Positions 1 to 64,000 of a DNA stretch of 64,000 nucleotides are shown here, one piece after another. A program made the position numbers and the translations under genes. The stretch is from contig NC_092671.1 of assembly GCF_964355755.1 (NCBI RefSeq), positions 10,365,001-10,429,000 on the forward strand. Direction: 5' to 3'. Position 1 is the stretch's first letter. Every line of letters begins with the position of its first letter. Below the pieces are notes generated by a model. That model worked only from the letters and a program-made list of their open reading frames with translations, searched no databases and was not told the DNA's origin. Source of the DNA: Antedon mediterranea. Taxonomy: Eukaryota; Echinodermata; Crinoidea; Comatulida; Antedonidae.

Positions 1-3000
1 TAAAAGCTTGTTAAGTTAGAGAAGAATTGGTAGTTGAATGCTTTAGTATACCTCATCAGCTTTATTGAATTCGAGGATAAGATACGTACATATGAATAAA
101 CATCCTTGGAATAAATAATCTTATGTCACTACCCTAGTATTAAAGACCCATTCCCTACAATTTGTGACGTTTTGTAAAAAATGAATGCATATATATTACT
201 TTAAAAAGATTAAACCAGGTCATTCCTTGTCTTAAATGTACGTTTTATGATAAATTATAAAAATGCACTACCTACTGTATAGTAGCTCGCGGTGAATGTC
301 CTCTCGTGAACGATCTTTATGCCTAGCCTATCTAAACTTAGTTTTGTAGGCCTACTGTAGCTGGTAAACATTGAAAACCTACGATCATCGTACGCTATCT
401 ATAGGCCTAGCCCGACGTTGTATAGTTGATGCATTAATTGTCTTTCTGCTTTTGACCAACTTCGTTGATACAAATTGGAGGAAACCTGGTATTTTCGCTG
501 AAAAGTCAGGAGTTTTCCATTTGTTTTGGCCTTACGATCGAAAAGTGGGTGATTTGCAGAAGAAAAAAAAAATATCAATTCGCGCGCATGTTGGGATTTA
601 TATCGGGCTGCTAAAATTATTAGAATCAACTTATTTTTCACATTTTTAACCGTTTAAAGACAAGAAAAGTTATCTCAATAGGATTGCATAGTATTTTTTT
701 TACATTAAATGTAATTTTTGACCTTAAATTTGACATAACAAATGTAGGGAGTGATTTACCAATAATAAGCATCAGCTACCCACAAAACAAGTGCAACTGT
801 TGCATACATGGCACTCTTTCATGGTTTATCAAAAGAAAAAACAAACATAAAATCATTTAAAATCATTCTTAAAACAAATGATAATAAATGATACTTGACT
901 TGACTTGACAAAATATACGTTATATGAATGTAAACTGGGATACTGATCAACATTGATGCTTTAAAGCAAGGGAACAACACCTGGATGAAAATAAATGGAT
1001 TTTCTACGAAATCTGTAATTGAAAATAAATGAAGGGAAACAAAATGATAATTATTAATGTGTGACTGTCGTACATGGCATGTAATATTGTGTTGGACAGA
1101 GGAGTATTCCTCTCAGGCTAACGCTTACTTTTAAGACCTTCCACCCAGTCTAATTTCAACATAGCATCCACCCAAGAAACATCTGGTATACTGTACCCTT
1201 ACTATTTGACATCCATCCCTACTTCTCTAGCTACAAACCTTGGACACAAGTTCAACAACTATCGGTATAGAATATAAAAACAGGACTGTAAAAAATGTAG
1301 TATGTCAGTATTTATCAGCGTTATTGAAATACAGTTCCTGTATCATATTGAAGACGTTTGAATGTTTCAACTTAAATCCCCCAGGATAATACAAAAAAAA
1401 ATACAAACTACACTTTGATATGAAACTTCATATTTTAAAGAGAATATGATACCTTCACCTATCAATAATTCAATGAAGTCTTACTTTTAATAAAAAACTT
1501 CATTAATATACTTCAAATGTTGAAAATGAAAAAATATCACGGCCTACTTTATTATTTGCCTGATAATTTCAACTTCCTTTCGCAATATTGGATATCCAGG
1601 TATTAATTTGTGAACCTAGTATATTCACTGCAACTGAAATGGTATTGCCGTGTTATGTTCATCGTAAGAGACTTGTGTAGACAGGCCTAAAATGTGTTCT
1701 GAAATAACATCACCATTACTTTACGTTAGACAAATATTTAAAAGTGCACCAAGACTATCCTACAAAACAAAGTTAATAGCTCACTGTCTGTGAGTTTGAT
1801 ACGATTATGTCAAGTAAAATACACAAGTATAGATTGATAAGCTGAATCTCACACAGAGGCCTATACACATTGTACGTCATGCCAAATCTCATGCACTATA
1901 TCATGTGCGCCTCGCATAAGTGTTCTCACGCAATGTGTTTTCTCACGCATCTTTTACATTTCTACAAACACTAAACCTATAAATTGAATATTAAATTTTT
2001 GGTTTTATAATGAATTGTTGAAAAAACATACAGTAGTTTTTGTTGTCAACAAGTCTTAGAAACATACCACAAAGTTTATGTATGTTTTGTCCACATTCTG
2101 GCTAGGCTATGACCAAACAATAGAGGATGCTATAAAATACTAAATAAATTGGATAGAGAGAGCTATTTTTTTTAATTCTTGCATCAGCTTTTGGACGTAT
2201 AGAAATATAAGTTATAATCCTAAGCTTTTTATAAGAATGTTACCGTATTTGAAAAGTCATAAATGCTACCTGAAATGAGAAAATTGTTTATATTTATAAA
2301 CCTCCCAAGTAAAATAATTGCATGCATGCTATGTAGATATCAGTTTTCAGACAAAAGGATTGAAATAAAGTAAATTAAATTCACAAATTATGAGTCAGAA
2401 ATGGACTGGTGAAAATTAAGATGGACATGCAATAAAACATTAACGAATCGTAAAAGTGGATTGGTCAAATTACTTTTCGCTTGAGATCATAGCATTAGTA
2501 TCCGTTTAAATAATATTTTAATTGAATCTAATTAATTATTCAGAATCGTCAGAATTATAGACACATGATAGTCACCTGTTTCAACACCTAAGTACATGTT
2601 ATTGTTTTTACCCAACATCAATAATATCATAATTGAATTTAACTTGCCATGCCTCAATTTATAAAATTAGTAAGAAAGGTTGTTCAGTGTTATTTGTATC
2701 AACTACCGTCCGTAAATCAACGAATTATGTTCGTCACTTCTAAGAAATGATCTACCAAGGGTTAGTGCATCTCAAAAAGTAAACAAAAATAACAATGACA
2801 ATGATCTACATGTTTAAAATAGGAGAACATTTAAATTTGAACATTATCTACCATTATTATTTCTAAATTTTATCTGGTCACTAAATACTTTTAAACTATT
2901 ATTTTCATAAAAAATTAAAATTTTAATATTCTTTTTGAGCATTATATATTACACTAGTTTTAATACTATGGTTTTAAAAACTACAGTACTTGATTAGATC

Positions 3001-4890
3001 CAATATGGTAGCCAAAATGGTGTTTGGGGCAGGTATTATTGTTGCTTTAACACAATGCTATTCCAAGTATATTACAAAATGAAAGTACTGTACTGTATGT
3101 AAATAATCGTTATCTTGTTTGATGTTTCTAAATTTCATCTGGTCAATAAATACTTTTAAACTATTATTTTCATAAAAAAATTAAAATTTTAATATTCTTT
3201 TTGAGCATTATATATTACACTAGTTTTATGATACTAAATGGTTTTAAAAACTAAAGTACTTGAGTACAGTTTACAAATTTATAACTACATATTACTAATC
3301 CCCACTAAATCCCACTATATCCACAAATCATACGATGATCTTCTTAGTTGTTAAAATAAAAATCATGGTGTGGTATTTATTACATCACATGTTAGTTGTG
3401 TATAATCCTAGGATAGCTTGGGTTCATTTCAGCTTAACAGTAAAGATGGGCCTTGAATTTCTAACTTCATCGTATGCCACTATCTATACATTTTCTGTGC
3501 TTCATTCTACTATAAAAAGGTTACTAGTAATTTATTTAGTAAATCTATAGATATGAGAATGCTTATATAATAAGGTGGATTTAAATTTGTATTATATACC
3601 AACATTATCTTAATAAATGTAAATTTCTTTCATTTATTTAATAATTATTATGTAACAATTGTGGTTATCTGAACCTACAATCTAACAGTAATTGATATAA
3701 AAGTGAAAACTAAACTCATGATTTCGAAACAAAGTTTAATTATTAGGTATTTTATAATTATCATTGTTCACTTTAATATAATCTTTGTAAAGATCTAGTG
3801 TCAGAATAGAACACAAGGCCCTAAACATCATCAGGCTTTGGAAACTTTATTAGTCATTCCTGACGACATTTTTTCTTAATCCTCATCCTATTCCACCAAT
3901 GTCAGTAGAACTTAAATTGTTAAATTTAAGGCTGCATAAAGAACTGACATTTTTTAACCTAAAATTTTCTTAATAATTTTAAAATCTTATTTTTTGAATA
4001 TTTAACAACTGAGGAATGGTAATACAAGATAAAATCACAGATTTGTGATATATTTAAATCAATTGACAATTAAATGCATTAATGAACCTTCAAGAGTGGC
4101 ACAATCACCATTGACCTAAATAATTTTCTCCTCTATTAGGCATGTTTTCCATCTTGCTAAGCACAGTCAATGGTGTCTATTGGTTTCGGTGACCATACTT
4201 CCTTAGCATAACAAGTCTACCGTGTATAAAATGACAAGTCACAATCAGAATTCTGTACAACTGAGTATTGTAGTTGTACTGTAGTTGTAGCCTTCAAGAA
4301 GGTAATATAAATGTTCTTTTACAAAGTAGCCTAGGTTTTTGTTCCATCAATTTAACATTTCTGTAAAAAAATGACTACAGCATGTTTTGTCATTTATTAT
4401 ATTAATATCATTAATAACATTATTCTGTATTTTGTAATATTTGTAATTATTGTATTTGATTTGTTATACTTTTTGTGGTTTTTGTTTAATTGTCATTTAT
4501 GATAACATTGTCCCTTTAAACAGCTTTATTAAAACACTTTAAAATATGGTAAAAAAATATTATTGATGACCTTTCGAAAATTAAAAAAAAAATATATATA
4601 ATATAAAGTGGATATTATAACTGTTTATGATATAAACTTTAATGAGAATGTAATATTGTTTCATAAAATTGTAACATCATACCAGTTAGTCTTTCACAAA
4701 TTATATAATAAATGATATACAGTAGTTGAATGAATGTAGGTCAGAGTGACCTGTTGATTACATCTCGTCTATTGTTAACTTCCTTTTCAAACATAATTAA
4801 CGCCCACACATTTTAAATAATTGTCTAGTAGTTAAATATATAAAGACAATGAAAACAACACCTTTCTTATTACTGTCATATGTGTTGTGA
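1..4890. other. AT-rich stretch without a recognisable gene
   Basis: No exon with convincing splice sites and coding character was found on either strand. The short open frames near 371-649 and 3335-3550 have no family features and no supporting splice structure. The only clear structure is a direct duplication of about 133 bp at 2861-2993 and 3126-3263. The rest is low-complexity A/T with scattered TACTGTA and TAGGCCTA words. Confidence 0.5.
2861..3263. repeat. Direct duplication of about 133 bp, two copies
   Basis: The segment at 2861-2993 recurs at 3126-3263 with a few substitutions and small indels. Both copies run from a TTCTAAATTT-type start through TTTTTGAGCATTATATATTAC to a GTACTTGA end. 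They are separated by about 130 bp of unrelated sequence. This could be a local segmental duplication or two insertions of one short element. No inverted ends were seen. Confidence 0.8.
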
Positions 4891-4942
4891 CTGGTAGTGG
4901 GATACGCGATTTATACAGTCGTAACTCAGCCTTTTCCTCACA

Positions 4943-5103
4943 GGTGGCATAGATGCATCACTGACCGCACAAGACGTCCAAGAAAGGGGGGATGTAACAG
5001 CATTTGTTGTCATAGAATGACCAACTCACATTGCAGGGAATATTCCAAGTTGATCTTGCTAGCAGATCTGGTTGATGCAGCCATGCTGCATAACCAGTTC
5101 TGA
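4943..5103 (+). other. Coding-like patch of unknown origin
   Basis: This patch is richer in GC than its surroundings. It begins after a good acceptor-like tract (CAGCCTTTTCCTCACAG) at about 4942. One frame reads GIDASLTAQDVQERGD and further before a stop near 5018. Another frame reads EYSKLILLADLVDAAMLHNQF before a stop at 5103. The minus strand is also open for a stretch. Conflicting frames on both strands suggest a decayed fragment or a chance composition effect. I recognise no family. Confidence 0.15.
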
Positions 5104-5639
5104 CAGAGAACAATATCAGCATTGTAATAATTATTATTCCCCATTTATTCCTGGCACCGTTTGGTTAAAAAAGGGCTTTAGAATCAAGGAAATCCTGTTT
5201 CCTTTATCTAAATTTTGTAGGACACATTTTTCCTCTTCATGACATACACACACCTACCATGTTACTTTCCCAAGATATTGTTATGCTCTATTAACCATTA
5301 TGAAACAGTAAATTATTACATGTATCATCAGAAACATACTGTAGGCCTAATAAAACACCAAATTGATTTAGGCCTTACTGTTTACAGGTTATGCTGCCGT
5401 CCGTTACAGATGGGAGCCCAATTTGTGGTGATAATTTTCCGTTTTACACATACTGTACTAGGCCTATTTTTACACCTTTGCTGTCCTGCATTGTGTTGGG
5501 AAACTCAGTTATTTTTAAGGGTCGACTTATACTCGGGTTATAACAATTGTAACAATAATATGGGGCAAAGTTTGGGGGTCGATTCATCTTTAGGGTCAAC
5601 CTATACTGCGAGAAATATGGTAATACTTGGCAAATAAAC

Positions 5640-8600
5640 AGACAATATTTGCAAGCATTTTGCCAAGTAATAATATGTAAACATTAATGAGGTCAGTCAA
5701 TTTGTAAAAGAGGTTTTTCAATATTAAAAGGCCTCACAAATTGATTGTTTATGTAATTGTAATAACGTAATAACTGTATTAATGTCCTATCTAAAAGATG
5801 AGGCAACAAACATGTTGTACATAAAAGACAAATGTACTAGTATTTTATTTCACTGATATCATTATCAAAATTAACCTTTTGAAAAACATTTAATTAAAAC
5901 TATCCAATCATTGCTATAAAAATTAACAATAAAGGAAAAGAATTATGCGATATATTAATAGACCATTGAGGAAGTTATACTTCATGAATGGACATTATCT
6001 CATGTAAGAATAAAATATCTTTTTATACAAAAATCAGGAATATATATAAGATTCGTTTTTTTGTAATTTATAATGCAGTAACCATCTCAAATCACATACG
6101 TACAATATCTTACAGCTACAGTACCAGCTACTAATTAGTACACCTGTGCTCCGAAAGATGCACTGGGTACTTTAATGTGCTCACAAGCTTCTTCCAGAAG
6201 ATCCATCATACAGTACTACTGTACAGTACTATTACTGTACATGGTACCGATTCTATTGATTGTGCTAGCATCGCCCCTACCCGGCGCCTCAACCCAAATT
6301 AAAAAGCTTGAGTATTGGTACTTACAAGATTGGTAATCTTGAATCATCTGAAATTGAGCCGGACTAATCTTATCCCATAGTAACATACTCATCTTTACTG
6401 TAAAATGTGTTAAAAACTTGAGTGAGTCCTTTCAATTGCTGCCCTTTACAGTATATATGAATATCCCGTGAAGTATTTGCAAGATTTGTGTTAATTGAAG
6501 GCAGGCACTAACCACCAGAATTGATCTGTAAAGAACACATAAATACCTATGAAATATCAAGCACAGATTATCTATTTTTTTTTTTTAATTTAAAATCGTC
6601 TATAAAAATAAAGAAACATCATGTAATTACCAGTGTGTAGGCGGTCTGTAATGACGTAAACTAGTGAAAATATCTGTATGTTTTATCGCCCACTTATATA
6701 TCTTATTCAGTGAAGTACGGAAGGGAAGTTATAGAATATTAGCATACACTTATGTTTAATAAAAGCCAGTTGATTTTATTAGTAAAGTTACAAGTGTATT
6801 GTCCAGGGAGATGCTAAGCTCTGGAGAATATGTTGGAATCTAAACCTAGGCTTAACACATAAATATATCTGTCACAATGCAATATGTTTGACAGGAATTA
6901 CATACAAAACATATGATTTGGAATTACAAAAAAACTGATAAAGTAAACAGCCCTTCACAATGATAGTTACAACTTATTAAATGATATGTATTATAACATT
7001 AATTTGGGAAAATAAAAACTAAAATATTACAAATGTTTTTATTGTACATTTAGAGTGAAATTGTGTATAATTTTACCAATGTGAAGTATTTCAAATATTA
7101 AAACTCATAAATGATCAAATACAATCATATAATTCAATTTTCAACATTTTCTTTAGTTAACACTAAATTAGTTAAGTTAAGCTGATTCGAATCCTGATCT
7201 TGGTTCCAAAGTCACTGTACATCTGCTAACTTTAACTCCGATACTGTATGTTTCAGAATGTAATATTAGAAAAGCGATAAAAATACCTTCGCACCTGATT
7301 ACAACAGGGGTACAGTGGGATGTACTTGTTACATTTGAATGCTACTAAAGCTAAACTGCAATAACCCGGACACTAGTAAGTTAGTAACCACAATTTAACT
7401 CGAAAGAGAAAAGAGCTTGTAAAGATTGCTAAATCATGTACAGTACCATCAAAATGTGAATGTGCATGTTTGCATTAAATGTCAATAGTTTCTTCTCTGA
7501 TTACACTGTCCAATCTATATTTTATTCAATAGCAATATTATTTACATTCACATCCTATTAAGACTGGTTAACGTTTTGATGGTTCATGAACCTAAGGAAA
7601 ATATTCACGCTTATGGGTGAAACAGCATCAAAAGTATAGGCTGAGAAATAATAATGAAAAGGAACCAATTTCCAATAAAATGGCATTCCAAATAGTTACA
7701 AACCAACTACAATATATGACTGTACTATACTGTATATGTACAGGTATCATAATAATACCAAAAAGTAGTTTTATATTTATGAGGGAGCTTGCACCCCTGC
7801 TGTCACTCCTTCGTTCCACCCAATACAACCCTTAAAATAAAGTAAATTTTAATTTTAAACCAATACAGTCAATTTAGGCCTAAAACTGAGCACCATATGC
7901 AGATTGTCTCCATTCAAGTGGATACAGTATAAATTTATACACGCTACTGTAACCAGCATTTACAGCGATCTTCCACACACAATAGCATTGAGTGTATAAT
8001 CAGTGTAAACTCAACATTAAATGTTGTGTGGGTTGTAATCGTGTGTCATTAATTTCTTTAAAATGAAATGTACCATGAAATACTATAGCAAGAGCTAACT
8101 TCGATTTAACACAACTTTAATATTCCATCTGGCAGACAAATTATCATTTGTCTCTATTTGATATTTATAGAAGCGTTTATTATAGATACTAAAAAATGAC
8201 ATTCATAAACAAAAAAGAGAATTTGAACTACGACATTAAGGTGGATGTTGCAATTGTGACCTCATTCACAAGGAATCAATGAGGCATAAAGGAATACCCA
8301 TTTACCTAATCTATGTTTGTCAGACTTTCATTTTAAATTTAGCATATTAAAGAAGATTCAAGGCCTATAAAGTGCATCACTATATCAGGACTACAACATA
8401 ATATGCTTAAACTACATACTTTGCAACATATGTTTCTTAACTTGATAGTAATTATCAAATAAAATGTGAAATTTAAATTTAACAAAAAACAAATGGCATT
8501 CATTGATTTCTATAAATTAAAACTCTGACGCCATTTTATTTAGTGTTTACCAGTTGGAATTGCAGAAATTTACAAAAATATATAGTACATAAAAGCAACC

Positions 8601-8700
8601 TCCTCTTTACAAAAAATCAATGATGATGGTGGTACTGTATGTTGAAATGCTCCCACTAAATAGTGTGATTTACAGACTATATCATTATCCAATAGAGGTA
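5640..8700. other. AT-rich stretch without a recognisable gene
   Basis: No gene is supported here. An imperfect hairpin lies at about 5697-5742 (TCAATTTGT matched by ACAAATTGA). A cluster of TACTGTACAGTA-type words occurs around 6205-6250. The short frames near 7.6-7.8 kb on both strands overlap each other and show no domain features. Confidence 0.45.
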
Positions 8701-8730
8701 TTTGAAGTATCCTCTTTTCGGAGGATTGAC

Positions 8731-9642
8731 CATTGGGTCTGTTTCTGCTGAAAAAATCAAAATAATCGATTTTTTCCAGTCACCGCAAACCACAAAAATA
8801 ATCGCGTTGCAAGTGAAAAATGCTACGACTTTAATCGGTTATTCAGGTAATCGGTTTTTAAAATCACGTCATCATTCCCCCACAGCGCAGTTCAAGTTAT
8901 GAAGGGCCGATGAGAGTTGGTTTGTTTACATCCTATCGCTGCCTAAAACTCTCACATGTAGGATTAAAAATTACTTTTACGTAAAGCTATTATTTGTAAA
9001 ATAAACATCTAGGCCTACTACCGTATCACATACAACAGAATAATGATGTTATATTAATAAGGACACGTCGGCGAGAAAAGTTTGTTTCGCCGTTCGTTGG
9101 TTCTACCTCCGGCCTGCTAGGCCTATAATAGGCTATATATTTCTACCGAAACAAGTCAACAGACAACAGGCCTAAAAAAGGACATGTAAAACATTGTTAG
9201 CCTGGACTAGTGGGATGTAACGGTGTACTTGTAACACAGAATCATGGAGTCTCTCGGTATAATTCTCCCCCACAAAATAATAAAAATCAAATGTTAACAT
9301 TTGATTGTTATTTGGTCTACATCGCGATCGTTGTTTTGCTGATCGTCGTTGATATCGCGCAAATAAACAGCATGCTTTGTGTGACGTGAATGAGTTTGCC
9401 ATACTCTAGAGGTCAGAGTTGAGTCAATAATCGCTATTTGTGTTGCAGCTCAAAACTGCTCCGCAATAATCGGTTAAAACCAGAAATTATCAATTAAAAC
9501 ACGCAATGGATTGAGAGTTTGTAATCGGTTATTTTTAATCAGTTATTTTATTTTGCGCCGTTTCTGATGCCCAAAAATAATTGATTAAAAAAATAAACAG
9601 TTAATAATCGATTATTTCTGCTCAGCAGAAACAGGCCCATTG
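8731..9642. mobile_element. Non-autonomous DNA transposon-like element with terminal inverted repeats
   Basis: The left end CATTGGGTCTGTTTCTGCTG matches the reverse complement of the right end, CAATGGGCCTGTTTCTGCTG, with two differences. Inside both ends lie ATAATCGATT and several copies of TAATCGGTTA, which look like subterminal binding motifs. The interior has no transposase frame. It includes a perfect 22-bp palindrome at 9285-9306 and a relatively CpG-rich core at 9060-9130. No clear target-site duplication was seen, so the superfamily is open. Confidence 0.65.
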
Positions 9643-9659
9643 TTATTTTATCCAGGTAA

Positions 9660-12600
9660 GTGACACTCGAAAACTACAGTATTCTGTTTACAGTATGTTA
9701 CTTGACTTATGTACCCACACATAATGCACTTTCTACTGCAGTGCTACAGATGTACATGAGAAATGGAAGGAGACATTCCATGCAAACTGATAATTTATCA
9801 TTTAAAATTCATTCATTCAGATTTCAATATGGATTTTTTCAGACAAATTTTTGTCTGAATTACAATTTGAATATTGAAATAATCACTTTGTTGTGCAACA
9901 CATAAATAGTTGACAAGCAGAGAACATTAATGTCCTCTTGCATACATAAAGCGATATCAACCTACAATATCACATAATTACATCTTCATCATATTCTCAT
10001 ACTCATCATAATAGATAATGCCATTCTGTTTCTATTAATATAAGACATTCATTAAAGTATATACTTTAAAGGAAATGATAAAAATTAGTCTGCATTGAAA
10101 CCAAATGTCCAACTCAAAGCAAATGTTACACAAAGTACTTAATATTCTCTTTCACTCAATTAACACATATGATAGATGGGTTTTAAAGTTACTTACAAAC
10201 TTACTTACGTCACTGTAGAAAAATGCATTAGATGTTTATTAATTGGCATACAAGTAGTACTACTTATACAATAAAGGTCGAACATTTTAATTAATACATA
10301 TTTGAAAATTTAAAAAAAATTATGCATACTGTACGTTCTAGGTAATGCTTGCACTGTTGATACTAACCACAGCCAGAATCAAACCAATAACCATGGCCAA
10401 GACATTCCACCATTTATTATACATTTGTCTATAAATCTAATTATGCTCAACAATTATTATTTACTTATATAATGTAGGCTTCTCAAATTAATTTCATAAT
10501 TCAGCCTAATTACAGTACAGAAATGCATAAAACTAGGCAAAATTAAGCTTTGCCTAAAATTATTGGAAATCCACAGCAAACCATGGTACACATCAATGGC
10601 CAAAACCTTTCGTTTTCTTCAGTACAGTAGCAACGCGTCTGCTTATGCAAAAACACTGTTTGATGCTGCAATGCATAATACTGAAATTGATTTTTATCAA
10701 GTTGAGAACTCTGCTTATAAATTGATAACAAAATAATTAATACTTTTTAATATCAATTTTACTAACAATAACCTACAAAAACATTAATTTTGTTCAGTTA
10801 CATTTTGTAAAGCAAATTCTTACGGTTGGCAAATACGATAAGCATTACAAATATGACTACAATGTCAAGAATTAAGCCTAGCTAACACAAAATCCATCTC
10901 ACTCAAATTACAGCAATATTTCTTAATGATAAAATGGTTACACCAACTGTGAAAAAATCATATTGAAAACTGCAATTATCATATGAAAACAACCCTATGA
11001 CAACATACCGAATCCGTCAGAGGCTAGCATCACTGTGTAATAAAAAGCATTATGTAAAACAACGCTCGCCTAAGACCCTTCACATGATAATATCCGAGAC
11101 TTTCCACAACATAAACAACTCTAATTAAATTCTGAACATTGTGGCTGTCTGCTTCTGACCATTTACAATTTGTGGAAGGTAGTATGATGATGATACAAGC
11201 ATAGACGTGAAGCATACAGCTGATTTAGGCAATACTCTACAGCTTAATAATGCAATGAAGACCTTTTTATATTCTATTAGGCAAAACATAATTGCATTAC
11301 CTCAAACAGAACTTCCTGCTGTGGGTAGTAAGTCCTGCATAATCCCAATTATAAGTAGCCAGAAGAGCGCAATAGCTTTCAAGGTGTACTCGTTTCTATG
11401 TCACATTCATAATATAGCAAGAAAACCAGTGAAAACCTGCTTCCTGAACATTGTCAATCTGTTTTCAGTCAACCGATAAGATAATGTGATAATGTAAATA
11501 TAAATGAATACTTCTGCTTTAAAACTATGCATACAATTTGGTTCATATTTAAATTATGGTTGATTAATGATTTTATACACTTTGTGCTTTTAGCTACAGT
11601 ATAAATATATTAATACTAAATTATAAAAATATACATATGAATACGATGCATTTTATAAAGTGGCTTTATCATATAAAAAAGAAAGATATATATGAAACAA
11701 ATTGCTGTTTCAGTGCTCAGCTACAACAATTAAGAGTTACCAAAGATCGTAATAATCTGCTTAGATATTAACCGAGGTCTAATCTAATTAGTTTTAATTA
11801 ACTATAGTTCATATTAAAGTACAATTATAATGTATTAACTGATTTACATATATCAATAAGCAAGATAATTGCTAAACTTTTTAATTATTTTATTGTATAA
11901 ACCACCTTCAGCCCATTTTTTGTAATTATTAATAAACTAAACAATTCAATAATGATCTTGTTATACACATGAGTAACCTACAGTATGCCAAAATTCATAT
12001 TTGTCAGAGAAAAAAATGTATAAAATATTCTCAAACATAATTACAACACACATCCTGGTCACCAGGTTTTATTTTATAATGAGAATGATCGTAATCGCTG
12101 TTGTGCTGTAGATATTTATCCGACATGATGTAATACATAAAGAAAGCTTAACCTTTAACCTTTAAACTTAGTTTCTTTGGTCTATGGTCACAATATACTA
12201 GGTCAAAATGTACAATAATGTTTGTTACACAGTGCAATGTTATACTGTAGTGGGATCATAGAAAGGATTGATACACAGAAGTTTAATTTTTCTCACCAAG
12301 GGGAAATGCCGACTGGAATACGATTATTAAACAATAACTGGAGACTTGGGGAAGCTATGATGTGCATGATGGACATACCTGACGTATTAGATAATACTTA
12401 AATGATGCGTCATAGAATTGTATGAATTTTAGCACTTCCTCAACATGAACAAACAAAAGATAATAGTTTGAGTTATTGTTTAACTTTATTATTTGTAGTA
12501 ATACGCTTGATGTATGACTGTGTACTGAGATTTCAAGTATTATCAATAATAATATGAGGATGATTGACGTTAACAATGACAATTAGAGAATCACTCTGGC

Positions 12601-12660
12601 ACAACAGAATTTACAAGACCACAACATCATGATGTTATATTATGGCCTACTGTATGCTTT
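9660..12660. other. AT-rich stretch without a supported gene
   Basis: Several short frames occur (9660-9905 plus; 10543-10731 minus; 11030-11479 on both strands), but none has domain hallmarks and opposite-strand frames compete. A 24-nt segment at 11,012-11,035 on the minus strand is flanked by good acceptor- and donor-like sequence but is isolated. Confidence 0.4.
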
Positions 12661-12689
12661 GAAGTGTGTAGTGAGTGAGTGAGAGTGAG

Positions 12690-13044
12690 TGAGTATGGCC
12701 GAGCGGTTAAGACATTGGAACCGAAATCCATAGACATAACATTGGCAAGGGTTCGAGGCTCACTCGCTCCATGGTTCTGGTGGTATAACAAGTGTTTGCG
12801 GATAAGGACTATAAACAGTAGGTCCAGTGTACATCTGGCTCATGTGCACTTTAAAGAACCTAGTAAATCTTTCGAGGCGAGTAGGGGCCGTTACCCCAGT
12901 GTACTAGTTCATTCATACACACACACTGTCGTGGACAGACGTATTGGCGCCGTAGTTGGCTGCCGATGACACAATGGGACCCTTAGTGGATCAGTAGCCT
13001 TCAACTATGAAGTTTGCTCCTTAAAATAGAAGAAGAAGAAGAAT
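12690..13044 (+). mobile_element. tRNA-derived SINE
   Basis: The head carries a polymerase III A box (TGGCCGAGCGGTTAAG from 12696) and a B box (GGTTCGAGGCT at 12750-12760). The spacing and sequence are like a tRNA with a long variable arm (Leu or Ser type). A tRNA-unrelated body of about 270 bp follows, ending in a GAA-rich simple tail (AGAAGAAGAAGAAG). A GAGT-repeat run precedes it. The body contains GAGTAGGGGCCGTTACCCC, which recurs in a truncated relative at about 38.2 kb. A short frame across this element is not a gene. Confidence 0.8.
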
Positions 13045-13199
13045 AAACTAAAAAGTTCATATAATATATTCATAATGAGATTTAAAACACCTGGTTTTCA
13101 AAATATATTGCATTGCTACAAACAGATACAGTATAGTTTGCAATAAAATTATCTCCATTTTCTTACAAACACATCAGTGCTGATGCCATGAGAAATAAA

Positions 13200-13440
13200 G
13201 TGGGTTGCTGCAACAAGATGGAACAATCCCCTGTGCGGTCCACAGGGTTCTCAAAGGCCCGTCAAAAAGTGGTCAGGTTGAAACCTCACCAACCATAAAG
13301 TCGGTGGTGCCACTTATTTTGTAGATTTTACTGACAAAGATCATACTTATCCGGCAAGTGTACAGGTCACCAAACAGAAGTGATGGTAAGGTAGGTGTAA
13401 CTAGTGAGCTCATGATGATTTGTCCCCTTTTGTGGAAAAA
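13200..13440 (+). pseudogene. Decayed Ty1/Copia-like pol fragment (GAG-pre-integrase to integrase start)
   Basis: Plus-strand frames, broken by stops and frameshifts, read a Cys/Lys motif (GCCNKMEQSP) about 13206-13235 and then VGGATYFVDFTDKD about 13299-13340. In Copia elements a CxxCxxGK motif is followed by a GGxxYFVxFxDD integrase start, so the order fits. No LTRs, protease or reverse transcriptase were seen nearby. This is a short relic and the assignment rests on these motifs only. A competing minus-strand frame of 68 codons at 13273-13479 has no family features. Confidence 0.35.
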
Positions 13441-13499
13441 AAAGAATTCCCTGTAAAAATACTCGCCATGGGCTTCCAATACTACAGAAATCTACTAAG

Positions 13500-16400
13500 A
13501 AAAGTTACAGTACTATCAATAATTTTAATAAAAATAGTTTTCTTAAACTTAACAATTTAAAATTATATGTTAATCAAACAATAACATTAAGATGAACATA
13601 AATAGAATTTGATTGGCATGTTTTCATCATTTGGTGTCATCAAATAAACCACAGTAGGCAATACACTGTTCAATTAATTATAGAAAGCGATGAATCCTAC
13701 GATGGTATGTGTTTACACATCAGACACCCACGCACTTTATTTAATTATAATCAGACGAAGAAGATTTGATAAATCAATCAATCAAAATTTATTCTTCAAT
13801 AATACGATTAAAAATTATTTGGAACAAACTCTACATTGCCTGGAAAGCCAATAATAGTACAAATAGTAAACTATTATTAATATCAAACAATTTATTAGAA
13901 AATTGTAAATACTTTTAATACTGCCCTGGATATAGATATTTATTAAAATTACCCTGGACATAATGATTGTCATTTATACTGCCCTGGATGTAAACAGTTA
14001 TCCTTTAAGGCTATCCTGGAGATAAATATTAATCTTTTAAGAATAACCTGGATATAAAATACAGTACTAATCATTTATTCCTGCCCTGGATGTTTGTTTG
14101 TTCCGAATAAATAAATTAATAAAAGTGAAATTACAATGTTTGTATTGTATGCAATTTTCAAATACGAAACAGGAATTATAACCATAAAAGTATTATTTTG
14201 TTTAATGATTTCATTAGGGGTTTTTTTCAAAATTAGTAAACACTCAAGTGTGCCTGGGTATTTTTTTTATAAAGGATCAGCAACAAGTGATGTAGCGCCC
14301 TATTAATATTAAAGTGACATTCCATCAATTGTTAGAACTACATACAAAACTTGATATTAATTAATCCAGCTTATATTGATGCAACATTCATTCATCATAT
14401 CATTATGAATAATGTTTACTACACAAACTAACTAAACAAATGCATTACATATTCATTGAAAGTGTATCAGTTTGGGATTATATTGTCCAAAACTAATTTT
14501 ACGTGCTGGAAAATAAATTAGCTTTGAAATTATGTTTCAGGGGGATATATTAGCTATTGCAATACAAAAAGCTGATTAGTGGTAAAGCAAAGAATGTTTT
14601 TAATAGTAGATTGGTTGAAATTAATGAGTTAACTTTAGTCATCATTTCTTAATATTCAAATAGTTACACATTACAATATAATGTAGCCAGAATTACCATA
14701 TAGATTAAAAAAATAAATAATCCAAATTTGGCCAACAAAACTATTAAAAAAAATAATAATGTAGACTTCACTTAGGTATAAATACATGTTACATAATATC
14801 AGACATAACTTATTGTATAATTATGAGATAATTTACTTTAAAATATTAAAATTCATTTCCATCTCAATGTGGTAACATTAATTGGACCAAGTGGTAACCT
14901 AATTAGTTAATTTGAAATCCAATGAACATTTTTACATGCATATTATTGTTTGATATCTATTAAATTGTAATTATCAGTAATTATATTAGCCAGATAAACT
15001 GTACTGTACTGTAATGTGACTTCTGTTAAATACTTTACTGTAGATGACTGCTGTAAGTACCATACCAAAACCAATTTTATCATAAAGATAACTTTCTAAT
15101 GTCTTGTTTTTGTTTTATCATCCCGTTTACTACATTTTAACAAGTTAAAATTAATTTAAAAACAAGCACATTAATTAAGTTCTGATGTGAAGTTTATTAT
15201 CAATGTATGATGTAGAAAAACCCACATTATCTAATAAAGAAAATGTTGGTTTTACATAAACAACATTAATAATTACCTAAAAGAAACAATGACGTTTCAT
15301 GCAGTCACCTATGAAATAACCTTAACTATATCTTACTGTGTGAATCTATAGTTGACGGTAAATTAATGTATTTTCTCCTAAGGTGTTTCTTAAAATAGAC
15401 AAGACAAACCAAGACTGTGTGCATCTTTAATTGGGGTCGTAACTAGGTCTTATTATGCACTGGTATGCGGTGTAATTACTGATGCAGGTTTGTTCATTGA
15501 GAATAAATACCAACATACTATTATCTCTCTTGTTTTTATAGACAAACTGGGCAACAATTTCACGAATACTGTATGGGTACATGGAAAATAAACATGAAAT
15601 GATTTTTTCCACTATCATAATATTTAACTTAATTACAGACAAGAAGTCCACTATTTGCAATTTATATACTGTAGTTGTCACTGTGCAATAAAGGTATACT
15701 ACATCCAGGTTAAAATGAGATTCATGTCTTTCAGTACATAAAGGCCACTATTCAAGAATATTTTTGATTTATATTGAAGATGGTTTAAAAATAGATATAC
15801 ATAAAAGTAAATCATACTTAATTTGTCCTTTTGTTTGGGATGGTAGACAGTGAAGATGGTTATTTACTAGTATTTCAGGAAATTATAAGTGCTCACAAGT
15901 GCATGCCTAACTACTGTTTTAGCTTGAGAACACATCAGTCGTAAATGATTGAAATTTTATATAGTGGTCTTACTTGCACATACACCCGGATGATGGCACA
16001 TTTTCCATTGGCCAAACTAACTATAAGCCGACAATAGGCATAAAGTAGGCCTATATTTAGTTTAGTCAGTGGAAAATGTGCTAGTATACTAGTACAAACC
16101 CAGTATTAGGAGGAAACCTTCAGGATCATCCAAAGTGTCCCCTGGGTAGAGGTTGGCCATAGTGTCAAAACATATATTGTCCTCCAAATAGTGGTGCTTC
16201 TTAGGGTGTACAGTATGCTACTCTATATGATGAAGATGGAATATTAATTTAATATAAATTTGGGCCTGAACAATTTTTTTTTTAAATTCAGGTTTATTTA
16301 TTTTTTTTTCAATGAAAGCTACTGTACACTACTGAATTAATTTCAAATACCATATGCCAGCTGCATTTCGAAATTCATGTACAATATATCTAAATAAATG

Positions 16401-16820
16401 TAACATTTTCTAGCTTTTCTTTTTAGTGTCCATCATGGGCTTTAACACATACTGTACTTAAAATCTGTTATTCAAAAAAGCAACTGACTGCTTCTTCAGA
16501 TTGATATGGTAATGTTATTCAAACACATATCTAAGGGTACTTAAACTAAGAATGTCAACTATATATACGTTGTATTTGGAAACATTCTGTAATCAATAAG
16601 GAGACATTTGGTTGAGGGTCAGTGAAATGTTAAGTGCATTGAAATCACCAGTAATGTTTGATGCTGATGGATATCATATTTACATAGCAACTGATGGTAT
16701 AAAGTCAATGTTACAGCTAAGTGGCGTCTTCCAATAAACTCAATTTCTTTTCTTTACAATTTCATTTTCTTTCTCGTAATGTAAGCCTGAGTGATTTAGG
16801 TTTAGGGCAACAACAAAAAT
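13500..16820. other. AT-rich stretch without a recognisable gene
   Basis: No coding region is supported. The one visible structure is a degenerate array at 13,915-14,095. A block around 16,090-16,200 contains words such as GTGTCCCCTGGGTAGAGG that vaguely recall segments near 29.45 kb and 45.15 kb, perhaps an old dispersed repeat. Confidence 0.4.
13915..14095. repeat. Degenerate minisatellite with CTGCCCTGGATATA core
   Basis: Six diverged copies of a core resembling CTGCCCTGGATATA (variants ACCCTGGACATA, CTATCCTGGAGATA, AACCTGGATATA) occur at intervals of roughly 30-45 bp, separated by A/T-rich spacers. Confidence 0.6.
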
Positions 16821-16821
16821 A

Positions 16822-17094
16822 GTTTTATTTTATTTATTTATTTTATTTATTTTATACTCATCCAACAGCGAGTAACCCGCCAATTACAGGATGGATAAAC
16901 TATTTAAAATTTCACAAGACAAACATATACACAAGATGCTCTACATAAACAAAGACTTATTATTAAGTCTTTGGGAGTGGAGTTGTAAATTGTCATGAGA
17001 AAAAACCCTGACATATGACAGGACTTGAACCCAGGACCCTTAGATTGGTAGCCAAGCATCATAACCACCAAGCCACAGCTCCAATCCACAGTTC
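16822..17094 (-). mobile_element. tRNA-derived SINE, minus strand
   Basis: Read on the minus strand, the head contains an A box (GTGGCTTGGTGGTTATGATG near 17,060-17,080) and a B box (GGGTTCAAGTCC near 17,030). A body of about 190 bp follows and ends in an (AAATA)n-type tail at about 16,822-16,855. The 61-codon frame over the head is the usual by-product of a tRNA-like sequence. It is a different family from the SINE at 12.7 kb, since the body and tail differ. Confidence 0.8.
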
Positions 17095-17574
17095 GAGCTG
17101 CATACTATTTTTTCTAATGTACAGTCAGTATTTAAAATCTTTTTTTATTTAAATGATCAATTTTGGTCTGTCAATTCGGATCTGTCATACCGAATTTGAA
17201 ACGGATCTCCTTGATTGATGTTGGAAGCAAAACATGTCTGTCAAACCGATTTTGGCAACCACAACAGGTTTTGGATACCAAAACGGGTGGTAATACTGAA
17301 GAGGCAATGATGTTCAATGTTTATAACATATTATTAACAATTTTTTTTTGGCTTTACATATTATGGACATGGTATTTCAGAAGCTCACTGAGCTCCATAC
17401 TGTAATCGAAGTTTACTAGACCACATGCAATTTTGTATAAACTAACGTTACAATAATAAATTTACACTGGCACTTAGTAATAATTTTGTAACTATAGCCT
17501 AACATAAATTTGGAATCAATTGGTTGCTCAAAGTGTTGAACATTACTTTATGCTGTACTAGGGTTATATGCTTT

Positions 17575-19259
17575 GACCAAAATGGGATGCAGGCTGGGAT
17601 GTCCCATCAAAAGCGATTGAGTTCAGTGTAGGAGTCCCCTGGATCTAGCATGTGTGATGTATGACCAAAATGGGATGCAGACTGGGATGTCCCATCAAAA
17701 GCGATTGAGTTCAGTGTAGGAGTCCCCCGGATCTAGCATGTGTGATGTATGACCAAAATGGGATGCAGGCTGGGATGTCCCATCAAAAGCGATTGAGTTC
17801 AGTGTAGGAGTTCAGTGTAGGAGTCCCCCGGGTCTAGCATGTGTGATGTATGACCAAAATGGGATGCAGGCTGGGATGTCCCATCAAAAGCGATTGAGTT
17901 CAGTGTAGGAGTCCCCCGGATCTAGCATGTGTGATGTATGACCAAAATGGGATGCAGGCTGGGATGTCCCATCAAAAGCGATTGAGTTCAGTGTAGGAGT
18001 CCCCCGGATCTAGCATGTGTGATGTATGACCAAAATGGGATGCAGGCTGGGATGTCCCATCAAAAGCGATTGAGTTCAGTGTAGGAGTCCCCCGGGTCTA
18101 GCATGTGTGATGTATGACCAAAATGGGATGCAGGCTGGGATGTCCCATCAAAAGCGATTGAGTTCAGTGTAGGAGTCCCCCGGATCTAGCATGTGTGATG
18201 TATGACCAAAATGGGATGCAGGCTGGGATGTCCCATCAAAAGCGATTGAGTTCAGTGTAGGAGTCCCCTGGATCTAGCATGTGTGATGTATGACCAAAAT
18301 GGGATGCAGGCTGGGATGTCCCATCAAAAGCGATTGAGTTCAGTGTAGGAGTCCCCTGGATCTAGCATGTGTGATGTATGACCAAAATGGGATGCAGGCT
18401 GGGATGTCCCATCAAAAGCGATTGAGTTCAGTGTAGGAGTCCCCCGGGTCTAGCATGTGTGATGTATGACCAAAATGGGATCCAGGCTGGGATGTCCCAT
18501 CAAAAGCGATTGAGTTCAGTGTAGGAGTCCCCCGGGTCTAGCATGTTTGATGTATGACCAAAATGGGATGCAGGCTGGGATGTCCCATCAAAAGCGATTG
18601 AGTTCAGTGTAGGAGTCCCCCGGGTCTAGCATGTGTGATGTATGACCAAAATGGGATCCAGGCTGGGATGTCCCATCAAAAGCGATTGAGTTCAGTGTAG
18701 GAGTCCCCCGGGTCTAGCATGTGTGATGTATGACCAAAATGGGATGCAGGCTGGGATGTCCCATCAAAAGCGATTGAGTTCAGTGTAGGAGTCCCCCGGG
18801 TCTAGCATGTGTGATGTATGACCAAAATGGGATGCAGGCTGGGATGTCCCATTGAAAGCGATTGAGTTCAGTGTAGGAGTCCCCCGGATCTAGCATGTGT
18901 GATGTATGACCAAAATGGGATGCAGGCTGGGATGTCCCATCAAAAGCGATTGAGTTCACTGTTGGAGTCCCCCGGATCTAGCATGTGTGATGTATGACCA
19001 AAATGGGATGCAGGCTGGGATGTCCCATCAAAAGCGATTGAGTTCAGTGTAGGAGTCCCCCGGATCTAGCATGTGTGATGTATGACCAAAATGGGATGCA
19101 GGCTGGGATGTCCCATCAAAAGCGATTGAGTTTTCTGTTGGAGTCCCCCGGGTCTAGCATGTGTGATGTATGACCAAAATGGGATGCAGGCTGGGATGTC
19201 CCATCAAAAGCGATTGAGTTCAGTGTAGGAGTCCCCCGGGTCTAGCATGTGTGATGTAT
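17575..19259 (+). repeat. 88-bp satellite array, 19 copies
   Basis: Nineteen head-to-tail copies of an 88-bp unit start with GACCAAAATGGGATGCAGG. The total of 1685 bp equals 19 x 88 plus 13; the extra 13 bp is an internal duplication (TTCAGTGTAGGAG) in copy 3. Copies are nearly identical. Recurrent variants are CCCCTGGAT, CCCCCGGAT and CCCCCGGGT, GGATCC in place of GGATGC in copies 11 and 13, and CACTGTTGG or TTCTGTTGG forms near the end. High identity implies recent amplification or homogenisation. Confidence 0.95.
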
Positions 19260-20133
19260 GTTTTATTGTTTGTATTGTAAAATCTGGAATAAGTTTAATT
19301 AAATTGAATTACTGTAGGCCAAAGATAGGACATTAGGTTTAGCATGCCATTTTACATTTTCTATTTCAAAATCATGGATCCATCATGCAATATAATTGGA
19401 AATATCTTGCTTGTCCAAGAAAACTGCAAACATAAAGTCAGTCAACTTATATTAGTTTAATTAAAATATCAAAATCGTTTTATTAACAATTTACTATCTT
19501 TTCTAGTATGTATTTTGCGTACTATGATAAAAAGCATGTCACCATAAAGTAAGGCCTGATACAGTAGGGACCTATAAACAAATTAGCCATGTAATACACA
19601 TCTTAGCCATTATCTTTATTCCGTTCAACTACATTAACATAATTGTATCATTTGACGGAATGCAATGTGCTGGCTTCTACTGTAACAACTAATGAACTTA
19701 TTTGACCAGAAGCCAATTAATATATAAATTTGTGTTTTTTCAAAAAACAATATCTTTGTGAATACATCTTGATATCTACATCTACATAAATTTAGATGTG
19801 GGATCGCAACAGTCTCATTTGTTTAAATAAATAAAATAGACAAATTAGATGTATATTAGATTGCTACTGTAGATACCTTTTACTTCCTTTTCATATTTTA
19901 TTTTCTTGCCGATTAATTTGTTTATCACTTTTAACAATGAACAAAAAATACTACTTACACCACAGAATTATGATACGGAAATTATTATTTTTATACATGT
20001 AGCAATAATTATTATATATCACACGAATATAAAATTTAATACAAAAGTACATTGGCAGGTCATGTGAGGAAATGTCAATTTTCTTAGCATCTTAGCTTAC
20101 TTAGCATATTATGGATTTATAATAAATTGTTAT

Positions 20134-20372
20134 TATCAGTATAAGCATGCTAAAAATGGATGTGATAATTGATGATGCATACTGTATATATTTATTAATT
20201 TACCTGAATTTGTAATCTAAATTGTTACTATTTAAAACTTGCCCTCATTTTAAATTTTATATCAGATTAAAATGTTAATATCAGTATAAGCATGCTAAAA
20301 ATGGATGTGATAATTGATGATGCATACTGTATATATTTATTAATTTACCTGAATTTGTAATCTAAATTGTTA
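20134..20372. repeat. 94-bp direct duplication
   Basis: The sequence at 20,134-20,227 is repeated without visible change at 20,279-20,372, beginning TATCAGTATAAGCATGC and ending CTAAATTGTTA. The copies are separated by about 50 bp. Near identity indicates a recent local event. Confidence 0.9.
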
Positions 20373-21399
20373 ATCTTTCTTTTTCTTATTAATGAGTGCT
20401 GTAATCAATAAACTTAATAATTATTAATATTATAAAATAAAATAATTTCTAAAATGTACTACTTTAAATACTGTATGTTAATTTTAGACATGTATTAGCT
20501 CTTGTTTGCTAACATACAATACTCATTTCATGATTGTGTAGTATGACTGTGGTTTATTGTTGAGTACCTCTTGTAAGGTCTGAACATAAGATATTTTCAG
20601 CCAGTTTCCCTAATAAATAATAGACAAAACATCCTTTTACAATACTTATTTGTTTTTCCTTCCATATGTTTTTTACATGTTTTTTTTTTCTTGGTTTCAT
20701 TAAACAAACACACAAAAAAATCAAGATTTCCCTATGACGTTAGAACTTGTTTGTTTACTAGCAATTATGGAGAAAACTTCCTCAATGAAATGGAAGTACA
20801 GTAAGTAAACAAGATTGTTATATTTTTGTACATACGTGTGATAAATACCACAGATTAAAAGTGTGTCCAAGATGTTTACAGTATGGTGAAGTATTCTACC
20901 TCATTCCTTCACATTCAGCCCACGGAAAAAAGCTTCGTCTTGTTGACATAAACATGCACTTTTGATGCAGGTGTCTGATCGTATCATGTAGGCATATGAG
21001 AATGGGGTAACCCGTGGATAATCTGGGGTTACCTCCTACTCTCTCTTTTTTTATTCAGGTCATTAAAGTACACAGCTATCTACATTGTATACATTACAGC
21101 AATATATTAAAGTATTTTGTTATCATTTTAACTGTATATTGTGTATTATTCTTTACATAATTAATATATAATTATATATTAATATAATAATTATCCCAAA
21201 TTAATATGAAAGTAACATGACACATCAAAAGAGGACACAATCACAAGTCCTGTTCAAAACAGGAAGAACAAAAATCAATTTAGTGTTACAAGAAAAAAAA
21301 AGGAAAAGAGTTTGTCATCAATATAGGTCAGAAATACAATGCAATCTGGTCAATCATCACTTACTATACACCAGTTTATAAAACATACCAGTTTTCAGG

Positions 21400-21554
21400 G
21401 GCTTTGTCTACACTATCAAACTAGTGTGATATGCCCAAAAATAGTAGTGAAATGCCCAAATATGGTAGTGATGTGACATCATCATGTCCATACACTATAT
21501 CAGCACATCACATTTTTTTGTCACATCAAGTTTGACAGTGTAGACAGGACTTAA
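21400..21554. mobile_element. MITE, family with GTCTACACTATCAAAC ends (copy A)
   Basis: About 155 bp, nearly palindromic as a whole. The left end GCTTTGTCTACACTATCAAA is mirrored by the right end TTTGACAGTGTAGACAGGAC. The interior has GATGTGCCCAAATATGGTAGTGAT-type sequence and its inverse, as in the other copies in this window. There is no coding capacity. Confidence 0.85.
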
Positions 21555-24500
21555 GAAAACTGATGCAAACCATCAAAATGCAAACTTACAGTATATACAG
21601 TATAGTATAGTAATGTATTGAATGTGACGATAATTAATGATATGTACATGCACAGTGTCAACATGTACACAATATTCAGTGTTGGAATTTATTAATTAAA
21701 GTAAAGCATAATTGATGTGGACAAGTCGGGGAATGAATTAAGAATACTACTCACAAATAATTACACTCATGTCTTTTTAGCATGCTACTTATCACTGCTG
21801 TTTAGAATGGTTTTTAATTTGTTTTTCTATTCTACTCTAATAACCAATACTGTATATGGCGGAGAAAAAAACTAATATTTTCCAGCAGAAGATGTACTGT
21901 AATGCCGAAATCATAACAAATGATGTGGACTGCCGTTGACAATTATGACAAATATTAATTTCAATTATTTGTGTTAATATAACAAAAGAAGAATACTGTA
22001 TTTATTTTGGTAGTTGTTGTAAATTAAAATTCTATGTTCACAATCACATGGTTTGAAATAACATTATTAAAACATCAAACTATGGCCATCTATAGTATTA
22101 AAGTAACAAATATGTCTGTTGTCTTATAGCTTGGTGGTTAACCTACCTACTGTACAGTATGAAGGAATCGCAGTGTACAGTTAGTGGGTTCAAATAATTT
22201 AATTGGATTTAAAACATTGTTTGTTGTATTGTACAGTATGTTTATAAAAAAAGACACTGTACATAAGAAATTATATTATCCTATACAGTCCATTTTCTAA
22301 GAGTATAGAAAAATGATTTTAATGAATGAAGCCATTTTATGAAAACTTTATTATTCTCTTGTATTCATTTTTCGTCATATTTTTCGTACAGTATGTACAA
22401 AGTAGCAAAGAATTACCTAGCATATGCATAAAGCCTGGTGAGACTTTAGCCAGAACCCAGCATGGAACCACTGACCTGGCATACGGGTCAAGCCAGGTTA
22501 AACAAAATCTAAAGACTTTGTGGTTTAATATCAATATTTTCATTATTACCTCTTCACACATCTCGATAACCTATATTTTTTTAATGAATACAGTTTAGAT
22601 AGTTTAATATGATCTATGAGCACATGAGAATTTTAATTAAAAAATAACTCAAGAGGTGAACAAAAACAAATTACATTCAAGTTAGCAAACAGATGTCACC
22701 ATATGTCCTAGAGAACAACAACATCGCCATGGAAATAAGCAAAGGAGGGTTATTAGTTACGATAAACTATAATTACTTAAAATATTATATCATCCAATGT
22801 ATTTTCCTTTTTATTTATTTCAAGGTTATATAATTTATTGGAAATTAAGATATACTTAAAAAACCATAAATGGAAATTCATTTTCTGAGATTATAAAGGG
22901 CCTGTTTCTGTTGCATATCCACAAAATATGGTATACCATATTTTTTAGTACCCCGTTTCTTGGGTGGTCGTGTTAAAATTTAATCTTTTTTACCCAACCT
23001 GTCTTTGATCCCCAAAAATGGGGACAAGTTATTCCTTCCTTGCCCGCATTAGTATCTCTGCTTTCACAGTCTATGTTTTGTTATTAGGGATTTTAGATTT
23101 TTTACGTCGACATAGGTCGATTGCTACGCGATTACATCATTTTTATGATATCCACAAGCGAATAAACTTGTTTAAGTTGGTGTATCCAAGTACACACATG
23201 TCTCCACATCGTCAAAACGTAACATAGCGCATTCGCATCATCTTAGTTGTTAAATCTTTGAAAGTTCCAAAAATGCATATTAAAATGTTTTAGAGTGAGT
23301 AGCCAATCGAATATGGTTGAAACTAGTCAACTGGATAATCGTATGCACCATAAATTCGCGACTTTCCCTAGTCCGTAATTGTGAGTATTATATTACACGT
23401 ATGAAACGCCATATGTGCCAAAATATTTATCTTTACTAAAATCTGGTCTACAAAGTACCATTACAAATTATTTTATCATCATCTTTTTATTGTTATTCAT
23501 TCATTTTTTAAATATTAAAAATAATAGTGAGAAAGTGTAAATCAAATTTCAAAACATAATTTTCTTTAGAATGATTAAATCAATAGAGATGAATGATATA
23601 TTTTATATTGAAGCATAATTACAAAGTAGTAATATTGACAACTGTGCGTATGACTACTCAATTTATTAAATTAAAGTGAATGCAGCAATAACTGCCAATT
23701 TTGTAGTTGGGTAATAATATTTAAATACAGTTTAATTTGCAAATTGCACCTTGCACAGACTATAACATACATTGATAGGCTAATAGCAGCTGGACAGAAT
23801 ACTGTATTACATTAATGTTTATACATTACTAATGTATGTGATATTTCTTCAATTATGATTGCGATTGGCAAACAAAATTAAGATTTTTGTTTTTCATACA
23901 GTAATTAAAGACCGGCCAAACAGGATTGTAGATATGTTTTGAAATATATTTTATTGCTTCAATTATACAAACCAACAGAGAATTTGGTACAGTAGTCTAT
24001 GAGTGCCACTTACCTTGATGAACCGACATTAGACCTTTTTGAAAAAGGATATAGTACAAGTAAAAAAAAAAGACATTCCTTTTAGCACCCCTATCTTTAT
24101 TATGGTATCATCCATGAACCAATCCATCAAGTGGAAGTCATAATCCGACTGAAGTTCTCATAGGAATTTATTCTTTTCAAAATATATTTGTATCCTCCTC
24201 TTCAAAGAGAGATGGCTATTGTTGGTTTATCTAGGTAAGATAGGCACGAGATAGACATAAAGAGTAATTTTTATATCAAAATCTAGAAGACTTAATTATT
24301 ATTAAATTAACGTCAATTAAGAATATAATAATACTTACAGTTCAGTCATACAGTAATAGCCAGTTGCATTTAGTGATTGAAAATTATTCCATATAATTAT
24401 TTATATTAGATTAACTGAATAGAAATAATAAAAACCGAATCCGACAAAATAGGTAGAATGACTGTATTGAGATTATTTCATAAATTTCATTTATAATACA

Positions 24501-25129
24501 AGGTAATTGGAAAGTGTTAATTTGTAAAGAAGAGTGTTACAATATGAAGGCTTTATGTCAATAATTTTAACATTTTATGTAATTGAACAAGAGAAGGCTA
24601 CTGTATGTAGCTATGTTTAAACAGCTGCACCATCGCTTCTGGTTCACATTTACTTTTAGAAGCGGCGTCGCGATTCCTTTCTAATATCTAACAATGCCTT
24701 TTTCTATGTTGTTCTGTACATAGATGATGGTTTACCATATTGTACAAGCCCCATCTGGAATATCTGTATACAGTAGAGTTGGCCCCTCTTCTTTAAAACA
24801 AACCTATCCATAGAGATCCAGGGAATACAGTAGCTTGTTGGTACAGTACATTACAGTATGTTTCCATCACCATACTTTTTTAGCTACTGTACATTTGTAT
24901 AGCATATTTTTCAATTGAACATCTTCTTTTAAATATACAGTATATATAATTATTTTTTTATTTATAATTTAATTATATAAACTATATGCCTAATATAATT
25001 AAGAATTTTTTTTTATTATAACGTAAAGTTAATTATCATCTACAGTACTGTACTATATGTTATTTACTGTACAGTGTATATACTTAAAAGTAGTCATTGT
25101 TTGTAGGTACACACATTAGTGACAGTGGC

Positions 25130-25290
25130 TTAAGCCTTGTCTACGCTATCAAACTTTATGTGACAACAAAATGTGACATGCCCATATATGGACATGATGA
25201 TGTCATTACCATATTTAAACATATCACTACCATATTTGGGTACATCACACTTTTTTGTCACATCAATTTTTATAGTCTAGACAGATTACT
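25130..25290. mobile_element. MITE, same family (copy B)
   Basis: It starts TTAAGCCTTGTCTACGCTAT and ends TATAGTCTAGACAGA. The interior carries CCCATATATGGACATGATGATGTCAT and ATCACTACCATATTTGGG, shared with the copies at 50.1 and 52.5 kb. A 66-codon open frame across it is not a gene. Confidence 0.85.
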
Positions 25291-28200
25291 TTCTTAATGT
25301 TAATCTTGGTGTTCACTCTTTTGTATGATTTGGATTTCACAAATTTTAAAATTGCTAATTTATTTTACTGTAATTTAATATTAATGTAGATTGTGTAAAT
25401 TAAGATTTTCAGTTTTTAGTTAAATTCTTATTAATAATGTAATTAATATCTTTAGTATTAAGTTTAATTATTTAAGTAAAAATAGACTTATGCTCTGTTC
25501 ATTTTGATGTTTATTCTTTTGTAAATTTGGCTTTTACAATCTATTGTAAAATTCCAATTCATTCTAGTTTAAGTGTAAATTAAGATAAACTGTTGTTGTT
25601 AATTGTTTAATTGCTAAATTTGTATAATGTCTTAAGGCCTTGTCGAAAAACACCATTGAGGTGAACAAGTGTTACCGTGATTAAATAAAGTTTTTATTAT
25701 TATTATTATAATTTAGGCTGCTTTTGTGCTTTCCTGGCAGCTACAGTAGTGACTATGATAAATTTTCTCCTTGCGTCGTGTTTGTTTCCTTTGTTGATTT
25801 GTATTATATTTTGTAAAATGTATCTTTTGCCTGAATAAATAATAATCTTCCATAATATTGGCCTTTTCAACAATCTTACCTGTATTATAAATACACAAAC
25901 ATTTACTATACTACAACTACACTACACTGCTATTCTGTAATCATTCTTCCACTGTGATGTGACACAACATTTTAAATGTACAATATGAATATTCTAAAAC
26001 AAAAATGATGATTAATTTATTCAAAATAAATATGATATTAAAGCTTTGAATAATAAGAAATCAATCATAAAAAAAAGATTAATTATTATAATATGAATAC
26101 ATGGTAAGTAGATAAGAATAATTAATAGGAACAATCATATAATGATAATGAGTTTACTGTACTGTAGCTAAAAAATAAATTAATAATATATATTTTCAAA
26201 AAATATATAATAAATTGTTGTATTGAACTAATGTACTGATAGTTTCTTAAGTATTGAGTAAAAATGGAAACATTAATTGAATTTTTATAAATCTACATTT
26301 TAAATTAAAATAAGCTAAATCTTCTGCAGTTTGTTTTTTAAATTGAAATTAATCACATTTTTAAACCAAATGTTCCAAACAAGGTATTAATATTACTACC
26401 AACACAATTTAATTTATGTTATATATACACAATCTTGGTACAGTATATGATTATTAAGCTAGTCAGTTTTTGTAAGATTATTCAATACATACATTTCAAT
26501 GTTATAGCATCGCACAACAACATTTAGATGAATGCAACCTTTCTAACATATATTAAGCTGACAGAAACAAATCCATCTTCCCACAAACCACGGTAATATG
26601 AAATACGTCCGGAAGTATCCTTATCCGCATCATATTATACAACTGCTTCGGGATATAACTTTAAAAACCATTGCATAGTCACATAAATTTATCGGTTTTA
26701 TGCAGAATGGTTCACCCGCTGACGATAATTATGAAAAGATTTCTTTCTTTGATGTTCGATGTTGATATCTGTAGAGCAGTCGCTTTGTGATACTCAATGA
26801 CGTCAACATGATTCGCTTTTTAATGGATGATAAGCCAAATATCTATGCAATTTCATTTACAATCCATTCAAGATAATAATACAATTTTAATTACACTTAT
26901 TTAAATTGAATTGTTTACTTTTTTTTAAATAAATCATTTAAAATTAAATTTATTTGAAATATTCAATCTTAAAATTTGCTTTAACATTAAATTAATGTTT
27001 TGTTCATGTCATTAATAATGTGCTGGTATACCAGATGTTACATACAGATTAAGATATTTAAAATAATGTCTAGTAATCATAAGCAAATTCTATATATAGT
27101 GTCACATACTGTATGTATCACATGTTGAGGTTAGGTTTACTGTACATTACTGTATGAAAGAGGCATCACATGTGATAGATATGTTACACTGTACTGTATA
27201 CATTATTTGCCTGATACTGTACTATAGGTCTATTGAAGATATTTGATACTTTACAGTACCTGCTTATTTTTTTTCAAATACAGTAATTTTAAATTACAAA
27301 TTTAAAATTAAAACGATAAAAAAGACCTAAAACTCCCTTAGAATTTTATTTTTGTTTAGCGGTATTACAATGCGAGAATTGTGGAATACATTTTCAGACA
27401 TAAAATAAAAAACATAAGTAAAAAGATAGCTAGTACATTTTATAGCTCATTACAATTCCTGTATGAGGAAGAATACATAAAAACGTTGCTCATAATGAGT
27501 TTTACAAGGCTACAATTGCCTGAAAACGCTACCGTACCCAACTCTAATAATTATCACCTTCGTTTGAAGAAAATCCAGCAGAAACAAACATACTGTACTG
27601 TTCAGTAAACAGAATTAATAACTTAAATATCATGAAATGTTTTACATCTGTAATCAATAATAAACAAATGTACAAAAAGAATGATATAAAATGAATAATA
27701 CAAATGTATTACTCTAAGAACCATACTAATAATCAGTCAGCGTTATTTGGTTTTAAGTGCATATATTTGACTTAAAATATCCATATCTTCATAATTCATG
27801 ATAATTCCAATAACGACTTGATATTTTCAATCAGGACATGTAGTTAGTAGATATAATGTATCTCCATTGAGAGGTGATGCCGCTATTGGAAATAAAAGCT
27901 TACATTACCGATCTTAATAAAAAATATATACAAGTTCTAGTGCAAGTTCAAAGGAGAGTTTGAAGTATATTGCAGTAAAGTAATTCTTATCAAGTACCGT
28001 AGGCGTAAACTGATAAAAAAAAATACATTAACTTGCAAATAATGTTGTTAATATATTTCCTTTACATGTACAACTGATGGAATACATACTGTATATTATG
28101 GTTTAACAGTATGATACTTGCACTGAATGTAAAATGTACATATTGTTCAAATCTCAAATCTCTCAATAAAATTTTTTAACAAAACTGAACACTCTTTGTT

Positions 28201-28808
28201 ATAACTCTACATTTTCAGTGTTATTATTATATATTTTTTTTACTTTAAACATTTTCAAATTATGTTTTAACTACAGTTATTGCTGCATAATTCTCAATTA
28301 CTGTAAATGTATCTTTTATTCAGTAAATGTATACACAAAACAACTTTACAATAAATTCCATAACAATTGGTTCTATACAATCTTAATGCATTTATTTATT
28401 AAAGTATTATTATAAAATTGTATAATAATATTTTTTAATTGTTCAATACGGTATATTTAAGTAGGTATAAATATTAGGAATATATATTTTGTTATTTCCT
28501 ACTCTGAGTAGCTTTTTACTGTGTAGTAAAGCTGTATCTGACAATTTTTGTTTCAATTAGACCACAAATAGTAAATTTGTGAAATTTAACCACAAAAAAT
28601 ACTTCATATAATTTAGATTACTATACTATAAATTCATTGAAAAGCCAAAGTTTGTTTAGTAAAAATAATTAAATTATAATTATAATTAATACATTATGTA
28701 TTGTAATATAAAATATGAAAATGTTTACTCAGGAAGTTCGATCTTTAAAAAAAAAAAGAAGCCAATAAACAGCATTTTAACCAATTATAGTTGAAGTTGG
28801 TTTTAAAC

Positions 28809-29404
28809 ATTACAGTATTACTACAGTACTACTACAGTATTACTACAGTATTACTACAGTATTACTACAGTATATTACTACAGTATATTACTACAGTATT
28901 ACTACAGTATTACTACAGTATTACTACAGTATTACTACAGTATTACTACAGTATTACTACAGTATTACTACAGTATTACTACAGTATTACTACAGTATTA
29001 CTACAGTATTACTACAGTATTACTACAGTATTACTACAGTATTACTACAGAATTACTACAGTATTACTACAGTATTACTACAGTATTACTACAGTGTTAC
29101 TACAGTGTTACTACAGTATTACTACAGTATTACTACAGTATTACTACAGTATTATACTATTACTACAGTATTACTACAGTATTACTACAGTATTACTACA
29201 GTATTACTACAGTATTACTGCAGTATTACTACAGTATTACTACAGTATTACTACAGTATTACTACAGTATTACTACAGTATTACTACAGTATTACTACAG
29301 TATTACTACAGTATTACTACAGTATTACTACAGTATTACTACAGTATTACTACAGTATTACTACAGTATTACTACAGTATTACTACAGTATTACTACAGT
29401 ATTT
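28809..29404. repeat. 11-bp minisatellite (TATTACTACAG)n, about 54 copies
   Basis: About 595 bp of head-to-tail TATTACTACAG with a few point variants and three irregular units. Because 11 is not divisible by 3, the array reads open in several frames and gives artificial proteins with an 11-residue period (TTVLLQYYYSI). These are products of the repeat, not genes. The unit contains CTACAGTA, the same short word that is scattered singly over the window. Confidence 0.97.
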
Positions 29405-32400
29405 TAATGTTTTTATCAGTATTGTAGGCCTACAGTATCATACAGTCCAGTAGAACCCCAGAGGACACCTTAATAATGGACAATTTTCAAAATCAAAACA
29501 AGAAGAAAAACAGTTCCTATTCAAGGGACACCTCTATCAAAGGGACACATGGTTTGGTCCCATAATTTTCTTTATAATAGATTTTTTATATAAATTTGAC
29601 ATTTGACATCAATCAACTCCAATTGTTTGAAAATTTAGCTACATTTTTATATTTGTTTTATAGGCCTACACTTATTATGTCAGTAGAATATACTAAAACA
29701 TTCCTACAGTGATTATACAGTACATTACAGTGATAAATTTATAATTATATAACACTGAATATTCCCCAACTCTTAAGGTGTTTAAAACAACAGACGACAA
29801 CATAAAATTTACACAATAAATAGTAAAAATACTGTACTGTACATACAGAAAGCATCATCAGACAAATAAATTACTTTTAAACATATATCTGTTTTATATG
29901 ACCCAGAGCTCTGTGTGATTGCATGATATGTGTAAAGTTGTGTCTTGAGGCAATATGCAAGTGTTTGCATTATAATGCCTTCAAATTAGTGTAACATGGC
30001 AGTTGGAAATGAATACATAAGTTAGAATTTTGTTTAATATTGAGGTAGAAATAGAGTAGTTATAAGTCGGTATTACTGAGATAAATGGAAGATGATGAGA
30101 CAACGATACGATTGGAAATGAGATGATGTCTTGAATGTAACATATGAGATGAGCCAATAATTTTGTCTGCAAATATTTGCAACGAAATACCTTCTCCAAT
30201 AAGATACCTTGCAATCAACAATTAAAATTTGAGTGTGTGGTGATGTTTGCAAATAGTTTTAAAAACATAATTAAATTTGATTTGATTAAAAGTTTGATTT
30301 TATCACCTTTATATAGACATAAATTCGTTCATAACATAAATAACTGAGGTGTTGAATGAGTCCCTTCATACTGTAGGGGTTCTATTGTTAGTTTCAAGAT
30401 GTATTGTCCCTTGAAACACAAAAAATGAAAAAAAAAATATTCTAAATTTAAATTGGCCATATCAAAGTAATATTAAAGTTATTCACTTTAAGTCGAAAAT
30501 TCGAGTCAAAAACAACAAGTTTACGTAATTAACAGGTAAATTAATTTGATTACATTTTGTCTGGAAAATTGTCACGTGTGAAAGTAAACAAAGATGTGAA
30601 ACCATTAGTATGCATTATGCATGATGCTAATTAGGATTGTTTACAACTCGTCGCAGTTGAGAAGGTGTTTTCACTCAGATCGCAAAGAAGTTTTATAATT
30701 ATGCATACAGAGTACCCAAACAAGCACGTTGCATTATGAGATATGTTTTGATCGAAAACTTTGACTGGAAGTCAAAGTTATTTTTTGAACAAAAAAACGT
30801 CTGTATTTCGGTTAAATTATTTTTTTTTTCGACTCATTTTTGGTGAACGTTAATAACTAATGATACTTCAAAATTACATACTTTTTTTCAAAATATAAAA
30901 AAAATATTTTTTTTTAATTAGTCAAAGGGACAATACATCTTTAACTATTTAAATACAGTAGTTATTATTTTTGTATATCTGTGTATTAAGCAACCAAGAG
31001 TTAAATACGAATAATATGTTTAATCCATAGTAAGATTTGCAGTATTAGTATTATTATTATTATCATTAAAAATAAATTACAAAAGATCATTACTTCGAGA
31101 GAAAAGAATAAAACAATTCAACAACACACTTTACTAGTTAGAACAAATACTGTACTGTATGTTGTTACAACTGTATCTGTAACAATTTCAATAATGTATT
31201 AAGTACAATATACTGTGACGTACCTGCTAAAAATTCCATAATTCATTATCAGTATTAATTGGTCCGTGCCTCATTATTAATTATTTTGATAGCATTTAAT
31301 TGAAAAAGATTTACAGTGAAGCGGGAGACGCATGCAACCGCATGGAAATGAAAACAACTTAACTCATCCAGCGATGATAATATGATCAATAATTAACTTT
31401 AACATGCATTTAAACCAAGACTACACATTGTTTAATACCATGTTAATTTATATTATACATTATCACTTTTGGCAGAAGTATACAGTACAGTTACCGGTAT
31501 AGAAACACAGTACTATGTTGTTATTATACTGTAGTACATTATCTTATTTTACTTTTAAATCAAATCTGAGTTAATTATATTATTTATATTATGAATCCAA
31601 AATTTATCCTACAGTAACGATTGGTTGAAAAAGTATTTATATTAATGTATTATCTAATTCAGAATGTTTGACAACTCTATCATTTAGTTATTTGAAATGA
31701 CAAGATTTTTCAAAACTAATCAATTGAAAATAATTTCCCAACTACAAAATTTTCTCCAAAATACAATTCAATGATTGTGGTATTTATGCAAGATTACTTT
31801 AAAACATATTATGTTTAAACAAATTCAGTATCCACTCGGTACAAAGATGGCGGTCTACAGTGACTAATATGCAATTTGGTCAGTGTGAATCTGTAATTTA
31901 TAAACAATAAATATTTTGCCTAAAATTTTGAATTTCTATCTGGGATACCATTTTCCTGTCCATACAGTAGTTGTACAGTACCTCAAGTATTTGTATATTA
32001 CTGTCAATGTTCAACGTTATTTGAATAAATATTTGAATGAGAGCAGGAAGCAGTATCTGTATATTTTCTGCAAATTATACAATTTTACTTGATTGCTTGA
32101 AAACTAAGAATTTGATGCTTTCATCTATTTAAACTACAGTACTTAATTAAAGATATCTATATTATTATAGCAGACAAACTGAACTGCAGATAGTCCTTCC
32201 ATATTGGCAAATTACTGTAGCGTACATCTTCACACAGTGAAACCTACTGTACTGTGCAGATTCTAAAATAGGAAGGGGCTTGTCTTATCTTTTGCATTGT
32301 AATGCCTAGACCAGCTAAAAAGTTACTATCAGTCACTACTGTATACAAAAGGATTTTGCAACCTTATAAAGTACACTGTTTGTATATGAGCAAAAAGAAC

Positions 32401-33171
32401 GTGGGTAATGTTTAGAGGTCTATTCAGAGGACCAAAATGACAATGAAGTGCATAACAATTCTGAAGGAGGTAGGCTTTACAGTATTGTGGAAAATGCTTC
32501 AAATGAAACAGTTAGGGCTAGGGATTTTTATTTTACATACATATTCAAACAATCTAATATTTTTAAATACAGTTTGCTTAGAATATCAGAAATAAATTTT
32601 CATTATGAATTATAAATATGTAATAAATATTGAGAGTTAGAGATCAATAATTTGAAAGCCGCGACTTTAAAAAATAATGTATTACAGTTATGTAGTATTA
32701 ACGCAGAAGGTGTAAATATGGGATATTGATGTGACGTTTGGGATAACCATAAGCAAAATTTACTAAAGCATAACCAAAATATTTCTACGCTATTCTACAT
32801 TAGTATTTTGAAATGTTTACTTTTACAGATATACATACTGTAGAAACAAAATTATTGTTATTTTTATTTAGCTTTTACAAAAAAAAAAATCAGAATTGAA
32901 ATATTTATAGCAAAAAGACTTAAATACAATAAATAAAACTTACTGAATATTAGATTTGTTTTATTAGAAAATATTGCACGTTAATATACAGTTAACAAAA
33001 ATATATATTTATTATACGTACAGTACAGTATATTCAGTTTTCAAGGTTAGTTAACACAATTAAATGAGTAAAAGCATAAACAAATGGTTTAGAATATTAA
33101 AGAATAAAACTTATATATACACTGTACACATTTAATATTGTATTAAGATTAATATAATTGTTACTGTTATA
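29405..33171. other. AT-rich stretch without a recognisable gene
   Basis: No gene is supported. It holds a block at 29,450-29,570 with AGGACACC and AGGGACACC words of a possible old dispersed repeat, and the inverted-repeat element at 30.4-30.9 kb. The 77-codon minus-strand frame at 29,981-30,214 has no recognisable features. Confidence 0.4.
30396..30944. mobile_element. Inverted-repeat element with AGATGTATTGTCCCTT ends
   Basis: The left end AGATGTATTGTCCCTTGA is mirrored on the right by TCAAAGGGACAATACATCT. Further matches inside include TCGAAAATTCGAGTC on the left against TTTCGACTCATTTTTGG on the right. The length is about 550 bp and there is no open frame of note. It is probably a MITE or another non-autonomous DNA transposon. 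A clear target-site duplication was not seen. Confidence 0.65.
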
Positions 33172-35228
33172 CAGTACAGGACAGAATTATTGCAAAAATC
33201 CCAACGCATTCAACACGTTGTCGTTGCGTTGTGTTTGCGTTGCGTTGAACGGCTTTCAACGTTTAGTTGTTTATTCAACGAAAGTCATTATCAGCATGTC
33301 AAGTAAACAATTAGTTATTTCAACGCTAGCTGCTGCAGCGCTAGACTGGCCGATTGCACGCCTGAACGATCAGTAACAACAACAGGCAAAATACCTATCG
33401 GCAGTCACTACCAGATATTTTAATATAAATAAAAAATATATATGAAGCTTAGATATATTTTAAAGTATTGAACGGACAGTTACCAAGTAAAACACACAGT
33501 GATATTTCCCAGTGTTTAGTGAAGGAAAACATCGAATAATAAGGTTGATGCCAAGTCTAACAGTTAACACTGTACTGTAGGCCTTCCGGGGGAAAACACG
33601 ATCTCACGTCGTAAAATCAAACAACGTGGAAATTACTGACATCAACACACGAGGCCGCCACCCTGGTTTCCTCAAGAAAAACACCACGTGTGTTATGACG
33701 TATTTAACGATCGTTAATGACGACGAAGTAATTAATTTTATTTAGGCCTACATTTTTTAGCTGTTCGAGATTCAAGAGATAAAGTTAAAATATTGTTTCT
33801 CTATTTTGGTTTTTATTTTATAATTGTCCCATTGTTTGTTGTAATGTAATTTGAAAGAACTAAAAAATTTGACGTGTCCGACACCCATGAACCAATTTAA
33901 ATCTTTATAAATCGAACAACATTACATTTTTAAGTACAAAAAGCGTTTTGAATACGTTAACAATAGAGCGTGTTGAATGTGTTGAACCCGTTGACCGTTC
34001 ATTGACGACGTTAAACAATTGAATCCCATAGCGTTGAACGCGTTGAAAACGTTGCGCGTTTTGAAAAGCATCACACTGTAAACTGATTTAAATGTTGGCT
34101 GTTCGCTCGCATATTCTCGCAACTCCCATCCCATTCATACAGTTTCAGGAGGAGGCCAATATAATTATATTAAGAAACAAAACAATAGTATGTTACAGAG
34201 AAAACGCCTAAACCTCGCCTGTAATAATATATTGTCTTGCATCAGAATAAAGTGGTTCTTTATTCTGAATTGTTTGGTTATTCAAATATTTGTGGGTTAC
34301 ACCTTGGCGTGAATAATATGGTATGGCACAGGTTTTGATTTTAAAGAAAACGCCTAAAATTGCCTATTGTCATCAAATTGGTCATTCCTATTTCTTGGTT
34401 ATTATATTTAACGCTTTTCTCTGCATGGGTTACGTTAGGCATCACAATAATTAATTTATAATATAATACATGATAATGATATATTTATGGATAATAATAA
34501 AACTAAACGATTTTTTCCCTTTTAATTACGCGTTATTTCATAATGAATGAACTCTTCACCTTTCGATCAGTTCGTCCCTCACGTCACGAAAAGCATGCGT
34601 GAAAAAGACGACGACCATGCTGGATCGTTATGTTGGTGGTGTATTGTTGCCTTCCATGGCGGCGGGTGTAGGCTACGTTGTTTTTATAAATAATCGAGAA
34701 AAATGTAGTACAGTACTGCGAAGTTTTTAGTTTGGAAATAATTAATTACGATGTGACCTAGCCTCCAAGATTCACCGCCGCCTTAACTTTGGTATTTATT
34801 TAATACTCCAGTTAATATAGGCACACAGTAATTAAGGACATGACCACTACTTTTAACTGCGATGGCAGACGCGGCTCATATACACACGGGGCCTACTCGT
34901 TAGTAGTAGGCCTAGCCTAGTGTAATATATTAAGCTAGGTTTCCGCGGAAAAATACACATTATGTTTGTTTTCTTAAATATTTGTAATACGGTATTTTAT
35001 ACTATTACTACTACTACTACTACACACTGGCAATCTGTAAATACCATACGAATCCGATTGTTCGTTATTTCAACGCAAACTCAACGCAACACATTGTGTT
35101 GGTTGAATAAACAGTTCAACGAACTCAACACTTTCAACGCCAACGGACAACGCAGTTTCAACGCGTTGTCAACACTTTAACAATGCGTTGAATGCGTTCA
35201 AAATCTGCAATAATTCTGTCCGGTACTG
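33172..35228. mobile_element. Mariner-like non-autonomous element, 2.06 kb, TA-flanked
   Basis: The left end (from 33,172) CAGTACAGGACAGAATTATTGCA matches the inverse of the right end CAGTACCGGACAGAATTATTGCA, and both ends abut a TA dinucleotide. TA target sites and CAGT starts are typical of Tc1/mariner elements. No transposase frame is visible. The ends and the middle (33,940-34,070) are full of GTTGAACG/CAACGCGTTGAA-type words. The interior includes a CpG-rich segment at 34,560-34,690, an (ACT)n run near 35,000 and TAGGCCTA words. Confidence 0.7.
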
Positions 35229-35855
35229 TATACATCACTCTACTGTGTGTATGTATTAATTTCTAATCTATAGTCTACAGTTTTCCAAACTGCTACAACA
35301 GAGGCTCTGAATCCACACTAAGGATTGATATGACACTTTACACTCATTCAGATTCAAATGAATGAGTGCATAGGCTGATTTGATTTCTAAATGCAAGTAT
35401 TAACATTATCCGCAATATCTACTACTAAGATTTTTACTGCAAATTACAGTACTGTAGGCCAATTGACGGTGCTTGCTATGAATGACAGATTATTGGTTCA
35501 ATTTAAAAACATGTGCAATTTGATCACGGTAGTGTTAATCACAGCCAAATAATATTTCGATTGAAGAGTGGCTTTCCTTTTTTATCAATTTGTAATATTT
35601 AGCGGTATTATGGTAATCAAGATTAACACAATGCAATTGGCAATGGCTACCAGTATTAAGCTCAAGATGACATTTTATGCTAGATAATGCCTAAATGGAA
35701 ATATAAATCTATCATCATCAATCAATCATAATCAAGGCCTAATGAAACACGCCAGTCTAAAAGATGCTAATTACAATCTTGTTATGACGTTTAATGTAAA
35801 AATTACGATGATACAGAAAAGAAGAAACAAAAATTGAAAATCATAGTCTGCTCGC

Positions 35856-36033
35856 CTACTCCGATCTTGCCTTCTTCAAGTACTTGCTAATAAAATCTGA
35901 CTCAGTGACAGCCTGGCATAGTTAAGTATGTAAGGTCGAATTATGTCAAGGATACATTGGTAAAACATCCACAAAAACGATCTTTTAAACGCTAAAAACA
36001 ACAGTTACTTACCGTTTCACTGGCTAAATTCAT
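35856..36033 (-). CDS. Candidate two-exon micro-ORF, 25 codons, or 5-prime part of a larger gene
   Basis: Minus strand: exon 1 coding 36,033-36,013 (MNLASET) ends at a strong donor, ACG|GTAAGTAAC. A 100-bp intron ends TATGCCAG, and exon 2 (35,912-35,856) reads AVTESDFISKYLKKARSE then TAG. Both junctions are phase 0. An in-frame TAG lies six codons upstream of the ATG, so this is the first in-frame Met. An upstream ATG opens a separate short frame in the leader. The tail is basic and looks helical. Alternatively AAG|GCAAGA in exon 2 is a GC-type donor and the gene continues further left. I recognise no family. Confidence 0.3.
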
Positions 36034-37084
36034 TGACGACCAAGTTCTCTACATTCGATACCGAGTTTTTATCATCTTTTTTATAACATTCATTCCAACC
36101 ATCGAGAGCTAACTTTCAAAGCTCGTTTATCTGGCGCGGTGTCAAAGAGCGGTAGGTTGACATCTAAAAATGATAATTACCAATAAACGGCTGCAAAAAC
36201 ACTACATCAAGTTTGTAGGAAATTGATTTGGTAGATGGCGCTATTTATCATTTTCACATACGGTAATAGATTATCATAATAAATATTATGAACTAATTCA
36301 GTGGTAAATAAGATAATATACTGTATGTATATGGTTAAATATGTTCAGTTAATCGAACATAAAATGACAATTTTACGGAATATTTTTACGTTCGCTTGAG
36401 AACATTTTCACAATAATCTGTATTAAATACAACAAAGTGAATGCAGCATTTTGTCAATGAAATATATTTAAAAGATTGTAGAAATATTTACTGACAATAC
36501 TATCAAACAAAGCGCTCTAAAATATAGTTAATTACTGTATCTATACTGTTTTGCTTTTATCTTACATTTATTTACAATTAATATACTCTTTATATTATAT
36601 TTGTTAAGCACGATTAAATTACAGATAGCAATTATATAAAATAAAATATTTGTTTTTCAAGATAACACACAAAACCGAACAAGCAGTTAATCGTCATCAA
36701 AACTTAAAAATTAAGTTTAGAAATACTTTGTCATGTATATTGTCTGTAGGCCTACTACATTTTAAAATAAAACCTATAATTAATTACATAAATAAAACGG
36801 TACTCTGTACCACTCTTAAAATTATAGATACCTAAGTAGCCTACGTACGTATTTATGAGTGCAAATATGCCTTAATATCTACAATACAGTACACCCGGTA
36901 ATAGTAAATTGTTTTGCATAATAAAGTAATATTATCCGTCTAAAATAACCATTTAGATTTAATACATACGAAATATTATTTTGTGTCACAATATAGTATA
37001 GGCCTAAATAGGCAAAAATAATAATTTTATGACGCCTTAAAATCCGTAGTTCATTTTCTATTATCGAATTGATAAGTAACGTCA
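36034..37084. other. No gene seen
   Basis: This stretch lies between the micro-ORF candidate and the 3-prime end of the ankyrin gene. The first 140 bp could be the leader of the micro-ORF transcript. The remainder is AT-rich, with short non-coding frames on both strands near 36.65-37.08 kb. Confidence 0.4.
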
Positions 37085-37090
37085 TTTATT
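37085..37090 (-). terminator. Polyadenylation signal AATAAA
   Basis: TTTATT on the plus strand reads AATAAA on the minus strand, about 175 bp beyond the stop codon of the ankyrin-repeat gene. It is the nearest canonical signal noticed. Confidence 0.5.
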
Positions 37091-37263
37091 GGCATGCGCG
37101 CACGTACAAAAGTCGTGCCAATATTTTATATGATATAGCGTTTTTGAAGCGTTAAAACGATGCAGAAGGAACAAAAGAACAAACAGTTTTTTCAGTGACG
37201 TCCCGGTCCGTGAAGAAACAAAACTTAACGTTTGCATATAGACAGTATTTAACATAATACGAA

Positions 37264-40200
37264 TTACAAACAAATGCAAGCAGCACTTTTGGTGACTCCT
37301 TCTTCTCCATCGACTGTAGGCCTACTTGCCTTTCTCTGCAGTGATTGGCGGCTGCCCATGTCCTCCATGGAAACGTCTTCTATAGGGCTATCATTCACTT
37401 TTATGGTGTTTCCTGACATTCTACTGTCTGGTCGAAACTGCAATGATAATAAAATAAATGATAAGCATAAAATTGGTATTGAAAAAAAACATGTTTAGCA
37501 TTCGTTTGTTATTTAAATCACACAGTTGGCCTACAGTTTCTATTAATAAATAGATGTAAATTTATGTAGTAAATTGATGTAAGGAGGCATAATTATATAT
37601 TATAATCTAATTTCATATTACATAGGTAAACATTTTTTCAATTGCTTATGAAGAGAATATGTACTGCAAAAACGAAAAAAAAAATGTGTTGTTTGGACTG
37701 ATGTATCATTAGCATAAAAAACTTCACGAATACGGTACAGATGACGTCACTAGTACGTGACCTCAATAAAAGTGATGACGTAAATAGCTGAAAATACACC
37801 GTTAATGATCAGACATTTCCAACGAAATCGAATCTTACGATGTAATTGCTCCTTTAATGGCTTATGGTGAGCTAATTTTAGCATCAGACACTTAATAAGA
37901 CAGAAGAAAATAGAAGTAAACGTCATCAATCAATTTAGCATAGTTCTGATAGTGAATGTATCTTTAACTATTCTATTAAAATAAAGTTGTCTACGCCAGT
38001 TACGTATTTCATCTTTGATGACGTCAAACAAAGCTATTGTTTTGAACGATTTTGATTATATTGTTGGCAAAACTCTAATTTTACTATTTCTACTTATGTT
38101 TTTTTATATATATAATTTAGCATTACACAAAATATTTGTGAACAATTCTGTCAGGATTTTCATTACATTTCGGTAGCAATTAATACTCGTTATAATAGAA
38201 CATAGTACATCTTTCAAGACGAGTAGGGGGTTACCCCGGTGTATTAGTTCATCACAGCCACTGATCACAAACTGGGCCCTCTGGGAGACCAGTCTTTGAC
38301 TGAAGAGGTCGCCCAGTATAAAAACAAACAAACAAACAATACACTTAACAAACTTGTTTTTTCAACCTACCGTGGCTCTACTAGATGGTTCCACAATACG
38401 CGGTTGTTTGCCCTGAAAAAAAAAACACCACATAATTAAGTTAGGCCTATTGTATTAATTTAACATCAACAATTGTTTTTTTTTTTTTGTATAATTACTG
38501 AAATTTCGCTTATGGACGGTTGAGGAAATAAAATAAGGTAATATCACAAAATAATATTATTCTGCGCATTCGTATACGATATACACCATTCCGTCTGTTA
38601 TTGACGTCACGAAACGAACGCTTGAAATACGATGTAACCGTCATCGTTGTTTGCACTCGGTAAACGTCGTAGTTACTTGTCGTTTCTGTCATTTTTTTTT
38701 TCACATCCGTTGATAAACAAATCTTACCATTCTTTTCATCAATTCATTACTAATGAGTTCCACTAATTGTTCTATTGTTTGTGTTTGTTCTCTGGCCATA
38801 CATTCCCGGGCAGTCTGTAACGCAGTTATTTCGTAAATTTGATTGTTAGAGTCACAGTTCTGTTAAGAAATAATATACAAAAATTAATAACGTAATATAA
38901 CATTAGTAAATGCAAGGAAGAGTCAATCCACATTATCATGATATAAAAACGGTTGTTTGATTTTAGTTGTTATCAACAAGATGCAGACTTTATGATGGTA
39001 ATATTATTTTATTCCACATGGGTTAACCACATCTCGATGGCTCAAATCCAAACAGAGATTTAAGAGGATATATTTATTTATATTTGTTTTTGTTCTGTGT
39101 TTTATTAGTTTTCTATGTGTTTTATGACAATACTGTAAGGTACGGTAAGAGTCAATAAACTAAACTATATAAGCGACGATCTAAACCTAATATGACAATA
39201 CTGTAACGTACGGTAAGAGTCAATAAACTAAACTATATAAGCGACGATCTAAACCTAATATCCGCAATTGAAACTTTTCTCACAAGATCGTTAGCTTATT
39301 ATGGAATGAAAACTACTACAGTAAATATAAAAATCACGCGAATTATTGAAGGGGAATATAACACATTCACTTTATAAATTAATCAAAATAATTTATATTG
39401 GGAGGGCATGACATATAGGCCCTACGCCATACAATTCTGTATGAATTTACCTATGAGCCAGGTGATTGTAGACAAGTGATTAAAAATATTTAATTAAAGC
39501 TGAGATTACCCTGATATATAGTGTTTTTTTTATTTAGGGAACCTCACCCATCATTAGCTCTGCCCATTACGACAATATAAAAAATACTAAAAGTTATTAC
39601 TTGAAATATTGTATCTAGCTCTGCCCCTTTTTCGATTAACATTCTAGCTGTTTCAAGTTGATTTACAAATATAGCAAATATTAACACCGATTGCTGTTTG
39701 TTTGTGTTATCCTGCAAAGAAATGAAGAAATTAAAAAATATATATAATATAATATTCTATCTGAATTAAAACCAAGTAAAAAATTAAAACCAATTAAAAC
39801 TAAAGATGTTAAAGTGCCTAAGTGATAGTAACATTCTTTTAATTGTAACATTTTGAATTTCATAGCACGATATTCTTCCATTGTCAATCTGATCAAATTG
39901 ATCCCCGATCCTTCAAACATGTTTGGTTAATCGGCCAAGCCGATGCCGAGTCGTTTTTGATCGGCATGCCGAGTAGTTCCCGATCGGTATGCCGAATTTA
40001 TCAGATCAGAAGTAGGAATGCAATTGATATGTAAATTTACTCTACATACACATACATACGATATGTTTGGGACACTCTATGCAGTTAGAACTCGCTCATC
40101 ATGGAAAGAAATTTTCAGACAACGGGTAACATTCTTTATTTATCTAAAATGTGAACGTTTTATTAAATAACGCCGACTAACCTTATATACGATATTGATA

Positions 40201-43200
40201 TCCATCCCATAATTCAACAGTAAGTTTATACATTCTGCGTCTCCTTCACTTACTGCATCAATTAAAACCTAAAAGTTTATAAAAAAAATCTTTATTATAC
40301 ACATATCTTAACCGACAAATATGCAAGGTATTGAAATAATATGTATATTTGGCATTCATCAAATTGTTTTGCTTTGGTATTAATACAGTATCATTATTTT
40401 GAATTCCACAACTTTAAAATTGGATAGGACGCCCTCTCTATCGTCACACAAATATGTTCGTATAATTTCTATATAAATACTGTATAATACAGCAGTAGTA
40501 ACTTCTCCATCAATATAAAATACAATAATTGATTTTTTTTTATAATAAAGGTAATTGAATCATTAACTGTTTTAATTTCCGACAATTCCACACGCAGAAA
40601 GTAGACCATAACTAAATTATTATTGACTTAGATTCGTAAATGATATACTATTGAATTGTAGTTATTATTTCATGTTCTTACAATCAAATGCACTGTAGAA
40701 AATAAGTATACAATAATTGATATAAGACTCAGATTTACCACAACTCGGGTTTGACCCTAGGAAAAATAGGTACGTGACGTGCGCCCTCTTTATCGTCACA
40801 CATTTTAGGTTCCATCGAAATATAACATTTCCGCAATGTTGTAATGGTGAGAAGAATCGCAGTTCAAGCCACAGACGGAATAGTAAAATATATATATTGG
40901 TAAAGAGTCTTCGATCGTATGTTTAACAATATTATATAGGCAAATAAACTTACCTGCGCCGGAAGTAGATTAGCTGCTGGCAAGTTAGCGGGCATAATTC
41001 GTTTTTCTTTTCCCTATGAAATTGAAATTCCAAAAAAATAGATTTATAATGACAACAGTGATTGAATTAGAAATCTGCAGTACTTATATGGGTCTATATT
41101 CGAATAATAAGTAGCACATCCGATTCTTGGTATTGTATCTCCACATATAGCATTATAATGTTTCAGTATCATAGGCAAATTCCACGATACAGTGTCACAT
41201 GTATCTAATGTGGCTAATGTGTCATGTCACGCCATCTCGCTCAACCAATTGCATTTAATGCTACTTCCTAATGCTTCTTGTACAATATAAAATAGCATTT
41301 CAATGAATCCATGTTAATTGAGCTAATTGTCCATACCTTTGTTTTGATAAGCTCATCTTCAATAAGTTTCAGTATTTCTCCTACCGTTGAATCTAAGCTT
41401 TTATCATAAATAATTGTGGCAGCTTTGTGCGCCGATATTCGATAAATACACGCATGCATAGCATCATAATTCTGAATAAATGAAAAAAATACATACATAT
41501 GTGTGTATTATTAATAACCAAAACTTATGTGAATACTGTTTTGATGTATTTTATTGTAAACAAAATGGAGTGAAGAATATATAGTACTCTAGTAGCTAGA
41601 TCAACTTTCGTATGCACTTTGAGGTCCAGAGAATTTGACTTCAGAAATTGGTTTAGGGTGGTCAAACAATCATATTTGGCTTGGTTACACATTTTGAAAA
41701 TGTGGCGAAAGGTCGAAAGGTCAAGGTGAAAGGTCATAAGACCAAACATAAATATGTCCTTAAATCTCAACAACCATTGGTCACAACGAGGTAATTTTGG
41801 TCTTAAATTAATCAGAAGGTATACATTTATATTCAGTCTAATGGGACATTTTAGTAAAAAATGACCGGAAATGCCATTTATGACCTTTGACCCACAACCC
41901 AGGGCATGTATGTATCTCCGTCACTACTGGTCGTAGACACTTGAATTTGGTTTTAAATTGTTCGAAATATATGTTTTGTTATTTGTTACACATTTTTAAA
42001 AATGTTACAAAAGGTCAAAGGATCAAGGTCAAGGGTTATTTGAACAAATAAAAAAAGGTACTTTTATCTCGGCAACCACTGGTCGCAGCAAGTCAATTTT
42101 GGTCTCAAAATGTTCAGAAGGCATGCATTTATATTCCATCTAATGGGGCATTTTAGTAAAAAATGATAAGAAATGCCATTTCTGACCTTTGACCCACATA
42201 CCAGGGCATCTTCATATCTCTGTAAGTGCAGGTCGTAGAAACTTAAATTTGGTATCAAATTGTTCGAAATATACATATTTACATTCATTGTAATAGAAAA
42301 TGTGGTTAAAAGATGAACAGAAACACTCTTAATAATGTTTCAAACAAAAAACTTATCTACACAACTTATCCTTAGACAGTAATGTTATGCAATAACTGAT
42401 ACTTTAAATTGTTTTAATTTCAAGTACTAGTTATTGCTGTCCCCGAGGACATTTTGATAATTTTAATTTTAATTTAATTTTGGATTTATATAGCGCTTTT
42501 CCAAGTGACCAAAGCGCTGTACAATAGAAAATAGATAGAAACGTTAAGCTCAACAGTTCTTTTCAGAATGCTAGAAGTAACTTGCCATATGTATCCGATT
42601 AAACGCCCCAGGAATTTATTGTTCAAAATGGTTTTTAGGGGTAAAGGAGACAACTTTATTTGGGGTATAATATGGTAACATGTATAATCAAATAAATACC
42701 ACCTAGATGTAAACAAATACTGCACAATTAATATCAAAAAGTGATAAAATTATGTCAAAATGCTTGGTAAATTGTAGATTATGGTAGTTAATGAAATGTG
42801 TTGACGTGATACAATTATTGTGTAAATGCATGTGGCGGGGCGTTTATTCCACATGGTGTTCTATTTGAGAGAATGGTGGCGTTTATTTGAAGGAATACTC
42901 TAATTTTAATAATTGTATTTTCTTTCTCAACTGATAAAAGGTATTTACATGATTCGTTTTCCTCTTTATGCTTTTTAACGAAATGTTTCTGTCTTTTAAG
43001 ATAAAAGTGATAGATTCCATTAAATGGATCTTCCCCTCCATGTGCCAGTATAATGATATAAAACAATGACACATCATTATCCTGACACGATTGCACTCAT
43101 AATGGATCTTCATTCTATCATCTATTTGTTTGTAACTACAATTTGACAACAATCTTTTGCATAGTTTTAAATGCCAATACATAGTTTCATTACTATTGTA

Positions 43201-46200
43201 CAATATGTCCAGCTTTCCTGAAAACACCCTTGTGTACTGTAGTACAGTGTTGTAGTATGATTTTATCATGATAAACTTCTGATGGTTTTATTGTCAATGC
43301 TTTCAGTACCTAAAACATGTCAAAGTTTCTAGTGGTATTGATAATAAATCTCCAGAAATATATATTGTTTTATTATCTACACTGGGAACAGACGTGTATA
43401 TGTATAAGTTTTGTCGTTGACATTCAAAACTATTATGCAACAGTGTTACGTAATAATATATTATTGTGGTCTCCGATACCTTTTATTACATGATTGTACT
43501 TCCTCCAGGATAGAATGAGGTTTAATCCCGTTATTATATATATATATTTTTTATATATATATATCTGGGGTGTATTTAGTTGATTATACATGTTACCATT
43601 ATTACACCCAACAAAATAAACGCCTTCCCTGAATAAATAAATGCCCGAGGCTTTTATTCGGGTAACTACAGTAAATTACTTCTAGCATTCTCAAAATGTT
43701 TGAACGTTCGGGGGTCAACAATAATTTCTAGCATTATTATAAGCAAAAGTACAATTATTACAAACAGTAAAGGATTTGTTTTAATTCCTACATTATAAGG
43801 AAATCATTAAGCATCAATTATTGCATAACATTACTGTCTAATGATAAGTTGGGTAGATATGTTTTTCATTTAAAAGATTAGTAATTAATAGTATTTATGA
43901 TCATCTTTTATCCAAATTTTCTGTTAGAATGAATGTAAATATGTGTATTTCTAACAATTTGATACTAAATTTAAGTTTCTACGACCTGTACTTACAGAGA
44001 TAAGAAGATGCCCTGGTATGTATGTCAAAGGTCAGAAATGTCATTTCCGGTCATTTTTTACAAAATTTTTCATTAGACTGAATATGAATGTATACCTTCT
44101 GAACATTTTGAGACCAAAATTTACTCGCTGTGACCAGTGGTTGCCGAGATACAAATACCTATTTGTGTTTATTCATATAACCCCTGGCCTTGACCTTTTG
44201 TAACATTGTTCAAAATGTGTAACAAATAACTAAATGTATATTTCGAACAATTTGAGCCCAAATTCAAGTCTCTACGGCCAATAGTTACGGAGATACAGAC
44301 ATGCCCTGGTTTATGGGTCAAAGGTCAGAAATGGCATTTCCGGTCATTTTCGACTAAAATGTTTCATTAGACTGAATATGAATGTATACCTTCTGATCAA
44401 TTTGAGACCAAAATTACCTCGCTGTGACCAGTGGTTGTCGAGATTTAAGGACATAATGGTGTTTGATCTTATAACCTTTGACCCTGACCTTTTGACCTTT
44501 CGCCACATTTTCAAAATGTGTAACCAAGCCAAAAATGATTGTTTGACCACCCTAAACCAATTTCTGAAGTCAAATTCTCTGGACCTCAAAGTGCATACGA
44601 AAGTTGATCTAGCTACTAGAGTATAGGGCCTACGTAAGTGAGGGTTGTTGAATATTTTTAAATCATAGTAACATTAAAAGAGCGTCATAGCGGTAAGAAA
44701 TCATGTTCGCATGCCGCCAGTGACACCATTGAGTTACTTTAGAAACTAATTACTCTATTACAACACCATCAGAGATGCAACGGTTACGTGCGTGTACAAA
44801 AAAAGTTTCAACTGTCAGAGTTTGAATGCGCGCGTAAAAATGTTTCGTGTTTCTGACGATGACTATACCTTATTTGGTCATAAATATTTACCATATATAC
44901 AGTAGATACGTCAGCACCTCTTTCGATTAACTGTTTTGCAACTTCAAACTGATGTTGACAAATTGCAAGTATCAGTAATGAGTGTTGACTTCCATCTGCA
45001 TCATCCTTTGATATAAAATAAAAAAATACATTTTAAAACTTTTGTTATCCGTCGATTGTGTATTTCTCACAATAGCCTTACAAGGGTCGTCATCTTAATC
45101 ATAAATTACATCATTATCCTATCTCAGAACACTACCAGTCTCTTAAATAGAGGTATCCTCTGATTAGGTGTTGCCTGTAGTGTTAAAACATACTGCTCCT
45201 CATACGTTTCATATAGGAAAGTGTCTTATATGGGTGTCCCTGAATTGGAGCATGGAACCATAGGTCCATGATTGGAGTGTCTCAATGGATGGGTTCAATC
45301 TTCATCGTCATCGTATTAATCATTATCAACTATATTTTGTCATTGGCATCATGATTTCGATGAATAAATATCTTTTTTAATGAAAAGCAATTAAATTAGA
45401 CCGTAATTTCTAAGCAGACAAGACAGGAAATAAGGCGCCTTGGTTTTCACATTACCTCTGTATCATCGTTTTAATGGTTATGTTATGTATCATAGTTTAC
45501 ATAATAGAGAACAATGTCAAGTATTGTGTCCTCAAATATATTACTATCTGCTAGAGAAACATCTTTTTAAATGTTAAGATTATTCTTGTTGTTAAGGTAA
45601 TAAACAGCCATAGTGATGCCGTTTGTATTGATTGGCCCTATACATCATATCCTACGTCAACTGCAGGGTTCATCAAACTGCTTAATAGGCCTGACTGAAC
45701 GTTTCTATTGCTCTATGCTCTAGTCTGGGTATAAACTGTAATAAACTGTTCATGTAATTTTCGCGCAATACGCTAGGACCAGTTAAACAAAATAATTTCA
45801 CTCGAAAGTACACCGTTGTTCAATAATAAAAGATGTTTTGACACATGATATACATATAATATTAATAGTCTATCGATATTCTAAATTCACATTTTCGTTT
45901 ATTAAATCTTACATAAGCTATACATTAAAGCATGTATTGTATTAATTGCATTGTGATACATATAAATTACAGGTCTATGATCTAGGCCAGGCAAATTACC
46001 TTATCGGTAGCGTTCACGTCACCACCGTTGTCAAGGTGCTTGCACACTGCTCTTGTATCTCCGATCTCAATTGCATCTATTAAGGCCTAGAATAGGACAA
46101 AAACAATCAATTTATTGAACATCTATAAAGATAATGAATGCAAGAGAGATAGATAAGTAAATGCTATGGTTCAACGGAATAAAATAAGGAAAACGACGGA

Positions 46201-49011
46201 AATAATGAATATATAATTTTAAAACAATATTAATCGGAAATCGGATTTGATAGTGTAGACAGAGCTTTAGTAATGATATCAGTGACACTTCTTCTGAATG
46301 AGTGATATTTGTTTCAAATTCGTATCTATGGGTTCAAAATTTATAGTGTGGGTATTCCAACCACTTCTATTTCATTACTTTCTCAACTACCAATTATTTC
46401 TCTAATTACAATATTACAAACAAATTAACATTCATATTAAGAATGTGTTATATTGCACCTAGGCTAATTTTGAATTTTGAGTCATGACTAAACGTCTGTT
46501 AAGCTCTGTCAACACTATCAAAATAGTTTGACAAAAAAGTGTGATGTGCCCAAATATGGTAGTGATATACCCAAATGTGGTAGTGATATGACATCGTCAT
46601 GTTTAAATATGGGCACCTCAAATTTTAGTTGTCAAATAAAGTTTGATAGTGTAGACAAGGCTTTAGTTAGTGTGAGAAATAGATTATAGTCATTCAATTT
46701 TAAAAGTAGGTCTGTGTGAATAATCTAGGTCTACAGTTTTTTCAACAGAGTTAAACTGTGTTATGTTATTGATCAACAGTACTTATAGTGCACTCAACTT
46801 AATAAAATATATATAAATATTAATTATATAGTTATTGCTGGAGCGGTGTACTTTAATGTTTAAGTAATGGTGTGATTGGCATTTGTTAGCTCTTTGCATA
46901 TAAACTAGCAGAAGAAAAGAAGAATTGAAAGGGGTAAAATGTGCGCGCATTAATTTTCAATATTATAGATTTATTATTATTCTATAAATCATTTGATTAT
47001 ATCGATTCCTGTATTAATAAATTCATCATTTAGTCATATAAAAATGGAAAGAGTTAATAGTTTAGTTAATAGTTCAGTCTCAGACTGAAGTTTTAGTTAA
47101 CAAAAAGTTTAAATATTTCTTACAAATATTTGAATTTCTGTTCTACTGTGTTTTAGTAGCCAGTATACCAGTGCAGCCAAATGATTGATGCTGCGTAATT
47201 GTCTCTGCAATGTGTTAATCAGTTTTAGTATAACATTTTCGTTATTTCGTTATTTCGTTGAATTGTGTATCATATCATCATCATTGTTTTTCAACCGTTG
47301 ATCAGTCTACCTTTCAATCATCTATAACCAAACAGGGTAATTGAATTTACTTTATTCCATTCAGTTTACTGTAAGATCAGGGAAGAGTGACATTTTGATA
47401 TGATTATTTGAATTTCACTCTTTCCTGAAGATTGAGTTGACAATTGTTTCGACTTGACGAAACAACCAATTTTGCCTAAATTGCTCTGACTATCTGGTGA
47501 ATAATCAGTCTTTATCTTTTTAGTCTAACCAAACGATTGATGTCAGGTCCTATTGTTAGTACTTTACTATTTTATCAGTCGATGTTAGTGTAAACCAAAC
47601 GATTGATACTATATCCCATTTAATTGACGGTTAACCAGTCTACCATTTTAGTCTAACCAAACCATGTCAATCCTGTGTTAATCAGTCTAACTTTTTACTG
47701 TCTAACTAAACTATTGATATGGTCAAATTGCACTGGAAATCCCGTGTTAATCAGTCTACGATTTTAGTCTAACCAAACCATGTCAATCCTGTGTTAATCA
47801 GTCTAACTTTTTACAGTCTAACTGAACGATTGATATGGTCAAATTGCACTGGAAATCCCATGTTAATCAGTCTACCATTTTAGTCTAATTAAGCAATGTC
47901 AGTCCCGTGTTAATCAGTCTAACTATTTATAGTGTAACTGAACGATTGATATGGTCAAATTGCACTGTTAATCAGTCTACGATTTTAGTCTAACCAAGCC
48001 ATGTCAATCCTGTGTCAATCAGTCTAACTTTTTACTGTCTAACCAAACTATTGATATGGTCAAATTGCACTGGAAATCCCGTGTTAATCAGTCTACCATT
48101 TTAGTCTAACCAAACCATGTCAATCCTGTGTTAATCAGTCTAACTTTTTACAGTCTAACTGAACGATTGATATGGTCAAATTGCACTGGAAATCCCGTGT
48201 TAATCAGTCTACCATTTTAGTCTAACCAAACCATGTCAATCCTGTGTTAATCAGTCTAACTTTTTACAGTCTAACTGAACGATTGATATGGTCAAATTGC
48301 ACTGGAAATCCCGTGTTAATCAGCCTACCATTTTAGTCTAATCAAACAATGTCAGTCCCGTGTTAATCAGTCTAACTATTTATAGTGTAACTGAATGATT
48401 GATATGGTCAAATTGCACTGTTAATCAGTCTACGATTTTAGTCTAACCAAGCCATGTCAATCCTGTGTCAATCAGTCTAACTTTTTACAGTCTAACTGAA
48501 CTATTGATATGGTCAAATTGCACTGAAAATCCCTGTTAATCAGTCTACCATTTTAGTCTAACCATGTCAATCCTGTGTTAATCAGTCTAACTTTTTACAG
48601 TCTAACTGAACGATTGATATGGTCAAATTGCACTTGAAATCCGGTGTTAATCAGTCTACCATTTTCGTCTAACCAACCCATGTCAATCCTGTGTTAATCT
48701 GACTTTTTATAGTGTAACTTAACGATGGATATGTCATATTTCACTGGAAATCCCGTGTTAATCAGTCTACTATTTTAGTCTAACCAAGCCATTTCAATCC
48801 TGTCTAACTTTTTTTATAGTCTAACTGAACGATTGATATGGTCAAATTACACTGGATATCCCGTGTAATTTAGTCTACCTTACTTTAACCGAAATATTGC
48901 GACCCTAATTGCTGTTAATCAGTCTCCATTTTAGTTTAATCGAACGATTAATACGGCCCTAATTGTTTTCACTTACCCTTTTGGCTGCAATTTCCTTTCG
49001 AGTAACTACCA
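37264..49011 (-). CDS. Ankyrin-repeat protein with duplicated four-exon block and CaaX-like C-terminus (325 aa, 10 exons)
   Basis: Minus-strand coding exons: 49011-48976, 46086-46000, 45005-44892, 41471-41337, 41013-40954, 40268-40182, 39711-39601, 38859-38728, 38412-38371, 37437-37264 (TAA at 37266-37264). All junctions are GT-AG and phase 0. The start is MVVTRKEIAAKR; an in-frame TGA lies two codons upstream. Exons 2-3 and 6-7 encode ankyrin-type helices (ALIDAIEIGD, LIERGADV; VLIDAVSEGD, LIEKGAEL). Exons 4 and 8 encode Glu/Lys-rich helices (EILKLIEDELIK; QLVELISNELMK), and exons 5 and 9 are short linkers starting GK. Exons 2-5 and 6-9 are paralogous blocks, roughly 40 percent identical in the ankyrin parts. 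The last exon is acidic then basic and ends AACICL, a CaaX-like box. Ankyrin repeats usually bind proteins; the partner is unknown. I do not recognise a named orthologue. Confidence 0.85.
38199..38338 (+). mobile_element. Truncated SINE relative of the 12.7-kb copy
   Basis: GAACATAGTACATCTTTC and GAGTAGGGGGTTACCCCGGTGT match the body of the SINE at 12.69-13.04 kb (GAACCTAGTAAATCTTTC; GAGTAGGGGCCGTTACCCC). The tRNA head is missing and the tail is (AAAC)n. It lies in the last intron of the ankyrin gene, antisense to it. Confidence 0.7.
39124..39260. repeat. 68-bp tandem duplication
   Basis: Two adjacent copies with period 68 start ATGACAATACTGTAAGGTAC and ATGACAATACTGTAACGTAC. They are almost identical and lie in intron 7 of the ankyrin gene. 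Confidence 0.9.
42475..42530 (+). repeat. Dispersed TATAGCGCTTTTCC...CCAAAGCGCT motif
   Basis: This short segment reads TTTATATAGCGCTTTTCC, then CCAAAGCGCTGTACA, with AGCGCTTT and AAAGCGCT forming a stem. From memory, similar sequences are widespread in marine animal genomes as part of short repetitive elements. It sits in the loop of the foldback element. Confidence 0.5.
43533..43566. repeat. AT microsatellite
   Basis: An (AT)n run interrupted by a T tract, in the loop of the foldback element in intron 3 of the ankyrin gene. Confidence 0.8.
46246..46270. mobile_element. Solo end of the GTCTACACTATCAAAC MITE family
   Basis: TTTGATAGTGTAGACAGAGC alone matches one end of the family. No opposite end is adjacent, so it is a remnant in intron 1 of the ankyrin gene. 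Confidence 0.6.
46499..46666. mobile_element. MITE, same family (copy C)
   Basis: It starts TTAAGCTCTGTCAACACTAT and ends GTTTGATAGTGTAGACAAGG, with interior AAATATGGTAGTGATAT motifs. It lies in intron 1 of the ankyrin gene, about 230 bp from the solo end. Confidence 0.85.
47500..48940. repeat. 116-bp composite tandem repeat in ankyrin intron 1
   Basis: The array is built of a 47-bp and a 69-bp half, both beginning GTTAATCAGTCTA. The 69-bp half carries GAACGATTGATATGGTCAAA and CACTGGAAATCCC. The period measured between copies at 48,081 and 48,197 is 116 bp. About ten higher-order units are visible, some missing a half. Copies degenerate towards both ends, and related words continue back to about 47,280. 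Confidence 0.9.
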
Positions 49012-49166
49012 TATTTCATCCTATGACGATTGAGCCATTTCAAGCCATGTGCATATTGACTTCATTTCAGAATAAATTACACTAAGTTCTACTAACCGTC
49101 TCAATAAACACATTGAAACGTACAATGATAAAACAAATAAAACACACGGTATAGACGTGATATTCC

Positions 49167-49180
49167 GTTTCCATGGTGAT
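49167..49180. promoter_or_regulatory. Possible RFX X-box
   Basis: GTTTCCATGGTGAT resembles the RFX-factor X-box consensus (GTTRCC-AT-GGYAAC), with an intact spacer and left half but mismatches in the right half. It lies about 160 bp upstream of the ankyrin gene start codon. RFX sites commonly mark ciliary genes, which would fit a cilium-related role for this gene pair, but a single imperfect site is weak evidence. Confidence 0.25.
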
Positions 49181-50133
49181 GCGTTCGTGGTTCGATATTG
49201 ATAGGCAATCTATGATGCGAGTGTGCTAGTCGAGGCTTCTTCGACTTGTGCTTTCGTTATTTTTAGAGTTGTAATCGTTAAACAATAATGATTAGATATT
49301 CCTTTCAATCGATTTTAAAGAAGAATCAATTTATAATATAAAGATTAGACCTTGGCATTATATAAGCTGTGATAATTATACAGGCCTACATTATATAGTA
49401 CGTATCATTATTTTGTGGGTCCTCCAAAATCATCTAAGACTCCTTTAAGTATAAAACAACACTTTAGTTACAATTGTTTGCTCTGTAAAATAGTGTATCA
49501 TAGTATAGATATGCTTATATTGAACACTATTATATTTTCTTTCCAAATAATCAAATTAACATTTTTTTCTGGTTAAAATTGAATGTTTTTGTACCATAAA
49601 AATGATATGCCGTAAGTTAAAATAAATAATGTTTAATCAGTGGCACGTAGCAATTCTATTATCGACTATTTCTAACATAAATATATCACCAATTAGTGTT
49701 GTATTGTACATAACATAATAGAATAAAGTAACCTATTTGTTATGTGAATTTGATTTATTACAATCCAATCTGAATCAATTTCACTCTTGTCAACATCGAT
49801 GTATTTGACAAACACTTACACTATTTCTATAATTATACTTTGTAACAATGTCTACTGATAAATGACAGCCCTTTGTTAAGTTATTTTTTTAATTTTTTTT
49901 TTATTTATTCAATTTCTGCCATAAACATAAGAAAACAAAACAATTATAAAAGGAGGCACGGAAAGACCAAACAGGGGCTAAACACCTATGCTAGTTGGTC
50001 AACCCTGAACAGAGAAAAAGTTATTCAGACACCAGCTGATGCAGTACAGGGAACACACCTATTACAAGATCACTTTCGCGCGCGAAATGAACGTAGAGAA
50101 ATATATTACTGGATACCCCTACTATTAATAATA

Positions 50134-50289
50134 TAAGGCTGTGTCTGCACTATCAAACTTGATTTGACAAAAAATGTGATGTGCCCATTATATGGATACG
50201 ATGACGTCATATCACTACCATATTTAAGCATATCACTACCATATTTAGGCACATCACACATTTTGTCAATTAGTGTAGACAGAGTTTAA
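50134..50289. mobile_element. MITE, same family (copy D)
   Basis: It starts TAAGGCTGTGTCTGCACTAT and ends AATTAGTGTAGACAGAGTTT. The interior has GATGTGCCCATTATATGG, a TGACGTCA word and two ATCACTACCATATTTA motifs. It is in the divergent intergenic region, about 850 bp upstream of the C2 gene start. Confidence 0.85.
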
Positions 50290-51137
50290 GGAACACTTTG
50301 GTGGTCATATCAGCGCTTTGCTAACTGATACTATAAATTAAATCGATTAAAAATTTGTATTTTATTTATTTTGTAGGGAATAACAATGAATGACAATTGT
50401 CATTTCTTAATTACAAAATATAGCTGCCCAGAACCCGAACATACTTTAATACAGCAACGAAACAAATGTACTGTAATACTGTATAATAACAATAATACAT
50501 TATGTTTGTGGAATTGGTAGAAAATAATCAGCTCCGAATCGATATCAATGATATGAATTTTTGAATAATGAATTGGAATAAAACTGCTAAATATAAATTG
50601 ACTAATAATTATGTTTGTTTCGTATAATAATGATAAGAAATGATGTTGTACAACATCATTATATATCACAAGTTCAATCTGTAATTGCATGGTATGTTAT
50701 TACAGTAAAATAATCTCAATCTTCCAAAGAGCGGCACTTTTCATAAAAGAAGCACATTGAAACTTTTCTATATTATTATTATTATTATTATTAGGAAATG
50801 TGTGTTCGCTGTGCTAAATAACTAACAGCTTAATATGAGTTCGCATTTTGTTGAATTTTGGAGGTGGGGTTATTTTGTCATGAGGAATAATTTTTACACA
50901 GGAAATAAAATGTGAATGTATATAAATCGCAACACATAATTATGACGTATATATACGAGCGTGGTGTTTGCGTACAAATGGAATGTAATAATATGTTCCT
51001 TAGACGCGTGCGATGTTGAAAAGCGTTTTCTTTTTTGTGAACGAATTTACTGATGAAATTGTTTAACTAACACAAGATTTTAGTTTAACATTAAACATTT
51101 TCTTTTCAAAAGTTTGCTAAGCGAAGATAAAAAAATT

Positions 51138-54100
51138 ATGTCTGCAATACACATGCAAAAAATCGATGACGTAGGGGAAGATGGTTTCTTTAACCACGAC
51201 AGAGCTCATTATATAACTGCTCCACCGGTAAGTATAATTATAACTGGTAATGGTGCCTAGCCTAGCCTAGGCCTAGGCCTAATTAAAAAAAAAACAAAAA
51301 AAACTTAATATAAACGTACTTTCTATACTAAGCTAGGCCTAGGCCTAGGTGAGATAACCTTTTAGGATCCTACCCCCCTAGACCTGGTAGTAGGCCCATG
51401 GTTAACTTTTATGATATAGGCCTTTGTATAAAGCTAAATCATTTTTATGAACGTTTATTCATATTAAATTAAACGACCATATTTTTCCAAAACAGACACA
51501 TTCGTTTTTAATTTTATTTAAAAAATATTTAGACAGGATAAAAGCATATCAGGTATACCTAGATAATGCACCTGTTTTACATATGGTCCTGTTTTTTTAG
51601 CAATAGATCAAAAACATTCATAAAAGACATTAAAAAAGCTTACAACATTACTTACTTACTTTTTAATATATCATCACATCATTCCATGCATCTGTTGTCG
51701 TTACCAGTATGACAGTATGATAACTTTTTTTTTCAGAGTGGAGTTTTGAGTGTTCATATGAAAAAGTTACAAAACATAAATGAACAGTGTATCCTTTGCT
51801 ATATTACAGTGATTTTTCTGACATTATACTACATCATAGCATGCAATGATGAGAATGAGTGGTAAGCCTATATCAACTTGAATAGGTAAATATGTGGAAA
51901 TTACTATAATAATAATAATAATAATAGGTTGCTTTAGTTGGCTCATTTACGTATAACATACACTAATGTAATTTCCAATCATCTTTTTATCTGTTTTCAT
52001 TTATTTTATTTTTTATTCTAAAATCAACGACTCATTTTTCGTTTCACTCGATCCATAATTATAATTATGACAGACAGTATCCATGTACATGCTTGACAAC
52101 TGCACAACGGTGAACCATATATATACATAGTAACAGTTACAGAATCGAGATATTATACTGTGTTTATACATTTACAAACACCCGTTTTAATTAATTATAT
52201 ACACGGCACATTTACTGTAAGGATTAAAATGTCTCTAATGCATAAATTCTATCCATGGAGAAATAAGTTATAAATTGGATCATTTTGTCTCCGAACATGT
52301 TCTTAACACTGAACAGTAATTGGTGCGGTAGATCCAGAGTTGTACATTCGTTTTCGTGTAGGCAATTTCATCAAGACAAGTGGCAGATATACTTCTGAGG
52401 ATGGAACGATCGTCTTTGACGATACCAAACATTTCTCAATAACGGTATCGAAAAATGTTTATTTTAAATGACTGTTAATCTTTTCTATTTAAAGCTCTGA
52501 CTACGCTATAAAACTTTATGTGACAACAACGTGTGATGTGCCCATATAAACATGATGATGTCATATCACTACCATATTTGGGCATATCACTACCATATTT
52601 GAGGAGGAAACCACACATTTTTGTCAAACTCGTTTGATAGTGTAGACAGAGCTTTATAAATTTACAAGTTGATAATTTTCAATGTTCACGTCCAGTACAA
52701 TAATTCAGCTAATGTTCACAAGAACGCCGTTCAACTTTCTATGATGAACAAGCGTATTTTAATACAAGACATTTAAAAATGTCTTTTGTGAGATCACGTT
52801 GTTATTTTGGTTACTGCTCCTGTCATTATTCTCGAACTAGGTCTCTAGAAAGATGAATGATGTTCTCAATGAAGTTCGTGTTGACCTGGTATTAGTTGAA
52901 AACTCACATACGCATCGTATTGTTGGTCATACTGATATACACATGTTTGATATCATTAAGGTAAATATTAACTGTAGGGCCTACTAATGAAGTAAATTGA
53001 AGTTATTATGTACAAAAAACACGCACTATTAATATTTTTTTCTCATATTTAAATTTTTTTAAATATCGCCCTCTTACCCAATTCATTACAAAACGTCTTG
53101 ATGTTGTGATATTAGTGTTCGATCCACCAACTATATGTGCTATTATTATTGCTTAATAACGAGAATTATAAGCAAAAAAATTGTATTGTGCCGTCAGTTT
53201 TAATGATTTTCTTTAATATAAGATTAGTTGTATTATTCCTCCCCTTCAACTAATTGTACTAACTACTCCATTTTATACTCATTACTAACGTTTATAATGC
53301 ATTATCACGACAATAATTTGTAGCCACTATCCATTATGAATATTACGCTATATCATTTACCTTACATGATTAGAGATACATAGATGCTTAATCGATTCGT
53401 CTGATAGCTCTGTATTAATTCTATAGTTTTTTTTCCAATATTTATAGAGTTTATATTTAGCGAATACATACGACATCCGATACAAGCATCAGGTAACTAA
53501 AGCCCACGAAAATGGAACAATTGTTAGTTTGTTAATTGCATATTGTGATAATGTTTTAGACAAAATCGTGACAATACAACGATTTTATTGTTTGTATTAA
53601 TCATGACGTCATTTGAGTGGGTTAAAAATATTATTATCAAAGACAGGAAAAATGATTATCCTATAGTTCTAGAACGAAATTAAAATTTGTGTTGTTCTTT
53701 ATGTTAAGAAAAATGTATGTTCTAGTGTAAGCCTTTAGGCCGATCAATTCCTGGCGAACCATGGTTGTTTAAATCCTAAATTAAACACCATTAGATTGTT
53801 GGTAAGTTTGAGATGGAACTTTGTTTTGCTTATGGGATATTTGGATTTGGATATTCGCATCAACTTGAAAATCGGCAGAAAAAAATCAGCGATATCGTAG
53901 GTCATTCCTTATTTGTTAGGGTCGAACCTCCCGAATACCGGAAGCAATCTAAAAGGTACGTTGCATCATAAAGATATACATACCAAAACATTTTAATATT
54001 AAGGATAGGTCTGAATGCTCAGACAGTGTCTTATTAAACATGTGTTAAGTTCTCGAGACGACCTAAAAACTACGCCCGACCCTACCTCAAGACGACCGTC

Positions 54101-56442
54101 TTGTCGGGATTCAACTCAGATCGCACCAACGAGTCAAGGCGTTTCGTCGGGCCTCGTCGTACGACGCTGTCTGAGTTGGCTTTTAGATCTATCCTTAATA
54201 TTAAAATTATATATCCTTGTTCCCTGCTATAGCTGTTATAACCATTTAAAATATGTGACATAGTGTCAACTATTTATGCGTAGTATATGATGAAAAGTTG
54301 TTACTTTATATTATTCATTATCATCACATTATCGAATAACTCGATTATAGGCTGTACACATCCATATCTTCATATAAAAAATATATTTTAATTTATTTTT
54401 ATATAGTATTTATATGCATTTTTAATGTTTATACAAATTTTATTTTAAATGTTTTTTACACAATCAGTGCAATAGGTGACCTACTAGATAGTGATTAGGT
54501 TCGCTTTTTAGGAATCTCTGCCTGGTTTTGTGTGTTGTTTTCTTGTTGTTTATCCACGTTTTTTTATATTGTATTTTTATGGAGACAAAATAAACGTTTT
54601 AAAACTGCCCACCCATTCCGTTAGAATTTAAAATCTTTTTTATCGTATATAGTCGAAACATTAAGCCTTGTCTACACTATCAAACTTTATGTGACAAAAA
54701 AAATGTGATGTACCCATATATGGACATAGCATATTACTACTTTTTTTTCTTTCTGTAAAATTTGTATTAAAGTAACGTTATTACAGCGATACCTATGAAA
54801 CATCCTGAAATAATACATTTTAAAGAGAAGGCCGATATCGGAAGCTTTCATCTTGATCAAGGTACCAGAAATGTATTGTTTTAATTAGGCCAGATACTGT
54901 AGATATAATATGCTGTTGCTCTTCAATTTAGCGTTAGTGAATGTTTATTGTAAGAATTAATACCTATAATTAAACATTGTCTAATTTGGTGCTGTCTATT
55001 ACTTCGGAAATCTTGATAAAGCAATTATTTTATGTTTTCATCTGACAGATCCAGTTATATCTTCAGTGCAGTTGTTCAATGACGCTGATATTGTTGGAGA
55101 ATCAAGTTTATTGCACAGAATGTCTAAGAGAAGGTTTGTGGCATACGGTACTTAAAGATTGTGCTAATTACAGTTCTATGTCGATAAGAAAGATTATGAC
55201 ATCTATGATATCAATGTGGATGTTTCCGATATTACGTTTTGCCTTTTATTTATTACAGTATAGCTACCAACTTTACATATATAGAATATGTTATACAGGT
55301 AACAATTTTGATGACGAAAGTGGTAGTGATTATTATACTTATTTAGAGTAGCAAAATACTTTTACTTGACTACTTAGGATGAATCGTCTGCAAAACACTT
55401 TCTCACAACTCCATGGACGTCAGCAACGCAAGAAATTCCTTGAGAAACTTGTACTTAGCCATATAGATGACCACGGAGCCGTAGATGTAAGTTGATGATG
55501 AAATTCAATAACAAGTAGGGCCTAGAGTTCCCATTCAAGATGAGATTGAGAGCCAAAACCAGATAGTTTAGCAGCAGCGGTGGGTACCGTAGCTTACATC
55601 GCTTGCCATCATCGAACCGGCTATCATTATTAAAATTGTAATGAACAATCTATGTTATTGTAGTTGCAAAACCCTATAATTTATATGTACCAAATCATAG
55701 TTTAAAGTCAACCTACAACTAAAAACGAAAATAACTTATGGTATTGATGCCGTTATAATCTTTCTTCAGGATCAAGATATCATTCCGGATAAACCTGGAG
55801 TTGGAAATCGTGATGGAGAAAATAGTCCAGGGGTTGTTCCTGGGAATTTAAGTTCTAGCGAGGAAGACGACGAAAATGTTTACACATTAGCTCCAATGCT
55901 CATTATGGCACCAGGTATTTTATATACCTATAAAATAATTACTGTAATATTGGCTTATGATGGCCAAAGTGTAATTAATACCGTAATGCACACACACACA
56001 CATGTTTAATCGCTAATTAACAGGTAAATATACAAATAATGTACTTATTAGGTTTAACAACAAGAGGTAGGGGTCGTGGAGTTGCTGATTTACCGACAGT
56101 TTCAGAGGTATGGGTTGTTATTCTTTTCTTATACCTTGTTAGAAGGTATAATAATTTAAATATAACATTAGTTCTTGGTTGTCGAAATTGTTACGATTAA
56201 TTGATATAAACCCGTATAAGTAATTAATCTAAATGGAATATCTTCATTATATTTAGGAAGAACGATCGAACTCGGCAGACAGCACCACTAGAGCAGACGA
56301 GGCATCATCGAACAAGGAACCTCAAGACAACCAGCAAGCAGCCGAACAAGGTGCATCTGGCGGCGGAGCATCTACGGCACTTGCCCGTGGTCTTTCAAGG
56401 TTCATTAGCCTACGACCATGGAGAAAGACAGCAACGGAATAA
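51138..56442 (+). CDS. C2-domain protein, possibly C2CD6/CATSPERT-like (421 aa, 12 exons)
   Basis: Coding exons: 51138-51227, 51737-51788, 52317-52444, 52841-52960, 53448-53492, 53795-53955, 54773-54861, 55049-55133, 55378-55486, 55770-55914, 56052-56107, 56257-56442 (TAA). All are GT-AG and keep one frame. Residues 1-30 are the N-terminal exon. About 31-190 form a C2-type beta domain (GVLSVHMKKL, DPELYIRFRVGN, GTIVFDDTKHFSI, VRVDLVLVEN, FAYGIFGFGYSHQ, GHSLFVRVEPPEYR). Next comes a basic helix (RKKFLEKLVLSHI) and an acidic, Gly/Ser-rich, probably disordered tail with RGRGRG. Loop aspartates for calcium are sparse. The arrangement recalls the sperm CatSper accessory C2CD6, which helps place the channel in the flagellum; that link is inference from memory. 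The exon 2 donor and exon 3 acceptor are chosen to keep the C2 fold; reading on at exon 2 gives a false membrane segment. Confidence 0.8.
51254..51352. repeat. Inverted repeat of (CCTAGG) words
   Basis: CCTAGCCTAGCCTAGGCCTAGGCCTAA near 51,257 is mirrored by GCTAGGCCTAGGCCTAGGTGA near 51,332, with an A-rich spacer. It forms a potential hairpin in intron 1 of the C2 gene, right after the first donor site. Confidence 0.75.
52490..52656. mobile_element. MITE, same family (copy E)
   Basis: It starts TAAAGCTCTGACTACGCTAT and ends CGTTTGATAGTGTAGACAGA. The interior matches copies B and D (GATGATGTCATATCACTACC). It sits in intron 3 of the C2 gene, 45 bp after the exon 3 donor. Confidence 0.85.
54661..54740. 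mobile_element. MITE, same family, truncated (copy F)
   Basis: Only the left half survives: TTAAGCCTTGTCTACACTAT to CCCATATATGGACAT. It breaks off next to the T-rich tract that precedes the acceptor of C2-gene exon 7 at 54,773. Confidence 0.8.
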
Positions 56443-56443
56443 A
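56438..56443 (+). terminator. AATAAA overlapping the C2-gene stop codon
   Basis: The stop TAA (56,440-56,442) is embedded in AATAAA. A signal here would give a transcript with an extremely short 3-prime UTR. Whether it is used cannot be judged, and no other AATAAA was noticed until about 57.0 kb. Confidence 0.3.
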
Positions 56444-57104
56444 TACAATGTCTTACTAGAGGATTACATGACAACCAAAAAGTATGATTTGGAGATATAT
56501 AATAAGACATATGAGCTGTTTAATTGCCGACTCCCATCGCCCATTGAAAAATGTAATAATTGACGCTTCTCAGACAACAGAATAATGATATATTATATAT
56601 ATATACATTTACTACTATAAGTAATTTGAGAAATATTCAACAATTTCATAACTACTAATTTAAGTGTAGTTTAAATCAGCCTTTACCAGGAAAGAGTGTA
56701 TTTACAAGAGTGTATTTACAAGAGTATATTTACAAGAGTGTATTTACAAGAGTGTATTTACAAGAGTGTAATTTCACACTTCCCTGCCTTTACAACGTAT
56801 TGTAGAGACTAAAATGGAAACATACAAATGTATCGAATTTGTTTATACTCGAACTATACATTCAGTAGTCCCCTGCTTTCTTTGACGAAAGAAATTAGAT
56901 TTTTTCATCCATGTCCTAGACAAGAGAATATAGGGCACTGCAGTGACAATTTAGATAATCTTGTTTAATAGGTTTGTTTACTAAGACCAGATTAAAATTA
57001 AGAATCAACATTTCCTTTTTAGATGATTACTTTGCAAATAAATCAATATTAATTATTATAAATCATAATTCAGTGTGCTGCGTATTATAGACTCGGGTGG
57101 TGAT
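56443..57104. other. Intergenic stretch with a 14-bp tandem repeat
   Basis: This is the space between the C2 gene and the first GPCR gene, whose 3-prime ends converge. It holds the 14-bp array at 56,694-56,770 and otherwise AT-rich sequence, presumably the 3-prime UTRs of both genes. Confidence 0.5.
56694..56770 (+). repeat. 14-bp tandem repeat (GAGTGTATTTACAA), 5.5 copies
   Basis: Five and a half head-to-tail copies with a single G-to-A variant (GAGTATATTTACAA) in the third unit. Confidence 0.95.
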
Positions 57105-58016
57105 TCATCTCGAGCGTATACTACATAACCATTTCATCCGATTTCTTGTAGCTTCTCTAAACTCACAGATCCTCCATCCATACACAATAGGGTTGATCAT
57201 AGAGTATGCTACTGCCAAGTCAAAAAAGGTGGCGTACACTATATCCAAATGATTGTTTTCCATGCATCCCAAATCTTCAAACACGATTTCCAAAATGCGA
57301 AAAATATCAATCGGCAGCCAACATAAAGTACTAGATCCAACAGTAATAGCGAATGTGCGGAGCAGCCTCTTTGATATTTGTAAATCTTGCGATCTAGACG
57401 GGCCTATTTTCTTTTCATGTTTTAAAACAGTTTTATATATCATAATGTAAACCACATTAACCTGAACAAGAAGCGCAAAATTAATCAATGCTAATGCATT
57501 GTGCAGTTCAATCTGTAGTTCAGAGTAGATTAAAGAAATTGCGATTGTAAATGACAATATCCACGTAAAAAATACACCTACAAATAGCCTGTAAGGTGAA
57601 TTAATATCTTTATTAAAAGGATACAACACTACAAGAAGTCTTTCGATGGATATGGCTAACAATGACTGTAACGAAGCGATTACAAATGCTGTGGAAAGGG
57701 CTGTCATAGCTACCGCAGTATCTTGGTCAAAACCATCTCCAACAATAACAGTAATAAGAATTGTTAAAGCAAATAACCCGTCTGCCAGAGCTAAAGAAGA
57801 TGTGAAAATGTATTGACGCTTTCGTAGAGGTTTTTCAAAAATTATTGGCAAAAATACATTGACATTAAACAGTAGTGATAATGAGCACAGTATGTACAAT
57901 ATTGTTACGTTAATACTATCTGTTGAGAGTTGATGGAAAAATATCTCAATTAGATTGAAGTCGCAATAAACTGTCGACGTCTCTGTTAAATTGCTATCGG
58001 TGCTGTTGTTGTCCAT
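57105..58016 (-). CDS. Rhodopsin-class GPCR, intronless, orphan (303 aa)
   Basis: One uninterrupted frame gives a complete seven-helix receptor. The N-terminus has sequons (NNST, NLT, NVT). TM1 is about 36-60; TM2 about 69-93 with LALADG (D79); TM3 about 100-124 followed by ERL (125-127) in place of DRY. TM4 is about 142-163 and TM5 about 172-194. TM6 has CWLP (232-235), and TM7 has NPIVY (275-279) then GW and a basic tail. The usual Cys at the top of TM3 and its ECL2 partner are both absent, as in lipid, cannabinoid and melanocortin receptors, but the ligand is unknown. The start MDNNST fits a typical short N-terminus. It is related to, but clearly diverged from, the two receptors further right on the same strand. 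Confidence 0.9.
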   Translation of the reverse strand: MDNNSTDSNLTETSTVYCDFNLIEIFFHQLSTDSINVTILYILCSLSLLFNVNVFLPIIFEKPLRKRQYIFTSSLALADGLFALTILITVIVGDGFDQDTAVAMTALSTAFVIASLQSLLAISIERLLVVLYPFNKDINSPYRLFVGVFFTWILSFTIAISLIYSELQIELHNALALINFALLVQVNVVYIMIYKTVLKHEKKIGPSRSQDLQISKRLLRTFAITVGSSTLCWLPIDIFRILEIVFEDLGCMENNHLDIVYATFFDLAVAYSMINPIVYGWRICEFREATRNRMKWLCSIRSR

Positions 58017-60062
58017 TTTTTATACCGTATTCTTCAGAACATACAATTCAAATACAGTAAAGCAGGTTTATCTCCATTTTGTTAAGCGTTACTTCGGACT
58101 GTATTCAACAAGGACACCACTTGTCCAAATTGTATTCCTTGCGTAATAATCCAATTTGTCATCTACTGTATAGTCCGTAGTTATTACATCATAATCGACA
58201 TATTTTGTTGTATGTATGTTGTATGAACTTCTCCGTGATAATTACAAAAGGTAGACTGGAAATCAGGTTTCGAGTATGCGCAGTAAACAGATGATCTTCA
58301 AATCATGTTATGCAATGTTTGTAGACCTATGGGCCGCCGCCGGGCTTCGAAAATGCAAGTGAATCTTCAGTTTGGCAATTGGGACAAGGTTAGTATTATT
58401 ACTGCGCATGAATCGTCGTATATAGAACGTTATTAAATTCTTAAATTCAATAGCTACAAGCATGACTAGTCATTTGTTTGGTTGAAGATTTAAAATTTAA
58501 TTCTAGTTGACAATAAGTGTAGTGTATACTCAACGTTGCAATTGTTGGTTGGCCATGAAACTGTTTACAGTGCTTTCCGGTCGAAGTTACCGAGTCTCCA
58601 ATAGACAGTTATCAATTCCATAGATTGATCAAAATATAATTAAAACGTACAAAACCTGTATTACCTATAATAGTTAAAGAACCACGTTTGATATCAAATT
58701 TTGATAAACCTTCAATGTATTAAATGTATTCAATACAGGGATATAGGGAAATTGAATAAGTAACTCGGGGATTTGCCTGATCATCAAAGCTGGAGAGACT
58801 GTCATAAGCATAGCAAGAACGATATAATTAACTAAGATGATATAATTGACTATGGCTGGAATACGCAACCAGTCATTGTTACCAGCCAGTTAATTTAATA
58901 GGCCTACTTGGAAAATGTCACTAATACTGTATACATACAATTAACGATTGTCGTTTAGTTGAAGTACCAATTGTAAATTTAAAAACAAATTTATAAACGC
59001 TGTTGCCTTAGATGTAAATTTTATTTTAAAAATATGTGTACGTGTGACATCACTTCTAACCCAGGATTAAATGAATACCACAGAAAGATTATCTGCGTCA
59101 GTTAAAGAACCACGTTTGGATTAGATTAACAATTGTCGTTTATTTTAAGTAGCAATTGTAAATTTGAAAACAAATTTATAAACGTTGTGTGTACGTGTGA
59201 CATCACTTCTAATCCAGGATTAAAGGAATACCACAGAAAGATTATCTGCGTCACTAAACTGTATTATATATAACAATGTGGAGAGTATTCTATGTTCGTT
59301 TTATGTTGTGTTATTGACAAAATCGAATAAAAAAAATTTCTGAAACATACTACGCTTAATAAAATATTAATAACTGATATAATATCAACAATACATATTT
59401 GACATGCCTTGTTCAGTGTTCCGACGTTATGGTGTTTCATTCCGACCTACCGTCCCTGTAGTAAACTATACTATTTACCAGTATAAGATAAGATTACTTT
59501 ATTTCATCCACAAAACAAGTATAATATTTAAAGTAAGATCTACAAACATTAATTATTATTTTATATTTTACGCCTATGCTTTACGAGAAGAACAGTATAA
59601 TAATATATCTTATATTTTAATTGTAAAACCAAATATAATCAATCAGCTTTAATTTGTGTATTTTCTTACACATTGAAACTTATGCACTACAATACAGATA
59701 CCAGTATAATTGCAAATGAAAATCGAAAAATTGCTAAAACAGTCAAGGATTTTATATAGTAGAAGTATATCCTTTTCTTTAGAGTGTTTATGTTTCTGAT
59801 CAATAGCAATATTTTCTTTCTATTCCTGCTAACTGTAGACCATTTTTTGCCCCATTAGCAACATTTCCTCTCTGTTTCTGCCCAGTAGTAATCTTTATTT
59901 ACACTGCTTTCTGGCCAACATCAACATTTCCTTCTATTCCTATTCAGTAAATAACCTATTTTGATTTAGGCATAGGCCTATACACAGCATGATTTTCTTT
60001 ATATTCCTGGCCAGTAATAACCGTATTTCTAAACTGTCGCAAACATTGTTTTCTGTTCCCAC
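58017..60062. other. Intergenic stretch with duplicated segments
   Basis: No gene is supported. It includes the tandem segment duplication at 58,941-59,253 and the degenerate minisatellite beginning near 59,810. The 64-codon minus-strand frame at 58,674-58,868 is hydrophobic but lacks GPCR motifs. The 82-codon plus-strand frame at 59,404-59,652 has no features. Confidence 0.45.
58941..59253. repeat. Diverged tandem segment duplication
   Basis: The segment 58,941 to about 59,097 recurs at 59,126-59,253, sharing GATTGTCGTTTA/AATTGTCGTTTA, GTGTACGTGTGACATCACTT and CCACAGAAAGATTATCTGCG. The second copy lacks about 30 bp in the middle. A linked word, GTTAAAGAACCACGTTTG, also occurs near 58,672 and 59,101, so the event may be compound. 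Confidence 0.85.
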
Positions 60063-60150
60063 CTACTTGGTAATAACCTTTAGGCCTACTGTTGCCGTTT
60101 TCTGAGCAGTATTTTTTCTTTTCTGTACCTGCCCATTAGTAACCTTTTCT
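59810..60150. repeat. Degenerate minisatellite overlapping the 3-prime end of a GPCR gene
   Basis: About six diverged copies resemble TTTTCTGTTCCTGCCCAGTAGTAACC at spacings of roughly 50-65 bp (near 59,816, 59,865, 59,925, 59,993, 60,044 and 60,107). The last copies lie inside the coding sequence of the receptor ending at 60,063. Confidence 0.65.
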
Positions 60151-61064
60151 TTAGACGGATTCTGTTTGTCGCAAATAAATAACCGTTTCTTTACGCTTTT
60201 TCTAATATCTTTATTTCTCCATCCGTATACTAATGGGTTAATCACGGCATATAATGCTGCGAAGTTAAAAGCAATAGCGTAAACGTCAATATAGATTTCT
60301 GACGTGCAACTAATGTTAAGAAATATGTCTAAAAGTGTAGTTACGTTTATTGGCAACCAACATAGTGCGTATGACGATATGATTATTGAAAATGTTTTTA
60401 GAAGTTTCCGAGTTGTACTGACATTTGTATTTGATTGCAGGGATCCTCTGAATCTATGCGCCTCCATTTTCTTATCTTGTTTAGCAACATATCTATATAT
60501 CATAAAGTAGATGGAATGAAGAATGTGAATCAGACAGATTTTGAATATAGTTAGGAAAGTCTCCATTTCATATAAGTGTCCAAATGCAAACAATAAACCA
60601 ATGAATATAAACGAAAATAACCATATTAATGCTAAAATAAAAAATATTTTTCGAGCAGAATTCACATTTGGATTAAATGGAAACAAAACGATAACCAAGA
60701 GTCTTTCAACTGCTATAGCTAGCAATGTGAACAGGGACACAAGCGAAGCTGATATTCCAACAGTTGCAACTATTATACTGGATGTAGTTGAAGCGTTTTT
60801 AATTTTAACTGAAATGAGGAAGAAAACAGCAAACAGTCCATCTGAGAGTGCCAAAGAACAAGTAAATATATGACTTCGCTTACGTAGTTCCTTTTCAACA
60901 ATAAACTGTAGAATCACAAACACATTTAATAATACTGCGATAACACAAGTTATTTGAAACAGAACTTTGTTAACGTGGTATTCATCTGCTCCTAATATTT
61001 GGTAGTATATTCCTGATAAAGAATAATTGCACAAAAACGATCCTGTTTCGTTACTTTCCATCAT
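60063..61064 (-). CDS. Rhodopsin-class GPCR, intronless, orphan (about 333 aa; frame open to 61,139)
   Basis: The start is placed at MMESNETG (61,064) because the neighbouring paralogue begins METNET; the frame is open 25 codons further, to an ATG at 61,139. Numbering from 61,139, the hallmarks are LALSDG in TM2 (D100), ERL after TM3 (145-147), CWLP in TM6 (260-263) and NPLVY in TM7 (301-305), then GW. Sequons NET and NYS lie in the N-terminus. As in the receptor at 57-58 kb, the TM3 Cys is missing. The tail after TM7 is about 50 residues, Lys/Thr/Gln-rich, and is encoded by minisatellite-like DNA. Loop 3 and TM5-TM7 are nearly identical to the paralogue at 62.5-63.3 kb. Ligand and coupling are unknown. 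Confidence 0.9.
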   Translation of the reverse strand: MMESNETGSFLCNYSLSGIYYQILGADEYHVNKVLFQITCVIAVLLNVFVILQFIVEKELRKRSHIFTCSLALSDGLFAVFFLISVKIKNASTTSSIIVATVGISASLVSLFTLLAIAVERLLVIVLFPFNPNVNSARKIFFILALIWLFSFIFIGLLFAFGHLYEMETFLTIFKICLIHILHSIYFMIYRYVAKQDKKMEAHRFRGSLQSNTNVSTTRKLLKTFSIIISSYALCWLPINVTTLLDIFLNISCTSEIYIDVYAIAFNFAALYAVINPLVYGWRNKDIRKSVKKRLFICDKQNPSKEKVTNGQVQKRKNTAQKTATVGLKVITK

Positions 61065-61139
61065 GTCACTGAGACTGCCTTTCGTATGAGCTTTGATGTA
61101 CTGAATTTTAAAACGTCTAAACGTATTGTTGACGATCAT

Positions 61140-62461
61140 GGGCGAAATTATTTCCTATATTCTCATGGTCAAACCAATTATTACTGGTATTAATAAACGA
61201 GTATCTGTTATAGTAAATCTATAGCAGATATCATAATCTATTTCATGAACACATTCATATCAATTTTCTAATTTTCTTTAATCAATAATAATCAGAGATA
61301 TACATAAAGGAGTTGAGCCAACAAATAAATGAAAAGGAAAAAAAACCTGATAAACCGTGTTCGCACAAAGAAGGCTGACTAATCATGAAAGAACAACTTG
61401 AAACATCTTAATTACAGTCCAATCTAATACTAAAAGCTGTAATGCGTAGCTTAGTTACAAATCATTTATATTTGATTACTTTTTGTAATGCTTTAACGGA
61501 TTGCAGATCATAACGACATACGAGAGTGGGATAAAACATCAGAGAAACAGCGTCAAATTGATAAAAATAAAAAATGTCCAATGTGCTTTAAAAGTAGATT
61601 TAGGTCCTAGTACATAATGCTACACAAGTTCGATTTCGTTTCCCAAATATCAACGCTTTGAAGGACCTGCATTTAAAAACACTTATTCAAACAAACAAAA
61701 AAACTGTGTCAACTTTGAACAAAATGTCTATTGTTTTCAAATAATATAAACATTTATTAATGATTGATGGTATATAATACAATACAACCTTGTGATTTTC
61801 CAAAACTACTGCATATAATACATAATAAAGCATAATATATCGGAGAAGGTAGATTAGTTAGATGCTGCTCCCAAAAGTCGCAGGTATTTGTTCTTGAATA
61901 TCGTTAATATAATATTTACAAAAAGACTATGGATTACATTTTCTTTAATTGGGCTTATTGGAATCTTCGAACTATCTTTTTTTATGACAGTTTTTCATAT
62001 TTAATACTGTATATACACAGCTGGTATTCGATATGTGTTATTTATTTTGTTTTTTCTAATTGTTGGTTTAGGCCTATGTAAATAAAATAATATACTCAAT
62101 AAATCAAATTTATTTTGATCACTATTTTAAATTACATTTAGATGATAATTTCATTTTACCTGCTATGCTATTTGTGTATACAGGTAGTATATATAAAACT
62201 TAAATAATTACAATTGCTGCCAATGCTTTGACGAAACTGAAAATTGTTGTTGTAAAAAACGGTTTTCTGCATAAGAACCGTTTCTAATCGAATTCATTTT
62301 GTTTTTTCTATATATATGATTGTAATCGTTCTTTAAATTGTATTATGAAATTACTTTGACTGATTTAGTTTTTGCCGTACAGTAAAATGACAACAATAAC
62401 AATTTTATTGGACTGTTTCTGTTGTTTTCTGACAAATGGAAGTAGTACCGCGGGTAACCGT
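61140..62461. other. Intergenic stretch between GPCR paralogues
   Basis: AT-rich and without coding regions. It presumably contains the promoter of the receptor to its left and the 3-prime UTR of the receptor to its right. No extended similarity to the matching region beyond 63.4 kb was noticed. Confidence 0.4.
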
Positions 62462-63371
62462 TTATTTAGAATCTTTCAGTTTCTTGCACAAAAGCAACCG
62501 TTTCTTTGCACATTTTCTAATATCTGTATTTCTCCATCCGTATACTAATGGGTTAATGACGGCATATAGTGCTGTGAAGTTAAATGCAATAGCGTAAACG
62601 TCAAGATAAATTTTTGTCGTGCAACTAAATTTAAACAATATGTCCAAAAGTGTAGTTACGTTTATTGGCAACCAACATAGTGCGTATGACGATATGATTA
62701 TTGAAAATGTTTTTAGAAGTTTCCGAGTTGTACTGAAATTTGTATTTGATTGGGATCCTCTGAATCTATGCGCCTCCATTTTCTTATCTTGTTTAGCAAC
62801 ATATCTATATATCATAAAGTAGATGGAATGAAGAATGTGAATCAGACAGATTTTGAATATAACGAAAACAATTTTCAATATATATAACTGTTCAAATGCA
62901 AACAATAATCTAGCGAATGAAAACGAAAATAACCATGTAACTGCTGAAGTAGCAAATAGTCTTCGAGCAGAGTTCACATTTGGATTAAATGGAAACAAAA
63001 CGATAACCACGAGTCTTTCAACTGCTATAGCTAACAGTGTGAGAAGAGATACAAGCGAAGCTGATATTCCAATAGAGGAAATTATTAATATGGATGTAGT
63101 CGAAACGTTTTTAACAGTAACTGAAATAAAAAAGAAAACAGCAAACAGTCCATCTGAGAGTGCCAAAGAACAAGTAAATATATGACTTCGCTTACGTAGT
63201 TCCTTTTCAACAATAAACTGTAGAATCATAAACACATTTAATAATACTGCAATGACACAAGTTATTTGAAACAGAACTTTGTTTGTTAACCTGGTATTCA
63301 TCTGTTCCTATAACGTAGAAGTGTATTTCAAATATTGAATAATTACAAAAAAACGTTTCGTTAGTTTCCAT
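62462..63371 (-). pseudogene. GPCR paralogue with 4-bp frameshifting duplication near the N-terminus (279-aa frame from 63,301)
   Basis: This is a tandem duplicate of the receptor at 60-61 kb. The ancestral start is METNETFF at 63,371. After DEYQVNK the paralogue reads GTTAACAAAGTTC, but this copy has GTTAACAAACAAAGTTC (63,275-63,290). The 4-bp duplication throws the upstream frame out. An ATG just before it, in another frame (63,301), reads MNTRLTNKVLF into the intact seven-helix region, with ERL (95-97), CWLP (209-212), NPLVY (250-254) and a short tail KKLKDSK. The gene could be newly dead, or expressed from the inner ATG without the glycosylated N-terminus. All seven helices remain open, so inactivation, if real, is recent. 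Confidence 0.75.
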
Positions 63372-64000
63372 TGTGTACTACTTGTGTACCTGTTTACGCT
63401 TCCAACTGCCGTTTATAGATAAGTAATTAGAATTTCCAATCAAAAAAATCTGCCGTGAATAAAATATTAAAACAAGATGTTGCAGCAACCTATTGGGTTT
63501 ATACTTTGAGATTCTTTTCAAAATCAATAGCACGATTCAATTTAAGATACAGAAAATATATTTCTGAAACAGCATATTTATGTTCCAGTAAAGTTGAATA
63601 CTATGGCTAGAGAACACTGACTGGATATAAAACTGTACAGTAGGTCAAACAGATTTTCTCTGGCCTTGTAATATTAAAATACGTAGTGTCATGACGTATA
63701 TGTCTGCTATTATATTATAGGATATACGTAAATACCGGTACTACAACACTATTCTTTTTTGTTGATAACAAGAATCTGCTGTTCGCCACGCATGAGAAAA
63801 TTGTTCAATTGTACTGCTGTGTTCTGTTGATTGTTCAATGCAAGTGAATAGAGAAAACAAAACAGCCTACGATAGTATCTCAACAAATACTTGAAAAATT
63901 GTAAAATAATTGCCTAATCTGTTTTTCTGCAAGTTTGAAAAGTATGTTCTGGGTTGTTTAAATTAGTTTTGTTCTTTTTGATTTCGCAGCTTAGTGTAAT
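63372..64000. other. No gene seen
   Basis: Sequence upstream of the last GPCR copy, probably its leader and promoter. AT-rich, with no coding region or repeat structure noticed. Confidence 0.4.

Follow-up and report, generated by a model that had tools for sequence, protein, structure and literature searches.

Several repeats duplicated at once, with exon patterns that match between the copies, are a common published route to longer repeat proteins, and the same work leaves it open for such cases whether exon shuffling or another form of tandem duplication was responsible (PMC1553488). Nebulin carries blocks of four exons and seven domains, in which a multi-exon block and its exon pattern recur within one gene (PMC1553488). 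The combination of an ankyrin domain with a C-terminal CAAX-like motif has in turn been described for a bacterial effector, the AnkB protein of certain Legionella strains (PMC7542358).

Here we describe a gene of the crinoid Antedon mediterranea that may combine such features on a small scale, located in a 64,000-nucleotide stretch of contig NC_092671.1 (the window, to which all positions refer). As in proteins of the Pfam families Ank_2 (PF12796) and Ank (PF00023), two clear repeats are found in each of two blocks, but here the loop after repeat 1 is longer, a third element appears degenerate, and the whole module is doubled with a linker. Compared with the nebulin blocks (PMC1553488), there are only two copies, and they have diverged to 37% identity. 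Unlike the AnkB of those Legionella strains (PMC7542358), this is an animal gene, the Pfam matches to its blocks and tail include no F-box, its prenylation is putative, and no homology to AnkB is claimed.

A predicted ten-exon gene on the minus strand

The gene model was predicted from the sequence and runs on the minus strand from 49012 to 37264, with ten exons and 325 codons. All nine introns have GT-AG borders and all nine are phase 0, since no codon is split between exons, and the ten joined exons form one open frame of 325 residues. GC content is 39% in the coding exons versus 32% across the locus, and 50, 36 and 33% at the first, second and third codon positions of the model. The best explanation is an intact, single gene predicted to encode a 325-residue protein, and presumably expressed. 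An AATAAA at 37085..37090 (minus strand), approximately 170 bases past the stop codon, is a candidate polyadenylation signal.

The least certain exon is the first (48977..49012, minus strand; 12 codons, MVVTRKEIAAKR), which carries the proposed start codon and is put forward on its donor score and open frame. An in-frame TGA lies two codons 5' of this start. Between 46087 and 64000 we found nine phase-0 ATG-to-donor candidates, and among the eight that were compared (the other being shorter than 8 codons) exon 1 had the top donor score, 6.6. The remaining exons follow on the same strand. Block 1 comprises exon 2 (46000..46086, 29 residues) and exon 3 (44892..45005, 38 residues), which hold its first and second ankyrin repeats, exon 4 (41337..41471, 45 residues), which holds a third element that may be a degenerate capping repeat or some other helical element, and exon 5 (40954..41013, 20 residues), a linker beginning GKEKRI. 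Block 2 repeats this layout in exon 6 (40182..40268, 29 residues) and exon 7 (39601..39711, 37 residues), exon 8 (38728..38859, 44 residues) with its own third element, and exon 9 (38371..38412, 14 residues), whose linker begins GKQPRI. Exon 10 (37264..37437, 57 residues and stop) encodes the tail and was assigned from the sequence and the model. An earlier note on this DNA had given the lengths, order and phases of exons 2 to 9, and these were rebuilt in full, with outer limits of exactly 38371-46086; the 325-residue protein it named is reached with exons 1 (12 codons) and 10 (57 codons), which lie outside that span.

The introns and surroundings of the gene hold several repeats of their own. 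A foldback-type element roughly 3 kb long lies in intron 3 (41585-44623). The outer 434 bases of its inverted arms are 92% complementary, its interior carries repeats close to 300 bases in length, and it has TA at each end; all 40 of the arm matches scored in the genome (from 1386 candidates, the window copy included) were full or near-full length at 97-100%. A tandem array of a 116-base unit (approximately 11 copies, 86% matches) fills 47630-48879 of intron 1, and intron 7 has a 68-base tandem pair (39123-39258) that is 99% identical, a recent small duplication. Farther off, a long simple-sequence array at 28781-29450 encodes repeated YYYSITTVLLQ-like peptides in all three plus frames, and three single-frame rhodopsin-type receptor reading frames stand on the minus strand at 57108-58019, 60066-61154 and 62465-63307 (Pfam 7tm_1, E 6.1e-27, 3.6e-25 and 7.3e-24), apparently tandem paralogues.

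Duplication of the four-exon block

Block 1 (exons 2-5, 132 residues) and block 2 (exons 6-9, 124 residues) align end to end with 44 of 119 residues identical (37%) and a score of 77 bits. Identities are spread over all four exon pairs, at 11/29 aligned columns for exons 2 and 6, 16/38 for exons 3 and 7, 13/45 for exons 4 and 8, and 5/20 for exons 5 and 9, with global pair scores of 47, 81, 45 and 21, respectively; no shuffle out of 2000 reached the score of any of the first three pairs, and 15 reached that of the last. The similarity of the blocks exceeds chance. In the matrix of four exons against four every row and every column peaks on the diagonal, the top off-diagonal score being 38 (exon 3 with exon 6). 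Each of the residue matches pointed out earlier (ALIDAIEIGD with VLIDAVSEGD, LIERGADV with LIEKGAEL, EDELIK with SNELMK, and GKEKRI with GKQPRI) is present in the block alignment. A tandem exon-block duplication is identified by similarity in the same order, with exon borders and phases that agree, and such similarity is found here, so that the in-frame duplication of four exons first proposed in the earlier note is well supported by the block alignment, the exon matrix and the phases.

Exons of separate origin might also look alike simply because ankyrin repeats resemble one another. Exon 6 is in fact similar to exon 3 (38) and exon 7 (36) as well as to its partner, which may be the general ankyrin level, and with single exons, ankyrin sequences elsewhere in the genome come close in score. 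However, the expected partner is always the best in the matrix, even for the non-consensus third element and the linker, and lengths agree to within one residue in three of the four pairs. An independent origin of the exons is highly improbable, and we reject it because of the matrix diagonal.

When the 354 Mb genome was searched at E 10 with block 1, and with block 2 plus the tail, each query gave seven matches from eight candidates scored. Block 1 recovered its own four exons; next came exon 7 (20.4 bits, E 0.117), ahead of two other places at 18.5 and 18.3 bits. Block 2 plus tail recovered exons 10, 8, 7 and 6, with exon 3 (19.9 bits, E 0.113) next and two further places at 17.8 and 13.8 bits. 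The cross matches between exons 7 and 3 are weak and slightly ahead of other places (E about 0.5), and genome-wide those between exons 2 and 6, 4 and 8, and 5 and 9 were absent at E 10 among the matches listed. The blocks are thus each other's nearest kin among the candidates scored, by a small margin at the exon level. No close or dispersed paralogue was seen elsewhere in the genome among the candidates scored (11, 8 and 8), and no second copy of exon 10 among the genome matches listed; matches to Ank_2 itself are common in this genome (at least 150 scored, of 828 candidates). Within the window, a two-block profile run against reading frames of at least 15 residues returned the eight exons and nothing more above the inclusion threshold; the profile was built from these same eight exons, and the result therefore shows only that no third copy is detected in the window. 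Two peptide patterns matched 123 stretches in prokaryote genome contigs, and none was confirmed as a relative.

A blastn comparison of the two genomic blocks in direct orientation gave six pieces. The longest, 62 bases at 69% (E 0.099), falls within exons 3 and 7, the remaining five measure 13-21 bases, and the intron DNA of block 1 shows no clear similarity to that of block 2. The duplication is old because the introns lack such similarity, and a recent event is ruled out by the same comparison, whose longest shared piece is exonic. Block 1 has internal introns of 994, 3420 and 323 bases, and those of block 2 measure 470, 741 and 315 bases; the 3420-base intron is the one that carries the foldback-type element. 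The second block would stem from an old in-frame duplication of exons 2-5, for which recombination within the introns is the route we infer. A literature search joining ankyrin repeat, intron phase and symmetrical exons found no paper.

The same present protein would also be predicted if two neighbouring single-module genes, themselves tandem copies, had been joined, the first of them losing its final exon and the second its initial one, in which case the event would be a gene duplication followed by fusion. Each block does have a complete layout of module plus linker, exon 5 exceeds exon 9 by 6 residues, which might mark the join, and apparent tandem gene copies exist nearby in the three receptor frames within 57108-63307. 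Yet the intron between exons 5 and 6 holds no clear remnant of exon 1 or exon 10, each search giving one chance-level piece (E 3.0 over 10 residues and E 2.1 over 4 residues, respectively), of a kind that an old remnant could also give, and no single-block relative occurs elsewhere in the genome among the candidates scored. We regard such a fusion as unlikely and favor duplication within one gene, an old internal event of the ordinary kind.

Ankyrin repeats and the third element

The product is an ankyrin repeat protein with two clear repeats per block. Pfam Ank_2 matches the joined blocks at 3.4e-15 (56.8 bits) and each block alone at 28.1 and 36.3 bits, all above the curated cut-off of 27.3. 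The architecture, which had at first not been recognised, is a doubled short ankyrin module because Ank_2 passes that cut-off in both blocks. At a threshold of E 0.001, the whole protein matches 59 distinct sequences among solved structures, mainly designed ankyrin proteins together with natural ones such as Kidins220; in most of these rows no single stretch passes the threshold alone, and the whole-sequence score sums several repeats. In 55 of the 59 the best stretch covers repeats 1 and 2 of a single block, and in the other 4 it spans both blocks; exons 2, 3, 6 and 7 therefore each correspond to about one repeat, and as read from the sequence the introns appear to fall near the loop tips of these repeats. 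Relative to the matched chains, the loop that joins repeat 1 to repeat 2 has about 5 extra residues in block 1 and about 4 in block 2.

An ankyrin model made within the same genome, for which seven long reading frames supplied 65 repeat hits, was applied to single exons, some with few flanking residues and exons 4 and 8 each flanked. Exons 3, 6 and 7 scored 15.5, 19.4 and 22.0 bits, with none of 500 shuffles as good in any case, and exon 2 scored 4.4 bits (3/500). The block alignment, Pfam and the gene model support all four of these exons, and this in-genome ankyrin model also supports exons 3, 6 and 7; the two linkers are placed by the block alignment.

Exons 4 and 8 scored near background, at 1.3 bits (15/500 shuffles) and -1.2 bits (33/500). 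A profile-profile comparison pointed the same way: against 58 three-repeat stretches from seven ankyrin reading frames of the genome (a loose source alignment of 238 columns), all three local hhalign alignments ended after repeat 2, at block residues 60-65. Global profile alignments of the blocks are forced and were excluded from the evidence. Exon 8 is described by the block alignment, the in-genome model and these profile alignments. Such scores and endpoints make it fair to describe the third element, as the earlier note did, as something other than a standard ankyrin repeat, and could mean that it is a separate helical element, the module then being an ankyrin pair plus helix plus linker as that note proposed. 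This is a point about fold and is compatible with the block duplication. Against it, the Ank_2 match covers residues 2-90 of block 1 and so reaches into exon 4, and in 7 of the 59 solved-structure rows the best stretch runs to protein residue 89, the tenth of exon 4; the site directly after repeat 2 and the exon 8 motif TALQTA (counterpart SAHKAA in exon 4) would likewise suit a capping repeat whose loop is longer. The capping reading is not supported by hydrophobic moments: in exons 4 and 8 the supposed helices do not exceed shuffled sequences in amphipathicity (the value is reached by 235 to 1122 of 2000), and their mean helix propensity is slightly higher than that of the whole protein (1.08-1.16 versus 1.05). 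For these two exons the support for an ankyrin label is weak and mixed. Judged by its position and TALxxA-like motif, the element would seem to be a degenerate capping repeat whose loop is longer, and we view the separate helical element as the less probable choice, though one to be taken seriously.

The C-terminal tail and a possible two-headed adaptor

The exon 10 tail has no Pfam match at E 0.01, and includes a QRKAS sequence that we take to resemble a PKA site. The protein ends in KSAACICL, followed by the stop codon. The last four residues (codons at 37267..37278, minus strand), on which the earlier note was silent, form a possible CAAX prenylation box, in that Cys is four residues from the C-terminus and X is Leu; a CAAX box calls for aliphatic residues at both a1 and a2, and here a1 is Ile and a2 is Cys, the latter not aliphatic and so a departure from the simple form of the motif. 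We treat CICL as a lead only and do not class the protein as a CAAX protein. A terminal Leu in CAAX favors geranylgeranylation. A literature search for CICL with CaaX found no paper.

Taken together, each copy of the module would consist of two clear repeats, a third element most likely capping the stack, and a short GK..RI linker. The 325-residue protein is most likely an adaptor, whose two short ankyrin stacks would bind a pair of partners or a pair of sites on a single partner, and CICL, if prenylated, may hold this adaptor on membranes. Our best reading is therefore of a two-headed (bivalent) ankyrin adaptor, perhaps lipid-anchored and tethered to membranes, and we consider the block duplication and this two-module reading, as a pair, to be the best explanation of the locus and a probable one. 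A bolder version, in which the gene belongs to a lineage-specific family of lipid-anchored adaptors with two self-capped ankyrin modules and non-ankyrin helical caps, spread as a four-exon cassette and bridging two partners at the membrane, strikes us as quite doubtful.

The gene is a clean and compact example of a repeat protein doubling in one step, which is possible because all of its introns share one phase. If the capping element and the motif at the C-terminus are borne out, the protein would represent a natural ankyrin scaffold that is small and two-headed; if not, it would be an ordinary member of its kind.
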